From contig NZ_CP059493.1 of the NCBI RefSeq assembly GCF_014042015.1, positions 558,001 through 622,000 on the forward strand: 64,000 nucleotides of DNA, written 5' to 3'. Below, piece by piece: positions 1 to 64,000 of the stretch; positions within the stretch are counted from its first letter, which is position 1; each line of letters starts with the position of its first letter. The notes under the pieces are model-generated. The model saw only the letters and a program-made list of their open reading frames with translations, made no database searches and was not told the origin of the DNA. Made by a program: the position numbers and the translations under genes. This DNA comes from Actinotalea sp. JY-7876 (GTDB lineage: Bacteria; Actinomycetota; Actinomycetes; Actinomycetales; Cellulomonadaceae).

Positions 1-1
1 G

Positions 2-304
2 GGGCACGCCGAGGTGACGATGGACGCGGTCGGCACCAGGGCGATCCCCTCCGCGCGTCGCCTCCGCGCGCGCTTCGAGGCCCAGCGCCGGCGCCGCACC
101 TCGGCCCCCGACCGGGTCCTGCGCCGGCTCCTGGGCCTCGACGCGAAGATGGCGCAGTACCGCCGGGGCGCGGCGTTCGTGCGCGCGGTGCGCAGGGCGG
201 GGGGCCGGGACGCCCTCGACGCCGCCTGGTCCGGACCGGACGCTCTCCCGACGTCGCGCGAGATCGCCGACCCGCGCGCCTGGGTCCGACGCGTGCACGG
301 CTAG
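2..304 (+). CDS. DUF2342 zinc-metalloprotease-like protein, C-terminal part
   Basis: The frame is open from the window edge, so only about the last 100 residues are present. It begins [11 protein letters not shown], which matches the conserved segment after the metal site in the actinobacterial DUF2342 family (often annotated zinc-dependent metalloprotease or F420-biosynthesis associated), followed by an Arg-rich helical tail. In many actinobacteria this family lies directly before tilS, as here, where the gap is 2 nt. The likely HExxH site lies outside the window. The GTG at 14 and ATG at 20 are internal codons rather than the true start. Family assignment is by motif and neighbourhood. Confidence 0.75.
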
Positions 305-306
305 CC

Positions 307-1368
307 GTGACCGGCCCCGATCCCGCCGTCGCGCGCGTGCGCAGCGCGGTGCGGCGCGAGCTGGCGGACCTGGCGGTGCCGGGTGGTGCCGCACCGGCCG
401 CCGACGCGCGCCCGCTCGTGCTCGTCGCCTGCTCCGGGGGCGCGGACTCCCTCGCGCTCGCCGCCGCGACGGCGTTCGTGGCGCCGCGCCTCGGGCTCGC
501 CGCGGGCGCCGTCGTCGTCGACCACGGGCTCCAGGAGGGCAGCGCCGACGTCGCCGCGCGCGCCGCGCAGGCGTGCCGGTCCCTCGGGCTGGACCCGGTC
601 GACGTCGTGCGCGTGGCCGTGGACGGCGGGCGGGAGGGCCCGGAGGGCGCGGCGCGGACCGCGCGTCACGCCGCGCTCGCGGAGCGGGCGCAGGAGCGGC
701 GGGCCGCCGCCGTGCTGCTGGGCCACACGTTGGACGACCAGGCCGAGACCGTCCTGCTGCGCCTCGCCCGCGGGTCGGGTGCCCGCTCGCTGGCGGGCAT
801 GCCGCGCCGGCGAGGGCTCCTGCGCCGGCCGCTGCTGGGCGAGCGCCGGGCCACGACGGAGCGGGCGTGCGCCGCGCTGGGGCTCGAGCCGTGGCACGAC
901 CCGACGAACGACGCCGACCCGGCCCGGGCCGGCGACCCGGGCGTCCCGCTGCGCAGCCGCGTGCGCGGCGTGCTGCTGCCCGCCCTCGGGACGGTGCTCG
1001 GGCCCGGGGTGCCGGACGCGCTCGCCCGCACCGCCGACCTCCTGCGCGAGGACGACGAGGCCCTGCACGAGCTCGCCGTCGCGGCGCTGACGGCGGCCCG
1101 CCGCCAGGGCGGCGACGCCGACCTCGACGTGGAGGTGCTCGCCGGCCTCGCACCGGCGGTCCGGCGACGGGCGCTGCGGCTGGCCCTGGTCGCGTCGGGG
1201 GCGCCCGCGGGGGCGGTGGCGCACCGCCACGTCGAGGAGGTGGACCGGTTGATCACGGACTGGCACGGGCAGGGCCCGGTGGCCCTCCCGGGCGGGGGCG
1301 TGGTGCTCCGCAGGTGTGGCAGGCTGACGCTCGTCCCACGCGCGACGGGGGGGCCGCGGTCGGGCTGA
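307..1368 (+). CDS. tilS: tRNA(Ile)-lysidine synthase TilS
   Basis: An N-type ATP pyrophosphatase of 353 aa that puts lysine on the wobble cytidine of tRNA-Ile(CAU), switching it from AUG to AUA decoding. The PP-loop SGGADS is at residues 43-48, followed by the family segments DHGLQEGS and [12 protein letters not shown] Leu/Ala/Arg-rich helical C-terminal region follows. The length is that of the short actinobacterial form. The GTG start lies 2 nt after the upstream stop, so translation is probably coupled. tilS next to hpt and ftsH is a widely conserved gene order. Confidence 0.95.
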
Positions 1369-1401
1369 GCCCGCCGGTCCGGTCCGCGGCAGGAGACAGG
1401 C

Positions 1402-1983
1402 GTGATCGAGCACAAGGAGCGGGCAGCGGTGGATGCGGCGGACATGGGCGACGACCTGGAGCGCGTGCTCCTGACCGAGGAGCAGCTGCAGGGCCGGCTC
1501 GACGAGCTCGCGGAGCAGATCGACGCGGACTACGCGGGGCGCGAGCTGCTGCTCGTGGGCGTCCTCAAGGGTGCCGTCATGGTCATGGCGGACCTGGCGC
1601 GGCGGCTGCACACGTCGGTCCAGATGGACTGGATGGCCGTGTCGTCGTACGGGGCGGGCACGACGTCGTCGGGCGTCGTGCGCATCCTCAAGGACCTCGA
1701 CGCGGACCTCACGGGACGGCACGTGCTGATCGTCGAGGACATCATCGACTCGGGTCTGACCCTGTCGTGGCTGCTCGCCAACCTGCGCAGCCGCGGTCCG
1801 GCGTCGGTCGAGATCGCGACGATGCTGCGCAAGCCCGAGGCCGCCAAGGTCGAGGTGGACGTGCGATACGTCGGCTTCGACATCCCCACCGACTTCGTCG
1901 TCGGCTACGGCCTGGACTACGCCGAGCGCTACCGCAACCTGCCGTTCGTCGGCACGCTCGCGCCCCACGTCTACGGCGACTGA
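1402..1983 (+). CDS. hpt: hypoxanthine(-guanine) phosphoribosyltransferase
   Basis: Purine salvage enzyme converting hypoxanthine or guanine plus PRPP to IMP or GMP. The PRPP-binding motif [17 protein letters not shown] is clear, and the conserved [16 protein letters not shown] lies upstream of it. The GTG at 1402 has AGGAG at 1391-1395 with 6-nt spacing. GTG 1429 and ATG 1444 are in-frame alternatives giving slightly shorter products, and GTG 1429 also has an AAGGAG. It lies between tilS and ftsH, the usual order. Confidence 0.94.
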
Positions 1984-2166
1984 CGCCTCGCGGCGGGCCC
2001 CCACGCGGGCCCGCTGTCGGCTCCTGCCGGCGGAACGCACGGTGCCGGCCGGGAGTTCCCCGTCGCGCCCTGCGCGAACACGGGGCGGCGCAGGGGCACC
2101 CAGCGGGTAACGTGACCGCAGACCTGCCCCGCGACCAGGAGGGATAGGGCCCCGGCCCCGTCGCCC

Positions 2167-4242
<2,076 letters not shown>

Positions 4243-4250
4243 GCCGCACC

Positions 4251-4904
4251 ATGACGCACATGGCGGACGACGTCCCGCTGCCGACCGAGTCGGGGACGCC
4301 ACCCGACGTCGTCGTCGCGGACGGGGTGGCGATCCCGGTCCGCTACGACCACGCACGGGCCGAGCGCGCGGTGCGCGAGCTCCTGCTCGCCGTCGGCGAG
4401 GACCCGGACCGCGACGGGCTGCGGGACACGCCCGCGCGCGTGGCGAGGGCCTACGCGGAGATGTTCGCGGGGCTCCACATGGAGCCGGCCGACGTGCTGA
4501 CCACGACCTTCGACCTCGGTCACGAGGAGATGGTGCTGGTCAAGGACATCGAGGTGTACTCCACGTGCGAGCACCACCTGGTGCCGTTCCACGGGGTCGC
4601 GCACGTCGGCTACATCCCCGGCGTCGACGGCAGGATCACGGGCCTGTCCAAGATCGCGCGGCTGGTGGACCTGTACGCACGGCGTCCGCAGGTCCAGGAG
4701 CGCCTCACGTCGCAGGTCGCGGACGCGATGGTGGAGATCCTGCAGCCGCGCGGCGTGCTGGTCGTGATCGAGTGCGAGCACCTGTGCATGTCCATGCGGG
4801 GCGTGCGCAAGCCGGGCTCCCGCACGGTCACCTCCGCGGTGCGCGGCCAGATGCGCGACGGCACGACCCGCGCCGAGGCGATGAGCCTCATCCTCGGCCG
4901 CTGA
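4251..4904 (+). CDS. folE: GTP cyclohydrolase I FolE
   Basis: Converts GTP to 7,8-dihydroneopterin triphosphate, the first step of folate synthesis. The zinc ligands fit the family: Cys106 and His109 in [12 protein letters not shown], and Cys179 in [11 protein letters not shown]. The C-terminal core [16 protein letters not shown] is intact. ATG 4251 and ATG 4260 are both possible starts (217 or 214 aa), and the N-terminal 30 residues are poorly conserved. It lies 8 nt after ftsH and heads the folE, folP, folBK run. Confidence 0.95.
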
Positions 4905-4981
4905 CACCCGCGGGCGCCGCACCGTGTGCTGGTGCGTCGGCGGCGGTCCTGGGCCCCCCGCGTCGGCTCTAGGGTGGGGGC

Positions 4982-5890
4982 GTGCTGCACCCCGCTCCGC
5001 TGCCCGCGCACCTGACGGTGCTGGACCGGACGCTGGTGATGGGCGTCGTCAACGTCACCCCGGACTCGTTCAGCGACGGCGGCCGGTGGTTCGAGCCGGA
5101 CGCCGCCGTCGCGCACGGCCTCCGGCTCCTCGCCGAGGGCGCCGACGTGCTCGACGTCGGCGGCGAGTCCACGCGACCCGGCTCCCAGCGTGTGGCGGTC
5201 GACGAGGAGCGCCGGCGCGTGCTGCCCGTGGTCCGCGAGCTCGTGGCCGCTGGCGCCGTCGTGAGCGTCGACACGACCCGGGCGGCGGTCGCGCGGGACG
5301 CCGTCGCCGCCGGCGCCCACCTCGTCAACGACGTCTCCGGCGGGCTCGCGGACCCGGCGATGGCCGACGTCGTCGCGCAGACCGGCGTCGCCTACGTCGC
5401 CATGCACTGGCGCGGGCACGCGGACGTCATGGACTCCCTCACGCACTACGACGACGTCGTCGCGGACGTGCGCGACGAGCTCGCGGGGCGGCTGGCGGCG
5501 CTCGAGGCCGCCGGGATCCGACGCGAGCAGGTCGTCCTCGACCCCGGGCTGGGGTTCGCCAAGGCCGGCCGCGACAACTGGCCCCTGCTCGCCCACCTGG
5601 ACGCGCTGCAGGAGCTCGGTCGCCCGGTGCTCGTCGGCGCGTCCCGCAAACGCTTCCTCGGCCACCTCCTCGCGGGGCCCGACGGCGAACCCGCTGCCCC
5701 CACCGCGCGCGACCGCGCCACGGCGGCGATCAGCGCGCTGTCCGCCCTCGGCGGAGCCTGGTGCGTGCGCGTGCACGACGTGGCAGGCTCGGCGGACGCG
5801 GTGCGGGTGGCGGCCGCCTGGTCGGCGGCACGGGGCGACCGGACCGACGCAGGACGCAGTGCCACTCAGGACGGAGAGCATCGTGCATGA
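4982..5890 (+). CDS. folP: dihydropteroate synthase FolP
   Basis: TIM-barrel enzyme joining p-aminobenzoate to hydroxymethyl-dihydropterin diphosphate; the target of sulfonamides. It shows the signature VMGVVNVTPDSFSDGG near the N-terminus, GGESTRPGS, DVSGG and the C-terminal GASRKRFLG. A TAGGGT at 4970-4975 lies exactly 6 nt before the GTG start, so the gene probably also has its own leaderless promoter in the 77-nt gap after folE. Its end overlaps the next gene by 8 nt. Confidence 0.95.
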   Translation: MLHPAPLPAHLTVLDRTLVMGVVNVTPDSFSDGGRWFEPDAAVAHGLRLLAEGADVLDVGGESTRPGSQRVAVDEERRRVLPVVRELVAAGAVVSVDTTRAAVARDAVAAGAHLVNDVSGGLADPAMADVVAQTGVAYVAMHWRGHADVMDSLTHYDDVVADVRDELAGRLAALEAAGIRREQVVLDPGLGFAKAGRDNWPLLAHLDALQELGRPVLVGASRKRFLGHLLAGPDGEPAAPTARDRATAAISALSALGGAWCVRVHDVAGSADAVRVAAAWSAARGDRTDAGRSATQDGEHRA

Positions 5891-7076
5891 GCCCACCGCG
5901 GGTCCCCACGCCCGCGACCGCATCACCGTGTCCGGCATCGCGGCCACGGGCCACCACGGTGTGTTCGAGCACGAGCGCCGCGACGGCCAGACGTTCGTCG
6001 CCGACGTCACGCTCCACGTCGACACCCGGCCCGCCGCCGCGGAGGACCGCCTCGACCTGACCGTGCACTACGGCGTGCTGAGCGAGCAGGTGGCCGCCGT
6101 GCTGTCCGGCGAGCCGGCCGACCTCGTCGAGACGGTCGCCGAGCGGATCGCCGCCGTCGCGCTGGCCCACCCCGCGGTCGCGGCGGTCGACGTCGTGGTC
6201 CACAAGCCGCAGGCACCCCTCACCGTGCCGTTCACGGACGTCACGGTGCAGATCCACCGCGACCGCACGCACGCGCCGGTGGTCGCCGCGCCGCACGTCG
6301 GCCCGGGCGGCCCCGGCGAGCTCCCCGGTGCCCCGGCCGACCTGCTGCCGGAGCCCGTCGAGGCGACGGCGCTCTTCGTCCCCGACTGGGCCCGCGTCGA
6401 GGCCGCCCTCGTGCCGGTGGCCGCCCACGCCCGGCCCGCGACGGAGCACGCCCCGGACACGGGACCGGTCCTCGGCACGGGCGCCGGCACGGGTGCCGCC
6501 GCGGGCCCCGTGCCCGGCGTCGAGCCCGAGCCGGCGGACCGCCTCGACGCCGTGCCTGCGGAGCCGGTCGACGTCGTCCTGGCGCTCGGGTCGAACCTCG
6601 GCGCGAGCCACGACACGCTGCGGCAGGTCGTCCACGACCTCGCGGGAGTCCCCGGGCTCGAGGTCACGGCGGTCGCGCCGCTCGCCCGGACCCAGGCGGT
6701 CGGCGGGCCGGAGCAGGCCGACTTCCTCAACACCGTGGTCCTGGCCCGCACGACCCTGAGCCCGCGGGCGCTCCTGCACGCGTGCCAGGGGATCGAGGAC
6801 GCGCACGGCCGCGTCCGCACCGAGCACTGGGGCCCCCGCACCATCGACGTCGACCTCATCGTGTACGGCTCGACCGTCGCGGCCGCCGACGACCTCGAGC
6901 TCCCGCACCCGCGCGCCCATGCGCGGGCCTTCGTCCTCGAGCCGTGGGCCCAGGTCGACCCCGGCGCCGTGCTGCCCGGGCTCGGCGGCGGACCGGTCGC
7001 CGCGCTCGCCCAGACGGCACCCGACCGCGGCGGCATCCGGTGGATGGCGCTCGACTGGTGGTCGACCCCGCAGTGA
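5883..7076 (+). CDS. folK: bifunctional dihydroneopterin aldolase / HPPK (FolB-FolK fusion)
   Basis: One open frame of 397 aa carries two consecutive folate enzymes. FolB spans about residues 15-125 (GIAATGHHGVFEHER, then VVVHKPQAP). A roughly 100-residue Ala/Pro/Gly linker follows. FolK fills the last 165 residues (VDVVLALGSNLGASHDTLR, then WGPRTIDVDLIVYG and LPHPRAHARAFVLEPWA). Together they turn dihydroneopterin into hydroxymethyl-dihydropterin and pyrophosphorylate it, directly feeding FolP. The GTG at 5883 has GGAGAG 6 nt upstream and overlaps the folP stop by 8 nt. GTG 5859 is an in-frame alternative lying inside folP. Confidence 0.93.
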   Translation: MHEPTAGPHARDRITVSGIAATGHHGVFEHERRDGQTFVADVTLHVDTRPAAAEDRLDLTVHYGVLSEQVAAVLSGEPADLVETVAERIAAVALAHPAVAAVDVVVHKPQAPLTVPFTDVTVQIHRDRTHAPVVAAPHVGPGGPGELPGAPADLLPEPVEATALFVPDWARVEAALVPVAAHARPATEHAPDTGPVLGTGAGTGAAAGPVPGVEPEPADRLDAVPAEPVDVVLALGSNLGASHDTLRQVVHDLAGVPGLEVTAVAPLARTQAVGGPEQADFLNTVVLARTTLSPRALLHACQGIEDAHGRVRTEHWGPRTIDVDLIVYGSTVAAADDLELPHPRAHARAFVLEPWAQVDPGAVLPGLGGGPVAALAQTAPDRGGIRWMALDWWSTPQ

Positions 7077-7086
7077 GGCACCCGTG

Positions 7087-7575
7087 ATGAGACGCACACC
7101 GTGGCCCCGCCTGCTCGTCGTGGCGTTCGTCGCGACGGTCCTGACCTTCGGCGGCCTGCGGATCGTGGAGAGCCGGGGCGCCACGCTCCTGCCCGTCCCG
7201 CTCCTCGCGTCCGTCCTGGTCCTCGGCATCGCGGCGGTGGTGCTCGCCCTCGGCCGCTCCGTGCGCCTGTTCACGCAGGGCAAGCGGCCCGGTCTCGACC
7301 CGCTCCTCGCGGCGCGCACGGTGGTGCTCGCCACCGCGTCGGCGTACACGGGTGCGCTGCTCACCGGCTGGTACGCCGGGCACGTCCTGATCGTCCTGGG
7401 CGACCTCGCCATCCCCGCGCGGCGGGACCTGGCGGTGACCGCCGGGACGGCGATGGTGTGCACCGTCGTGCTCGCCGTCGTCGGGCTCGTGGTCGAGCGC
7501 TGGTGCGAGGTGCCGCCGCCGGACGACGACGTCGAGGGCTCCGGCGCCTCCGCGCCGTCGGGCAGCGCTGCCTGA
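7087..7575 (+). CDS. DUF3180 membrane protein
   Basis: About 162 aa with four predicted membrane helices in two pairs, separated by a basic loop (LGRSVRLFTQGKRPGLDPLLAARTVVL). This matches the DUF3180 family of unknown function that follows folK in many actinobacteria. Start choice is between GTG 7084 and ATG 7087, which are adjacent codons. The C-terminal tail is acidic and Ala/Ser-rich. No catalytic motif is visible. Confidence 0.85.
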   Translation: MRRTPWPRLLVVAFVATVLTFGGLRIVESRGATLLPVPLLASVLVLGIAAVVLALGRSVRLFTQGKRPGLDPLLAARTVVLATASAYTGALLTGWYAGHVLIVLGDLAIPARRDLAVTAGTAMVCTVVLAVVGLVVERWCEVPPPDDDVEGSGASAPSGSAA

Positions 7576-7669
7576 CCTCCCCGCCGGCCGCGGGGCGACG
7601 CCGCCCCGGCTCCTCCCGCCGCGTGCAGGGCCCTCGGCCCCACCGCGCGCTGGTGCAAGGATGGTGGCC

Positions 7670-8245
7670 ATGACCGGCCCCGACCCCCTGCCTGCCCCCG
7701 TCGACCCGGTGCCGCCGGTGGGCCCGCCGGGCGCGGAGCGCGACGCGGCCCCGGCGTCCTCGGCGAGCCCGTTCGACCCGGTCGGCGTGCGCTGGCAGTC
7801 GGTCTCCCCGCGGCTCACCAGCGCGCGCCTCGTGTCGGCGGCGATCTGGTTCGTCGTCCCGCTCGTCGGTGGCGCGGTGGCGGCGGCGCTCAGCGGCCTC
7901 GCCGGCCTGTGGTCGATCCCCGCGGTCATCCTGGTCGTGCTGGTCTGGATCGCCCTCGTGGTCCCGCGCCAGGTCCGGGCCTGGGGCTACGCGGAGCGCG
8001 AGGACGACCTGCTCATCCGCAAGGGCGTGATGTTCCGCTCGATCGTCGTCGTGCCCTACGGCCGGATGCAGTTCGTCGACGTCCAGGCCGGCCCCCTCGA
8101 CCGCGCCTTCGGCATCGCCCGGGTCCAGCTCCACACCGCGTCGCCGGGCACCGACGCGGCCATCCCGGGCCTGCCGCCGGACGAGGCCTCGCGCCTGCGC
8201 GACCGCCTGGCCGCGCGCGGCGAGGCGCAGCTGGCGGGCCTGTGA
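7670..8245 (+). CDS. PH domain-containing membrane protein (YdbS-like)
   Basis: A disordered Pro/Ala-rich N-terminus of about 45 residues precedes two membrane helices and one bacterial PH (bPH2, DUF304) domain with the typical stretch VPYGRMQFVDVQAGPLDRAFG. Family members sit in the membrane and occur in pairs with a larger multi-domain partner, which is the next gene. ATG 7661 is an alternative start three codons upstream; AAGGAT 7 nt before ATG 7670 resembles the leaderless -10 seen elsewhere here. The stop overlaps the next start by 4 nt. The molecular role is unknown. Confidence 0.87.
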   Translation: MTGPDPLPAPVDPVPPVGPPGAERDAAPASSASPFDPVGVRWQSVSPRLTSARLVSAAIWFVVPLVGGAVAAALSGLAGLWSIPAVILVVLVWIALVVPRQVRAWGYAEREDDLLIRKGVMFRSIVVVPYGRMQFVDVQAGPLDRAFGIARVQLHTASPGTDAAIPGLPPDEASRLRDRLAARGEAQLAGL

Positions 8246-9678
8246 CCTCCACGCCCGACGCCGGCTCCGCGGCCGCCGGGCCGCCCGGTGAGCCGGTCTG
8301 GCACCGCGTCCACCCCGTCACGCCGGCGGTCAAGGGCTGGAAGATCATCGCCGTGCTGCTCGCGATCCTGGTCCAGCAGGTCGGCCCGGGGCTCGAGAAC
8401 TGGGCGGACCTCGTCGAGGCGGTCGGGTGGGCGCCGATCCTCGGCGGCTTCGGGCTGTTCGTCCTCGCAGGGTTCGGCTACGCGGCGATCGCGTGGCGCA
8501 TGACGCGCTACGGCGTGGACGCCGAGGCGGTGTACCTCAAGACGGGCGTGCTCTTCCGTCAGCACCGCACGGCCCGGCTCGACCGCGTCCAGGCGATCGA
8601 CGTCGTCCAGCCGATCCTCGCCCGCCTGCTCGGGCTCGCCGAGCTGCGGTTCGAGGTCGCGGGCGGCTCGGACTCCTCGGTCCGCCTCGCGTTCCTCAAG
8701 GAGGAGTCCGCCCAGCGCCTGCGCAACGAGCTGCTCGCGCTCTCGGCGGGCATCGAGTTCGGCACCGAGGACCAGCCCGAGGCGCCCGTCGCACCCGAGC
8801 GCGAGCTGCTGACGGTGCCGGTGGACCGGCTCCTGCTGTCGCTCGTCCGGTCGGTGACGATCGTGGTGCTCACGGTCGGGGTCGCCGGCGCGGTCGTCGC
8901 GATCATCGTCACGCGGCAGATCTCGCTCGCGTTCAGCCTCCTGCCGATGGTGCTCGGCGCCGGCGGCTACCTCTGGCAGCGCTTCGCCGGTGAGTTCAAC
9001 TTCCGCGTGGCGCAGAGCCCCGACGGCATCCGGCTGCGGCACGGCCTGCTCGAGTCGCGCTCCCAGACCGTGCCGCCCGGCCGCGTCCAGGCCGTTCGCC
9101 TGACCCAGGCGTGGCTGTGGCGGCGCAAGGACTGGTGGCGCGTCGAGATGAACGTCGCCGGTTACGGCCAGGCGGAGAACCAGCAGACCGAGAGCGTGCT
9201 GCTCTCGGTGGGCGAGCGCGACGACGCCCTCCTCGCCCTCTGGCTCGTGCTGCCCGACCTCGGCGTCGCGGACCCGCGGGCGCTCCTCGACGAGGCGCTC
9301 TCGGGCACGGGGGCCACGGACCCGCGCCTCCTGACGTCCCCGCGGCGCGCGCGCTGGCTGGACCCGCTCTCGTGGCGCCGCACGGCGGTCGCGGCGACCG
9401 ACCGCGCCCTGCTGGTCCGGTCCGGCCGCTTCGTGCGCCGGCTCGTCGTCGTGCCGCACGAGCGGACCCAGTCCCTCGGGCTCACGCAGGGTCCCCTGCA
9501 GCGGCGTCTGGGCCTGGCCACCGTGGTGCTGCACTCCACGCCCGGGCCCGTGTCGCCGTTCGTCCCGCACCTGGACGCGCGGGCCGCCGGCGCGCTGCTC
9601 CACGAGCAGGCGGACCGCGCGCGTCGCGCCCGCGCCACGGCCGGTCCGGAGCGGTGGATGCGGCCGGTGGCCCCGTGA
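8242..9678 (+). CDS. multi-domain PH domain membrane protein (YdbT-like)
   Basis: 478 aa with repeated bPH2 units, each carrying the motif family seen in the upstream gene ([47 protein letters not shown]). The units are separated by pairs of membrane helices around residues 30-75 and 205-250. Genes of this type are paired with a small PH protein, as here. The GTG start overlaps the preceding stop as GTGA, so the two are translationally coupled. Its end overlaps the DUF2520 gene in the same way. Function is not established. Confidence 0.87.
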
Positions 9679-10625
9679 GCGCACCCCAGCCGGGTCGGCT
9701 CGGCGTCGGGGTCGTCGGGGCGGGGCGGGTCGGTGCCGTCCTCGGCAACGCCCTGCGCGCGGTCGGCCACGCCGTCGTGGGCGCGAGCGGCATCTCCGAG
9801 GAGTCCCGCGAGCGGATCGCCACGATGCTGCCCGGCGTCCCGCACCTGGACGTCCCCGAGGTCGTCGAGCGCGCCGAGCTCGTGCTGCTCACGGTGCCCG
9901 ACGACGCGCTGCCCGAGCTCGTCGCGGGCCTCGCGGCGCTCGGTGCGTGGCAGCCGGGCCAGATCGTGGTGCACACCGCGGGCGCGCTCGGGGCCGACGT
10001 GCTCGCTCCGGCGCGCGAGCGGGGCGTCATCCCGCTCGCGATCCACCCGGCCATGACCTTCACGGGCACGTCCATGGACCTCGGGCGCCTGACCGGCTGC
10101 ACGTTCGCCGTCACCGGCCCGGGGCCCGTCCTGCCGATCGGCCAGGCGCTCGTCGTGGAGATCGGGGGCGAGCCCGTGGTGGTCGCCGAGGAGGCGCGCC
10201 CGCTCTACCACGCGGCCCTCGCGCACGGCGCGAACCACCTCGTCGTCCTCGTCGCGCAGGCGGCGCACGCGCTCGCCGCAGCGGGCGTCGCGAGCCCGGA
10301 CCGCGTGCTGGCGCCGCTGCTGGGGGCGGCGCTCGACGGCGCCCTGCGCACGGCGCAGTCGGCGGGCGAGGGCACGGCGTCGGCGGCGAGCGGGGTGGCG
10401 GCGCTCACCGGCCCCGTGGTGCGCGGCGACAGCGGGACGGTCGCCTCGCACCTCGAGCAGCTCGGCGCCCTCGCCGGACGCGACCCGTGGGCGGCCGACG
10501 TGCCGCCCAGCTACCGGGCCCTCGCCCGCGCCGCCACGGCGCGCGCGCTCGCGGGCGGCCGCATCACCACCAGCCAGGCGCGCGACCTCCTCGACGTCCT
10601 CGCCGACCCCCAGGAGGACCGATGA
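9675..10625 (+). CDS. Rossmann-fold / DUF2520 dehydrogenase-like protein
   Basis: The N-terminal Rossmann fold has [21 protein letters not shown], a nucleotide-binding Gly motif, followed by [15 protein letters not shown]-terminal helical DUF2520 half includes [14 protein letters not shown]. The architecture resembles 6-phosphogluconate or ketopantoate dehydrogenases. It overlaps panC by 4 nt (ATGA), so a role in pantothenate synthesis is plausible, perhaps as a ketopantoate reductase, but that is inference from context. No panB or typical panE lies in the window. Confidence 0.85.
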
Positions 10626-11485
10626 CCCCCCGACTCGTGCGGACCCGCTCCCAGCTCGCCGACGCGCTCGCCGCACCCGCGGCGTCCCCCGCCCGGCGGG
10701 CCGTCGTGATGACCATGGGCGCCCTGCACGAGGGCCACCTCGCCCTCGTGCGCGCCGCGCGCGAGCGGGCGGACCAGGTCGTGGTGACGATCTTCGTGAA
10801 CCCGCTGCAGTTCGGTGCGGGGGAGGACCTCGAGCGGTACCCGCGCGACCTGGACGGCGACCTCGCGCTGCTCGCCGGTGCGGGGGCCGACGTCGTCTTC
10901 GCGCCCGGGGTGGAGGAGGTCTACCCGGGCGGTGAGCCGCTCGTGCGGGTCAGCGCGGGGGCGCTCGGCGAGCGCCTCGAGGGGGCGCACCGTCCGGGCC
11001 ACTTCGACGGCGTGCTCACCGTCGTCCTCAAGCTCATGCACCTCGTGCGGCCCGACGTCGCGCTCTTCGGCCAGAAGGACGCCCAGCAGCTCATGGCGGT
11101 GCGGCGCATGGTGCACGACCTCGACGTGGACGTCGAGGTCGTGGCGGTGCCCACGGTGCGCGACCCCGACGGTGTCGCGCTCTCGTCCCGCAACGCCTAC
11201 CTCGACGCGGAACAACGGACCCGGGCGCGCGTGTTGTCCAGAGCACTCCGTGCGGCGCAGGACGCCGCCGGGGACGGCGCCCCGGCCGAGACGGTCCGGC
11301 AGGCGGCGGTGGACGTGCTCGCGGCCGAGCCGGGTGTCGTGGTCGACTACGTCGCCCTGGTGGACGACACGGCGTCCGACGTCGCCCCGGACCACGTCGG
11401 ACCGGCGGTGCTCGCCGTGGCGGCCCGCGTGGGGACGACGCGACTGATCGACAACGTGGTGCTGCACCTCGAGGAGGGGCGATGA
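10622..11485 (+). CDS. panC: pantothenate synthetase PanC
   Basis: Condenses pantoate and beta-alanine using ATP. Signatures of this nucleotidyltransferase fold are present: [17 protein letters not shown] with the HxGH element, [35 protein letters not shown], and ALSSRNAYL. The length (287 aa) is typical. It overlaps both the DUF2520 gene and panD by 4 nt, forming a coupled unit in which PanD supplies its beta-alanine substrate. Confidence 0.96.
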
Positions 11486-11937
11486 CCGACACGACCGGCA
11501 CGGGCTCGACCAGGACCTGGCTCCGCACGATGATGACCGGCAAGATCCACCGCGCGACAGTCACGGACGCGGATCTCGACTACGTCGGCTCCGTGACCGT
11601 GGACGCGTCCCTGCTCGAGGCGGCGGACATCCTCCCCGGGCAGCAGGTCGACGTCGTGGACGTCACCAACGGCGCGCGCCTGACCACCTACGCGATCGCG
11701 GGGGAGCCGGGCTCGGGCGTCGTCTGCCTCAACGGTGCGGCGGCGCACCTGATCCACCCCGGCGACGTCGTCATCCTCATCGCCTACGCGCAGATGCCGG
11801 ACGACGAGGCGCGCACGTACTCGCCCCGCGTCGTGCACGTCGACGAGCGCAACCGCATCGCGGACCTCGGCAGCGACCCCGGTGCCGCCCCGGCGCGCCT
11901 GCGCACCGCGGCGATCGCGTGGGCCGCGAGCCGGTGA
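11482..11937 (+). CDS. panD: aspartate 1-decarboxylase PanD
   Basis: Makes beta-alanine from aspartate with a self-made pyruvoyl cofactor. The self-cleavage site is visible as Tyr-Val-Gly36-Ser37; Ser37 would become the pyruvoyl group. [10 protein letters not shown] and the INGAAAHL-like element [13 protein letters not shown] follow. An N-terminal extension of about 12 residues precedes the usual start region ([11 protein letters not shown]), so the true start might be ATG 11530 or 11533, but ATG 11482 overlaps panC and suits coupling. The C-terminal 35 residues are variable. Confidence 0.94.
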
Positions 11938-13646
11938 GGCTCGGGACCCGGCTGGCCGCTCCCGAGCCGGGCTGGACCGCGCAGGCCGACGTCGTGGTCG
12001 TGGGTTCCGGCATCGCGGGCCTGACGGCGGCGCTGCGCCTGCGCACGCGCGTGCCGCGGGTGCTGCTCGTGACCAAGGGCGCGCTCGCCTCGGGCTCGAC
12101 CGTCTGGGCCCAGGGTGGCATCGCCGCGGCGCTCGACCCCGGCGACTCGCCCGCGGCGCACCTGACCGACACGCTCACGGCCGGCGCCGGCCTGTGCGAC
12201 CGGTCGGCCGTCGAGGTCCTGGTCACGCAGGGCCCCGCCCGCGTGCGCGAGCTCGCCGCGCTCGGGACGCGGTTCGACGTCGAGCACGACGGCACCATCG
12301 CCCTGACGCGCGAGGGCGGGCACGGCGCCGACCGGATCGCGCACGCCGGCGGGGACGCGACGGGAGCGGAGATCTCCCGGGCCCTCGTGGCGCAGCTCGA
12401 CGCGGTGCGCAGCGATCCGGGCATCGAGGTGATCGAGCACGCGCTGGTCCTGGACCTGCTCACCGCCGCGCCCGACGCCGACGGTCGGCCCGGCCCGGTG
12501 TGCGGCGCGACCCTGCACGTCATCGGCGAGGGCACCCGCGACGGCGTCGGCGCCGTCCTGGGCCGCGCCGTCGTGCTGGCCACCGGCGGCATCGGCCAGG
12601 TCTTCCAGTCCTCGACCAACCCGGTCCAGGCGACGGGCGACGGTCTCGCGGCGGCGCTGCGCGCGGGCGCGGCCGTCGCCGACGTCGAGTTCGTGCAGTT
12701 CCACCCGACCGTGCTGTGGCTGGGCTCGGGCGTCAAGGGCCAGCTCCCGCTGGTCTCCGAGGCGGTGCGCGGCGAGGGGGCGATGCTGCTGGACACCGAC
12801 GGCGTCCGCTTCATGCCGGACGTCCACCCGCTCGCCGAGCTGGCGCCGCGCGACGTGGTCGCCCACGCGATCGTCCGGCGCATGGCCGAGACGGGCTCGG
12901 ACCACGTGCTCCTCGACGCGCGCCACCTCGGCGCCGACTTCCTGCGCGGGCGCTTCCCGACGATCCACGACCGCCTGCTCGCCGAGGGCATCGACCTCAC
13001 CACGGGGCTCGTGCCGGTCGCGCCCGCCCAGCACTACCACTCTGGTGGGGTGGTGACGGACCTGCAGGGGCGGGCCGACGTCGACGGGCTCTACGCCGCG
13101 GGCGAGGTGGCGTGCACCGGCGTGCACGGCGCCAACCGGCTGGCCTCGAACTCCCTGCTGGAGGGCCTCGTCTTCGCGCACCGGGCCGCCGAGCAGATCG
13201 CGGCGCGCGTCGGCGCCGGCGACCTGCCGCAGCGCGAGCCCGTCGAGCGCCCGGGTGACCCCTCCCTCGTCGCGGGGGCGGCGCGCAGCCGGATCCAGCG
13301 CATCGCGCAGCGCGGCCCCGGCGTCATCCGCACGGGGGAGGGGCTGGCCGCGGCCGTCGCGGCGCTCGCGGCCGTGCCGACCCACGCCGACGTGACGCCG
13401 GGCGTCGTCGCGGCGCCGCAGACGGCCGAGTGGGAGACGACGAACCTGCACACGGTCGCGTCCGTGCTGACGCTCGCCGCGCTCGAGCGCACGGAGAGCC
13501 GCGGCGGGCACTACCGGCAGGACCACCCGGACCAGGAGCCGGCGTGGCTGCGCCGCGTCGCCGTGCGGCTCGACCCGGACGGCTGCCTCGACGTGGCCGC
13601 GGGACCGCTCCTGGCCGACCCGGACGCGTCACCCGTGTTCGTCTAG
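11934..13646 (+). CDS. nadB: L-aspartate oxidase NadB
   Basis: Flavoenzyme oxidising aspartate to iminoaspartate for NAD synthesis. The FAD-binding [17 protein letters not shown], the substrate-loop [13 protein letters not shown], the ATGGIGQVF and EFVQFHPT segments, and [22 protein letters not shown] are all present. The start is taken as GTG 11934, which overlaps panD's stop by 4 nt like the genes before it; GTG 11919 adds five residues. NadC lies 1.2 kb downstream, but quinolinate synthase nadA is not in this cluster. Confidence 0.95.
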
Positions 13647-13701
13647 CACCACCGGCGCCCGCGCCGCGGGCGTCGCTCCGCTCGTCGTGAGGGGGACCAC
13701 G

Positions 13702-14403
13702 ATGGACAGCAGCAGCACCAGCACGACCACCACCACGGACGCCGCTGCCGCTACCGCCACCACCGCGGCGCGCGCGGAGTTCGACCGCCAGGCGGCGACG
13801 CTGCTGGCCGCGGCCCGGGAGACGGCCGGCGCCGCGACGCACGAGCGCCTGCGCGAGCTGGTCGCCCGGCTGCGGCCGCTGGCGGCTGCGCAGCCGTGGG
13901 AGGGCGTCGACCCCGCGTCGGGCCGGGTCCCGTTCCTGCTCGTCGCCTCGCGCGAGCTGCTGCCGGTCGACGTCATGATGCGCCGGGCGACGCTCGCCGG
14001 GCGGAGCCGGCCCGGGTTCGTCGACCGTTCCTTCGAGCCGGGCTCGCTCCGGACGTTCGTGCCGCCGCCCGGGACCGTCGTGCCCGACGCGCAGGCCTAC
14101 CTCCTGCTCGACGTCGAGCGCGGCGAGGAGTTCTGCGGCGTCGTGCCGAGCACCGCGATGGACGTGGTCGCGCAGCGCGGCCGGACGCTCCTGACCATCG
14201 AGGAGGGCGTGGGGTTGCTCACCCACCACCCCGGCGTGCTCGTGAAGAACCGGTGCTTCTCGCTCGGCGGCTCGCGCTGCGGCGACCGGCGCGTGCCGGC
14301 GCTGTGGATCAGCCAGGGAGCTCCCAAGCTGGGCTGGTGCTGGGAGGGCAACCCGCACACCTGGTTGGGCCTGGCGTCGGCGGGGAGCCGCGTCGCCGCC
14401 TGA
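13702..14403 (+). CDS. DUF5701-like protein
   Basis: 233 aa. A Ser/Thr-rich N-terminus runs into a helical region, then a compact domain with LVASRELLPVDVMMRRATL, SRPGFVDRSFEP, VPDAQAYLLLDVERGEEFCG and LLTIEEGVGLLTHHP. This resembles the actinobacterial DUF5701 family from memory. No enzyme motif is recognisable. ATG 13702 has a GGGGG stretch upstream; GTG 13687 is an in-frame alternative. It sits between NAD genes without obvious functional connection. Confidence 0.65.
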   Translation: MDSSSTSTTTTTDAAAATATTAARAEFDRQAATLLAAARETAGAATHERLRELVARLRPLAAAQPWEGVDPASGRVPFLLVASRELLPVDVMMRRATLAGRSRPGFVDRSFEPGSLRTFVPPPGTVVPDAQAYLLLDVERGEEFCGVVPSTAMDVVAQRGRTLLTIEEGVGLLTHHPGVLVKNRCFSLGGSRCGDRRVPALWISQGAPKLGWCWEGNPHTWLGLASAGSRVAA

Positions 14404-14439
14404 GGTGGGCGGCGCGGCGTGCCGGGGACGCGCCCGGGC

Positions 14440-14748
14440 TCACTCGACGGGCCGACCCGCCGCCCGCCACGCGCCGGTGCCGCCGGCGACGTTGACCACG
14501 TCGTGGCCCTGCTGCCCGAGCCAGGCCGCGACCTGGCCGGAGCGCCCGCCCGACTCGCAGATGACGTAGACCTCGCCCTCGAGCGACGTCACCTCGCCCG
14601 CCCGCTCGACGAACTCGCTGAGCGGCACGTTCACGGCGCCGGGCACGTGACCGGACTCGAACTCGTGGACCTCGCGCACGTCGACGACCGTCGCCTCGGC
14701 GTCGTCGGCGAGGGCCTGCTGCAGGGTGGTGACGTCGATCTCGCGCAC
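14440..14748 (-). CDS. rhodanese-like sulfurtransferase
   Basis: Single rhodanese domain of 102 aa. The active-site loop is CESGGRS (Cys in a six-residue loop ending in Arg), as in thiosulfate sulfurtransferases. The fold signatures VVDVREVHEFESGHVPGAVNVPL and the closing VNVAGGTGAWRAAGRPV are intact. The GTG start follows GGAGG at 6-nt spacing. It is transcribed away from nadC. The physiological sulfur donor and acceptor cannot be inferred. Confidence 0.9.
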   Translation of the reverse strand: MREIDVTTLQQALADDAEATVVDVREVHEFESGHVPGAVNVPLSEFVERAGEVTSLEGEVYVICESGGRSGQVAAWLGQQGHDVVNVAGGTGAWRAAGRPVE

Positions 14749-14811
14749 GGTGTCCTCCGGTCGGGTGCCTGGACCCGACGCTACCCGCCGCCCGGACGCT
14801 AGCGTGCTGCC

Positions 14812-15744
14812 GTGCCGCACCCTCCGACGCCCGGCCCCGCCGCCCCCACGCCGACCGTCCCCGGGCTCGCCGCCCTCGTGGGCGTCGCGCTCGACGAGGA
14901 CCTCGGGCCCGCGCCCGGTCGAGACGTCACGACCCAGGCCACCGTGCCCGCGGACGCCCTGGGGACCGCCCACCTGGCGGCACGCGCCGACGGCGTCGTC
15001 GCCGGTCTGGCCGCGGTCGACGAGGTGCTGGGTCAGGTCGCGGAGCGCCTCGGCCTGCCGGTGCCGGACGCGCGGCTGCGCGTCGCCGACGGCGCCCGCG
15101 TGCGCGCCGGCGACGTCCTCGCGGACGTGACGGGTCCCGTGCAGGTGCTGCTGGTCGCCGAGCGCACGCTGCTCAACGTCGTCAGCCGCGCGTCCGGCGT
15201 CGCGACGCACACGCGCCGGTGGGCGGACGCCCTCGCGGGCACCGGCGCCACCGTGCTCGACACCCGCAAGACGACGCCCGGCCTCCGAGCGCTGGAGAAG
15301 CACGCCGTGCGCGCGGGCGGCGGCGCCAACAAGCGCATGGGCCTCTACGACGTCGCGATGGTCAAGGACAACCACGTCGTCGCCGCCGGGTCGATCGCCG
15401 CCGCGGTGGCGGCGGTCCGGGACCGCTTCGGCGACGTCGAGGTCCAGGTCGAGGCGGACACCCTCGCGCAGGCCATGGAGGCGCTCGACGCGGGTGCGCG
15501 CTTCCTGCTGCTCGACAACATGCCGACCCCCGTGCTGGCCGACGTCGTGGCGGCGGTCCGCGCGCGCGAGGCCGAGACCGGGTACGTCGCCCTGGAGGCG
15601 ACCGGGAACCTCACGCTCGACCGCGCGGCCGAGGTGGCCGCGACGGGCGTCGACCACCTGTCGGTGGGCGGGCTCACGCACTCCTCGCCGATCCTCGACG
15701 TCGCGCTGGACCTCGTAGGATCGGTCGGTGACCTCCCCGGCTGA
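14812..15744 (+). CDS. nadC: nicotinate-nucleotide diphosphorylase (carboxylating) NadC
   Basis: Quinolinate phosphoribosyltransferase making nicotinate mononucleotide. It carries [47 protein letters not shown], the KDNH motif and the C-terminal [14 protein letters not shown] at 14800-14805 lies 6 nt before the GTG, the leaderless promoter pattern, so it can be transcribed independently of nadB. Its last 17 nt overlap lysS. Confidence 0.96.
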
Positions 15745-17266
15745 CCCCACACCCGCGCCTGCGCCTGCGGCCGCCGAGCCCGTGCTCGACGACCTCCCCG
15801 AGCAGCTGAAGGTGCGCCGCGAGAAGCGCGAGCGGCTCATCGCCGAGGGGGGCGAGGCCTACCCCGTGGGCGTGCCCGTGACCGCCACGATCGCGCAGGT
15901 GCGCGCGGCGCACGGCGACCTGGCGGCCGGCGAGGAGACCGACGTCGAGGTCGGCGTGGCCGCGCGGGTGGTCTACCTGCGCACGACGGGCAAGCTGTGC
16001 TTCGCCACCCTGCAGGACGGCGAGGGCAACCGGCTCCAGGCGATGCTCAGCCAGGCCGTGGTCGGTGAGGAGTCGCTGGCGCGGTTCAAGTCCGACGTCG
16101 ACCTCGGCGACCACCTGTTCGTCCACGGCCGTGTCATCAGCTCGCGCCGCGGCGAGCTGAGCGTGTTCGCCGACGACTGGCGCGTCGCGGCCAAGGCCCT
16201 GCGTCCGCTGCCGGTGCTCCACAAGGACCTGTCCGAGGAGGCGCGCGTGCGCCGCCGGTACGTGGACCTCATCGTCCGGCCGCAGGCGCGCGACATGGTG
16301 CGGATGCGCGCGGCCGTGCTCCGCTCGCTGCGGGACAACTTCCACCGCCGCGGGTACCTCGAGGTCGAGACGCCCATGCTGCAGGTCGTCCAGGGCGGCG
16401 CGAGCGCACGCCCCTTCACCACGCACATGAACGCGTTCGACCTCGACCTCGTGCTGCGGATCGCTCCGGAGCTGTTCCTCAAGCGCGCCGTCGTCGGCGG
16501 CGTGGAGCGCGTCTTCGAGATCAACCGCAGCTTCCGCAACGAGGGGGCCGACGCGACACACTCACCCGAGTTCGCGACCCTGGAGGCCTACGAGGCCTAC
16601 GGCGACTACGACACGATGGCGGAGCTGACGCGCGACCTCGTCCAGACCGCGGCCCAGGACGCCCTCGGCACGACCACCGTGACGCTCGCGGACGGCACCG
16701 AGTACGACCTGGGCGGCGAGTGGACCGCGCTGAGCCTGTACGGCTCTCTCTCCCACGCCTTGGGCGAGGAGATTTCTCCGCAAACGCCGGATGTTGATCT
16801 TCTGCGACTTGTGGAACGTTTCGACCTGCAGATCGACCGCGCCCGGATGACGCACGGAAAGCTCGTCGAAGAGCTGTGGGAGCACCACGTCGGAGATCAT
16901 CTTGTCGCCCCGACATTCGTCCGTGACTTCCCCGTCGACACGAGCCCGCTGACGCGCGACCATCGCACCGTCCCCGGCGTAGTGGAGAAGTGGGACCTGT
17001 ACATCCGCGGGATCGAGACGGCGACGGCCTACTCCGAGCTCGTGGACCCCGTCATCCAGCGGCGCCGCTTCGAGGCGCAGGCCCGGCTGGCGGCCGCCGG
17101 CGACGACGAGGCGATGCGCCTCGACGAGGACTTCCTCGAGGCGATGGAGTTCGGGATGCCGCCCGCGGGTGGCATGGGGATGGGCATCGACCGCCTGCTC
17201 ATGGCGCTCACCGGCCTGAACATCCGCGAGACGATCCTCTTCCCGTTGGTCAAGCCGCTCGCCTGA
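15728..17266 (+). CDS. lysS: lysyl-tRNA synthetase (class II)
   Basis: 512 aa class II enzyme: N-terminal OB-fold ([30 protein letters not shown] region), then motif 2 ([20 protein letters not shown]) and motif 3 ([15 protein letters not shown]). The GTG start is preceded by TAGGAT at 15716-15721 with 6-nt spacing inside the end of nadC. About 190 bp in the middle (16741-16930) use many codons ending in A or T, unlike the rest of the gene and its neighbours, while the reading frame and protein stay intact. Confidence 0.96.
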
Positions 17267-17307
17267 GCGCGGGTCCCGGGGTCACCGCCGCGTCGTAGCA
17301 TGGGGGT

Positions 17308-17481
17308 GTGGATCCCGCACTCCAGGTCGTCGCCGCACTGGTCCCGTCGATCGGTGTCGGCGCGGTGTTCTGGTTCGCGATGCGGTCGATCATCCAGGCG
17401 GACCGCCGCGAGCGGCAGGCGATCGCACGCCTCGACGCGCAGGCCCGCGAGTCGGCCGGCGGGGATTCCCCCGAGCAATAA
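17308..17481 (+). CDS. small single-pass membrane protein
   Basis: 57 aa. One hydrophobic helix (about residues 5-29, VVAALVPSIGVGAVFWFAMRSII) is followed by a basic amphipathic tail (QADRRERQAIARLDAQARE). The TAGCAT at 17296-17301 lies exactly 6 nt before the GTG, the leaderless signature, which supports both the gene and its start. The stop is TAA, and local base composition drops after it. Similar tiny proteins precede lsr2 in related genomes from memory. Function unknown. Confidence 0.8.
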   Translation: MDPALQVVAALVPSIGVGAVFWFAMRSIIQADRRERQAIARLDAQARESAGGDSPEQ

Positions 17482-17575
17482 CGCGCATAATTCCTCGTTG
17501 TCAATTTCGTCTTTCTGTGCACCGCGGAGGTACGCTCCTTGTCATCCGCGGAAACTCCGGCAGAAGGACATGGCG

Positions 17576-17911
17576 ATGGCACAGAAGGTTCAGGTCGTCC
17601 TCGTCGACGACCTCGACGGCGGAACGGCTGAGGAGACGGTGTCCTTCGCCCTCGACGGTGTCTCCTACGAGATCGACCTGAGCGCGGCGAATGCGGCCGA
17701 GCTGCGCGAGTCCTTCGCACGCTGGGTCGGCCACGGCCGGCGCGTCGGCGGGCGTTCCCGCGGCGGCGCCCGGCGGGCGTCCGGCGGCTCGGGGCGCGCG
17801 GCGAGCGGCCAGAGCCAGGAGATCCGCGAGTGGGCCCGGGCCAACGGCTTCACGGTCAACGAGCGTGGACGCATCCCGGCCGAGGTCAAGGCGGCGTACG
17901 ACGCCCGCTGA
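17576..17911 (+). CDS. lsr2: Lsr2 nucleoid-associated silencing protein
   Basis: Actinobacterial H-NS analogue that bridges DNA and silences AT-rich, often horizontally acquired genes. The N-terminal dimerisation domain begins AQKVQVVLVDDLDGG; a Gly/Arg/Ser-rich linker follows. The C-terminal DNA-binding domain ends IREWARANGFTVNERGRIPAEVKAAYDA; the Arg-Gly-Arg AT-hook-like RGR reads into the minor groove. ATG 17576 is preferred to ATG 17570 because AAGGA at 17564-17568 is 7 nt upstream of it but only 1 nt from the other. Confidence 0.95.
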   Translation: MAQKVQVVLVDDLDGGTAEETVSFALDGVSYEIDLSAANAAELRESFARWVGHGRRVGGRSRGGARRASGGSGRAASGQSQEIREWARANGFTVNERGRIPAEVKAAYDAR

Positions 17912-17930
17912 GGCGCCCGCACCCTGACAC

Positions 17931-17968
17931 GCGAAAGGCCCGCCTGCACCAGCAGGCGGGCCTTTCGC
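17931..17968. terminator. bidirectional terminator between lsr2 and xylB
   Basis: A perfect 17-bp inverted repeat (17931-17947 with 17952-17968) with a 4-nt loop, core GGCCCGCCTGC, flanked by an AAA/TTT pair inside the stem. It lies 19 nt after lsr2 and can serve the convergent xylB as well. There is no long T tail, as is common in this GC-rich group. Confidence 0.85.
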
Positions 17969-18001
17969 GCTGTCCGCCCCCGACCGCGCCCGGCCCGGTT
18001 C

Positions 18002-18041
18002 TGGCACGGATCCGGGCGCCGGAGCACCCGGATCCGTGCCA
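18002..18041. repeat. palindromic element TGGCACGGATCCGGG
   Basis: Perfect 15-bp arms (18002-18016 and 18027-18041) around a 10-nt spacer, just beyond the lsr2 terminator and 30 nt before the end of xylB. It has no T tract on the outgoing side of either strand. It may be a secondary terminator for xylB, a REP-like element or a protein site. I see no second copy in the window. Confidence 0.6.
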
Positions 18042-18071
18042 AAACTGGCGTCGCCCGGCGGGGTGGGCGGG

Positions 18072-19541
18072 TCAGGGGCGGCGGGCCGTGAGCTCGCGGA
18101 CGGCGGCGTACTGCTCGCGCACGTGCGGCGTCGCGGGGGCCGTGTGCACCTCGCTCGGGGCCCCGGCCCACGCCGGCGCCGGCACGCCGGTGCCGCCCTG
18201 CGCGGTGGCGAGGACCCAGGCCGCCTGGCGGGCGGCGCCGTCGGCCACGTACTCGCCCGGCTGCGGCACGGTGACGTCGAGCCCGAGCACGGCCGGGGCG
18301 ATGCGGCGCACGGCCTCCGACTGCGCGCCGCCGCCGATGAGCTGGACGCGCTGGACCGGCACGCCCTGGGCGCGCAGCGCGTCGAGCCCGTCGGCGAGCG
18401 CGCACAGCATGCCCTCCACGGCGGCGCGCGCGAGGTGCGCCGGGGTGGTGTTGGCCAGCCGCATGCCGTGCAGCGCGCCGGTCGCGTCGGGACGGTTCGG
18501 CGTGCGCTCGCCCTCGAGGTAGGGCACGAGCACGAGGCCGTCGGCGCCCGCGGGCGCGGACAGCGCGAGCGCGCTGAGCCCGGCGTGGTCCACGCCGAGC
18601 ATGCGCGCGGCGGCGTCGAGCACGCGCGAGGCGTTGAGGGTGCACGCGAGCGGCAGGAAGGCGCCGGTGGCGTCGGCGAAGCCGGTCACCAGGCCGGACG
18701 CGTCGGCCGTGGGCGCGCCCGAGATCGCGGAGACCACGCCGGACGTCCCGATCGAGATCGCGACGTCGCCCGGGCCCATCCCCAGGCCGAGGGCCGCCGC
18801 CGCGTTGTCGCCGGCGCCGGGGCCGAGCAGGAGCGGGGCACCGCCGCCCCGGGCGACCGTGGCCGCCACCTCGGCCGGACCGACGACGCGCGGCAGCACG
18901 GCGTCGTGGCCGAGCGCGAGCATCAGCAGGTCGCGCCGGTAGTCGTCGGTGATGGGCGACCAGTAGCCGGTCCCCGAGGCGTCGGAGCGGTCGGTCGTCA
19001 GCGCGTCGAGGCCGCCCGTGCCCGGGCCGTGGCCCGCCAGGCGCCAGGTCAGCCAGTCGTGGGGGAGCGCGACGGCGGCGACGCGGGCCGCGTTCTCGGG
19101 CTCGGCGTCGCGCAGCCAGCGCAGCTTGGTCACGGTGAACGACGCGACGGGCACGGACCCGATCGCCTCGGCCCACGCGCGCTCGCCGCCGTTCGAGGGC
19201 GTGTCCTCGGCGGGGGAGGCGCCCAGCTCGGCGATGAGGTCGAGGGCGGCCTGCGCCGACCGGGTGTCGTTCCACAGCAGCGCGTCGCGGACGACCTCGC
19301 CGTCCGCGTCGAGCGCGACCATGCCGTGCTGCTGCCCGCCGACGGACAGCGCGGCGACGTCGTCCAGGCCACCGGCCGCGGCCAGGGCGGTCTGCAGGGC
19401 GTCCCACCAGTGGCGGGGGTCGACCTCGGTGCCGTCGGGGTGGGAGGCGCGGCCCGTGCGCACGAGTGCGCCCGTCTCCGCGTCCCGGATGACGACCTTG
19501 CAGGACTGGGTGGACGAGTCCACCCCGGCGACGAGCGCCAT
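18072..19541 (-). CDS. xylB: xylulokinase XylB
   Basis: FGGY-family kinase phosphorylating D-xylulose to xylulose-5-phosphate. The ATP-fold start is [31 protein letters not shown] is the xylulokinase-typical segment, with the catalytic Asp in LWNDTRS. Other motifs are [13 protein letters not shown], the second phosphate segment [11 protein letters not shown], and the C-terminal [10 protein letters not shown]. It lies downstream of xylA on the same strand, with a strong hairpin in the gap, so its expression may be lower than that of xylA. Confidence 0.95.
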
Positions 19542-19578
19542 CGCGTTCTCCTCGGGTTGGTGCGGCGGGGGTTCATGC

Positions 19579-19621
19579 GGCAGGCCCCGGAGACCTCGCG
19601 TGCGGGTCTCCGGGGCCTGCC
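19579..19621 (-). terminator. intercistronic hairpin between xylA and xylB
   Basis: A perfect 17-bp stem (19579-19595 with 19605-19621) with a 9-nt loop, located 14 nt after the xylA stop and before xylB. As a partial terminator or 3'-end stabiliser it would let xylA be made in excess over xylB. Structure is read directly; the effect is inferred. Confidence 0.75.
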
Positions 19622-19635
19622 GGTCGATCAGTGGG

Positions 19636-20823
19636 TCAGCGGGCGCCGAGCGCGTGCTCGAGGGCCAGCTGGTTGAGGCGGACGAAGTGGTAGCCGCGCT
19701 CGCCGAGCTCGTCGGTGTTCACGTCCTCGAACGCCGAGCGGTCCGCGAGGAACGCCTCGAGCGTCTCACCCTCGTCGAGCGTGGGCGTGGCGAGGTCGAA
19801 CACGCCGGACGCCTCGAGCGCCTCCTGCACCTCGGGGTCGGCGCGGAAGGCCAGCGCACGCTCCTTGAGCAGGATGTAGGTCGCCATGTTGGCGGCGGCC
19901 GAGTCCCAGACGCCCTGCATGTTCTCGGTGCGCGAGGGCTTGTAGTCGAAGTGGATCGGGCCCTCGTACCGCGGGCCGCCGCTCGGGAAGCCGTTCTCGA
20001 GCAGGTCCACCGTCGCGAACGCGGAGAACAGGTCGCCGTGGCCGAAGACGAGGTCCTGGTCGTACTTGATCGAGCGCTGGCCGTTGAGGTCGATGTGGAA
20101 GAGCTTGCCCTGCCACAGCGCCTGCGCGATGCCCGTGGTGAAGTTCAGGCCCGCCATCTGCTCGTGCCCGACCTCGGGGTTCAGGCCGACGATGTCGCCG
20201 TTGTCGAGCGTCGAGATGAGGCCGAGCGCGTGCCCGATCGTGGGCAGGAGGATGTCGCCGCGCGGCTCGTTCGGCTTCGGCTCCAGCGCGATGCGCAGGC
20301 CGTAGCCCTTGTCCTTGATGTAGCCCGCGACGGTGTCGATGCCCTCGGCGTAGCGCTGGTGCGCGGCGAAGAGGTCCTTGGCGGCGTCGTACTCGGCGCC
20401 CTCGCGCCCGCCCCACATGACGAAGGTGTCGGCGCCGAGCTCGGCGGCGAGGTCGACGTTGCGCAGGATCTTGCGCAGCGCGAAGCGGCGCACGCGGCGG
20501 TCGTTCGACGTGAACGCGCCGTCCTTGAAGATCGGGTGCGAGAACGTGTTGGTCGTGACCATCTCGACCTTGATGCCGGTCTCGTCCAGCGCGCCGCGGA
20601 AGCGGTCGAGGATGCGGGTGCGGTCGGCGTCGTCCGAGCCGAACGGCACGACGTCGTCGTCGTGGAAGGTCACGAACGACGCGCCGAGCTCCGCCAGGCG
20701 GTGGACCGACTCGACCGGGTCGAGGTCGGGGCGCGTGGCGTCGCCGAACTGGTCGCGGGCGGCCCATCCGACGGTCCACAGACCGAACGAGAACCTGTCC
20801 TCGGGCGTGGGCTTGCGGACCAT
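19636..20823 (-). CDS. xylA: xylose isomerase XylA
   Basis: Interconverts D-xylose and D-xylulose. The 395-aa length and N-terminus ([18 protein letters not shown]) are of the short actinobacterial class I type. Active-site segments are present: [13 protein letters not shown] (catalytic His, Asp), VMWGGREG (substrate Trp), [13 protein letters not shown] (metal Glu), [12 protein letters not shown] and [15 protein letters not shown] (metal His/Asp). The ATG follows GAGGAGA. Its promoter (TTGACC, 18 nt, TATGTT) overlaps a predicted XylR operator in the 90-bp gap to the divergent xylR. Confidence 0.97.
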
Positions 20824-20865
20824 CTGGCGTCTCCTCGATGAGAGCGGGGCGGGGCGGGGCCCCGA

Positions 20866-20886
20866 TTTGTTGTCCGGATGAACATA
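20866..20886. promoter_or_regulatory. predicted XylR operator (xylA side)
   Basis: Imperfect palindrome TTTGTT-N9-AACATA, an AT-rich island in GC-rich DNA. The AACATA half, read on the minus strand, is the proposed xylA -10 TATGTT (20886-20881), with TTGACC (20910-20905) 18 nt upstream as the -35. Binding would block xylA. The same 6-9-6 architecture recurs before chvE. ROK-family XylR proteins are known to use such palindromes; the assignment is inference. Confidence 0.75.
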
Positions 20887-20901
20887 TCCCCGGATCCTCG
20901 G

Positions 20902-20910
20902 TAGGGTCAA
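20902..20910. promoter_or_regulatory. overlapping divergent promoter elements of xylR and xylA
   Basis: TAGGGT (20902-20907) is 6 nt before the xylR ATG and is its probable leaderless -10. On the other strand TTGACC (20910-20905) is the probable xylA -35. The two share four base pairs, so polymerase binding at one should exclude the other. Confidence 0.65.
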
Positions 20911-20913
20911 GGC

Positions 20914-22191
20914 ATGACGGAGCGGGCAGGGCCCCCAGGAGCCGGCCCGCGTGCCGGCGCGCCGGCGTTGCGTGCGCGCGCCGGTCGCCACGCGGTGGCC
21001 CGCCAGCACAGCCTGCGCCAGCACAACCTCGGGGTGGCGTTGCGCCACGTCCTGGACGCGCCCGCGCCGGTCTCGCGCGCGGACATCGCCGGGGCCACGG
21101 GCCTGACCCGCGCGACGGTCTCGGCCCTGGTCGACCGGCTGCTCGCCCTCGACCTCGTCGCCGAGCTCGAGCCCGTGGCCGCGCAGCGCGCGGGCCGACC
21201 GGCCGTGCCGCTCGTCCCCGCGCGCGGGACCGTCGCCGCGGTCGGCATGGAGGTCAACGTCGACTACCTCGGCGTGCGGGCGGTCGACCTGGCCGGCGAC
21301 GTCGTCGCGGAGCACGTCGAGGAGGGCGACTTCCGGGGGAGCGTCCCCCAGGTCGTGCTGGACCGCCTGGCGGGCCTTACCGGTGGCGTCGTCGCCCGGC
21401 TCTCGGCCGCCGGCGTCGCGCTCGCGGGTGCGGCGCTCGCGCTGCCCGGCCTGGTCGACGACGTCACCGGCCCCCTGCGCACCGCGCCCAACCTCGGGTG
21501 GCGCGACGTCGACGTCGTCGGGCTCCTCACGCAGCACCCCGTGCTCGCGGGCCTGCCGCCCCGGCTGGCCAACGAGGCGAACCTCGCCGCGGGCGCGGAG
21601 GCGCGCGCCCGGCGCCTCACGGGCCCGTCGAGCTTTGTCTACGTCTCCGGCGAGGTGGGCGTCGGTAGCGCGATCGTGCTCGACGGGCAGATCTTCGGCG
21701 GGCGCCACGGCTGGAGCGGCGAGATCGGCCACACGGTGCTGGGGACGGCCGGGGGCTTCGACGAGGGCGGCTCGCTCGAGAGCTACGCGGGGCAGGACGC
21801 CATCCTGCGGCGCGCCGGCCTCGACCGGTCGGAGCCGCTGGCGCGGCTGGTCGCGGTGGCCCGGGCCGGCGAGCCGGCCGCGGTCGACGCCCTGCGCGTC
21901 GCCGGGTCGGCGCTCGGGGTCGCGCTGGCCAACGTGGTCAACGTGGTCGACGTGGACCACGTGGTGCTCGGCGGCATCTACGCCGAGCTGGCGCCGTTCG
22001 TCGCCGACGCGGTGACCGAGCAGCTGCGGCGCCGCGTGATCTCCGCCGAGTGGTCGAGCGTCGAGGTCGGCGTGGCGCAGGCCGGGCGGTTCCCGGCGAT
22101 GACGGGCGGTGCCCTCGCGGTGCTCCAGGCGCTCGTGGACGACCCGGCCGGCTGGGCCGGCGACGAGGCACCGGCCCTCGCCGAGGCCTGA
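20914..22191 (+). CDS. xylR: ROK-family transcriptional regulator XylR
   Basis: 425 aa. An N-terminal winged helix ([34 protein letters not shown], about residues 45-80) precedes a ROK sugar-kinase-like domain. That domain has [57 protein letters not shown] and a reduced cysteine motif. ROK regulators with this layout, divergent from xylA, are xylose repressors released by the sugar. The predicted start has a leaderless promoter and the protein should also govern the chvE importer through the second operator. Confidence 0.92.
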
Positions 22192-22268
22192 GCACGTCGC
22201 GTGCACGGGACCGGGGTTCCGCATGCGCGCCGAGACCCAATCGTGACCCGACCGGGACGAACCGGGCC

Positions 22269-22297
22269 TTGTCCGACTCGATTGGGTTTACTACGTT
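22269..22297 (+). promoter_or_regulatory. predicted chvE promoter
   Basis: TTGTCC (22269-22274), 17-nt spacer, TACGTT (22292-22297). Transcription would start near 22304, just upstream of the second XylR-type palindrome, leaving a leader of roughly 140 nt before chvE. The region is noticeably less GC-rich than its surroundings. Confidence 0.6.
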
Positions 22298-22312
22298 AAG
22301 CCAAGCGCGGGG

Positions 22313-22333
22313 TTAGTTCAGCGAGACAACAAA
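22313..22333. promoter_or_regulatory. predicted XylR operator (chvE side)
   Basis: TTAGTT-N9-AACAAA, the same 6-9-6 layout and consensus (TTWGTT/AACAWA) as the site in front of xylA. It lies about +9 to +30 from the proposed start, a classic roadblock position for a repressor. This links the importer to xylose control. Confidence 0.75.
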
Positions 22334-22445
22334 AGGGCGACGAGGCCCGCCGACGGACGGCGCGATCCATGCCCGCCGGCGCGAGACGCCCGCCCCGCGG
22401 GGCGCCGGGACCACCGGCGCGGGCGACCGACGAAGGGTGACGACG

Positions 22446-23585
22446 ATGTCGATCCGAAGGACCAGGGCCGTGGCGGCCCTCGCGGGGGCCGCGCTGCTCG
22501 TCGGCGGGCTCGCCGCGTGCAGCACCGAGCGCACGCCCGAGACGGACCCCACGGGCGGCACGGAGGGCGCCGCGGAGGAGGGCGGGATGATCGGCATCGC
22601 GATGCCCACCCGCAGCCTCGAGCGCTGGAACAAGGACGGCGCGAACCTCGAGGCGCTCCTGCAGGAGGCCGGGTACGAGACGAGCCTGCAGTACGCCGAC
22701 AACAAGGTCGACCAGCAGATCACCCAGATCCAGAACATGGTCAACGGTGGCGCGGAGGTCCTCGTCGTCGCGTCGATCGACGGCACGGCCCTGGGGCCGG
22801 TGCTCGCGGACGCCGCGAGCAAGGACATCACCGTCATCGCGTACGACCGGCTCATCAACGACACCGAGGACGTCGACTACTACGCCACCTTCGACAACTA
22901 CCAGGTCGGCCAGGAGCAGGGGACCTTCATCGAGGAGCAGCTCGGCCTCGCCGACGGCGCCGGGCCGTTCAACCTCGAGCCCTTCGCCGGCTCGCCGGAC
23001 GACAACAACGCGAAGTTCTTCTTCAGCGGCGCGTGGGACGTCCTGCTGCCGTACGTCGAGTCGGGTCAGCTCGTGGTGCCGTCGGGCAAGTCGCCCGCGA
23101 GCAACGAGGAGTGGACGAGCATCGGCATCCTCGGCTGGGGCTCGGACGACGCGCAGGCCGAGATGGAGAACCGCCTCAACTCGTTCTACGCGGGCGGCGA
23201 GAAGGTCGACGTCGTGCTCTCGCCGAACGACTCGCTGGCGCTCGGCATCGCGCAGGCGCTCGAGGGCCAGGGCTACGTGCCCGGCGACGAGTACCCGATC
23301 ATCACGGGCCAGGACGCGGACGAGGCCAACGTCAAGAACATGATCGCGGGCAAGCAGGCCATGACGGTCTGGAAGGACACCCGCACGCTCGCCGAGCAGG
23401 TCGCCACGATGGTCGACCAGATCCAGGCCGGTGAGGACGTCGAGGTCAACGACGAGGAGACCTACGACAACGGCGTGAAGGTCGTGCCGACGTTCCTGCT
23501 GCCGCCGCAGGTCGTCGTGCCGGAGACGATCGAGGAGCACCTCGTCGGCTCGGGCTACTTCACGGCCGACCAGCTCGGCCTCTGA
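22446..23585 (+). CDS. chvE: sugar-binding lipoprotein, ChvE family
   Basis: 379-aa periplasmic-type binding protein of a monosaccharide ABC importer (ChvE/xylose-glucose type). The signal peptide ends in the lipobox LAAC with Cys25 as lipidation site. The mature protein has IGIAMPTRSLERWNKDG, LQYADNKVDQQITQIQNMVNGGAEVLVVASIDG and VLSPNDSLALGIAQAL, hallmarks of the family. ATG 22446 has GAAGGG 8 nt upstream; GTG 22437 overlaps that site. It heads the chvE-mmsA-gguB operon behind an XylR operator. Exact sugar range (xylose, arabinose, glucose) is not readable. Confidence 0.93.
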   Translation: MSIRRTRAVAALAGAALLVGGLAACSTERTPETDPTGGTEGAAEEGGMIGIAMPTRSLERWNKDGANLEALLQEAGYETSLQYADNKVDQQITQIQNMVNGGAEVLVVASIDGTALGPVLADAASKDITVIAYDRLINDTEDVDYYATFDNYQVGQEQGTFIEEQLGLADGAGPFNLEPFAGSPDDNNAKFFFSGAWDVLLPYVESGQLVVPSGKSPASNEEWTSIGILGWGSDDAQAEMENRLNSFYAGGEKVDVVLSPNDSLALGIAQALEGQGYVPGDEYPIITGQDADEANVKNMIAGKQAMTVWKDTRTLAEQVATMVDQIQAGEDVEVNDEETYDNGVKVVPTFLLPPQVVVPETIEEHLVGSGYFTADQLGL

Positions 23586-23591
23586 CGGGCG

Positions 23592-23623
23592 ACGGCCCGC
23601 CCGGTCGGTACCGGGCGGGCCGT
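23592..23623 (+). terminator. intercistronic hairpin after chvE
   Basis: A perfect 13-bp GC stem (23592-23604 with 23611-23623) and 6-nt loop, 7 nt after the chvE stop and 60-70 nt before the ATPase gene. Such hairpins commonly make binding-protein mRNA more abundant than that of the membrane components. The effect is inferred. Confidence 0.78.
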
Positions 23624-23681
23624 CACCGGCCGTCCTCCGGCATCCCCCGACGCACGCCACACGACAGAGATGCGAGCTGAC

Positions 23682-25229
23682 ATGTCGAGCGACGAGACGA
23701 TCCTCGAGATGCGGGACATCACGAAGCGGTTCCCGGGCGTCATCGCGCTGCAGGACGTCTCGCTCACGGTCCGCCGCGGCGAGGTCCACGCCATCTGCGG
23801 CGAGAACGGTGCGGGCAAGTCCACGCTCATGAAGGTGCTCTCGGGGGTCTACCCCGTGGGCTCCTACGAGGGCGCCATCCTGTTCGAGGGCGAGCCCTGC
23901 GCGTTCCGCACGATCCGCGACAGCGAGGAGCGCGGCATCGTGATCATCCACCAGGAGCTCGCGCTGAGCCCGTACCTGTCGATCGCCGAGAACATCTTCC
24001 TCGGCAACGAGCAGGCCAGCCGCGGCGTCATCGACTGGACGCGGACGAACGTCGAGGCCGCGAGGCTGCTGGAGCGCGTCGGGCTGCACGAGCACGCCGA
24101 CACCAAGATCGTGGACCTCGGGGTCGGCAAGCAGCAGCTCGTCGAGATCGCCAAGGCCCTCTCCAAGCGCGTGCGGCTCCTGATCCTCGACGAGCCGACG
24201 GCCGCGCTCAACGACGAGGACAGCGCCCACCTGCTCGCCCTGCTCCGGAGCCTGCGGGAGCACGGCATCACCTGCATCATGATCAGCCACAAGCTCAACG
24301 AGATCGCTGCGATCGCGGACTCCACGACGGTGATCCGCGACGGCCGGGTGATCGAGACCCTCGACATGCACGGCGACGAGCCGGTGAGCGAGGAGCGCAT
24401 CATCCGCGGCATGGTGGGCCGCTCCCTCGACCACCGGTTCCCGGAGCGCGCGGCCACGATCGGCGAGGAGGCGCTGCGCATCGAGGACTGGACGGTCCAC
24501 CACCCCGTCCAGCAGGAGCGCGTCGTCGTCGACCACGCGAGCCTGTTCGTGCGGCGCGGCGAGGTCGTCGGGATCGCCGGCCTGATGGGGGCGGGGCGCA
24601 CCGAGCTCGCGATGAGCGTGTTCGGGCGGTCGTACGGCAGCCGGATCTCGGGTCGCCTCGTCAAGGACGGCCGCGAGCTGCACCTCGCCAAGGTCGGCGA
24701 CGCGATCCGGGCGGGCATCGCCTACGTGTCCGAGGACCGCAAGCGCTACGGCCTGAACCTCATCGACGACATCAAGCGCAACATCACCGCCTCCGCGCTG
24801 GGCAAGGTCTCGCGCTGGGGCGTGATGGACGCGAGCGGCGAGACCCGCGTCGCGGGCCGCTTCCGCACCGACCTGAACATCAAGGCGCCGTCGGTCGACG
24901 TCGTCACCGGCACCCTGTCGGGCGGGAACCAGCAGAAGGTCGTCCTGAGCAAGTGGATCTTCACCGACCCGGACGTCCTGATCCTCGACGAGCCCACGCG
25001 GGGCATCGACGTCGGGGCGAAGTACGAGATCTACACCATCATCAACCGGCTCGCGGAGGCGGGGAAGGCCGTGATCGTCATCTCGTCGGAGCTGCCCGAG
25101 CTGCTGGGCACGTGCGACCGCATCTACGCGCTGAGCCAGGGCCGGATCACCGGTGAGGTGTCCCGCGAGGACGCCACCCAGGAGACGCTCATGCGCTACA
25201 TGACCATGGAGAGGGAGGTGGCCCGGTGA
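23682..25229 (+). CDS. mmsA: sugar ABC transporter ATP-binding protein (MmsA/GguA type)
   Basis: Two fused ABC ATPase domains. The first has Walker [10 protein letters not shown] and [11 protein letters not shown]. The second has the degenerate Walker A ([10 protein letters not shown]) typical of this class, then [14 protein letters not shown] and [12 protein letters not shown]. It energises import with ChvE and GguB. ATG 23670 is an in-frame alternative; 23682 gives the family-like N-terminus [20 protein letters not shown]. Neither has a strong ribosome-binding site. The stop overlaps gguB by 4 nt. Confidence 0.92.
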
Positions 25230-26398
25230 GCACCCTGCGGCGCAGCCTGGGCGGGGACGTCCGGCAGTACGGGATCGTCGGCGCGCTCATCGTGATCGTG
25301 CTCCTGTTCCAGGTGCTGACCGACGGGAAGCTCCTGCTGCCCAACAACGTCGCGAGCCTGGTGGGGCAGAACGCCTACGTCATGATCCTCGCGATCGGCA
25401 TGGTGATCGTCATCATCGCCGGGCACATCGACCTGTCGGTCGGGTCCGTGGTCGCGTTCGTCGGCGGCGTCGTGGCGCTCGCGATGAACCAGGCCGGCCT
25501 GCCGTGGTGGGTCGCGGTGCTCATCGGCCTCGTGGTCGGCGCGCTCGTCGGCGCGTGGCAGGGGTTCTGGGTCGCGTACGTCGGCATCCCCGCGTTCATC
25601 GTGACCCTCGCGGGCATGCTCATCTTCCGTGGCCTGGCCATCGTGCTCATCGGCGTGACGCTGGCCGGGTTCCCGGCGCCGTTCGTGCAGATCGCCAACG
25701 GGTACGTGCCGAACGAGCTCGGCTACGTGCTCAACCGCGACGTGGTCACGCTGACCCTGGGCGCCGTCGCGATCGCCGCGCTCGTCGTGAGCCAGGTGCG
25801 CGCGCGCGCCAACCTCGTCCGGTACGACCTCCAGGTCGAACCGCGGGGCGCCTTCATCGGCAAGCTCGTGCTCTTCTCGGCTGTCATCGGCGGGCTGGCC
25901 TGGGTGCTCGCCGGCAGCACGGGAGGCACGCCGATCGTGCTGCTCATCGTGGGCTTCCTGATCATCGTCTACACGTTCCTCATGAGCCGGACGGTCTTCG
26001 GCCGGCACGTGTACGCCATCGGCGGCAACCTGCACGCCGCGATCCTGTCCGGCATCGACACCCGCAAGGTCAACTTCTGGATCTTCGTCAACATCGGCAC
26101 GCTCGCCGGGCTCGCGGGCGTCGTGACGACGTCGCGCGGCGGCGCCGCACTCGCGAGCGCGGGCGGCAACTACGAGCTCGACGCGATCGCGGCGTGCTTC
26201 ATCGGCGGCGCCGCCGTCACCGGCGGCATCGGGCGCGTCTCCGGCGCGATCGTCGGCGCGCTGATCATGGGTGTCCTCAACATGGGCCTGTCGATCATGA
26301 GCGTCGACGCGGCGTGGCAGCAGGCCATCAAGGGGTTGGTCCTGCTCCTGGCCGTGGCGTTCGACCTCCTGAACAAGCGCCGGGCGGGTGGACGCTGA
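25226..26398 (+). CDS. gguB: sugar ABC transporter permease (MmsB/GguB type)
   Basis: 390-aa permease with about ten membrane helices of the BPD_transp_2 family (RbsC/XylH-like). [44 protein letters not shown] and the C-terminal [30 protein letters not shown] are characteristic. The GTG start overlaps the ATPase stop (GTGA), so production is coupled. A mid-protein insertion of charged residues ([14 protein letters not shown]) marks the longer GguB/XylH group. Confidence 0.93.
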
Positions 26399-26417
26399 CC
26401 GTCGCTAGGCTCGCGCC

Positions 26418-27512
26418 GTGAGCGCACCAGCCCTCGTCCCCGACCCCTCCCGGCTCTGGCTCGGCGGCTACCCCGCCGACGGTCCCGGTGGCCGCGCGGG
26501 CACGGGCGAGGGCATCTGGCACGCCCGGCTCGACCCCGGCACCGGGGCGCTCGAGGCCCGTCTCGCCGCCGCGACCCCCACCCCGGCGTTCCTCGCGCTC
26601 GCGCCCGACGGCCGCACGCTCTACGCAGCCGCCGAGCAGGCCGACGGGTCGCTCACCGCGTTCGCGGTCGGTCCCGACGGGGCGCTCACCGAGCGCCACC
26701 GCATCGGCAGCGGCGGCGGGTGGCCGTGCCACCTCCTGGTCGACCCGCAGGGCCGCGCGCTCTACGCGACGAACTACGCGACCGGCGACCTCGTCGTCGT
26801 GCCGCTCGCGGCCGACGGCGGTTTCACCGCCGAGGTGGTCGCCGGCGGCCTCCCCGCCCAGAGCTTTCCGCACCGGGGCTCGGGGCCGCGCGCCGACCGG
26901 CAGGAGGGGCCGCACGCCCACTCCGCCGTGCTCGTCCCCGGCGGCCGCCTGCTCGTGGCGGACCTCGGCACCGACGAGCTCCGGCGCTTCCGCGTGCGCG
27001 ACGACGGCTCGCTCGTCGAGGACGGCGTCGCCCACCGCTTCGCCCCCGGGACCGGACCGCGGCACGTGGCCGTGGTGGCGTCGGCGGACGGGCCGTGCCG
27101 GCTCTACGTCGCGGGGGAGCTGAGCGCCACGGTGCACGTCCTGGCCTGGGACGCCGCGTCCGGCGCCGCGCGGGAGCTGCAGGCGGTCCCGGCGTGCGCG
27201 AGCCCGCCGGTGACCGGCGACGCCCTGTACCCCGCCCACGTCGTGGTCGACGGCGACCGGGTCGTCGTCAGCGTGCGCGGCGCGGACGTGCTCGCGACCT
27301 TCGCCGTGGGCCCGGACGGCCTGCTCGAGCACCTGGGCGACGTGGCCGTGGGCGGCGCGTGGCCGCGTCACTTCGCGCTCGTCGACGGGTGGGCCGTGGT
27401 GGCCGCGCAGGGCTCCGCCCGGGTGACCGCGCTGGCGTGGGACGGGGCCGCGCCGGGCCCGGTCGCCGGGTCCGTCGACGTCCCCCACCCCGCCTGCGTG
27501 CTGCCGGGCTGA
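26418..27512 (+). CDS. lactonase family beta-propeller protein
   Basis: 364 aa of repeating blades (for example LALAPDGRTLYAAAEQ, LLVDPQGRALYATNYATGDLVV) matching the 6-phosphogluconolactonase YbhE/Pgl family. Segments HSAVLVPGGRLLVADLGTD and GTGPRHVAVV fit. It would hydrolyse a sugar lactone, possibly 6-phosphogluconolactone, though its position after the sugar importer allows another aldonolactone. TAGGCT at 26406-26411 is 6 nt before the GTG, so it has its own leaderless promoter rather than depending on the operon. Confidence 0.85.
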   Translation: MSAPALVPDPSRLWLGGYPADGPGGRAGTGEGIWHARLDPGTGALEARLAAATPTPAFLALAPDGRTLYAAAEQADGSLTAFAVGPDGALTERHRIGSGGGWPCHLLVDPQGRALYATNYATGDLVVVPLAADGGFTAEVVAGGLPAQSFPHRGSGPRADRQEGPHAHSAVLVPGGRLLVADLGTDELRRFRVRDDGSLVEDGVAHRFAPGTGPRHVAVVASADGPCRLYVAGELSATVHVLAWDAASGAARELQAVPACASPPVTGDALYPAHVVVDGDRVVVSVRGADVLATFAVGPDGLLEHLGDVAVGGAWPRHFALVDGWAVVAAQGSARVTALAWDGAAPGPVAGSVDVPHPACVLPG

Positions 27513-27555
27513 GCGCCGGGACGCGAGCACCGCGCGGACGCGGGATCATTGACCC

Positions 27556-28809
27556 ATGAGGTCGGATCCGCGCGTCGCGATGCTGTCGGTCCACACCTCG
27601 CCGCTCGACCAGCCGGGGACGGGTGACGCGGGCGGGATGAACGTCTACGTCACCGACCTCGCCCGTGCGCTCGCACGCCGCGGCGCACAGGTCGAGATCT
27701 TCACGCGCGCCACGGCCTCGTCCCAGCCGGACGCGGTGCCCCTCGACGAGGGCGTCCTGGTCCGCCACGTCCCCGCGGGTCCCTTCGAGGGCCTGGACAA
27801 GGCCGACCTGCCCGGGCAGCTGTGCGCCTTCACCGCGGGCGTGCTGCGCACCGAGGCCGCGCGCGCGGCCGGGTGGTACGACGTCGTCCACTCGCACTAC
27901 TGGCTCTCGGGCCACGTCGGCTGGCTGGCCGCCGACCGCTGGGACGTGCCCCTGGTCCACACGATGCACACGCTCGCCAAGGTCAAGAACGCCGCGCTCG
28001 CGCCCGGGGACGTGCCGGAGCCGGCCGGTCGCGTCATCGGCGAGGAGCAGGTCGTGGCCGCCGCGGACGCGCTGGTCGCGAGCACCGCCGAGGAGGCCGG
28101 CGACCTGGTCGAGCTCTACGGTGCGGACCCCGACGTCGTCCACGTCGTCGCGCCGGGCGTGGACCTCGCGCTCTTCGGCCCCGACGAGCGCGCCGGTGAG
28201 GACCCGCGCACGCGCTCGCGCCGCGAGGTCGGGCTGCCCACCGGCGAGCAGGTGGTGCTGTTCGCCGGTCGGGTCCAGCCGCTCAAGGCCCCCGATGTCC
28301 TCGTCGGTGCCCTCGCGCAGCTGCGCGAGCGCGGCCTGCCCGTGCCCCTGCTCGTGGTGCTGGGCGGCGCGAGCGGCGCGCGGCGCGCGGTCCACGACCT
28401 GCGCGAGCTGGCCGCCCGCCTCGGCGTCGCGGACCGCGTGGTGCTGCGCCCGCCCGTCGCGCGCGACGAGCTCGCGCGCTGGTACCGCGCGGCCGACGTC
28501 GTCGCGATGCCCTCGCGCAGCGAGTCGTTCGGCCTGGTCGCCGCCGAGGCGCAGGCCTGCGGCACCCCCGTGGTCGCTGCGGCCGTGGGAGGGCTGCGCA
28601 CCGTCGTCGTCGACGGCGTCACGGGCGTGCTGGTGCGCGGCCACGACCCCGCGACGTGGGCCCGCGCGCTCGGGGACCTGCTCGCGGACCCGGCGCGCCG
28701 GGCGGCGCTCGGCGCGGGGGCGGTGCGCCACGCGCGCGGCCTGGGCTGGGACTCCGCCGCGGCCGCGATGCTCAAGGTGTACGACCTGGCGGCGTCGCGC
28801 CGCAGGTAG
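27556..28809 (+). CDS. mshA: D-inositol-3-phosphate glycosyltransferase MshA
   Basis: GT4 retaining glycosyltransferase catalysing the first step of mycothiol synthesis. Motifs are [24 protein letters not shown] at the N-terminus, [32 protein letters not shown], and the donor site [23 protein letters not shown]. The length of 417 aa is typical. Start ATG is preceded by GATCAT at 6-nt spacing, a relaxed form of the leaderless pattern. gpmA follows 81 nt later, the order also seen in other actinobacteria. Confidence 0.93.
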
Positions 28810-28890
28810 AGCCCGGGACGCGGTGTGCTGGACGGTCTGGTGGACGGACGTCCCGGGGTGCGTCCGGCGGCGGTGCGGCAGGATGGGCGC

Positions 28891-29631
28891 ATGACCTACA
28901 CCCTTGTCCTGCTCCGCCACGGCGAGAGCGAGTGGAACGCCAAGAACCTGTTCACCGGCTGGGTCGACGTCCCCCTCTCCGAGAAGGGCGTCGCTGAGGC
29001 CACGCGCGGCGGCACCCTCCTGACCGACGCCGGCGTGCTCCCCGACGTGGTGCACACCTCGCTGCTGCGCCGCGCGATCACGACCGCGAACCTGGCGCTC
29101 GACGCCGCCGACCGCCACTGGATCCCGGTCCGGCGCAGCTGGCGCCTCAACGAGCGGCACTACGGCGCGCTCCAGGGCAAGGACAAGAAGCAGACGCTCG
29201 CCGAGTTCGGCGAGGAGCAGTTCATGCTGTGGCGCCGCTCGTACGACGTCCCGCCGCCCGAGATCGAGCTCGGCTCGCAGTACTCGCAGGACGCCGACCC
29301 GCGCTACGCGGGCGAGCCGGTCGTGCGCACCGAGTGCCTCAAGGACGTGCTCGAGCGCGCGCTGCCCTACTGGGAGAGCGCGATCGTCCCGGACCTGCGC
29401 GAGAACAAGACGGTGCTCATCGCCGCGCACGGCAACTCCATCCGCGCGATCGTGAAGTACCTCGACGACATCGACGACGCGACCATCGCCGGCATCAACA
29501 TCCCGACGGGCATCCCGCTGCGGTACGAGCTGGACGAGGAGACCCTCAAGCCCGTCACGCGCGGCGGCCAGTACCTCGACCCCGAGGCTGCCGCCGCCGC
29601 CATCCAGGCGGTCGCGAACCAGGGTCGCTGA
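28891..29631 (+). CDS. gpmA: 2,3-bisphosphoglycerate-dependent phosphoglycerate mutase
   Basis: Glycolytic enzyme swapping 3- and 2-phosphoglycerate through a phosphohistidine. The active-site [27 protein letters not shown] is at the N-terminus; [21 protein letters not shown] and the second catalytic His in [16 protein letters not shown] are present. 246 aa, standard. ATG 28891 is chosen on family length, with CAGGAT 6 nt upstream resembling a leaderless -10. Confidence 0.96.
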
Positions 29632-29645
29632 CCCACCCGTCGGCC

Positions 29646-29686
29646 CCGCCGGCCCGTGCGCGCCCCCTGCGTGCGCGAGCCGGCGG
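29646..29686. terminator. hairpin between convergent gpmA and phoU
   Basis: CCGCCGGC (29646-29653) pairs with GCCGGCGG (29679-29686), with further pairing possible inside the 25-nt loop. It lies 15 nt after gpmA and 15 nt after the phoU end, so it could end both transcripts. The loop is long, so confidence is moderate. Confidence 0.5.
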
Positions 29687-29700
29687 GTGCAGGGTGCGCG

Positions 29701-30357
29701 TCAGGCGCCGCGCTCGTCGGCGAAGTCGCCCGTGACGAGGTACACGACGCGCCGCGCGACGGCCACGCCGTGGTCGCCGAAGCGCTCGAAGTAGCGCGCG
29801 CACAGGGTCACGTCGACGGTCTCCTGCGGGGTCAGCTCGCGCTTGCCGCCCAGGGTCGCGCCGAACGTCTCCGCGTGGAGGCGGTCGAGCGTGTCGTCGG
29901 CGGCCTCGATCTCCGCCGCGACCTCGAGGTCCCACGAGGCGAGCACCTCGGTGACGCGCTGGGACACGGTGACGGCCGCCTGGTGCATCTGCGTGAAGGT
30001 GGGCGTGAGCGAGGCGGGGACGGCGGTCGCGGGGTAGCGCAGGCGCGCCACCTCGGCGACGTGGCGCGCGAGGTCGCCCATGCGCTCGAGCGACGCGCTC
30101 ATGCGCAGCGCGGAGACGACGACGCGCAGGTCCCGCGCCACCGGCTGCTGCTGCGCGATGAGCAGGACGCAGCGCTCGTCGAGGTCCCGCTCGATGGCGT
30201 CGATCGTGTGGTCGTCGGCGATCACGGCCTCGGCGAGCGGCAGGTCCGCCCGCAGCAGGGCGGTCCCCGCGGAGGCGATCGCGGACTCGACGAGCCGGCT
30301 CATCGCCGTGAGGTCCTCGCCCAGCGCCGCCAGCTCGGCCGTAAAGGTGTCGCGCAT
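29701..30357 (-). CDS. phoU: phosphate signalling protein PhoU
   Basis: 218 aa, two repeats of the three-helix PhoU domain, with the metal-binding E/DxxxD-type motifs visible around ADDHTIDAIERDLD and AADDTLDRLH. It links the Pst transporter to the SenX3/PhoR kinase and keeps the regulon off in phosphate excess. It is divergent from senX3. Two GTTCACCTC boxes 22 bp apart on its coding-strand side suggest PhoP/RegX3 control. Confidence 0.94.
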   Translation of the reverse strand: MRDTFTAELAALGEDLTAMSRLVESAIASAGTALLRADLPLAEAVIADDHTIDAIERDLDERCVLLIAQQQPVARDLRVVVSALRMSASLERMGDLARHVAEVARLRYPATAVPASLTPTFTQMHQAAVTVSQRVTEVLASWDLEVAAEIEAADDTLDRLHAETFGATLGGKRELTPQETVDVTLCARYFERFGDHGVAVARRVVYLVTGDFADERGA

Positions 30358-30443
30358 GCCCGTCCTCGCGTGTCGTGTGGTCGCGCCCGGCCGCCCGGGG
30401 GTGCAGGGTCGGCTCGAGTGCCTCCCCGGCACCGTGCCACCGC

Positions 30444-30474
30444 GAGGTGAACGCCCCGCCACCCCGAGGTGAAC
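30444..30474 (-). promoter_or_regulatory. predicted PHO box upstream of phoU
   Basis: GAGGTGAAC occurs at 30444-30452 and 30466-30474, exactly 22 bp apart. Read toward phoU these are GTTCACCTC units, the actinobacterial PHO-box half-site, two helical turns apart; the unit expected between them is degenerate. Likely bound by the RegX3/PhoP encoded next door. Confidence 0.7.
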
Positions 30475-30546
30475 ACTTGCCGGACGCGCGCGGGCCGCTC
30501 GGTGACCCGGCCGGGGGACGCGGCGGCCCGAGCCTAAGGTGGGCGC

Positions 30547-31713
30547 ATGATCGAGGGGACGGCCGCGCTGGCCGCGGGCCTGCTCGGCCTCGCGGTCGGG
30601 CTCGCCGCGGCCTTCGCGTTCCGGGTCAGCGAGCGCGAGCAGCGGCGCGTCCCGGCGGAGCCGCCGTCGTCGCTCGCGCCGCTCGAGGAGGGCGTGACGG
30701 CGGTCCTGGCGGTGCTGCGCTCGGCGGCCGTGGTCGTCGGGCGCGACGGCGAGGTGGTCCGCGCGAGCGCCGCCGCCCACGCGCTCGGCGTGGTCCGCAG
30801 CGACCGGCTGGCCCACGAGGTCGTCCGCGGCCTGGTGGACGCGGTGGCGCGCGACGGCGAGATCCGGGACGCCGAGCTCGAGCTCGCCCGCGGGCCCTTC
30901 GGGCGCGGGACCGTCCACCTGCAGCTGCGCGTCGCGCCGCTGGGCAGCAAGCACGTCCTCGTGCTGGCCGAGGACCGCACGGAGGCCCACCGCGTCGAGG
31001 CCGTCCGGCGCGACTTCGTCGTCAACGTCTCGCACGAGCTCAAGACGCCCGTCGGGGCGCTGTCGCTGCTCGCCGAGACGGTCGAGCAGGCGGCCGACGA
31101 CCCGGAGGCGGTCCGGCGGTTCGCGGCCCGGATCCAGACGGAGGCGACGCGCCTGTCCCACCTCGTGCAGGAGATCATCGAGCTGTCCCGGCTCCAGGTC
31201 GCCGACCCGCTGGGCGAGGCGTCCCTCGTCCGGCTCGACGACGTCGTGGCGGAGGCCGTGGACCGTGCCCGGACGGGCGCCACCGCCAAGGGCATGACGC
31301 TCGAGCGCGGCGGCGACGGCGGTGCCGGCGTCTGGGGCGACCACGACCTGCTGGTGACCGCGGTGCGGAACCTGCTCGACAACGCGATCTCCTACTCGGA
31401 CCCCGGGACGCGGATCGCGGTGGGCACGACCGTGCGCCGCGACGCGGGCACTGTCGAGATCGCCGTCGTCGACCAGGGCATCGGCATCCCCGCCGACCAG
31501 CAGGAGCGCCTGTTCGAGCGCTTCTACCGCGTCGACGAGGCGCGCTCGCGGGACACGGGCGGCACGGGGCTCGGGCTGAGCATCGTCAAGCACATCGCGG
31601 CCGACCACGGCGGCGACGTCACGGTGTGGTCGGAGCCCGGTCAGGGCTCCACGTTCACCATCCGCCTGCCGCTGGCCTCGCCGAGCGCACCGACCGAAGG
31701 AGAGGGCCCATGA
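30547..31713 (+). CDS. senX3: phosphate-responsive sensor histidine kinase SenX3/PhoR
   Basis: 388 aa with a single N-terminal membrane helix (about residues 4-24), a PAS-like region, then HisKA with phosphoacceptor His163 in VVNVSHELKTPVG. The ATPase domain has NLLDNAISYSDPG, DQGIGIPADQQERLFERFYRVD and GTGLGLSIVKHI. It phosphorylates RegX3 when phosphate is scarce. TAAGGT at 30535-30540 is 6 nt before the ATG, so the message is probably leaderless. It overlaps regX3 by 4 nt. Confidence 0.94.
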   Translation: MIEGTAALAAGLLGLAVGLAAAFAFRVSEREQRRVPAEPPSSLAPLEEGVTAVLAVLRSAAVVVGRDGEVVRASAAAHALGVVRSDRLAHEVVRGLVDAVARDGEIRDAELELARGPFGRGTVHLQLRVAPLGSKHVLVLAEDRTEAHRVEAVRRDFVVNVSHELKTPVGALSLLAETVEQAADDPEAVRRFAARIQTEATRLSHLVQEIIELSRLQVADPLGEASLVRLDDVVAEAVDRARTGATAKGMTLERGGDGGAGVWGDHDLLVTAVRNLLDNAISYSDPGTRIAVGTTVRRDAGTVEIAVVDQGIGIPADQQERLFERFYRVDEARSRDTGGTGLGLSIVKHIAADHGGDVTVWSEPGQGSTFTIRLPLASPSAPTEGEGP

Positions 31714-32396
31714 CGCGCATCCTCGTGGTGGAGGACGAGGAGTCCTACCGCGACCCGCTGTCCTACCTGCTGCGCAAGGAGGGCTTCGAGGTCTCGGAGG
31801 CCGCGACCGGGCCGGCGGCGCTCGAGGAGTTCGCCCGCGGGGGAGCGGACCTCGTGCTGCTCGACCTCATGCTGCCGGGCCTGGGCGGCGTCGAGGTGTG
31901 CCGGCGCCTGCGCCAGACGAGCACGGTGCCGGTCATCATGCTCACGGCCAAGGACAGCGAGATCGACAAGGTCGTGGGCCTGGAGATCGGGGCCGACGAC
32001 TACGTCACGAAGCCGTACTCGTCGCGCGAGCTCCTCGCTCGCATCCGCGCCGTCCTGCGCCGGCGCACCGAGGCCCCGGACGCGGGCGACGACGGCGTGC
32101 TCGAGGCGGGCCCCGTGCGCCTCGACCCGGAGCGCCACACGGTGGAGGTCGCCGGGACGCCCACCGCGTTCCCGCTCAAGGAGTTCGAGCTCCTGGAGTA
32201 CCTCATGCGCAACGCGGGCCGCGTGCTCACGCGTGGGCAGCTCATCGACCGCGTGTGGGGCTCGGACTACGTGGGGGACACCAAGACGCTCGACGTCCAC
32301 GTCAAGCGCATCCGGGCCAAGATCGAGCCCGACCCGGCGCACCCCGTGCGGCTGCAGACGGTGCGCGGCCTCGGGTACAAGCTCGCCGACGACTGA
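31710..32396 (+). CDS. regX3: phosphate response regulator RegX3/PhoP
   Basis: OmpR-family regulator of 228 aa: receiver with phospho-acceptor Asp52 in LVLLDLMLPG and Lys in VTKPYSSRELLARI, then a winged-helix DNA-binding domain (FPLKEFELLEYLMRNAGRVLTRGQLIDRVWGSDY, LDVHVKRIRAKIE). It should bind the GTTCACC repeats before pstS and phoU. Overlap ATGA with senX3 ensures paired synthesis. Confidence 0.95.
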   Translation: MTRILVVEDEESYRDPLSYLLRKEGFEVSEAATGPAALEEFARGGADLVLLDLMLPGLGGVEVCRRLRQTSTVPVIMLTAKDSEIDKVVGLEIGADDYVTKPYSSRELLARIRAVLRRRTEAPDAGDDGVLEAGPVRLDPERHTVEVAGTPTAFPLKEFELLEYLMRNAGRVLTRGQLIDRVWGSDYVGDTKTLDVHVKRIRAKIEPDPAHPVRLQTVRGLGYKLADD

Positions 32397-32449
32397 TCTG
32401 CCCCGCTCGCGCCGCCCGCTGGGCGCGAGCGACCGAACCGTCCCGTCCT

Positions 32450-32489
32450 GTTCACCCGGCGTTCACCGACGCCCGGCTCCCCGGTCACC
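32450..32489 (+). promoter_or_regulatory. predicted PHO box of pstS
   Basis: GTTCACC at 32450-32456 and 32461-32467, 11 bp apart, plus GGTCACC at 32483-32489, exactly 22 bp on, so the units share one 11-bp phase with one degenerate unit between. This is the classic PhoP direct-repeat layout. A TAGCGT at 32499-32504 is a likely -10, placing the box over the -35 region, as expected for an activator. Confidence 0.82.
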
Positions 32490-32557
32490 CGGGCTGCCTA
32501 GCGTCGCAGGCGCCGGGTGCAGACCGCCCCGTGCGCGGAACGACAGGACGGAACACC

Positions 32558-33670
32558 GTGACAATCGATCGACTCGGCCGCGGGACGACCGTCGTCGCCG
32601 TCGGCGCGCTCTGCCTGAGCCTGGCCGCCTGCGGCTCCGACGACGCGGTCCCGGGCGCCACCGCCTCGGGCTCGACCGACGTGCAGGAGGTCTCGACCCT
32701 GAGCGGCCAGCTCGAGGGCGCCGGGGCCAGCTCCCAGGAGTCCGCGATGCAGGCGTGGATCGCCGGCTTCCAGAGCGCCAACCCCGACGTGTCCGTGGCC
32801 TACGACCCGGTCGGGTCGGGCGGGGGCCGCACGCAGTTCCTCGAGGGCGGCACGCTCTTCGCGGGCTCCGACGCCGCGCTCGACGACGACGAGCTCGCCC
32901 AGGTCGCGGAGCGCTGCGTCAGCGGCGAGGCCGCCGAGCTGCCCCTGTACATCTCCCCGATCGCCGTGATCTTCAACCTCGAGGGCGTCGACCAGCTCAA
33001 CATGTCGGCGGCCACGATCGCGGGGATCTTCGACCAGAAGATCACCTCCTGGGACGCGCCCGAGATCGCCGCGGAGAACCCGGGGGTCGCGCTCCCCGCG
33101 CTGCCGATCACGCCGGTCAACCGCTCCGACGAGTCCGGCACGACCGAGAACTTCACCGAGTACCTCGCCGCGACGGCGCCGCAGGCCTGGCCGTACGAGG
33201 CCAGCGGTGACTGGCCGGTCTCCGGCGGCCAGTCGGCCCAGGGCACGTCCGGCGTGGTCCAGACGGTCACGGACGGCGAGGGCACGATCGGCTACGCCGA
33301 CGCGTCGAAGGCCGGCTCGCTCGGCACGGTCGCGGTCAAGGTCGGGGAGTCCTACGTGCCGTACTCGCCCGAGGCGGCCGCCGCCGTCGTCGACGCGTCG
33401 CCGCGCGTCGAGGGGCGAGGGGACGCGAGCCTCGTGGTCGAGCTCGACCGCACCACGATGGCCGACGGCGCCTACCCGCTCGTGCTGATCTCGTACTCGG
33501 TCGCGTGCACGCAGTACGAGGACGCCGCCGAGGGCGAGCTGGTGCAGGCCTTCCTGTCGTACGTCGCGAGCGAGGAGGGCCAGCAGGCCGCGGCCGAGTC
33601 GGCCGGTGCCGCGCCCATCTCCGACTCGCTGCGCACCGACGTCGAGGCCGTCCTCGAGTCCATCGCGTGA
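32558..33670 (+). CDS. pstS: phosphate-binding lipoprotein PstS
   Basis: 370 aa; the signal peptide ends in LAAC with lipidated Cys25. The phosphate-binding segments GAGASSQESAMQAWIAGF, DPVGSGGGRTQFLEGGTLFAGSDA and NRSDESGTTENFTEYL are present. It captures inorganic phosphate for PstCAB. The GTG start follows AGGACGGA. Strong PHO boxes and a -10 lie in the 160-bp upstream gap. Confidence 0.95.
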   Translation: MTIDRLGRGTTVVAVGALCLSLAACGSDDAVPGATASGSTDVQEVSTLSGQLEGAGASSQESAMQAWIAGFQSANPDVSVAYDPVGSGGGRTQFLEGGTLFAGSDAALDDDELAQVAERCVSGEAAELPLYISPIAVIFNLEGVDQLNMSAATIAGIFDQKITSWDAPEIAAENPGVALPALPITPVNRSDESGTTENFTEYLAATAPQAWPYEASGDWPVSGGQSAQGTSGVVQTVTDGEGTIGYADASKAGSLGTVAVKVGESYVPYSPEAAAAVVDASPRVEGRGDASLVVELDRTTMADGAYPLVLISYSVACTQYEDAAEGELVQAFLSYVASEEGQQAAAESAGAAPISDSLRTDVEAVLESIA

Positions 33671-33689
33671 CGAGCGCCCGGAGCACACG

Positions 33690-34745
33690 GTGAGCAGCAG
33701 CACCCCACGGCTGGCCGCGCCGGACCGGGCGACGCCGTCGCCCGCGCCGGCGTCGGCCGGCGCGCACGGGCCGGCCGGTCGGCCGGCCCGTGCGCCGTCC
33801 ACCCTCGAGCGGCGGCGCCACCGGGACCTCGCCGGGCGGCTGTTCGCCCGGGCGGCGACCGGCGCCGGCGCGACGATCCTCGTGGTGCTGGCCGCGGTCG
33901 CCGGCTTCCTCGTGCTCCGCGCCTGGCCCGCGCTGACGGCCAGCCCGCAGGAGCTGAGCGAGGGCATCCAGTGGTTCCCGCAGGACACCTCGCTCCTCGG
34001 CTTCGTCGGGCCCCTGCTCTTCGGCACCGTGCTGGCGGCCGTCGTGGCGCTGGTCATCGCGGTGCCGCTCGCGGTGGGCATCGCGCTCTTCACGTCGCAC
34101 TACGCGCCGCGGCGCCTCGCGGCGGGCCTCGGGTACGTCGTGGACCTGCTCGCCGCGGTCCCGTCCGTCGTCTACGGCCTGTGGGGCATCGTGTGGCTCG
34201 CGCCGCGCCTGCACCCCGTCTGGGACTGGCTCGCGAGCACGCTCGGCTTCATCCCGCTGTTCACCGGGCCCGCGAGCAACCCGCCGCGCACGCTCATGAC
34301 CGTGGGCGTCGTGCTCGCCGTCATGATCCTTCCCATCATCACGGCCGTGTCCCGCGAGGTCTTCCTCCAGACGCCCCGCCTGCACGAGGAGGCGGCGCTG
34401 GCGATGGGTGCGACCCGCTGGGAGATGATCCGGATGGCGGTCCTGCCGTTCGGTCGCTCCGGGATCATCAGCGCCGCGATGCTCGGGCTCGGGCGCGCCC
34501 TCGGCGAGACGATGGCCGTGCTCATGATCCTCTCGCCCGGGTTCACGTACTCGCTGCACCTCCTGCAGGCGGGGCAGCACCAGACCATCGCGGCGAACAT
34601 CGCGAACCAGTTCCCCGAGGCCAACCCGCTGGGCGTCAGCGCGCTCATCGCCACGGGCCTGGCGCTGTTCGTCATCACCCTGGTCGTCAACATGGCCGCG
34701 CGCTGGGTCGTCTCCCGGCGCAAGGACTTCTCCGGAGCGAACTGA
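33690..34745 (+). CDS. pstC: phosphate ABC transporter permease PstC
   Basis: 351 aa. A disordered Pro/Ala N-terminus of about 50 residues is followed by six membrane helices of the BPD_transp_1 family. The EAA loop reads [27 protein letters not shown] and meets the PstB ATPase. [22 protein letters not shown] is the PstC signature. GTG 33690 has GGAG upstream. Stop and next start share one base. Confidence 0.94.
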
Positions 34746-35704
34746 TGGCCACCACCACGCCGACGCCCACCGCCGCCGGCACCCCGACCACGCGTCAGCT
34801 GCTCACCACCGCGGACCCGCGCCGTCGCCTGACCGACCGCACGATGACCGTGGTGGTCGGGCTCGCGTTCGCGATCGCGCTGGTCCCGCTGCTGTCCCTC
34901 GCGTGGACGGTGGTGAGCAACGGGATCGGGCGCCTCTCGCCGTACTTCCTGTCGGTCTCGATGCGCGGCGTCCACGGCGGCATGGACGCGGGCGGCATCT
35001 ACCACGCGATCCTCGGCACGGTCCTGATCACCGGCGTGGCAGCGCTCATCTCGGTGCCGATCGGCATCATGACCGCGGTCTACCTCGTCGAGTACGGGCG
35101 CGGGCCGCTCGCCCGCGCCGTGACCTTCTTCGTCGACGTGATGACGGGCATCCCGTCGATCGTCGCCGGCCTGTTCGCGTACGCGCTCTTCGCGGTGATC
35201 TTCGGGCCGGGCGTGCGCTTCGGCCTGGTCGGCTCGGTCGCGCTCTCGGTGCTCATGATCCCGGTGGTCGTGCGCTCGTCGGAGGAGATGCTGCGGCTCG
35301 TGCCCCACGAGCTGCGCGAGGCGTCCTACGCCCTCGGCGTCCCCCAGTGGCTCACGATCGTCAAGGTCGTCCTGCGGACCGCGGCCGGCGGGCTCGTCAC
35401 GGGCGTCATGCTCGCCGTCGCGCGCGTCATCGGCGAGACGGCGCCGCTCCTGGTCACCGTCGGCGTCATCGACTCCATCAACGCCAACGTCTTCGAGGGC
35501 CGGATGATGACGCTGCCGGTGTACGTCTTCCGCCAGTACGCGCAGGGCCTGGTGCCGTGCGCCGAGGGCGCGACCGACTGCATCGCCACGGTCAACATCG
35601 ACCGGGCCTGGGCCGCCGCGCTCACCCTCATCCTCATCGTCATGGCCATCAACCTGCTGGCCCGCCTCGTCGCGCGGTACTTCGCGCCGCGGGCCGCCCG
35701 CTGA
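34745..35704 (+). CDS. pstA: phosphate ABC transporter permease PstA
   Basis: 319 aa, six membrane helices with the coupling loop [30 protein letters not shown] and the PstA-typical [14 protein letters not shown] cysteine pair ([10 protein letters not shown], near residues 276-283) lies in an outward loop, presumably disulfide-bonded. It pairs with PstC in the membrane channel. Confidence 0.94.
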
Positions 35705-35721
35705 CCCGGAAGGACGCCCTC

Positions 35722-36501
35722 GTGGCACAGCGCATCGACATCAAGGACCTCGACGTCTACTACGGCAGCTTCAAGGCGGTCGAGGGCGTCACGATGACCA
35801 TCGAACCCCGCTCGATCACCGCCCTGATCGGTCCGTCGGGGTGCGGGAAGTCGACGTTCCTGCGCACGCTCAACCGCATGCACGAGGTGCTGCCGGGGGC
35901 GCGCGTCGAGGGCAGCGTCCTCATGGACGACGTCGACCTGTACGGGCGTGACGTCGACCCCGTCGCGGTGCGCCGCCAGGTCGGCATGGTCTTCCAGCGG
36001 CCCAACCCGTTCCCGACGATGTCGATCGCCGAGAACGTGCTGGCCGGGGTGCGCCTGAACAACCGGAGGATCTCCAAGGGCGACGCGACCGACCTGGTCG
36101 AGTCGTCGCTGCGGGGCGCGAACCTGTGGAACGAGGTCAAGGACCGGCTCGGGCGCCCCGGCTCCTCGCTCTCCGGCGGCCAGCAGCAGCGGCTCTGCAT
36201 CGCCCGCGCCATCGCGGTGAAGCCGCAGGTGCTGCTCATGGACGAGCCGTGCTCGGCGCTCGACCCGATCTCGACGCTCGCGATCGAGGACCTCATGGCC
36301 GAGCTCAAGGACGACTACACGATCGTGATCGTGACCCACAACATGCAGCAGGCCGCCCGCGTGAGCGACCGGACGGCCTTCTTCACGATCGAGGGCACGG
36401 GCAAGCCGGGCCGGCTCGTCGAGATGGACGACACCAGCACGATGTTCTCCACGCCGGCGCAGCAGGCGACGGAGGACTACATCTCGGGTCGCTTCGGCTG
36501 A
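35722..36501 (+). CDS. pstB: phosphate ABC transporter ATPase PstB
   Basis: 259 aa ATPase: Walker [10 protein letters not shown], the PstB-type [15 protein letters not shown] after the Q-loop, signature [16 protein letters not shown], Walker [17 protein letters not shown]. The GTG start follows GGAAGGA. The end is followed by a small hairpin (GCTGAC/GTCAGC at 36497-36516), a weak candidate terminator before the convergent lipoprotein gene. Confidence 0.96.
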
Positions 36502-36526
36502 CGCCGGTCGGTCAGCGGGGAGCGGG

Positions 36527-37009
36527 CTACTCGGCGTCGGGGACGTGGTCCGCGTACTCGGGCAGCGTGCCGTCCAGGACGGGCACGTTGACCGTCGTGC
36601 TGCCGCTGACGTCCGACGCCATCATGAGCCGGGCGAACGTGCCCGGGGCGGCGTCGACCGCGGCGATCTCGACCTCCTCGCCGTCCTGGTTCAGCAGGAC
36701 GGTCTCGCGGGAGCGGACCTCGAACGAGGCGATCTCCTCGCCGTCGAGCGCGAACGTCACCTCGGCGTCGTCGCCGTCGTTGGTCACCGCGCCCACGAGG
36801 GCGCCGGGCTCGCCGTCACCGGTGGTCAGGATCACGAGGTTGCCGGCGCGCAGGTCGCCGACCTGCGCCATCACGCCGTCGGACGCCGCGTAGTCGTCCT
36901 GCGTCGTGATCGGGTTGGTCGCCGAGCAGGCGCTCAGGGTCAGCGCGAGGGTCACGGAGGCGACCGAGGCGGCGGCCGTGACGACGGCGTGACGGGGGCG
37001 GCTGGTCAC
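36527..37009 (-). CDS. LpqE-like lipoprotein
   Basis: 160 aa with a lipoprotein signal ending LSAC (Cys about residue 28) and a small beta-rich secreted domain ([44 protein letters not shown]). It lies divergently beside carD exactly as mycobacterial LpqE does, and the layout of the domain fits. The role is not known; a copper or cell-envelope function has been suggested for relatives but is not visible here. The GTG start follows AGGAGCC. Confidence 0.75.
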
Positions 37010-37165
37010 TCGTGGCTCCTGGGGCAAGACGGCGGGCGTGACGACGGCACGTGCGGGCCGCCAGCCTATCGTCAGGGGCGCTCCCGGCTGGCGCGCGGCC
37101 GCGCTACCGGCCCCTGACCTGCGAAAACGGTCCGCGCGGCCCATCCGGGCAGGCGAAAGCCATGG

Positions 37166-37171
37166 TAAGGT
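37166..37171 (+). promoter_or_regulatory. carD -10 element
   Basis: TAAGGT lies 28 nt before the carD ATG, giving a leader of about 20 nt that contains the ribosome-binding stretch GAAAGGGGA (37182-37190). No clear -35 is visible. Confidence 0.55.
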
Positions 37172-37199
37172 GGGGTTCCGCGAAAGGGGACCCCTCCAC

Positions 37200-37682
37200 A
37201 TGACCTTCACCGTAGGCGAGACTGTTGTCTATCCGCACCACGGGGCCGCACTGATCGAGGAGATCAAGACCCGCACCATCCGCGGTGAGGCCAAGCTCTA
37301 CCTCAAGCTCAAGGTCGCCCAGGGCGACCTCACGATCGAGGTGCCGGCGGAGAACGTCGACCTGGTCGGTGTCCGCGACGTCGTCGGCCAGGAGGGCCTC
37401 GAGCGCGTGTTCGACGTCCTGCGGGCGCCGTACACCGAGGAGCCGACCAACTGGTCGCGCCGTTACAAGGCCAACCTCGAGAAGCTCGCCTCGGGTGACG
37501 TCATCAAGGTCGCCGAGGTGGTCCGCGACCTCTCGCGCCGCGACGCCGACCGCGGCCTGTCCGCCGGCGAGAAGCGCATGCTGGCCAAGGCCCGTCAGAT
37601 CCTCGTCTCGGAGCTCGCGCTCGCGGAGCACACCGAGGAGGAGAAGGCCGAGGCCATCCTCGACGAGGTCCTCGCCTCCTGA
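37200..37682 (+). CDS. carD: RNA polymerase-binding transcription regulator CarD
   Basis: 160 aa. The N-terminal Tudor-like RNAP-interaction domain ([20 protein letters not shown]) binds the RNAP beta subunit. The helical C-terminal DNA-binding domain includes [32 protein letters not shown], with the Trp that stabilises the open promoter bubble. Global regulator, especially of rRNA promoters, in actinobacteria. ispD and ispF follow in the usual order. Confidence 0.96.
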
Positions 37683-37695
37683 GGCGCACGGACCC

Positions 37696-38433
37696 GTGCG
37701 CACGGTCGCGATCCTCACGGCTGCCGGGAGCGGCACCCGCCTCGGCAGCGACCGACCCAAGGCCCTGGTGCCCCTAGGGGGCGTCCCGCTCGTGGTCCAC
37801 GCGGCCCGCGCGCTCCTCGGCGCGCTCCCGCTGGACCGGCTCGTGGTGACCGCGCCGCCGGGTGCCGTCGACGACGTCGCACGCGCGCTGGCCGACGCCG
37901 GCGTCCCGGGCGCCCGCGGCCGGGCGGCGTCGCTCGAGGTGGTCCGCGGCGGGCCGAGCCGTCAGGCGTCCGTCGCGGCCGGGCTCGCGGCGCTCGCCGA
38001 GGCCGGGCTGGACGCCGAGGACGTCGTGCTCGTGCACGACGCCGCCCGCCCGCTCGTCGGCCACGCCACCATCCGCCGCGTGGTCGAGGGGGCGCGGCGC
38101 CACGGCGCCGTGGTCCCCGGCCTGCCCGTGGCCGACACGGTCAAGGCGGTCGACCAGCACGGCCGCGTGGTCGGGACCCCCGAGCGCAGCACCCTGCGGG
38201 CGGTGCAGACGCCCCAGGGCTTCACCTACGCCGTGCTCCGCCGAGCGCACGCCGTCGGCGCGCACCGGGCGTCCGACGAGGCGACCGCGGCGACCGACGA
38301 CGCCGGTCTGGTCGAGTCGATGGGGCTCGACGTCCACGTCGTCGTGGGGGACCCGCGCGGGCTCAAGGTGACCACCACCGCGGACCTCGAGACCGCCGAG
38401 CGGCTCCTCGCCCATGCCGAGGTCGCGCGGTGA
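37696..38433 (+). CDS. ispD: 2-C-methyl-D-erythritol 4-phosphate cytidylyltransferase IspD
   Basis: MEP-pathway enzyme making CDP-methylerythritol. The nucleotide loop [25 protein letters not shown] with catalytic Arg and Lys, [11 protein letters not shown], and [14 protein letters not shown] are all present. 245 aa from a GTG 13 nt after carD. It overlaps ispF by 4 nt. Confidence 0.95.
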
Positions 38434-38918
38434 CGGGCCTGCCCCGCACGGGGATCGGCGTCGACGTCCACGCCTTCGCGCCGCCGGGCGAGGAGCGCGA
38501 GCTCTGGGTCGCCGGCCTGCACTGGCCGGGCGAGCGCGGGCTCGCCGGCCACTCCGACGCCGACGTCGCGGCGCACGCCGCGGCGGACGCGCTGCTCGCG
38601 GCCGCGGGCCTGGGCGACCTCGGCTCCACCTTCGGCACGTCCGCCCCGCGGTGGGCGGGCGCGTCCGGCGCGTCCCTGCTGGCGGAGGCCGCGCGCCTCG
38701 TCCGGGAGGCGGGCTTCGAGGTCGGCAACGTCGCCGTCCAGGTCATCGGCAACCGGCCGCGCCTGGGCCCGCGTCGCGCCGAGGCCGAGGCCGCGCTGTC
38801 AGCCGCCGTCGGCGCGGACGTCCACGTCTCGGCGACCACCACCGACGGGCTCGGCCTCACGGGGCGCGGCGAGGGCCTCGCCGCGCTCGCCACCGCGCTC
38901 GTCGTCGCGCGCCGCTGA
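38430..38918 (+). CDS. ispF: 2-C-methyl-D-erythritol 2,4-cyclodiphosphate synthase IspF
   Basis: 162 aa trimeric enzyme of the MEP pathway. Metal ligands are visible in GIGVDVHAF (Asp, His) and [12 protein letters not shown] (His); the C-terminal [17 protein letters not shown] is standard. The GTG overlaps the ispD stop as GTGA. The last 120 bp are also the antisense of the convergent exporter gene's tail. Confidence 0.95.
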
Positions 38919-39794
38919 GGGGCCTCGCCGCAGGCTGCCGAGCAGCACGCCGACGACCACCAGGACCCCGAGGCAGAGCTCGACCGGCTCGGCGCGCTCC
39001 CCGAGCACGAGCGCGGCGAGCGCGATCCCGACGACGGGGACGAGCATCGAGAACGGGGCCACGCTGCTCGACGGGTTGCGTGCGAGGAGCGTCGTCCAGA
39101 TCCCCGAGCCGACCACCGTCGCGACGAGCACGCTGTACGCCAGGCCGAGGAGCGCCGGCGCCGCGGCCGGTGCGTCGAGCGTGGTGAGGGACGCGCCGAT
39201 CGCCTCCGGGCCCTCGAGCGCCAGGGAGAGGGCCAGCAGCGGGAGCGGCGGTACGACCGACATCCACGCCATCAACCGCATCGGGCTCTGCGGCCGGGCC
39301 TGGCGCGAGGCCAGGTTGCCCAGGGCCCAGCCGAGTCCGCCCGCGACGGTGAGCAGCACGGGGACCGCCGCCGCGTGGCCCCCGAGCAGTCCGCGGTGCA
39401 CGGCGATGCCGGCGAGCCCGGCCACGGCGAGCACGACGCCCGCGACCTGCCGGCCCGTGAGCCGCTCGCGCAGCCACCAGGCGGCGAGCAGCACGGTGAA
39501 GGGCGCGGAGGACTGCAGCACGAGGGAGCTCAGCCCGGTCGGCATGCCCGTCGTCAGGGCGAGGAAGAGGAAGCCGAACTGCAGGATGCCGAAGCCGACG
39601 CCGTAGCCCACGAGCCAGCGCAGCCGGACCGCAGGGCGGGGGACCAGGAGGACCGTGGGCACCGCGATGAGGGCGAACCGCAGCGCCGCGAGGAAGAACG
39701 GCGGGAAGTGCTCGAGCGACGCGTGGATCGCCAGGAAGTTGGCGCCCCACAGGACCGCGACCACCAGGGCGAGGAGGCGGTCCCGTGAGCTCAT
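38799..39794 (-). CDS. DMT-superfamily (EamA) exporter
   Basis: 331 aa with about ten membrane helices in two EamA repeats; N-terminal [21 protein letters not shown] and the [23 protein letters not shown] motif match YdcZ/RhaT-like exporters. Start ATG 39794 is preferred to 39830, since CAGGCT stands 6 nt upstream. The C-terminal 40 residues are hydrophilic and encoded antisense to ispF; the membrane part ends near LLGSLRRG. It is divergent from a LysR gene that probably controls it. Substrate unknown, possibly an amino acid or metabolite. Confidence 0.88.
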
Positions 39795-39865
39795 GCCCCG
39801 AGCCTGTCCGAGCGGGTCGTGCAGCACCATCGAAAGATCCTGAACGGAGGGTTTAGCGTTCCTGC

Positions 39866-40777
39866 ATGGACCTTCGGCACCTGGAGTCGCTGCGCGCGGT
39901 GCGGGACCACGGCGGCGTGGTGGCGGCCGCCCGGGCGCTGCACCTGACCCCCTCGGCGGTGTCCCAGCAGCTCGCCGCGCTGCAGCGCGGCACGGGGGTG
40001 CCCCTCGTCGAGCGGGTCGGGCGCGGCGTCCGCCTCACGGCGGCGGGGTCCGAGCTCGCGGACCGGGCGCTCGAGGTCGCCGTCGCCCTGAGCCGGGCCG
40101 AGGCCGCCGTCGACGCCTACCTCGAGCGGCCGACGGGGCGGGTGCGCGTGGCCGCGTTCCCCAGCGCCGCCACGATGCTGTTCCCCGGGCTGCTCGCGCG
40201 CCTGGACGCCGACGCTCCCGGCATCGACGTCGAGCTAGCCGACGAGGATGTCGCGCAGGGCGAGTTCCCGGCGCTGACCGCGCGGCACGACGTCGTCGTC
40301 GCGCACCGCCCGGACGTGCCCGCGCGCTGGGGGCCGGATCTCGTCGTCGTCCCGCTGCTGCGCGAGCCGCTCGACGTCGCGCTGCCGCCCGGCCACCGCC
40401 TCGCCGGTCGCGAGGCGCTCACGCCCGGCGACCTCGCGCACGAGCGGTGGGTCACGGTCCGCGAGGGCTTCCCCGTCGCGGCCGTCCTGGACGCGGTCGC
40501 GGAGGCCGCGGGCGCGCCACCGCACGTCGTGCAGCGGATCAACGACTTCGGTGTGGTCGAGGCGCTCGTCGCCGCGGGGCACGGCGTCTCCTTGCTGCCG
40601 CGGTACACCGCCGACCACCGTGACGGCGCCCGCTTCGCGCTCGTGCCGCTGCGTGGTGTCCGGGCGGCGCGGCGGGTGGACGCCCTCGTGCGCCCGGACC
40701 GGGCCGAGCGGGTCGTGGTGCGCCGCGTCGTGGACGCCCTGCGCGCGGAGGCCGAGCGCGTGGCCACGGGCGGCTGA
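39866..40777 (+). CDS. LysR-family transcriptional regulator
   Basis: 303 aa. Winged helix at the N-terminus (MDLRHLESLRAVRDHGGVVAAARALHLTPSAVSQQLAALQ) and a LysR substrate domain (VRVAAFPSAATMLFPGLLARLDADAPGIDVELADE). TAGCGT at 39854-39859 lies 6 nt before the ATG, indicating leaderless expression. It faces away from the EamA exporter across 71 bp, the arrangement of a local LysR switch; the inducer is unknown. Confidence 0.92.
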   Translation: MDLRHLESLRAVRDHGGVVAAARALHLTPSAVSQQLAALQRGTGVPLVERVGRGVRLTAAGSELADRALEVAVALSRAEAAVDAYLERPTGRVRVAAFPSAATMLFPGLLARLDADAPGIDVELADEDVAQGEFPALTARHDVVVAHRPDVPARWGPDLVVVPLLREPLDVALPPGHRLAGREALTPGDLAHERWVTVREGFPVAAVLDAVAEAAGAPPHVVQRINDFGVVEALVAAGHGVSLLPRYTADHRDGARFALVPLRGVRAARRVDALVRPDRAERVVVRRVVDALRAEAERVATGG

Positions 40778-40808
40778 GGGCGGGCCGCGCGGTCCGTGCG
40801 GGGCGGCG

Positions 40809-41744
40809 TCAGGGGTGCAGGACGATCTTGCCGTCGACCGTCCCGGCCATGCCCGCCCGGTGCGCGCGGGTGGCCTCCTCCAGCGGGTACCTCGCTCCCA
40901 CCCTGACGTCGATGCGGTGGTCGGTCCACAGGCGCAGCAGCTCGGTGCGGGCCCGGCGGCGGACCTCGGTGCCGGGGTCCGAGCCGGCCCCGGCACCCAG
41001 CAGCGCGATGCCCGTGCCGGCGGCGTGCGCGTGCCCCGCCACGGTCGCGATGCGGCTGCGGTCCGCGACCAGCGCGAGCGACGTCGTGATGGCCTCGGGC
41101 GTCCCCGCGCAGTCGATGGCCGCCGTCACGCCGTGCGGCGCGGCGTGGCGCACGCGGTCCTCCAGGCCAGGCCCGTAGGGCACGGGCACCGCGTGCAGCT
41201 CGGTGAGGTGGTCCCAGTTGGCGCGGCTGGCCGTGCCGACGACGCGGGCGCCGCGGGCGTGGGCCAGCTGGACGACCGCGGACCCGACGCCGCCGGCGGC
41301 CCCGTGGACGAGGACCGTGTCGCCCGCGCCCACCCGCGTGGCGGCGATGGCGTGGAACGCCGTGACCCCCGTGACCATGAGGCCGGCCGCCTTCTCCCAG
41401 CTGCGGTCGGCCGGCTTGGGCAGCACCGACGTCGCCCGCACGAGGACGCGCTCGGCGTAGGCCCCGGTCACGGGGTAGGCGATGACCTCGTCGCCGGGCC
41501 TCACGCCCGGCACGTCCGGCCCGACGGCGGCGACGACGCCCGACGCCTCGAACCCCAGGCGCAGCGGGAGCCGGTCGGGGTCGGTGCCCCAGACGCCCGT
41601 GTACTGCTTCCAGTCCCCGGGGTTCACCCCGGCCGCCCGCACCTCGAGGAGCACCTGGCCCGGGCCGGGCGGGCCGCCCTCGACGTCCACGACCTCGAGG
41701 ACCTCGGGTCCGCCGTATCTCGGGGCCACCACGGCGCGCGTCAT
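40809..41744 (-). CDS. zinc-type alcohol dehydrogenase / quinone reductase family protein
   Basis: 311 aa MDR superfamily. The GroES-like N-terminal half has the ARAAGVNPGDWKQYTG loop but no zinc cysteines, as in NADPH:quinone oxidoreductases. The Rossmann half has the nucleotide motif VHGAAGGVGSAVVQLAHARGARVVGTA. GATGAT is 6 nt before the ATG. Likely an NADPH-dependent reductase of quinones or enones. Confidence 0.88.
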   Translation of the reverse strand: MTRAVVAPRYGGPEVLEVVDVEGGPPGPGQVLLEVRAAGVNPGDWKQYTGVWGTDPDRLPLRLGFEASGVVAAVGPDVPGVRPGDEVIAYPVTGAYAERVLVRATSVLPKPADRSWEKAAGLMVTGVTAFHAIAATRVGAGDTVLVHGAAGGVGSAVVQLAHARGARVVGTASRANWDHLTELHAVPVPYGPGLEDRVRHAAPHGVTAAIDCAGTPEAITTSLALVADRSRIATVAGHAHAAGTGIALLGAGAGSDPGTEVRRRARTELLRLWTDHRIDVRVGARYPLEEATRAHRAGMAGTVDGKIVLHP

Positions 41745-41802
41745 GGCTCGATCATCACCCGTCCGTGCGGCGCGGGCGAGCGCTCGCGGCGCGGGTCCGG
41801 CC

Positions 41803-43185
41803 TCAGGACGCAGGGCCGAGGACGCGGTCGGTGTACGCGTTGCGGAACAGTCCTCCGGGGTCGTGCTCGGCGCGCACCGCGCGGAAGTCGTCGAAGCGCG
41901 GGTACAGCGCGGACAGCCGGTCCGCCCCGAGCCCGTGCAGCTTGCCCCAGTGCGGCCGCCCGTCGACGTCGGCGCAGATCGCCTCCACGGCGTCGAAGTA
42001 CCGCTCGTGGGGGAGCCGGTGGTACTGGTGGACGGCGACGTAGGCGGACTCGCGGCCGTGCGCCGTCGAGAGCCAGACGTCGTCGGGCGCGGTGACGCGG
42101 ACCTCGACCGGGAAGGGGACCGGCTCGCGCGTGCGCCGCAGCCACGCGTCGATCTCGCCGACGACGTCGCGCAGCGCTGCCCGGGGGACCGCGTACTCCA
42201 TCTCGCGGAAGACGACGCGGCGCGGGGAGACGAAGACGTCCGCCGACGGCGCGGCGTAGGTCCGGTCGGACAGGGCGCGGGCGGCGACGGCGTTGATCGC
42301 GGGCACGGCCCGGGGCATCGCCGCGGCCAGCCGGTTGGTCAGCCCGAAGACGCCGTTCTGCATCAGCTCGTCGTCGACCAGGCGGCGTGCCGTCCCCAGC
42401 GCCGGGCCCGTGCCGGCGGGCACGCGCTGGTTGCGCTTGACCAGCGCCCGCCGGGTGAAGGGGAACCAGTAGACGTCGACGTGGTCGGTGGTCGCGACCC
42501 AGCCGTCCGGGCCGTCCATGGCGTCGAGGGCGTCGTCCAGGTCCCAGGTCTCCTCGCGGGCGAGCAGGCTGAACGCCGGTACGGCGCGCAGCGTGAGGGC
42601 GGTGAGGACGCCGAGGGTCCCGAGCCCGAGGCGGGCCGCCTCGAACAGGCCGGGGTCGCGGCTCGCGTCGGCCTCGCGGACCTCGCCGTCGGCGCCGACC
42701 AGGCGGACACCGACCACCTGCGTGGCCAGGCCGCCGAGGCGTGCCCCCGTCCCGTGGGTCCCCGTCGAGACGGCGCCGGCGATCGACTGCCGGTCGATGT
42801 CGCCCAGGTTCTCCAGGGCGAGGCCGCGGGCGGCGAGCTCGCGGTTGAGCGCCCGGAGCCGGATGCCCGCGCCGACCGTGACGTGGGTGCTCCCGTCGGG
42901 CTGCGGCGCGAGCGACCCGACGGCGGCGAGGTGGTCCAGGCTCAGCAGCACACCGTCCGTCACGGCGGCCGGCGTGAACGAGTGCCCGCCGCCGACGGCG
43001 CGCACCCGCAGCCCCGCGCGCGCCGCCCACCGCACGGCACGGACGACGTCGTCCTCGTCACGGGGACGCCAGAACCGCTGCGCCTGCGCCGTGGCGGTGC
43101 CGGACCAGTTGCGCCAGGTCCCCGGGCCGGGGCGTGCCCGCCGCGTCGACGGGCGGCCTGCGGGCGTGCGCCCGGGTGTCGTCAT
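41803..43185 (-). CDS. D-arabinono-1,4-lactone oxidase-type FAD oxidase
   Basis: 460 aa, VAO/aldonolactone oxidase family. The FAD-binding PCMH domain has VRAVGGGHSFTPAAVTDGVLLSL and the segment DIDRQSIAGAVSTGTHGTG. The ALO C-terminal domain ends with the HWGKLH motif, which contributes to the active site. It would oxidise an aldonolactone or sugar alcohol with O2. It is divergent from the PLP-enzyme gene, a pairing seen in other actinobacteria. Confidence 0.88.
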   Translation of the reverse strand: MTTPGRTPAGRPSTRRARPGPGTWRNWSGTATAQAQRFWRPRDEDDVVRAVRWAARAGLRVRAVGGGHSFTPAAVTDGVLLSLDHLAAVGSLAPQPDGSTHVTVGAGIRLRALNRELAARGLALENLGDIDRQSIAGAVSTGTHGTGARLGGLATQVVGVRLVGADGEVREADASRDPGLFEAARLGLGTLGVLTALTLRAVPAFSLLAREETWDLDDALDAMDGPDGWVATTDHVDVYWFPFTRRALVKRNQRVPAGTGPALGTARRLVDDELMQNGVFGLTNRLAAAMPRAVPAINAVAARALSDRTYAAPSADVFVSPRRVVFREMEYAVPRAALRDVVGEIDAWLRRTREPVPFPVEVRVTAPDDVWLSTAHGRESAYVAVHQYHRLPHERYFDAVEAICADVDGRPHWGKLHGLGADRLSALYPRFDDFRAVRAEHDPGGLFRNAYTDRVLGPAS

Positions 43186-43230
43186 GTGCGGTGACTACCG
43201 GCGCGCGGACCGCTCCGTCAAGATGGCCGC

Positions 43231-44418
43231 ATGATCACGGCGGAGCGGCTCGCGGCCACGGACGGCCTGCCCGCGCCGCTCGCCGTCGTCGACGTCGACG
43301 CGTTCGACGCGAACGCCGCGGAGCTGCTGCGGCGCGCGGGCGGGCGACCCGTCCGCCTGGCGACGAAGTCCGTGCGCGTCCCTGGCCTGGTCGAGCGCGC
43401 GCTCGCGGCCGGTTTCGCCGGGCTCATGGCGTACTCCGTGCGGGAGGCGCTGTGGTGGGTGCGACGCGGGGCGACGGACGTCCTGCTGGGGTACCCGAGC
43501 GTGGACCGCGACGCGCTCGCGCGGCTCGCGGCCGACCCGGCCGCGCGGGCGGTGACCACCCTCATGGTCGACGACGCCGCGCAGCTCGACCTCCTCGCGC
43601 GCGCGGCCCGCGACGCGGGCGCCGGGGACGGCCTGCGGGTCTGCCTCGACGTCGACGCCTCGCTCCGGCCGGGACCGGCGTGGCTCGGTGGCCTGCGCCC
43701 GCACCTGGGCGTCCGTCGCTCGCCGCTGCGCGAGCCGCGCGAGGTCGCCGCGCTCGCGGGCGCCGCCGCCGCGCAGGGCCTCGACGTCCGCGGGCTCATG
43801 TTCTACGAGGGCCAGGTGGCCGGCCTGCCGGACACGTCGCCCGCGGTGCGCGCGGTCAAGCGGGCGTCGCTCGCGGAGCTCGCGGTGCGGCGCGGGGCCG
43901 TCGTGCGGGCCGTCGAGGCCGTCGTCGGGCCGCTCGCCCTCGTCAACGGCGGGGGCACGGGCAGCCTCGCCGCCACCGCGGCCGATCCCGCGGTCACCGA
44001 GCTGACGGCGGGGTCCGGGCTGCTCGCCCCCACGCTCTTCGACGGCTACCGCCCCGGCCCGGGCGCCCGGCCGCTCACCCCGGCGTGCCTCATCGGGCTC
44101 GACGTCGTCCGGCGGCCCGGGCCCGGCATGGTGACGGTCGCCGGCGGGGGGTACGTCGCCTCCGGACCGGTGGGCGCCGCGCGCGCACCGCGGCCGGTCC
44201 TGCCCGCCGGGCTCCGCCTGCTGCCCGCCGAGGGGGCGGGCGAGGTGCAGACGCCGCTGCGCGGCCGCGCCGCCGACGCGCTCGCCCTCGGCGACCGCGT
44301 CTGGTTCCGCCACGCCAAGGCCGGTGAGGTGATGGAGCGGTTCGACCAGGTCGCGCTGCTGGGCGACGACGTCGACGTCGTGCCGACGTACCGCGGTCTC
44401 GGCCGGGCCTTCGGCTGA
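43231..44418 (+). CDS. PLP-dependent amino acid deaminase/aldolase (alanine racemase-like)
   Basis: 395 aa with an alanine-racemase-type N-terminal barrel; PLP lysine in [13 protein letters not shown] (about residue 46) and a C-terminal beta domain ending [26 protein letters not shown]. This layout is that of D-threonine aldolase / D-serine dehydratase-like proteins. CAAGAT 6 nt before the ATG suggests a leaderless start. The actual substrate is unknown; the pairing with the lactone oxidase hints at a shared pathway. Confidence 0.82.
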
Positions 44419-44494
44419 GGACCCTGCCCGCCCCCGGCCGGGCGGCGGGCGGCCGGCGGCGGTGGCCGCGGGGCGCCGCCGGTACCCTGGCGCG

Positions 44495-45934
44495 GTGAGC
44501 CTGCACCTGTTCGACACCGCGACCCGCGCCACGCGCGAGCTCGTCCCGCTGCGTCCGGGCGAGGTCGGGATCTACGTCTGCGGTGCCACGGTGCAGGCAT
44601 CGCCCCACATCGGGCACATGCGGCTCGCGGTCGCGTTCGACGTGCTGGTGCGCTGGCTCGAGCGCAGCGGGCTCCGGGTGACCATGGTGCGCAACGTCAC
44701 CGACATCGACGACAAGATCCTGCGCCTGTCCGCGGCCGCCGACGTGCCGTGGTGGGCCTGGGCCCAGCGCTTCGAGCGCGAGTTCTCGGCGGCGTACGAC
44801 GCACTGGGCGTCCTGCCACCCACCTACGAGCCGCGCGCGACGGGCCACGTGACCGAGATGGTCGAGCTCATGGAGCGACTCGTCGAGAAGGGCCACGCCT
44901 ACGTCACCGGCGAGGGCGACGTCTGGTTCGACGTGCGGTCGTGGCCCGAGTACGGGTCCCTGACCAACCAGCGGCCCGAGGACCTGCCGCCCGCCGCGGA
45001 CTCCGCCGACGAGCTCGCGTCCGGGGTCAAGCGCGACGCCCGCGACTTCGCGCTCTGGAAGGGCGCGAAGCCCGACGAGCCCCTCACGGCGTCCTGGCCC
45101 ACGCCCTACGGCCGCGGCCGGCCGGGCTGGCACCTGGAGTGCTCCGCCATGGCGCAGCGCTACCTCGGCGACGCGTTCGACATCCACGGCGGCGGCCTGG
45201 ACCTGCGCTTCCCGCACCACGAGAACGAGCTCGCGCAGTCGCGCGCCGCCGGGCAGGAGTTCGCGCGGCTCTGGATGCACAGCGCGTGGGTCACGCAGGG
45301 CGGCGCGAAGATGAGCAAGTCGCTCGGCAACTCGCTCATGGTCGGCGCGATCCTCGACCAGACGCGTCCGGTGGTGCTGCGGTACGCGCTCACGGCCGTG
45401 CACTACCGCTCGATGCTCGAGTACTCGCCGGACACGCTCCACGAGGCCGAGGCCACCTGGAACCGGTTGGAGGGCTTCGTCCGGCGCGCCACCGAGCGCC
45501 TCGGGGCGGTGCCCGACGACGAGGTGCGCGCGAGCGTGCTGCCCGCCGACTACGTCGCGGCGATGGACGACGACCTCAACGTGCCGGCGGCGCTCGCCGT
45601 CGTGCACGAGCACCTGCGACGCGGCAACACCGCGCTCGCGGACGGCGACCTCGCCGCCGCGCGCGACGCCCTGGTCGCGGTGCGGGGCATGCTCGACCCG
45701 CTCGGCCTGGACCCCGCCCGCTGGGCCGGGACCGGGGCGGGCGCCGACTCGCGCGCCGAGCACGCCCTCGAGGCGCTCGTCGCGGCCGAGCTCGAGGCCC
45801 GGGCCCAGGCGCGCGCCGCCAAGGACTGGGCCACCGCCGACGCGGTGCGGGACCGGCTCACGGCCGCCGGCATCGTCGTCGAGGACTCACCGACCGGTGC
45901 TCGCTGGTCGCTCGCGCACGACCAGGAGGACTGA
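44495..45934 (+). CDS. cysS: cysteinyl-tRNA synthetase CysS
   Basis: 479 aa class I synthetase. [17 protein letters not shown] carries the HIGH-type motif and zinc Cys; KMSKSLGN is the second signature; [13 protein letters not shown] and HHENELAQS supply further zinc ligands. The TACCCT at 44483-44488, 6 nt before the GTG, decides the start against longer in-frame alternatives. It is a tRNA charging enzyme rather than MshC, which has a shorter C-terminus. It overlaps rlmB by 1 nt. Confidence 0.95.
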
Positions 45935-47052
45935 TGGCCGGCAACTCACAGCGCCGCGGGGCGACCCGCAAGGCGGGGACCAAGAAGGGCGCGAGCGCCG
46001 GCACGGGGGGCAAGAACCGGCGCGCGCTCGAGGGCAAGGGCCCGACGCCCAAGGCCGAGGACCGCCCGTACCACGTGGCCGCCAAGCGCAAGGCCGCGGC
46101 CGAGCGGCTCGATGCCGCGACCTCGCGCGGCCGCCGCTCACCCGTCGCCGGCGAGGGACGCCCCTCGGGGGGCCGCCCCGCCGCCGGCCGCCCCGCCGCC
46201 GGGGGCCGCCCGACCGGGCGCCCCGCCCGCGAGGACCGCACGACGTCGTCGCGCCCGTCGCGCCCCGGTGGCGCCTCGGGGCGCGGGTCCAAGCCCGCAC
46301 CCACCGCCGAGATCGTCGCCGGGCGGAACTCGGTCGTGGAGGCCCTGCGCGCGGGCGTGCCCTGCACCGGGGTCTGGGTGGGCCACCGGATCGACGCCGA
46401 CGAGCGCGTGCGCGAGATCCTCAAGATCACCAACGACCGCAACCTGCCGCTCCTGGAGGTCACCAAGCCAGAGCTCGACCGCCTCACGGACGGGCTCGTC
46501 CACCAGGGCGTCGCGATCCAGGTCCCCGCGTACCAGTACTCCGGGCTCGAGACCCTGCTCGCGCGCGCGGAGCGCGCCCAGGAGCCGGCGCTCATCGTCG
46601 CGCTCGACGGCGTGACCGACCCTCGCAACCTGGGCGCGGTGCTGCGGTCCGCCGGCGCCTTCGGCGCCCACGGCGTCGTGGTCCCCGAGCGGCGCGCGGC
46701 CGGCGTGACGGCGTCGGCCTGGAAGGTGTCCGCGGGAGCGGCCGCCCGCGTGCCCGTCTCGCGCGTCACCAACCTGGTCCGTGCGCTGACCGAGCTGCGC
46801 GACGCCGGCTGCTTCGTCGTCGGTCTCGACGCGGGCGGCACCATGGCCGTCGGCGACCTCGAGCTCGCGACCGGACCGGTGGTGCTCGTCGTCGGCTCGG
46901 AGGGCAAGGGCCTCGGGCGTCTGGTGCGCGAGACCTGCGACGTCGTCGCGTCGATCCCGATCCGCAGCGCGGTGGAGTCCCTCAACGCCGGTGTCGCTGC
47001 GGGCATCAGCCTCTACGAGGTGGCCCGGCTGCGCGCGCGCGACGCCGGCTGA
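45934..47052 (+). CDS. rlmB: 23S rRNA 2'-O-methyltransferase RlmB (SpoU family)
   Basis: 372 aa. The first 120 residues are a basic, low-complexity Gly/Arg/Pro/Ala extension. A SpoU substrate-binding domain (IVAGRNSVVEALRAGVPCTGVWV) follows. The SPOUT knot domain has ALDGVTDPRNLGAVLRSAGAFGAHGVVVP, GSEGKGLGRLV and the closing IPIRSAVESLNAGVAAGISLYEVAR. It methylates the 2'-O of G2251 in E. coli. cysS-rlmB is a conserved pair. Confidence 0.93.
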   Translation: MAGNSQRRGATRKAGTKKGASAGTGGKNRRALEGKGPTPKAEDRPYHVAAKRKAAAERLDAATSRGRRSPVAGEGRPSGGRPAAGRPAAGGRPTGRPAREDRTTSSRPSRPGGASGRGSKPAPTAEIVAGRNSVVEALRAGVPCTGVWVGHRIDADERVREILKITNDRNLPLLEVTKPELDRLTDGLVHQGVAIQVPAYQYSGLETLLARAERAQEPALIVALDGVTDPRNLGAVLRSAGAFGAHGVVVPERRAAGVTASAWKVSAGAAARVPVSRVTNLVRALTELRDAGCFVVGLDAGGTMAVGDLELATGPVVLVVGSEGKGLGRLVRETCDVVASIPIRSAVESLNAGVAAGISLYEVARLRARDAG

Positions 47053-47057
47053 GGCCC

Positions 47058-47082
47058 GGCGGGGCCGGTCGCCGGCCCCGCC
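47058..47082. terminator. terminator between convergent rlmB and DUF4032 genes
   Basis: An 11-bp perfect GC stem (47058-47068 with 47072-47082) with a 3-nt loop directly after rlmB, able to stop transcription from both sides. Confidence 0.75.
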
Positions 47083-47106
47083 CGCCGCGCGTCCGGCCGA
47101 GCCCGC

Positions 47107-48351
47107 TCAGCCGCTGACGCGCGGCAGCACCGCCGTGTCGACGCCGAGGACCGCCTTCTCGTCGGGACGGTGCTGGAGCACGTGCTCCACGTAGCTGCGC
47201 ACGGCCTCGGCCATGGGGACGTCGCGCTGCTGCTCGCGCGAGACGAACCACCGGTGGTCGAGCATCTCGTGGAACATCTGGGCGGGCTCGAGCTTGCCGC
47301 GCAGCTCGCGCGGGACGGCGCGTACGGCCGGCTCGAAGACGGTCGTGAGCCAGTCGTGCGCCGCGAACTCCTCGTCCTCGCCCTGGCGGTCGGCGGCGGC
47401 ACGGTAGGCGTCGAGGTCGTTGAGCAGGCGGCGGGCCTGGTTCTCCTCGACGTCGAGGCCGGTCAGGCGCATCAGGCGGCGGCTGTGGTGGCCGGCGTCG
47501 ACGACCTTGGGCCGGATGTTCACGGTGGTGCCGTCGACGTCGGTCGTGATGTCGAGCTCGCCGACGTCGAAGCCGAGCGCGTTGAGCTGCTCGATGCGCG
47601 CCGCGACCCGCCAGCGCTCGCCCGTGCCGAACGACTCCGCCTCCGTGAGCGCGTTCCACAGCTCCTCGTACCGCTCGACCAGGCGGGCGCCGACGGCGAC
47701 CGTGTCGACGCCGGACTCGAGCAGCTCGCCGGCCTCGAGGTCCATGAGCTCGCCGATGATGTTCACGCGGGCGACCTCGAGGTCGTACGCGCGCTGGCCG
47801 TTGCTCAACCGCTCGTGCAGGTCGCCGGTCTCGGCGTCCACGAGGTAGGCCGCGAAGGTCTCGGCGTCACGCCGGAACAGCGTGTTCGACAGCGACACGT
47901 CGCCCCAGTAGAAGCCCGTCAGGTGCAGCCGGACCAGGAGCACGGCGAGCGCGTCGATGAGGCGCGTCGTCGTGTCCGGCTGGAGCACCTGGCTGAACAG
48001 GGCGCGGTACGGCAGCGAGAACTGCAGGTGCTTGGTGATGAGGACGGCCTCGAGCCGCTCGCCGTCGGGGGAGCGCCGACCGGTGATGACGCCCACGGGC
48101 TCGACGCTCGGCACGTCGAGGCGGCGCAGCGCGCGCAGCAGCTCGTACTCGCGGTAGGCGACCGTCTCGCCGATCTCCTTGACCGCGATGACGCGCCCCG
48201 ACAGCTTGACGAAGCGGACCACGTGCCGCGAGATGCCTCGCGGGAGCGCCGCGAGGACCTCCGCCGGCCACTCCTCGAGCGGGACCTCCCACGGCAGGTC
48301 GAGCAGCGCGGGGTCGGGGGACGCCGCGGTGATCTGCAGCGAGTGGGGCAT
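47107..48351 (-). CDS. DUF4032 protein kinase-like protein
   Basis: 414 aa. The N-terminal half resembles a lipopolysaccharide/maltokinase-type kinase: VIAVKEIGETVAYREYELLRAL (Lys and Glu), then LLVRLHLTGFYWGDVSLSNTLF (catalytic loop Asp and Asn) and AYLVDAETGD in place of DFG. The C-terminal half is the DUF4032 domain. Start ATG follows GGAGGATCCG. It is adjacent to msiK in many actinobacteria; substrate unknown. Confidence 0.85.
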   Translation of the reverse strand: MPHSLQITAASPDPALLDLPWEVPLEEWPAEVLAALPRGISRHVVRFVKLSGRVIAVKEIGETVAYREYELLRALRRLDVPSVEPVGVITGRRSPDGERLEAVLITKHLQFSLPYRALFSQVLQPDTTTRLIDALAVLLVRLHLTGFYWGDVSLSNTLFRRDAETFAAYLVDAETGDLHERLSNGQRAYDLEVARVNIIGELMDLEAGELLESGVDTVAVGARLVERYEELWNALTEAESFGTGERWRVAARIEQLNALGFDVGELDITTDVDGTTVNIRPKVVDAGHHSRRLMRLTGLDVEENQARRLLNDLDAYRAAADRQGEDEEFAAHDWLTTVFEPAVRAVPRELRGKLEPAQMFHEMLDHRWFVSREQQRDVPMAEAVRSYVEHVLQHRPDEKAVLGVDTAVLPRVSG

Positions 48352-48370
48352 CGGATCCTCCGAACGCGAA

Positions 48371-48399
48371 GGGCGGGACGGCTGCTCGCCGTCCCGCCC
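48371..48399 (-). terminator. hairpin after msiK
   Basis: A perfect 12-bp stem (48371-48382 with 48388-48399) and 5-nt loop between the msiK stop and the DUF4032 start. It probably ends the msiK transcript and insulates the next gene, which must then use its own promoter or read-through. Confidence 0.72.
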
Positions 48400-48423
48400 T
48401 CCGGGTGATGGTGCGGGTGCTGC

Positions 48424-49551
48424 TCAGATGGTGATGCGGGCGCCGCTCGCGGACGAGAAGGCGTGGGTCTCACCCGGGCGGATGGCCACCCAGAGCGTGT
48501 CGCCCTTCATGGGCACCTGGCGCGGGTCTACGCGCACGATGACCTGCGCTTCACCGGCACCCGAGTGGATCTCCTTGGCGGCCGCGCCGGCGCCGGCGAG
48601 CTCGCCGTAGACGAACGCGTCGGAGCCGAGCTCCTCGACCAGGACGACCTTGATCGGGATCGCGCCCTCGTTGGCCTGCGTGACGATGTCGAGCGACTCG
48701 GGACGGAAGCCGAGCGTGACGTGCCCCTTGTCCTCGGGCTTGATCGCGCTGATGATGCTGCGCTCGAGCGGGATGCGCGTCTGGCCCAGCTGCGCGGCGC
48801 CGTCGGACACCTGGAACGAGCCGATGTTCATCGCGGGCGAGCCGATGAAGCCGGCGACGAAGACGTTCGCCGGGGTGTCGTACATGTCGCGCGGCGTGCC
48901 GACCTGCTGCAGGACGCCGTCCTTGAGGACCGCGATGCGGTCACCCATGGTCAGGGCCTCGGTCTGGTCGTGCGTGACGTAGACCGTGGTGACGCCCAGG
49001 CGGCGCTGGAGCGAGGCGATCTGCGTACGCGTCTGCACGCGGAGCTTGGCGTCGAGGTTCGACAGCGGCTCGTCCATGAGGAACACCTGCGGCTGGCGCA
49101 CGATGGCGCGGCCCATGGCCACACGCTGACGCTGACCGCCGGAGAGCGCCTTCGGCTTGCGGTCGAGGTACTCGGTGAGGTCGAGGATCTTGGCGGCCTC
49201 CTCGACGCGCTTGCGGATGTCGGCCTTGGGGGTGCCGGCGATCTTCAGCGCGAAGCCCATGTTGTCCGCGACGGACATGTGGGGGTAGAGGGCGTAGTTC
49301 TGGAACACCATCGCGATGTCGCGGTCCTTCGGCTGGACGTCCGTGACGTCGCGGTCGCCGATGAGGATGCGGCCGGAGTTGACGTCCTCCAGGCCGGCGA
49401 GCATGCGCAGCGAGGTCGACTTGCCGCAGCCCGAGGGGCCGACGAGGACGAGGAACTCGCCGTCCTCGATGTGCAGGTCGAGCGCGTCGACCGCGGGGCG
49501 CTCGGTGCCGGGGTAGACCCGGGATGCCTTGTCGTACGTGACCGTGGCCAT
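48424..49551 (-). CDS. msiK: multiple-sugar ABC transporter ATPase MsiK/UgpC
   Basis: 375 aa: Walker [27 protein letters not shown], Walker B VFLMDEPLSNLDAKLR, and a C-terminal TOBE/OB regulatory region. Its isolation from any permease gene fits MsiK, the shared ATPase for many sugar importers (cellobiose, maltose, xylobiose) in actinobacteria. ATG 49551 follows GGAGGGATCG; the codon five upstream is less likely. Confidence 0.92.
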   Translation of the reverse strand: MATVTYDKASRVYPGTERPAVDALDLHIEDGEFLVLVGPSGCGKSTSLRMLAGLEDVNSGRILIGDRDVTDVQPKDRDIAMVFQNYALYPHMSVADNMGFALKIAGTPKADIRKRVEEAAKILDLTEYLDRKPKALSGGQRQRVAMGRAIVRQPQVFLMDEPLSNLDAKLRVQTRTQIASLQRRLGVTTVYVTHDQTEALTMGDRIAVLKDGVLQQVGTPRDMYDTPANVFVAGFIGSPAMNIGSFQVSDGAAQLGQTRIPLERSIISAIKPEDKGHVTLGFRPESLDIVTQANEGAIPIKVVLVEELGSDAFVYGELAGAGAAAKEIHSGAGEAQVIVRVDPRQVPMKGDTLWVAIRPGETHAFSSASGARITI

Positions 49552-49732
49552 GTTCGATCCCTCCACCGGCAGGTACGTGCCGGACGATCCGTCGTGATGG
49601 GAGTGTCAGGTGTCGACCTCGACACCGGCACGTGGACGTGGACCGTGTGGTCCGTGTCACGCGTGCGACGGGCTCATCCTGCCACACGGCGAGCGGGACC
49701 CGCGACGAGCCCGGGCGGCTCTCCGGCGGTCC

Positions 49733-50539
49733 TCAGGCGGCTGCGGCGGCGTCGGCGAGGCGCGTCAGGAGGTCGGCGACGGCCTCGGGGTCGCGGACCC
49801 GGAAGCGGGCCGCGGTGGCGCCCTCGCCGACCTTGACGGTCACGTCGTCCTCGCGGAGCGTGACGAACGCGCGCTCGTCCGTGACGTCGTCGCCCGCGTA
49901 CAGGACGACCGACGCGCCGGTCTCCTCGCGCAGCGTCGCGAGCGCGTCGCCCTTGGTCACGCGCAGCACCGCGAGCTCGACGACGTCCTTGCCCCGCATG
50001 GCGTCCACGGCGTCGCCGCCCAGCGCGAGCGCGAGGTCGGTCAGGTGCGCGGCGTCCTGCGGCGTCGCGGTGCGCGTGTGCAGCACGACCGAGGCGGGCT
50101 TGTGCTCGACCCGCGCCGTCGTGCCGCGGGTGAGGGCCGTCAGGCGTTCCGCCAGGTCGGCGAGCCGCGTGGCGGCGGCGGGCTCGAGCTCGAGCTCGAC
50201 GCGCTCGAGCCCGCCGCGGGTCCAGCGCCCGCGCTCGGCGCCGTGGCTGCCGGTGAGCCACGTGCCCTCGGGCACCCGCGCGAGCGCGGCGAGGTCGGCG
50301 ACGGCGCGGCCGGAGACGAGCGCGAGGTGCAGCCCGGGCACGCCGGCGAGCCGTTCGAGCGCCGTGACGGCCGCGGGCAGCGGCCGGCTCGCCGCCGGGT
50401 CGTCGACCAGCGGCGCGAGCACGCCGTCGAAGTCGAGCGCGACCAGCACCTGCTCGCCGTCGGCCAGGCGCCGTGCCAGGTCGGCGACGGCGTCAGAGAG
50501 CGCGGGTCCCGGCGCGGCGTCGGGGGAGGGCGCCGTCAC
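49733..50539 (-). CDS. otsB: trehalose-6-phosphate phosphatase OtsB
   Basis: 268 aa HAD-superfamily phosphatase. Motif I DFDGVLAPLVDDP (nucleophile Asp), VSGRAVADLA, and motif IV ending GDDVTDERAF are present. It releases trehalose from trehalose-6-phosphate. GTG start overlaps the otsA stop by 4 nt, so both steps are made together. Confidence 0.94.
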   Translation of the reverse strand: MTAPSPDAAPGPALSDAVADLARRLADGEQVLVALDFDGVLAPLVDDPAASRPLPAAVTALERLAGVPGLHLALVSGRAVADLAALARVPEGTWLTGSHGAERGRWTRGGLERVELELEPAAATRLADLAERLTALTRGTTARVEHKPASVVLHTRTATPQDAAHLTDLALALGGDAVDAMRGKDVVELAVLRVTKGDALATLREETGASVVLYAGDDVTDERAFVTLREDDVTVKVGEGATAARFRVRDPEAVADLLTRLADAAAAA

Positions 50540-52035
50540 CGGCTGCCCCCGCGCGGCTCCTCGTGGCTCGGCTGGTGCGCGAGGCGCAGGTGCGCGTCCT
50601 CGACGACGGGCGGCTCGCGGCCGTCCGCCCCCGCCCCCAGGGCCGCGAGGAAGCTGTTCGACCACTTGGTGACGTCGTCGCTCAGCACGCGGCGGCGCAG
50701 CTTGCGCATGCGCTTGCGCATCTCGCCGCGGTCCATCCGCGCCGCACGGTCGATCGCGCCCTTCAGCCCGTCGATGTCGTGGGGGTTGACCAGCAGCGAC
50801 CCGGCCAGCTCGTCCGCCGCGCCCGTGAACTCGCTCAGCACGAGGACGCCCCGGTCGTCGACGCACGCGGCGACGAACTCCTTGGCGACGAGGTTCATGC
50901 CGTCGCGCAGGGAGGTGACGAGCATGACGTCGGCCGCGAGGTACAGGGCCGCCATCTCCTCGGGCGGGTAGGAGTGGTGCAGGTAGTGGATGGCCGCCGA
51001 GCCGATGCCGCCGAACTCGCCGTTGATGCGCCCGACCAGGCCCTCGACCTCGTCCCGGAGCTGCTGGTACGCCTCCACGTTCTCCCGGCTCGGGCTCGCG
51101 ACCTGCACGAGCGTCGCCTCGGGGACCGAGAGCTTGCCGTCGGCGAGGAGCTCGCCGTAGGCCTTGATCCGGTGGCTGATCCCCTTGGTGTAGTCGAGGC
51201 GGTCGACCCCGAGCAGGAGGACCTGCGGGTCGCCCAGGTCCTTTCGGATCTCCGCGGCGCGTGCCCGGACCTCGGGCCGGCGCGCCATGGCGTCGAAGCG
51301 GGACGAGTCGATCGAGATCGGGAACGCCGCGGCCCGCACGGTGCGCTCGCCGTCGGGCGTCGGGACCGTCACGAGCGGTCCGCGGGTGGTCAGGTCCGTG
51401 AGGCGTCGCACGACGCGCGTGAAGTTGGCCGCGTCGCCCGAGCGCTGGAAGCCGACCAGGTCGGCGCCGAGCAGGCCCTCGACGACCTGCCGCCGCCACG
51501 GCAGCTGGGCGAAGATCTCCAGGGGCGGGAACGGGATGTGGTGGAAGTACCCGATGCGCAGGTCCGGCCGGAGCTCGCGCAGCAGCGCGGGGACGAGCTG
51601 GAGCTGGTAGTCGTGGACCCACACCACGGCGCCCTGTGCCGCGAGGCCGGCGGCCGCCTCCGCGAAGCGGCGGTTCACGCGGCGGTAGGCGTCCCACCAG
51701 TGCCGGTGGAACTCCGGCGGGCTGATGACGTCGTGGCTCAGCGGCCACAGCGTGTCGTTCGAGAAGCCCTCGTAGTAGTCGGTGATCTCCTGCGCGCTGA
51801 GGGTCACCGGGATCAGGCGCATGCCGTCCGCGTCGAAGGGGTCGGCCTCGACGTCCGCCGAGCCGCTCCAGCCCACCCACGCGCCGTGGGTCGCCTGCAT
51901 CACCGGCTCGAGCGCGCTCACCAGCCCGCCGGGGGAGCGGCGCCACGACTGGCTGCCGTCCTCGTCCACCGTCAGGTCCACCGGAAGGCGGTTGGCCACC
52001 ACCACGAGCTCGTACTGCTGCGTCGACGACGTCAC
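50536..52035 (-). CDS. otsA: trehalose-6-phosphate synthase OtsA
   Basis: GT20 enzyme joining UDP-glucose and glucose-6-phosphate. Signatures: VVVANRLPVDLT, WVHDYQLQLVPALLRELRPDLRIGYFHHIPFPP, DRLDYTKGISHRIKAYGELL and SLRDGMNLVAKEFVAA. GTG 52035 is chosen because GAGGGG lies 8 nt upstream; GTG 52044 and further codons are also in frame. TAGCCT (52069-52064, minus) is a likely -10. Trehalose is a stress and storage sugar in this group. Confidence 0.94.
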   Translation of the reverse strand: MTSSTQQYELVVVANRLPVDLTVDEDGSQSWRRSPGGLVSALEPVMQATHGAWVGWSGSADVEADPFDADGMRLIPVTLSAQEITDYYEGFSNDTLWPLSHDVISPPEFHRHWWDAYRRVNRRFAEAAAGLAAQGAVVWVHDYQLQLVPALLRELRPDLRIGYFHHIPFPPLEIFAQLPWRRQVVEGLLGADLVGFQRSGDAANFTRVVRRLTDLTTRGPLVTVPTPDGERTVRAAAFPISIDSSRFDAMARRPEVRARAAEIRKDLGDPQVLLLGVDRLDYTKGISHRIKAYGELLADGKLSVPEATLVQVASPSRENVEAYQQLRDEVEGLVGRINGEFGGIGSAAIHYLHHSYPPEEMAALYLAADVMLVTSLRDGMNLVAKEFVAACVDDRGVLVLSEFTGAADELAGSLLVNPHDIDGLKGAIDRAARMDRGEMRKRMRKLRRRVLSDDVTKWSNSFLAALGAGADGREPPVVEDAHLRLAHQPSHEEPRGGSR

Positions 52036-52156
52036 GCGTTTCACCCCTCGGATCTCGCGACCGAGGCTATCGAGGTCCGTCACGGCGCGCTCGGGCGTCC
52101 GCGCCGGCCGTGCGCGCCTCGGTGACCCGGCGCGCGCGCGCCGCTACCGTGCGGTC

Positions 52157-53911
52157 ATGGAGCGCATCGAGGTGACCCCGGGGACGGAGATCGGTGGTTA
52201 CCGCGTGATCGGTCCGCTCGGCCGCGGCGGCATGGGGGCCGTCTACCGCGCCGCGGACGGCGACGGGGCGACCGTCGCGCTCAAGCTGCTCCACCCCCAC
52301 CTCGGGGCCGACCCCGACGCGCGCGAGCGCCTGCAGCGCGAGGTGCGCCACCTGCAGCGCATCCGCCACCCCGGGGTGGCGCGCGTGCTCGACGCCGAGA
52401 TCGACTCGACCGAGGCCTTCGTCGTCACCGAGCTCGTCGACGGCCAGGACCTGGGCGCGCACGTCACGGCACGCGGCCCCCTGCCCCCCGGCGAGCTGGC
52501 CGACCTGGCGGAGCGGCTCCACGACGCGATCGCCGTCGTGCACGAGGCCGGCGTCCTGCACCGCGACCTCACGCCGGGCAACGTCATGGTGACCTCGCGC
52601 GGCCCCGTGCTCATCGACTTCGGCATCGCCCAGGCCGTCGACGACGTGCGGGTCACCTCGACGGGGCTGGTCATGGGCACACCCGGGTACCTCTCACCCG
52701 AGCTGCTGGACGGCGCCGAGCCGTCCGAGTCGGGCGACTGGTGGGGCTGGGCCGCGCTGCTCACCCTCGCCGCGACGGGCCGGCCGCCCTTCGGCGGGCC
52801 GCCGTTGCAGGCCGTGCTGTCCCGCGCCCGCACGGGCCAGCCCGACCTGGACGGTCTCGCGCCGCGCACGGCGGCGGCCCTGCGCGGCGCTCTCGCGGTC
52901 GACCCGTGGCGCCGCACCGAGCCCGAGGAGGTCGTGGCCGAGCTGCGGCGTGCCGCCCAGGGTGACACCGACGCGCCGGCGACGGCCGGCGCCACGGCGG
53001 TCCTGGGGGTGCCGGGCGCGGGCCGCGACACCGGCGAGGGCGTACCGGCGACCGCTGTCGTCGCGGCGCCCGCGGGCGCCGACCTGGACCACACCGCGCT
53101 CGTCGGCTCGGACGGCCTGACGCGCGCCATGCCGGTCGCCGGCGACGGGTACGACGGCGAGGGTGACGACGACGGCGAGGGCTACGACGACGGCGAGGGC
53201 TACGACGCGGCCGACGACGGCCAGGGCTACGACCAGGACCCCGACGAGGACGTCGATCCGGACGGGGCGCCCGGCGAGCCGACCGAGCCGGCCGAGCCGC
53301 CGCGGCGCAGCGGGACCGTGCTGGCCCTGGGGGCGGTCCTCGTGGCGCTCGGGGCGACACGGCCGGGCGTCGCGCTGCTCGTGGCGATCGGGCTCGCGGT
53401 CCTCGCGCGCAGCGTCGGCCTCGCGGTGCGCGCGGTCCAGCGGCGACGGGCCCGGCGTGGCCGTGGCCGCGGGGACGCCGCGGCCGCCGTCGCGAGCTGG
53501 CCCTGGTACCTCCTGCGGGCCGTGGTCGGGGTCGTCCCGGCGGTGCTGGTCGCGCTCAGCGTGGTCGTCGTCGTGGGCGGGGTCGGCTGGTGGCTGCTGG
53601 ACACCGAGCGCTGGGTGCTGGTGGCGGGCGCACCGGGTGAGGAGGGCCTCGGCGACAACGCCGCGTGGGTCACGGCCGCCCTGCTCGCGCTCGCGGTGCT
53701 CGCCGGCCTGCTCACGCTCTGGTTCGGGCCCATGAGCCGCGCGACGCGCCTCGGTGCCCGCTGGGTGCTCGGCGCGGTGGCGCCCGGGTGGCCCGGCGCG
53801 CTGACCGCGGTGGTCCTCGGCCTCGCCGGAGCGGCCGCGCTCGCGACGCTCGCGTTCCTGGGCCAGGACGTCGCCTGGTGGCCGCTGCCCGGACCGCCGG
53901 AGCTCGGGTGA
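52157..53911 (+). CDS. serine/threonine protein kinase with C-terminal membrane domain
   Basis: 584 aa. The N-terminal Hanks kinase has the Gly loop IGPLGRGGMGAVYRA, VALKLL, catalytic HRDLTPGN and DFG. A linker (residues about 275-370) is Ala/Gly-rich, with Asp-Gly-Glu-Gly-Tyr repeats, strongly acidic. The C-terminal 190 residues hold about five membrane helices and no PASTA or other sensor domain. TACCGT 6 nt before ATG 52157 marks a leaderless start, divergent from otsA. Its target is unknown. Confidence 0.9.
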   Translation: MERIEVTPGTEIGGYRVIGPLGRGGMGAVYRAADGDGATVALKLLHPHLGADPDARERLQREVRHLQRIRHPGVARVLDAEIDSTEAFVVTELVDGQDLGAHVTARGPLPPGELADLAERLHDAIAVVHEAGVLHRDLTPGNVMVTSRGPVLIDFGIAQAVDDVRVTSTGLVMGTPGYLSPELLDGAEPSESGDWWGWAALLTLAATGRPPFGGPPLQAVLSRARTGQPDLDGLAPRTAAALRGALAVDPWRRTEPEEVVAELRRAAQGDTDAPATAGATAVLGVPGAGRDTGEGVPATAVVAAPAGADLDHTALVGSDGLTRAMPVAGDGYDGEGDDDGEGYDDGEGYDAADDGQGYDQDPDEDVDPDGAPGEPTEPAEPPRRSGTVLALGAVLVALGATRPGVALLVAIGLAVLARSVGLAVRAVQRRRARRGRGRGDAAAAVASWPWYLLRAVVGVVPAVLVALSVVVVVGGVGWWLLDTERWVLVAGAPGEEGLGDNAAWVTAALLALAVLAGLLTLWFGPMSRATRLGARWVLGAVAPGWPGALTAVVLGLAGAAALATLAFLGQDVAWWPLPGPPELG

Positions 53912-53967
53912 CGGACGGGGGCAGAGAGTCCCAGGTCGTGCCCAGGCAGCGCGCGTACGCTCGCCGC

Positions 53968-54504
53968 ATGAGCAGCGGGTGGTCCGCGGCTACGCGCCGC
54001 GAGCGGTGGGCGGGGCGACGCCCCGACGCCGCGACCGCGCTCACCCTGGCCGCCCTGGCGCTGCTCGCCGGGATCGCCACGCTGCTCGCACGCACGGGCA
54101 CGCTCCTGGTCCACGCCTGCCTGCCGGGCGACGGCCTCGTCGGCGCGCTCGGCGTGCGCCTCGCCCTCATCGGGCCCGACGGCGAGTGCCCCGAGGGAAC
54201 CCTCGGACTCGCGGGTGACGGGGCGGCCCGCCTCGTCCTGCTCGTCGCGCTCCCCGTCGTCCTCGCCTACGTGGCGGCGGTGCTCGGCGGGCTGTCGGTC
54301 GTCGTCGTCGTGCGTGCCGCGCGGCGGGCGCTCGGAGCGTGCGTCGCGTCCCTCGCGGCGCTGCGACCGCGGCTCCCCGCCGCCCCCCAGCTGCTCGTCC
54401 GGCCCGTCGCCGCTCCCGCGGCGCACCGCGTGCTGGCCCTGGCCCCGCAGGTCCTCGGTGCCCTGGTGCGCCGGCGCGGCCCGCCGGTCCTCGCCACCGC
54501 CTGA
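53968..54504 (+). CDS. multi-pass membrane protein, unknown
   Basis: 178 aa. Two membrane helices (about residues 22-48 and 90-118) surround an outward loop with a Cys pair (HACLPGD, GECPEG) that could form a disulfide. An Arg/Ala/Pro-rich cytoplasmic tail follows. TACGCT at 53956-53961 stands 6 nt before the ATG and supports this start. No family recognised. Confidence 0.75.
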   Translation: MSSGWSAATRRERWAGRRPDAATALTLAALALLAGIATLLARTGTLLVHACLPGDGLVGALGVRLALIGPDGECPEGTLGLAGDGAARLVLLVALPVVLAYVAAVLGGLSVVVVVRAARRALGACVASLAALRPRLPAAPQLLVRPVAAPAAHRVLALAPQVLGALVRRRGPPVLATA

Positions 54505-54607
54505 CGCGCCACCGGGCCGGCCACGCGCCGGCCGTCGAGCGCCGACGGCACCCCTCGGTACGCCCGCAGCCCCCGCGCGCCTCGCGCGCCCCCAGCCGGA
54601 GGAACCC

Positions 54608-55465
54608 ATGTCGAGCACCACCCCACCCCGCCCCACCAAGGCCGCGCGCCGTGACGAGGCGCGCGCCGAGGCCCTGCGCCTGCGCGAGGAGCAGCAGCGC
54701 CAGGCGCAGCGCCAGCGCACCATCGTCATCTCCCTGCTCGTCGTCGGCCTCGTGGTCGTCGGCGGCCTCATCTGGTGGATCATGTCCATGGCGCAGGAGG
54801 ACCAGGACTTCGCCGAGGTCGAGCAGCCCCTGGCCGGGGTCAGCGCACCCGCCGCCGCGAACGACGAGGGCGGCATCCGCGTCGGCGAGGACGGCGTGGC
54901 CCGTGACATCGACGTGCCGGAGGACGCCGTCGTCGTCACGGTCTACGCCGACTTCATGTGCCCGATCTGCGGCCAGTTCGAGCAGGTGAACGGCGCCGAC
55001 CTGGACGAGCTGCGCGAGGCCGGCGAGGTCGTCGTCGAGTACCGGCCGGTGAGCATCCTCGACCGCTTCTCGCAGGGCTCGCAGTTCTCGACCCGATCCG
55101 CGACGGCGCTCGCCCTCGTCGCCGACCGGGCACCGGAGGCGTTCCTCGGCTTCAACCAGGCCCTGTTCGCGAGCCAGCCCGCCGAGGGCACGTCCGGGCT
55201 CTCGGACGAGCAGATCGCCGAGCTGGCGGAGGCCGCCGGGGTGCCGCAGGACGTCACGCGGACCATCGCCGACGGCAGCTACATGGAGGGCGAGGATTCG
55301 TTCGCGCCGTGGGTGGCCGCGGCCACCGAGCAGGCGTCGCGCGACTTCGCGCCGCAGTTCGGCACGCCCACGGTGCTCGTGGACGGTGAGAACGTCGCCG
55401 ACCAGCAGGTCGACTGGCGCGTCCCCGGGGCCCTCGTCGACGTGATCGAGAAGGCACGTGGCTGA
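54608..55465 (+). CDS. DsbA-like thioredoxin-fold membrane protein
   Basis: 285 aa. A charged coiled-coil-like N-terminus (residues 10-36), one membrane helix (about 38-60), then an extracytoplasmic DsbA domain with the active site CPIC (residues 118-121) in YADFMCPICGQF and the cis-Pro loop FGTPTVLVDG. It should introduce or shuffle disulfides in exported proteins. The start follows GGAGGAACCC. It overlaps the VKOR gene by 8 nt, its expected re-oxidation partner. Confidence 0.92.
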   Translation: MSSTTPPRPTKAARRDEARAEALRLREEQQRQAQRQRTIVISLLVVGLVVVGGLIWWIMSMAQEDQDFAEVEQPLAGVSAPAAANDEGGIRVGEDGVARDIDVPEDAVVVTVYADFMCPICGQFEQVNGADLDELREAGEVVVEYRPVSILDRFSQGSQFSTRSATALALVADRAPEAFLGFNQALFASQPAEGTSGLSDEQIAELAEAAGVPQDVTRTIADGSYMEGEDSFAPWVAAATEQASRDFAPQFGTPTVLVDGENVADQQVDWRVPGALVDVIEKARG

Positions 55466-56132
55466 CGACCGGGCCTCCGGCACCGAGGTGCTGGACCGCC
55501 CGCTGCCCGCCACGGACGGACTCGTGGCACGCCTGTTCCGGCTGCGCCACGACAACCGGTTCATCTTCACGACCATGCTCGTGTCCGCGTGCATCAGCCT
55601 GCTCGCGTCGTTCGTCCTGTCCGTCGACGCGCTGCGGCTCGCCGAGGACCCGGACAAGCTCCTCAGCTGCGACATCAACGCCGTGCTCTCGTGCGGCACC
55701 GTCGCGCAGTCGTGGCAGGCGTCGCTGTTCGGCTTCCCGAACGCGTTCCTCGGGCTCGTGGCCGAGCCGGTGGTCATCACGATCGCCGTGGCCTCGCTCG
55801 GGGGCGTCCGGTTCCCGCGCTGGTTCATGGCGGCCGCCCAGACCGTCTACACGCTGGGCGTGATCTTCGCGTACTGGCTCTTCGTGCAGTCGATGTTCGT
55901 GATCGGCGCGCTGTGCCCCTGGTGCCTGCTCGTGACGATCTCCACCACCCTGGTGTTCACGACCCTGACCCACGTGAACATCCGCGACGGGAACCTGTTC
56001 CTGCCGCGCCGCCTGCAGGCGAAGGCCCGGTGGGCCATCGACCACGAGGTCGACGTCGTCGTGGTGTGGGTGTGGCTGCTGCTGCTCGCGGCGCTGGTCG
56101 TCGCGAAGTACGGGCCGACGCTCGTCGGGTGA
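55458..56132 (+). CDS. vitamin K epoxide reductase (VKOR) family protein
   Basis: 224 aa with about five membrane helices. The four catalytic cysteines are visible: loop Cys71 and Cys79 (LLSCDINAVLSCGTV) and the CPWC site at 153-156. Bacterial VKOR re-oxidises DsbA-like proteins, passing electrons to menaquinone, replacing DsbB. Overlap with the upstream DsbA-like gene supports that role. Confidence 0.94.
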   Translation: MADDRASGTEVLDRPLPATDGLVARLFRLRHDNRFIFTTMLVSACISLLASFVLSVDALRLAEDPDKLLSCDINAVLSCGTVAQSWQASLFGFPNAFLGLVAEPVVITIAVASLGGVRFPRWFMAAAQTVYTLGVIFAYWLFVQSMFVIGALCPWCLLVTISTTLVFTTLTHVNIRDGNLFLPRRLQAKARWAIDHEVDVVVVWVWLLLLAALVVAKYGPTLVG

Positions 56133-56205
56133 CCCGGCCGGAGCGGCATGCGGGACCCGCATGCCGCTCTGGCAGACTTGGCGCGCCCGGCCCACCGGCC
56201 GCGCC

Positions 56206-56277
56206 GCCGCCTTAGCTCAGTGGTAGAGCACCCGCCTTGTAAGCGGACGGTCGTCGGTTCGAATCCGACAGGCGGCT
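56206..56277 (+). tRNA. tRNA-Thr (anticodon TGT)
   Basis: Full cloverleaf: acceptor GCCGCCT/AGGCGGC, D stem GCTC/GAGC, anticodon loop CTTGTAA with TGT at 56238-56240, T arm GTCGG-TTCGAAT-CCGAC, discriminator T. Position 37 is A, as normal for ANN-decoding tRNAs. CCA is not encoded. Pair 27-43 is C-A mismatched. Its last 7 nt begin the 66-bp direct repeat. Confidence 0.95.
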
Positions 56278-56336
56278 CTTGCGGAGGGTGCTCCGATCGG
56301 GTGAGCGCGGGTGTCGGGATTGCCCAGGGCGGTCCC
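56271..56336 (+). repeat. 66-bp direct repeat, left copy
   Basis: Matches 57797-57862 at 65 of 66 positions (the difference is G at 56287 against A at 57813). It starts with the last seven bases of the tRNA-Thr and ends exactly one base before the second tRNA begins. Candidate attachment-site duplication or segmental duplication. Confidence 0.9.
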
Positions 56337-56407
56337 GCCGGAGTGGCGTAGTGGTAACGCGGTTGTCTTGTGAACAGTCGTCGCGGGTTCGATTCCCGCC
56401 TCCGGCT
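56337..56407 (+). tRNA. divergent tRNA-Thr-like gene (anticodon TGT)
   Basis: Cloverleaf with acceptor GCCGGAG/CTCCGGC, D stem GCGT/ACGC, T arm GCGGG-TTCGATT-CCCGC. The anticodon loop is CTTGTGA, so the anticodon is TGT (56369-56371), but position 37 is G instead of A, and two of five anticodon-stem pairs are G-T wobbles. A GTG (His) reading would destroy the stem, so it was not chosen. It differs strongly from the neighbouring tRNA-Thr and recalls tRNA genes carried on mobile elements. Confidence 0.8.
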
Positions 56408-56450
56408 CGGGAGCGTGTCGCATGAGTCTGGACGGAGGGCCCGAGGCGCC

Positions 56451-56648
56451 ACCCGCCTGACCAAGGGCAGCGCATCGAAGTCGACGGGGGTCCCCCACCC
56501 GTACTGCCCCGCCGGGACGCTGCCTGCGTACGGGCACTCGCAGTACTACCACCAGGACACCGAGTCCCTGCTGAACATCTCCTCGATCGTCGCGGGGCAT
56601 CCGGAGGCCGTCACGACGGTGCCCAAGCCGTGGGAGGCTGCCCGGTGA
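56451..56648 (+). pseudogene. C-terminal fragment of an unknown protein
   Basis: An open frame with near-perfect GC3 coding bias encodes about 65 residues ending in TTVPKPWEAAR, including PAYGHSQYYHQDTES. The bias starts near 56451, but no start codon or ribosome-binding site fits; the ATG at 56415 is in another frame, and the frame otherwise runs into the tRNA. I read it as the 3' remnant of a larger gene cut by the tRNA-proximal junction. The stop overlaps the start of the next gene by GTGA, as in a former operon. Confidence 0.6.
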
Positions 56649-57195
56649 TGCCCCCCAGCCAGCCAGCGCCTCCCCGCGGGCGTCTCGCCCGTCGCGAGTA
56701 GCGATCGTCGCGGCTGCCGTCGGAGCGCTTGTTGTCGGTGGTGTCGTTGTCGGCAGCGTCATCGCTGAGCAGAGAGCCGAACTCCCAACTCCCGCTGCGA
56801 CGACGGCAGAGCCAACCGCGTTCGACAACCAGGTCGAGATGGACCGGGTGGTCGTCGAGACCGCGGCGCTCATCGGGCTCACCGCGGAACCAGTGCCAGA
56901 GCTCGAGAGCACCCTGACGTGTCAGCGCGCCGACGGCAGCGACGGTGTTTCCTACCTCCTCCATAAGGTGGTGGACGTCGCTCTGCCTGACGTTCGCGCA
57001 GGGGTCGACCAGGTAGGTCAGTTCTGGACCGACATGGGGTACGAGGTGACCGAGCGTGACATCGGTGGCGCCACCGTCCTGAGCGGTCGCGCGCCCTCGG
57101 GTGCGGTCATCGAGCTCTACGCCGGGCCGGGAGGTACCACGATCAGCGGCGAGACCCTCTGCGCTACCGCGGAGGGCCGGCGCAGTGGGGCGTAG
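56648..57195 (+). pseudogene. frameshifted single-pass membrane protein gene
   Basis: ATG 56648 (or GTG 56645) opens MPPSQPAPPRGRLARRE and then stops at TAG (56699). The neighbouring frame continues without interruption from there as VAIVAAAVGALVVGGVVVGSVIAEQ, a membrane helix, and a C-terminal domain to 57195 (from Met at 56839: MDRVVVETAALIGLTAEPVPELE...). A one-base change near 56695-56700 would restore a 180-residue anchored protein with a Cys pair in the exported part. Base composition is less GC-rich at third positions than neighbours. No family recognised. If not a pseudogene, the 118-aa form from 56839 would lack the anchor. Confidence 0.6.
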
Positions 57196-57350
57196 TCCCG
57201 GCTGTTCTGGCGTGAGTTGGTGGCGCGTGGTGTTGCCGCCGATGGGCGCGGTCCTTGAGGCGCGGTTCATCGACCGGTACGAGCGGGTCGCGGCCTTGAG
57301 GCCAGCTGGCGAAGCCGGCGCGATGGTAGGAGCAGCGGACCTTCTGTCAG
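57196..57350. other. non-coding gap with possible gene debris
   Basis: No convincing gene. One short stretch (57201-57240) reads FWRELVARGVAA in the plus strand, faintly like the N-terminus of some transposases, then stops. Nothing else is supported. Confidence 0.3.
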
Positions 57351-57635
57351 TCACGGACGCCCAAGGCGGATCGCGCTAGCGAGCATGTCTTCGAGAACGT
57401 CCGGCTTCAGCGCGGTCGTCGCCCACAGGTCGAGCCGCTCCCCGGGCACCTTCAGCGCGTCGCGAAGGGTGAGCAACGTCCACAGCGACCCGACGGTCTC
57501 GCCGCTGAGGTCGATGAGGAGGTCGACGTCCGAGGTCGGGCCGAACGGGCCCGGAAAGCCCTGGCGCGATAGGGCGAGGAGTTCGCAAGGGCCGGACAGC
57601 GCTGACTCGGGGCCTGGCCCACGCCCTCGCGCCAT
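57351..57635 (-). pseudogene. MNT-type nucleotidyltransferase remnant
   Basis: The C-terminal two thirds match minimal nucleotidyltransferases of HEPN/MNT toxin-antitoxin pairs: TSDVDLLIDLSGETVGSLWTLLTLRDAL, then LDLWATTALKPDVLEDMLASAIRL. SDVDLLID supplies the metal Asp pair. The upstream signature GSxARG that should precede it is missing; instead the frame reads LSRQGFPGPFGPTSDVDL. No HEPN partner follows. I regard it as an inactivated remnant; the proposed start (57635) is arbitrary. Confidence 0.6.
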
Positions 57636-57796
57636 GTTCGGCACCCGCGTTAGATCTCCGGTCTCGACGGCTCCTCTGCAGCCCGAGCCAACAGGCTGGC
57701 AGTCGTTCAACCTCGAAGTCTCCTCAACGGTCGCTTGCCCCCGTCCCAGGCTCTCGTGTCACGCACTGCAGAGAACCGCACTCCTGACACGGGCGT

Positions 57797-57862
57797 GGCG
57801 GCTCTTGCGGAGAGTGCTCCGATCGGGTGAGCGCGGGTGTCGGGATTGCCCAGGGCGGTCCC
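57797..57862 (+). repeat. 66-bp direct repeat, right copy
   Basis: Second copy of 56271-56336, 1,526 bp downstream and in the same orientation, one mismatch. It is followed not by a tRNA but by unrelated sequence. The first seven bases reproduce the 3' end of the tRNA-Thr (GGCGGCT). Confidence 0.9.
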
Positions 57863-57869
57863 CCGTGTC

Positions 57870-57887
57870 CTGTGAGGTGCCTCACAG
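57870..57887. promoter_or_regulatory. palindrome CTGTGAGG-TG-CCTCACAG
   Basis: Perfect 8-bp arms with a 2-nt centre, 8 bp beyond the right repeat and about 190 bp upstream of the first secreted-protein gene. The size and symmetry suit a dimeric regulator's operator. The rest of 57888-58073 shows no gene; AAGGA at 58060-58064 is the ribosome-binding site of the next gene. Confidence 0.5.
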
Positions 57888-58073
57888 ATCGGCTGTCGAG
57901 GTGCAGGTCGCAGCGTCGGGGCCGGCCGGGCTCGGGAGAATCTCAGCGCCGGGTTCAAGTGACGGCACCCACCGTCCGATGTGCCTGGTGACCGGCCACC
58001 CACCGGTCGTCCCCCCACTGCGAGCAGCGCGCCCCCACGTGCTGCCGCCGCCCGACTCGAAGGACACACCCCC

Positions 58074-58469
58074 ATGGCTTCTGCACGCCGTAAGTCCGCC
58101 GCCATCGCCCTCGCCGTCGTCGGCGTCGCGGGCCTCTCTCTCGCGTCCGCGTCGACGCTCAACGTCAGCGGCGGCACGATCCAGGCCGGTACGACCACGA
58201 GCGCGTCGTGCGACGCCGACGGCGTCCAGGCGAAGTTCACGTCGAGCTACGCCGCCGCGCCGACGAACGCGTACAAGGCCGACACCCTGACGATCTCCGG
58301 CATCGACGCCGCGTGTGCGGACGGCGACATGCGGGTCTCGGTCGTGGCCGACAAGACGACCGTCGAGTTCACGGCGACGAAGATCGGGCAGACGTGGACC
58401 TCCACGGCGATCAGCCCGGTCATCCCGGCCGCGGAGATCAAGTCCGTCGCCGTCGTCATCACCAAGTGA
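58074..58469 (+). CDS. small secreted protein of the SipW-linked cassette
   Basis: 131 aa. A basic start (ARRK), hydrophobic core and probable cleavage after Ala24-Ser25-Ala26. The mature part begins STLNVSGGTIQAG. Two cysteines, Cys46 and Cys81, lie in CDADG and GIDAACADGD and probably pair. The domain from 46 on aligns with the 61195 gene product, including Cys spacing and the ending with Val/Ile-Ala/Pro-Glu-x-V-x-V-V-I. Next to a SipW-like peptidase it resembles biofilm-fibre or surface proteins in context only. Confidence 0.75.
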   Translation: MASARRKSAAIALAVVGVAGLSLASASTLNVSGGTIQAGTTTSASCDADGVQAKFTSSYAAAPTNAYKADTLTISGIDAACADGDMRVSVVADKTTVEFTATKIGQTWTSTAISPVIPAAEIKSVAVVITK

Positions 58470-58500
58470 CCCACTGAGTCGCTGAGCTGACCCGCACGTC

Positions 58501-59079
58501 GTGTCGGGCAGGCCGGGTGCGCACGCGGCCGGCGCGGGAACCCCGCGCCGGCTGCTGCGCCGCGCCGGCGACGTGGTGCTCGCGCTCGTCGGCGTCACGC
58601 TCGCGTGGCTGCTGTGGCCGTCCTCGCTCGGGGGCTGCACCACGCTGACGATCGTCTCGGGCGACTCGATGCTGCCCACCTACCAGACCGGTGACCTCGT
58701 GGTCTCGCGCTGCGGCCCGGTCGAGGTGGGTGACGTCATGGTCTACCGGCCGGACGGCTTCGGCGGTTCGCGCATCATCCACCGGGTCATCGGCGGGGAC
58801 GCCGCGGGCTGGGAGCTCCAGGGTGACAACAACGACTGGGTCGACCCCTTCGAGCCTGCGGGCGAGGAGGTGCTGGGCACGGCGGTGCTCCACCTGCCCC
58901 ATGTCGGCGGGATCGCGTCGATCTTCCTCAGCCCGCTGACCTGGGTCTCCGTGCTGGTGATCGCCGGCGCGTCCCTGCTGTGGCCCTCGAAGGACGACCC
59001 TCCCGACGGTGGTGCAGGCGACGCCGCGGACGCGGCGCCGGTCCAGCCCGAGCAGGTTCCGGTCGGGGCGCCGCGCTAG
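58501..59079 (+). CDS. signal peptidase I, SipW/ER type
   Basis: 192 aa. N-terminal membrane helix (about 24-42), catalytic Ser56 in VSGDSMLPTYQTGDLV, then His94 in RIIHRVIGGD where typical bacterial enzymes have Lys. The Ser/His dyad marks the archaeal/ER/SipW class. GDNNDWVDPFEPAG is box E. A second membrane helix (about 142-160) and an Asp/Pro-rich tail follow. SipW-class enzymes process matrix or surface proteins encoded beside them, as here. Start GTG has no clear ribosome-binding site. Confidence 0.88.
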   Translation: MSGRPGAHAAGAGTPRRLLRRAGDVVLALVGVTLAWLLWPSSLGGCTTLTIVSGDSMLPTYQTGDLVVSRCGPVEVGDVMVYRPDGFGGSRIIHRVIGGDAAGWELQGDNNDWVDPFEPAGEEVLGTAVLHLPHVGGIASIFLSPLTWVSVLVIAGASLLWPSKDDPPDGGAGDAADAAPVQPEQVPVGAPR

Positions 59080-59126
59080 AGGGCACGGAGCAGGTCAACA
59101 GCATGGTCGAGAAGGGAGGGGACGAC

Positions 59127-59894
59127 GTGAGGAAGCGCTTCGCGGTCGTCGTCGTCCTCCTGGTGGCTGTGCTCGGCAGCGCGACGCTCGGGAGCGCCTC
59201 CTCGCTCACCGTCAGGGGCGGGGTCATCGACGCCTTCACGGCCTCGCGCCCGTGCGGCGACGGCGCGGGCGCCACGGTGAGCGACCCGGCCGCGACGACG
59301 CAGACGCGGGTGCGCCTCACGGTGCCCGCCGACTGCGTCGGCCGACGGCTCCAGCTGACCCTGGTCGACGCCTCCGGCGCCGCGAAGCACGCAGCGAGCG
59401 TCGTCCTGGCCGCGCAGGTGCAGGACGTCGTCGTCCCCGCGTACCAGCCGTCCGCGGGTGTCCGGGTGCACGCGACGGTCGACGGTTGGAACCTGGCCAC
59501 GACGTGGACGTACGCGCCGCCGGTCACGTGCCGGATCGTCGACAACCCCGCGGCCACCTGCACGGCCGTCGTCACCGAGGTGGCGGACCGCTCGTGGTTC
59601 GCCGACCCGAAGCGTCGCAGCTTCACGGTCGTCGTGACCTCGCCCTCGACGCCCGGCGGGGCGTGGGAGCTGGTCTACGACCTGGCGCACCCCGTCTTCG
59701 GGGGCACGCCGGAGGTCCTCTGGGGGCCGTCCAACGTCGCGGCGCAGACCGGCTGCGCGCAGCGCCCGACCTTCGTGCTGCGCGGCACGGGGAACATCCG
59801 CACGGTGTCGGCGGGTCAGCAGCGCTCCGTCGTCCTGATGGCAGACAGCTGGACGGACATCTTCGGGAGCAGGAACATCCTGCGGTGCTCGTGA
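59127..59894 (+). CDS. secreted cysteine-rich protein of the SipW-linked cassette
   Basis: 255 aa. Signal peptide (RKRF then a long hydrophobic core) with cleavage near GSA/SSLTVRGG. The mature N-terminus SSLTVRGGVIDAF closely mirrors STLNVSGGTIQAG of the 58074 product, suggesting a shared recognition element. The body is beta-rich with six cysteines. GTG 59127 is preferred over ATG 59103 because GGGAGGG stands 6 nt before it. No family recognised. Confidence 0.75.
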   Translation: MRKRFAVVVVLLVAVLGSATLGSASSLTVRGGVIDAFTASRPCGDGAGATVSDPAATTQTRVRLTVPADCVGRRLQLTLVDASGAAKHAASVVLAAQVQDVVVPAYQPSAGVRVHATVDGWNLATTWTYAPPVTCRIVDNPAATCTAVVTEVADRSWFADPKRRSFTVVVTSPSTPGGAWELVYDLAHPVFGGTPEVLWGPSNVAAQTGCAQRPTFVLRGTGNIRTVSAGQQRSVVLMADSWTDIFGSRNILRCS

Positions 59895-59919
59895 TCCAGC
59901 CGGGACCCTGCTGCGGGGC

Positions 59920-60801
59920 TCAGCGCTCCACCGGCGTGAGCTCGGGCCGCTTGGGCCGCCGTGCGTCACCGCTGGACCGGCGCCGCAGGCGTCGCGTCGC
60001 CCACGGGTAGGCGTGCTCGCGGAACCACTCCGCGTCCTGCTGGACGCGCGCCGCGAGCGGCACGGGCGGCAGCGGCGTGAGCGGGTCGTCCCAGGCGGCG
60101 TCGTCGGGCTCGAGCCCCAGGCCGACCAGGGCCGCCTGCGCGACGCGCCGGTGCCCCTCGGTCGTGAGGTGGATCCGGTCCGGCGCCCACATGCGCCAGT
60201 CGCGAAGCGAGCGCATCCCCCACACGTCCGCCACGTAGGCGCCGTGCTTGCGTGCGATCGACCAGATGTGCGCGTTGTAGACGCCCGCACGCCACCGCGT
60301 GCGCCGGACGACCGGGCTGTCCTTGGCGTCCATGCCGGTCGCGAGCAGCACGTCGACGCCGGCCGCCCGCAGCCGCGCGACGGCCGCCTCGAGGCGTTCC
60401 GCGAGCACGTCGGGGTCCGCCGCCGGCCGGAGCATGTCGTTGCCCCCGCCGACGACGCTCACGAGGTCCGGACGCAGCTCGAGGGCGGCCGGCACCTGCT
60501 CGCGCAGGATCGGCTCCAGGAGGCGACCCCGCACGGCGAGGTTGGCGTACTGCACCGGGGCGTCGCCCTGCCCGATGCCGGCGCGCTCGGCCAGGTGCGC
60601 GGCCAGCAGGTCCGCCCAGCCCCGGCACACGAGCGTGGGGTCGACGGCGGTGGTGGTGGTCGGCGGGGCACCCCCGGGGACGTCCCACAGGCCCTCGGTG
60701 AACGAGTCGCCCAGCGCCACGTAGCGGCGCCACGGCGCGGTGCGGCCCGGCGGTGCGGTCGGCTGCTCGTCGTCGCCGTGCGGCGTCCGGGTGAATTCCA
60801 C
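59920..60801 (-). CDS. SGNH/GDSL-type esterase
   Basis: 293 aa. Block I YVALGDSFTEGLWD holds the catalytic Ser; block III GGGNDM and the C-terminal DRIHLTTEGHRRVAQ with Asp and His complete the set. There is no signal peptide. The GTG at 60801 has GGGAGG upstream and CACACT 7 nt away; a start at 60828 is possible. Such enzymes deacylate or de-esterify small molecules or polysaccharides. It sits opposite in orientation to the secreted-protein cassette. Confidence 0.88.
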   Translation of the reverse strand: MEFTRTPHGDDEQPTAPPGRTAPWRRYVALGDSFTEGLWDVPGGAPPTTTTAVDPTLVCRGWADLLAAHLAERAGIGQGDAPVQYANLAVRGRLLEPILREQVPAALELRPDLVSVVGGGNDMLRPAADPDVLAERLEAAVARLRAAGVDVLLATGMDAKDSPVVRRTRWRAGVYNAHIWSIARKHGAYVADVWGMRSLRDWRMWAPDRIHLTTEGHRRVAQAALVGLGLEPDDAAWDDPLTPLPPVPLAARVQQDAEWFREHAYPWATRRLRRRSSGDARRPKRPELTPVER

Positions 60802-60899
60802 GCCTCCCAGTGTGCGCCGATGCGACACAGACGCCCAATCCGGGCGCGGAGCCGGAAGGGGGGCTGGACCGCCGGCGTGTGATGGGTCACTCTTGGCTC

Positions 60900-60977
60900 G
60901 TCAGCGACAAGGGCAAACCCACCGCGAGGTGGGGACGCAAAGCCACGGGACCCCTCGGGTCAGCCGGGCCACCGAAC
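60900..60977 (+). ncRNA. cyclic di-GMP-I riboswitch (GEMM)
   Basis: The conserved GEMM core is complete: AGGGCAAACC, stem CCACC/GGTGG (60919-60923, 60928-60932) capped by the GNRA tetraloop GCGA, then GGGACGCAAAGCCACGG, a second hairpin GACCC-CTC-GGGTC (60949-60961), and AGCCGGGCCACCG. This class binds c-di-GMP. It lies in the leader of the 61195 secreted-protein gene. Whether it acts as an on or off switch is not evident. Confidence 0.92.
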
Positions 60978-60989
60978 GTGAGGTCCACC

Positions 60990-61082
60990 ATGAGCAGCAC
61001 GCTTCCCGTGCGATCCGGCTCCACTCCTCTGTGCCACGACGCCGCGCGCGTCCCCCTCGGCCTCGGCCTACCCGCCTCCTGA
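60990..61082 (+). CDS. 30-codon leader ORF behind the riboswitch
   Basis: ATG AGC AGC ACG opens a 30-aa frame (MSSTLPVRSG...PLGLGLPAS) 13 nt after the riboswitch, with GTGAGGT upstream as a weak ribosome-binding site. Its TGA lies inside the first downstream hairpin. Translation could couple ligand binding to folding of the hairpins. The peptide has no known family and may be non-functional itself. Confidence 0.4.
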   Translation: MSSTLPVRSGSTPLCHDAARVPLGLGLPAS

Positions 61083-61171
61083 GCACGTTCTCAGGACGCT
61101 TCCCGCACGCCCCCGGGCGTGCGACCGCCGGCAGGACGTCGGCGCAGGGGATCACCGGACGGATCCGGTGA
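61078..61171 (+). other. three consecutive hairpins in the riboswitch leader
   Basis: Stems CCTGAG/CTCAGG (61078-61095), CGCACGCCC/GGGCGTGCG (61104-61123) and TCACCGGA/TCCGGTGA (61152-61171). The last ends 24 nt before the ATG. They are candidates for the riboswitch's expression platform, as transcription terminator or ribosome-access structures. Confidence 0.6.
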
Positions 61172-61194
61172 CGTGGACCACCAGGAGGGTGGAG

Positions 61195-61593
61195 ATGGAT
61201 CGACGGACGAGGAAGGCGGCATCGGTCGCACTCGTGGCGCTCGCCCTGGTGGGCGTGCGGACGGCGTCCGCGGCCGGGGTCGACCTGGGGGGTCAGCAGG
61301 TCCTGGTGGGGGAGGACGGGGTGCAGGGGTGCAGCTCGTCGCAGATCGAGGTCCGGTACGACGTCGCCTACGACGCCGCACTGCAGGGATACGGCGTGAG
61401 CGGGGCCCGGCTGTCGGGGCTGGACACCGCTTGCGAGGGACACGACGTGGTCGTGACCCTCAGCGGGCCCGGGGGGGTCGCGCTGGCCGAGCTGTCCGCA
61501 GTGATCGGTGCGTCGGAGACGACGGTCCCGGTGCCGGCGAACGTGCCGGTGCCGGCTGAGGAGCTCACGGGGGTGAGCGTCGTCCTCAGCTAG
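61195..61593 (+). CDS. secreted protein under c-di-GMP riboswitch
   Basis: 132 aa paralogue of the 58074 product. Signal peptide [25 protein letters not shown], then Cys46 in VQGCSSSQ and Cys80 in [10 protein letters not shown] at nearly identical positions to its relative, and the closing [14 protein letters not shown]. The start follows AGGAGGGTGGAG. The last 8 nt overlap the convergent ung gene. Its regulation by c-di-GMP suggests a role in attachment or biofilm, by inference. Confidence 0.78.
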
Positions 61594-62347
61594 TTCGCGG
61601 TCGCAGGACCGCGGCGCCCGACGTGGCGCCGTCCCCTGGGGAGGGGGCGGCGCCGGTCGGTCGGGTCTGCTGGTCGGGGGACCAGCGCACGGGAGGCGCG
61701 CCCTGCTCGGCGAGCAGCGCGTCGACGCGGGAGAACGGCCGGGAGCCGAAGAAGCCCCGGGACGCCGAGAGCGGGCTGGGGTGCGCGCTCTCGACCACGG
61801 GGACGCCCCCGAGCAGCGGGCGGACCTGCTGCGCGTCGCGGCCCCACAGGAGGGCGACGAGCGGCCCGCCCCGTTCCACGAGCGCCGTGACGGCGCGGTC
61901 GGTGACGTCCTGCCACCCGAGGTGCCGGTGCGAGCCCGGTGCGCCGGTGCCCACGGTGAGGACCCGGTTGAGGAGCAGGACGCCCTCCTGCTCCCAGTCG
62001 CTGAGGTCGCCGTCGGGCCCGCGCACGACGCCGACGTCGTCCGCGAGCTCGCGGTGGATGTTCTGCAGCGAGCGGGGCAGCGGGCGCACCCCGGGCGCCA
62101 CCGAGAAGGACAGGCCGACGGCGTGCCCGGGCGTCGGGTACGGGTCCTGGCCGATGACGAGCACGCGGACGTCCGCCATGGGCCGCGCGAACGCGCGCAG
62201 GACGGCGTCGGGGGCCGGGAGCCAGGCCCGGCCGGCCGCGGACTCCGCGCGCAGCGCGTCGCCGATCTCGCGCAGCCGCAGCTCGACCGGTGCGAGGGCC
62301 GCGGCCCAGTCCGGGGCCATGAGCGCGTCGAGGGGCTGACGGATCAC
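61586..62347 (-). CDS. ung: uracil-DNA glycosylase (family 1)
   Basis: 253 aa DNA repair enzyme removing uracil. The catalytic water-activating motif [17 protein letters not shown], then the Leu-loop [18 protein letters not shown], define family 1. The C-terminal 25 residues are an unconserved tail. TAGGGT (62359-62354 on the minus strand) stands 6 nt before the GTG, a leaderless start. Confidence 0.95.
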
Positions 62348-62500
62348 GCGGCGACCCTAGCCGCCGCCGCGCTCCCTTACTCGATCACCGCGCGGGGGTC
62401 ATCCCGACGCGCCGGGACGAATGACACGCGTGTCATTCCGCGTCTACGATGAGCCGACGCCCGGGGACGGGCGACGACGCCGCTTCACCCTGGAGGACCC

Positions 62501-62809
62501 ATGGACGCGATGGCCACCGCGCGCGACGCGGACCGCACGGACGCCCGGGTCCACGCCGCCGAGCTCTCCGAGCGCGACCAGCAGATCCTCGCCTTCGAGC
62601 GCCAGTGGTGGAAGTACGCCGGGGCCAAGGAGCAGGCGGTCAAGGAGCTCTTCGACATGTCCGCGACGCGGTACTACCAGGTGCTCAATGCGCTCATCGA
62701 CTCGCCCGCGGCGCTGGCCCAGGACCCCATGCTGATCAAGCGCCTGCGCCGGATGCGCGCGTCCCGCCAGCGGGCCCGCACCGCGCGTCGTCTGGGTGTC
62801 GACGCCTGA
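62501..62809 (+). CDS. DUF3263 protein
   Basis: 102 aa. ERDQQILAFERQWWKYAGAKEQAVKELFDMSATRYYQVLNALIDSPAALAQDPMLIKRLRRMR is the actinobacterial DUF3263 family, helical and probably DNA-binding (helix-turn-helix-like). ATG follows CTGGAGGACC. It is usually next to the LytR_C gene, as here. Confidence 0.9.
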   Translation: MDAMATARDADRTDARVHAAELSERDQQILAFERQWWKYAGAKEQAVKELFDMSATRYYQVLNALIDSPAALAQDPMLIKRLRRMRASRQRARTARRLGVDA

Positions 62810-62838
62810 GAGGCGGGGCGCCCGCTAGCCTGTCCGCC

Positions 62839-63462
62839 GTGAAGGCCGGCGACTACCCCTACCCCGCGGACGAGTTCGACGCCGCGGATGCCCGGGGCGG
62901 CCCACGAGGCGTTCACCGCGCACCGCGCTCGCGCCGCCGCCGTCTGCTGCCCTTCCTGGTCGTCCTCGTCGTCTTCCCCCTCCTCGCCTACGGCGCGGTC
63001 ACGTGGCTCTCCGACTGGCAGGGGCTGGGCTCCGGGGGGACGCCCGCGGAGGGGACGTCCACCGAGGCCGACGAGGGGACCACCGAGGAGGAGCCGGTCG
63101 AGGAGGACGCCGGCGAGGCCGAGGTGCCCGTCGAGCCGGAGACGGAGGAGCCGGTCGAGACGACCCCGCCCCCGCCCCCGGTCGACCTCGCCACACCCGT
63201 CGAGGTGTTCAACGCCACGTCCCGCTCCGGCCTCGCGGGCGGTGCGGCCGAGCGTGTGGAGGAGGCCGGCTTCACGGCCGTGAGTGCCGGCAACTGGCAG
63301 GGCGACGACCTCGAGGCGTCGACCGTGTACTACGCGACGCCCGACCAGGTCACGACGGCGGAGCTCGTCGCGCAGACCCTCGGCATCACCGCCGTGCAGG
63401 AGTCCGCGGAGCAGGCGCCCGAAGGCGTCGTCGTCGTGCTCGCCGCCGACTACGAGGACTGA
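62839..63462 (+). CDS. LytR C-terminal domain membrane protein
   Basis: 207 aa. A basic N-terminus, one membrane helix (about residues 38-58), a Glu/Pro/Thr linker and the LytR_C domain (ATPVEVFNATSRSGLAGGAAERVEEAGFTAV). TAGCCT is 7 nt before the GTG. Such proteins sit in the envelope; the catalytic LCP domain is absent, so it is not a ligase itself. Confidence 0.87.
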   Translation: MKAGDYPYPADEFDAADARGGPRGVHRAPRSRRRRLLPFLVVLVVFPLLAYGAVTWLSDWQGLGSGGTPAEGTSTEADEGTTEEEPVEEDAGEAEVPVEPETEEPVETTPPPPPVDLATPVEVFNATSRSGLAGGAAERVEEAGFTAVSAGNWQGDDLEASTVYYATPDQVTTAELVAQTLGITAVQESAEQAPEGVVVVLAADYED

Positions 63463-63480
63463 GCCGACCGCGTCGTGCGA

Positions 63481-63510
63481 CGCAGGCGGCCGCCCGGGCC
63501 GCCGCCTGCG
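63481..63510. terminator. terminator after the LytR_C gene
   Basis: CGCAGGCGGC (63481-63490) pairs perfectly with GCCGCCTGCG (63501-63510) around a GC-rich loop that can also pair. It lies 18 nt after the stop. Confidence 0.72.
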
Positions 63511-63575
63511 GTCGCCGCGACCGCCCCGAGCGGTGAGGATGCGGGGGACGGGACGGACGGACGACGGGAGCGTGC

Positions 63576-64000
63576 ATGACGCGGGCGCTGGACGTCGTCG
63601 TCGTGGGCTCCGGACCCAACGGCCTCGCCGCCGCGGTGACGCTCGCGCGGGCGGGGCTCGAGGTCGTCGTGCTCGAGGCCCAGCCGCACCCGGGCGGGGG
63701 CGCCCGCACGGCGGACCTCGGCCTGTGGCCGGGCGTCGTCCACGACACGTGCAGCGCCGTCCACCCCATGGCCGTCGCCTCGCCGTTCTTCCGGCGGTTC
63801 GACCTGGCGGCCCGCGGCGTCGAGCTGGTGGCGCCCGAGGTGTCGTACGCCCAGCCGCTGGCCCAGGGGGCCGGGATCGCCTACCGCGACCTCGACCGCA
63901 CCGCGCGGGAGCTCGGCGTCGACGGCGGCGCGTGGCTCGAGACCTTCGGGCCGCTCGTCGCGCACGCCGAGGCCCTCGTCGGTTTCCTCCTGGGCGACCG
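63576..64000 (+). CDS. FAD-dependent oxidoreductase, N-terminal part
   Basis: The frame runs off the window edge after about 141 residues. The dinucleotide-binding motif [43 protein letters not shown] and the [12 protein letters not shown] segment match the phytoene-desaturase-like NAD(P)/FAD oxidoreductases. ATG 63576 is preceded by GGGAG at 6 nt. Substrate cannot be inferred from the fragment. Confidence 0.85.

Follow-up and report, generated by a model that had tools for sequence, protein, structure and literature searches.

A SipW-linked cassette of putative surface proteins in Actinotalea, with one subunit behind a leader that combines a c-di-GMP riboswitch, an upstream ORF, and CsrA-like hairpins

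The closest described counterparts of the locus studied here are the tapA-sipW-tasA operon of Bacillus subtilis, which has this gene order (PMC13082335), and the sipW-bsaABC system of Clostridium perfringens. The N-terminal strand of TasA is reported to serve as donor in matrix filaments once the protein has been cut (PMC10151520), and in C. perfringens a small protein is secreted and polymerized in a SipW-dependent manner, with no sortase (PMC7395162). Comparable leader RNAs have likewise been described. CsrA–FliW control of the flagellin gene hag involves two sites, one of which lies over the Shine-Dalgarno sequence, and in the moaA leader of Escherichia coli an apparent Moco riboswitch and CsrA act on one leader, CsrA serving there as an activator from a site within the aptamer (PMC7652899). 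The Mbox and B12 riboswitch–upstream ORF (uORF) leaders of Mycobacterium tuberculosis consist of an aptamer, a short ORF, and then the real gene (PMC12810186; PMC11260477).

We analyzed a 64,000-nucleotide stretch of DNA from Actinotalea sp. JY-7876 (the window, whose positions are used throughout), for which an earlier note had described three secreted proteins clustered around a Ser/His signal peptidase of the SipW/ER class. Genes and coordinates were confirmed. On the forward strand, S1 (58074..58469) is a 131-aa predicted secreted protein with Cys46 and Cys81, followed by the peptidase (58501..59079) and by T (59127..59894), a 255-aa predicted secreted protein with an N-terminal S-like domain and a second beta domain. 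S4 (61195..61593), a 132-aa secreted paralogue of S1 with Cys46 and Cys80, lies farther downstream behind a riboswitch leader. An alternative in-frame ATG start for T is present at 59104. The reverse-strand gene at 59920..60828, a conserved syntenic neighbor, presumably encodes an SGNH-type hydrolase, judging from its motif. Scans of 57700-61700 for consensus promoters and terminators gave no matches.

The Ser/His motifs attributed to the peptidase hold up well: S56-M-x-P, H94-R, D109, and D115 are invariant in 28 aligned homologues, and its profile matches SEC11C at 1.5e-13. It scores 51.4 bits with TIGR02228 (signal peptidase I, archaeal/ER type; curated cut-off 51.85) and only 25.6 bits, against 190, with the Bacillus SipW model NF046067. 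An ER/SipW-class Ser/His peptidase within the operon, flanked by secreted proteins all encoded in one direction, is what a TapA-SipW-TasA type matrix system would be expected to have, and the succession of secreted protein, peptidase, and secreted beta protein is that of tapA-sipW-tasA. In contrast, no sequence relation to that operon was found, S proteins, roughly 105 residues long when mature, carry a pair of invariant Cys residues, and the cassette is actinobacterial, with one subunit preceded by a c-di-GMP aptamer and a CsrA-like leader. The pairing of a small secreted protein with SipW is also reminiscent of sipW-bsaABC, although regulation in C. perfringens is by a two-component system and temperature, and S and T match no family in Pfam or NCBIfam.

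We then looked for the same neighborhood in relatives, as the earlier note had proposed. Out of 43 genomes matching the query P0001, six (G034, G048, G064, G087, G090, and G117; the regions of G064 and G087 were not fetched) were set aside because the match was a chance frame or lacked confirmation (E 0.0027-0.0082), leaving 37 loci, and the peptidase was found together with S1 in 34 of them. Five of 17 same-genus genomes had no S match in this search. In a peptidase scan, 78 of the 79 loci retained have S immediately before the peptidase gene. These loci do not sample SipW peptidases independently: the query was built from S-linked peptidases, the 80 top-ranked of 133 relatives (79 loci) were retained, and some of them come from species already represented among the 37 S loci. 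Each of two counts detected T in 68 of these 79 loci, 75 have it by one count or the other, and three of the four peptidase loci without T end at a contig edge. In distant actinobacterial lineages that were reached by searching with S, five of the seven regions fetched contain the peptidase. One sequence set left out 45 duplicates, and two of nine post-peptidase matches (L091 and L111) are genomes already counted. Synteny strongly supports the view that this predicted set of peptidase and surface-protein genes is a real cassette.

The proposal that S1 and S4 are paralogues with matching cysteines was borne out, since they share 27% identity over 90 positions (E 3e-6, single comparison) and the columns of Cys46 and Cys80/81 are both invariant in 70 aligned S sequences. 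The mature N-terminus common to S1 and T was recovered as well and is explained by the S-like domain with which T begins, this domain being homologous to S (hhalign probability 98.8, E 1e-16). The Ala at −1 of the predicted cut is invariant and the mature N-terminus is conserved as A/S-x-L-x-V/L ... L/I-x-A-G. Neither S nor T has a convincing Pfam or NCBIfam match: the cassette secreted-protein queries P0001, P0003, and P0004 hit no family over cut-off, among 70 S and 35 T members the only matches were stray ones, each limited to one or two members and to an unrelated family, and no membership in TasA/camelysin or another SipW-substrate family was found in either database. Searches of S and T against PDB sequences gave chance matches only (E 0.3-1).

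AlphaFold models consist of beta-sandwich domains, with the conserved mature N-terminus unfolded. In S1, an Ig/FnIII-like core is predicted at about residues 45-131 (block means of 92-95 for 51-130) and the mature N-terminus, residues 27-44, is not folded (below 50 at 26-30 and 32-34); the N-terminus of T is set off less sharply than in S1 (60 and 67). These models are as expected of TasA-like donor-strand filaments and make them plausible, which is no proof. Foldseek gave no match for S at E <= 0.001 (best E 0.17), and TasA and pilins were absent among the matches listed (50 per list), which excludes nothing. The one match for T, an integrin at 6e-4, superposed poorly (TM 0.16 over the query) and was discarded as not meaningful. 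Since there is no TasA or pilin family match and no meaningful Foldseek match, filament formation is argued by analogy. Regarding the surface-fiber or attachment system that had been suggested for this locus, fiber-like assembly is plausible from the predicted folds, and both fiber and attachment are inference.

The c-di-GMP-I riboswitch reported upstream of S4 is present as a c-di-GMP-I-GGC aptamer (60903..60977, forward strand), which matches RF03167 with 65.1 bits (gathering score 59). No other Rfam element in 57200-61700 reached its gathering score, the weak and implausible matches having E up to 5. The search for RF03167 covered 47 genomes under stricter filters, so that weak aptamers elsewhere may be missed, and the element precedes S4 in 13 of the 37 loci, namely 12 same-genus loci and the outlier G022; several of these S4-linked aptamers score below the Rfam gathering score. 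Control of the whole cassette by c-di-GMP was considered and rejected, as no aptamer was found at S1, the peptidase, or T. Because the riboswitch is present in so few loci, c-di-GMP control would belong to one subunit and not to the system: the idea of tuning by c-di-GMP is kept for S4, nearly only in one genus, and is abandoned for the system as a whole. The earlier reading was to be given up if most homologues lacked the peptidase or the riboswitch; the peptidase count speaks for it and the riboswitch count against it.

Directly behind the aptamer is a uORF of 30 codons (60990..61082, forward strand), which the earlier note missed and which is positionally conserved, with a predicted start at one conserved position in 13/13 S4 leaders. 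The distance from its stop to S4 is 105-126 nt in 12 of the 13 (112.7 ± 6.1 nt), the frame control for this stop being weak because frame-1 stops are mostly TGA overlapping ATGA. The order aptamer, short ORF, gene is that of the M. tuberculosis leaders, from which the S4 leader differs by its c-di-GMP aptamer, by a peptide whose sequence is not conserved, and by its extra CsrA-like hairpins. Pairing of the uORF with the S4 start was significant only in G000 (z −3.56) and L059 (z −2.28) and, with a mean z of −0.60 over 12 leaders, was discarded as a general feature.

Likewise missed were tandem hairpins that look like CsrA sites. On the forward strand, hairpin A (61126..61144) has loop AGGAC, hairpin B (61152..61171) has loop ACGGAT (ANGGAN type), and hairpin C (61178..61192) has loop AGGAG, which is part of the S4 Shine-Dalgarno sequence. 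On both counts, GGA-loop hairpins and one of them over the Shine-Dalgarno sequence, the source leader thus looks like a CsrA-repressed leader. Counts were made on the 13 riboswitch-led S4 genes, the genus S4 class holding 16 since it also took in the contig-start S1 of L073 and two middle S genes from L061. These 13 leaders contain 20 A(N)GGA-loop hairpins, compared with a mean of 0.26 and a maximum of 2 in 500 shuffles. A strict-rule hairpin is present in 10 of them (all except L061, L064, and L073), two or more in 8, and with one mismatch allowed the figure is 12; the Shine-Dalgarno hairpin is strict in 4 and weaker in others. Across 1,756 strand-kb there are 13 pairs of hairpins at close spacing, and ten of these pairs precede S4. 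Outside the genus, 11 of 18 S4 leaders have no hairpin. Some stems have 6-9 pairs, longer than most SELEX CsrA ligands, for which four or fewer contiguous pairs are reported (PMC7652899). We found csrA at G000:C1:64603-64758, in the flagellar cluster, and fliW is also present. When csrA was sought in 26 genomes, a hand count gave strict hairpins in 11 of 17 S4 genomes with csrA versus one of three without; G139 has hairpins, although its assembly of 840 contigs yielded no csrA. The arrangement resembles that of hag, including the hairpin over the Shine-Dalgarno sequence, except that the putative target encodes a secreted surface subunit and that its leader has as many as three hairpins, preceded by a c-di-GMP aptamer. 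Unlike in moaA, the hairpins start roughly 150 nt downstream of the aptamer, close to the start codon.

We narrowly favor a system of SipW-matured, donor-strand-like surface subunits in which S4 is gated by c-di-GMP and CsrA–FliW. S1, T, and S4 would be exported by Sec, and the linked peptidase would cut after the invariant Ala, freeing the conserved N-terminal stretch. Having no place in the modeled monomer, this stretch would most likely dock as a strand into the next subunit to give a thin surface filament, with S1 and S4 as one-domain subunits, S4 being the second and separately controlled one, and T, which has two beta domains, at the base or the tip or as a cross-linker. The aptamer would bind c-di-GMP and gate translation of the uORF, and CsrA would block S4 translation, as it does for flagellin, by binding the A(N)GGA hairpins, of which there are two or three and one contains the Shine-Dalgarno sequence. 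Production of S4 would thus be subject both to c-di-GMP and to the flagellar FliW–CsrA checkpoint. We put forward only tentatively, and with more doubt than belief, the bolder proposal of an undescribed class of donor-strand filaments, thinly spread in Actinomycetota and with its own SipW peptidase, where the choice to swim or attach is made on one S4-type leader RNA through the uORF (c-di-GMP) and the hairpins (FliW–CsrA).

The literature found on SipW in Actinobacteria, SipW and Cellulomonas, c-di-GMP riboswitches and Cellulomonas, or c-di-GMP-I riboswitches and CsrA offered, in the text available, no description of such a system, and no study of CsrA targets in Actinobacteria was found in the same way. 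The cassette would add two secreted protein families that have not been described, linked to a SipW-class peptidase and present in several lineages within a single phylum; flagellin and S4 are concrete candidate CsrA targets in Actinobacteria. If the leader reads both c-di-GMP and the flagellar regulator CsrA, attachment would be tied to swimming, and a leader with aptamer, uORF, and CsrA-like hairpins makes attachment–motility coordination at the RNA level directly testable.

S and T might instead be small Ig-like proteins that are soluble or attached to the wall (adhesins, lectin-like, or enzyme-modulating) and whose N-terminus is a recognition tail for the peptidase and nothing else. This is the rival we take most seriously, although we consider it the lesser possibility. 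The folds are generic, polymerization is what we infer, and conservation next to a cleavage site could serve the peptidase alone; yet hydrophobic alternation is conserved to residues 36-39, i.e., 10-13 residues past the cut, S genes form tandem arrays of up to four and occur in one-domain/two-domain sets, as subunit families do, and in both B. subtilis and C. perfringens the substrates of SipW are reported to polymerize (PMC10151520; PMC7395162). Similarly, the hairpins could serve Rho-dependent or other attenuation, RNA stability, or ribosome-site occlusion, with GGA incidental to Shine-Dalgarno-like sequence. The S4 leader does fold more strongly than shuffles (z −3.6), hairpin C overlaps a Shine-Dalgarno sequence that is itself GGA-rich, and the CsrA sites are predicted from the leader sequence. 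We nevertheless regard this as improbable, for A(N)GGA loops are also found in hairpins A and B, whose stems covary while the loop core stays A(N)GGA (for A, 0/500 shuffles were as high). Moreover, the signature recurs in 18/18 flagellin leaders examined as positive control (24 loci, with 16 starts recognized and then L168 and L169, the six without a flagellin-type start being uncounted) and is nearly absent from other cassette leaders (S1 0/34, peptidase 0/35, middle S 0/7, T 1/24), and G022, where neither csrA nor flagellin was found, has no hairpin.

Riboswitch and S4 could also be unrelated to the operon, S4 having been recruited to a flagellar or cell-wall process with the cassette as a mere neighbor. 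It is true that in the source genus S4 stands apart, the inverted SGNH gene sitting between T and S4, that the S4-type genes branch separately from S1 (a weakly supported split, 92/70), and that the G038 region yielded S4 alone. We think this unlikely, however, since in other genera S4-type genes come after either T or the peptidase and share its orientation, and S4 retains the signal and Cys pattern of the cassette.

The cassette lies on C1, the single contig of this genome (G000), whose positions 558001-622000 form the window, and it comprises three genes in the same direction: S1 (58074-58469) for a small secreted protein, a signal peptidase gene (58501-59079), and T (59127-59894) for a larger secreted protein. 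These are followed by an SGNH-type gene (59920-60828) in the opposed direction, a c-di-GMP-I-GGC aptamer (60903-60977, 65.1 bits) and, beyond it, S4 (61195-61593), whose product is a paralogue of S1. An earlier note made from the sequence alone had assigned the peptidase to the SipW/ER class, which is correct since Ser56, His94, Asp109, and Asp115 are retained across 28 aligned homologues and the protein matches SEC11 subunits, yet its score is slightly below the TIGR02228 cut-off. The S proteins form a family in which an Ala at position -1 and two Cys are invariant across 70 aligned sequences. T is longer, and columns 3-126 of its profile align to the S profile (probability 98.8, E 1e-16), which explains the S-[ST]-L-x-V-x-GG motif that the same note had rightly seen in the mature N termini of both the 58074 and 59127 products. 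Searches of both families against Pfam and NCBIfam returned stray matches only, each in one or two members, and those against solved sequences returned chance matches only. In three loci (L046, L047, and L069), T is ~344-363 aa long, with the same S-like N-domain followed by a longer, different C-terminal part. The 3' ends of S4 (+) and of a gene on the opposite strand, 61586-62347 (-), which we take to be uracil-DNA glycosylase-like, share 8 bases (61586-61593), and the window also holds an msiK RNA motif above the gathering score at 49551-49609 (-).

A search with S1 matched 43 of 150 genomes of the family, 37 of which were kept, and the peptidase is present in 34 of these 37 loci. The other three are L052, where the region stops at a contig edge, L053, which is a lone S4, and genome G022, where the contig begins at S1 and T was seen but the peptidase was not. 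When 84,980 species were searched for the peptidase, 133 relatives were found; in the best 79 loci, which were kept, S is directly upstream of the peptidase in 78, and T was found in 75 by at least one of two counts. The evidence for S–peptidase linkage is strong, but it is not independent because S-linked peptidases were the source of the query and many species come up again. Recorded hosts include Cellulomonas, Actinotalea, Pengzhenrongella, Sanguibacter, Flavimobilis, Demequina, Arthrobacter, Cellulosimicrobium, Georgenia, Microbacteriaceae, and Propionicimonas. With the own genome counted, the S profile matches 24/297 genomes of the order and 7/296 of a phylum sample; among seven distant regions (six genomes), the peptidase profile occurs together with S genes in five, with S arrays of up to four genes. 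One distant lineage of actinobacteria has four S-type genes in tandem close to a SipW-class peptidase (L193:6886-8790), and genome G082 holds the S-peptidase-T cassette twice (L070).

An aptamer is found 201-300 nt upstream of S4 in 13 loci, i.e., the 12 same-genus loci with the family and G022, several scoring under the Rfam gathering score. A tree of 138 columns joins the genus's 12 S4 genes that follow a riboswitch (95/97) and, with weak support (92/70), places S4-type genes apart from those of S1 type. All 13 leaders, the RNA ahead of S4, contain an upstream ORF whose ATG is 13-16 nt past the aptamer-closing CCGAA. In 12/13, this ORF is short (23-43 codons), and in 12/13 its stop lies 105-126 nt ahead of S4, while its peptide is not conserved. 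Stop-to-S4 distances are scattered in the other frames, of which frame 1 is a weak control, its stops being mostly TGA within ATGA. Five other c-di-GMP-I matches were detected in G000 (one above gathering score, four below), at what motifs lead us to presume are two BldC-like genes, an EAL gene, and a gene for a 391-aa secreted protein, and at a 49-codon ORF next to the chemotaxis cluster; a start codon is close behind the aptamer in four of the five. Among the four below gathering score are the two that lie directly before the presumed BldC-like genes, which are small regulators (L080:8235-8530 and L082:7674-7997), and the one before the 49-codon ORF, which stands at the end of the flagellar-chemotaxis cluster (L081:8110-8349).

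Between the upstream-ORF stop and S4 sit hairpins with A(N)GGA loops. Excerpts of PMC7652899 give the CsrA consensus as RUACARGGAUGU with GGA inside a hairpin loop, state that the RsmE structure shows an ANGGAN hexaloop, and place one of two CsrA sites of Bacillus subtilis flagellin over the Shine-Dalgarno sequence. Under a strict rule (loop A[N]GGAN and at least four Watson-Crick pairs), we found 20 hairpins in 10/13 S4 leaders, with at least two in 8/13, whereas 500 shuffled sets gave a mean of 0.26 and a maximum of 2. Applied to 1,756 strand-kb from these genomes, the rule gives 0.111 hairpins per kb and 13 pairs no more than 80 nt apart, of which ten sit immediately before S4, in 8 loci. 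In the first hairpin (61126-61144 in the window), aligned from 10 leaders, the stem varies and the loop core is kept, 83% of cells are paired, and covariation is 0.459 vs. 0.185, a value reached by none of 500 shuffles. Other cassette leaders show a strict hairpin in 0/34 (S1), 0/35 (peptidase), 0/7 (middle S), and 1/24 (T) cases; in a second, partly overlapping set, the counts are 9/26 for post-peptidase S, 1/56 for S1, and 3/74 for T. S4-type genes of other genera, which have no riboswitch, carry a hairpin in 7/18. Flagellin leaders served as internal positive control, and each of the 18 flagellin starts examined is preceded at 41-48 nt by such a hairpin and has a ribosome site containing GGA. 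csrA is within the flagellar-chemotaxis cluster, and fliW is also present. Two observations count against a role for CsrA: a strict hairpin is absent from the leaders of L061, L064, and L073, the first two having imperfect ones, and G139 has hairpins although csrA was not found in its fragmented assembly. In G022 (90% complete), neither csrA nor flagellin was found and the leader has no hairpin.

Judging from sequence, CsrA-like control of S4 appears to be wider than the riboswitch and therefore perhaps older. We infer that the riboswitch is a later addition in one genus, where the SGNH gene parts S4 from the operon. Should CsrA act as a repressor, S4 would be produced when CsrA is bound by FliW, i.e., during flagellin export, and c-di-GMP would raise or lower its output by way of the upstream ORF. 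S4 may be a variant subunit that alters a surface structure of S1 and T as cells pass from swimming to attachment. The cassette probably works in the manner of the SipW-TasA systems of Firmicutes, to which it does not belong by sequence. The S4 leader resembles that of hag in its CsrA part and mycobacterial riboswitch-uORF leaders in its aptamer part, riboswitches acting via such an ORF being described in PMC12810186, and Escherichia coli moaA, covered in PMC7652899, is a precedent for aptamer and CsrA on one leader. Our search of the open-access literature found no description of the cassette and no report of CsrA sites occurring together with a c-di-GMP aptamer. Finally, the interval between csrA and the cheA-like gene that comes next contains a close pair of A(N)GGA hairpins, at the start of the latter gene (L167:6902-6926, near 64901-64926 of G000:C1), where CsrA control is possible.
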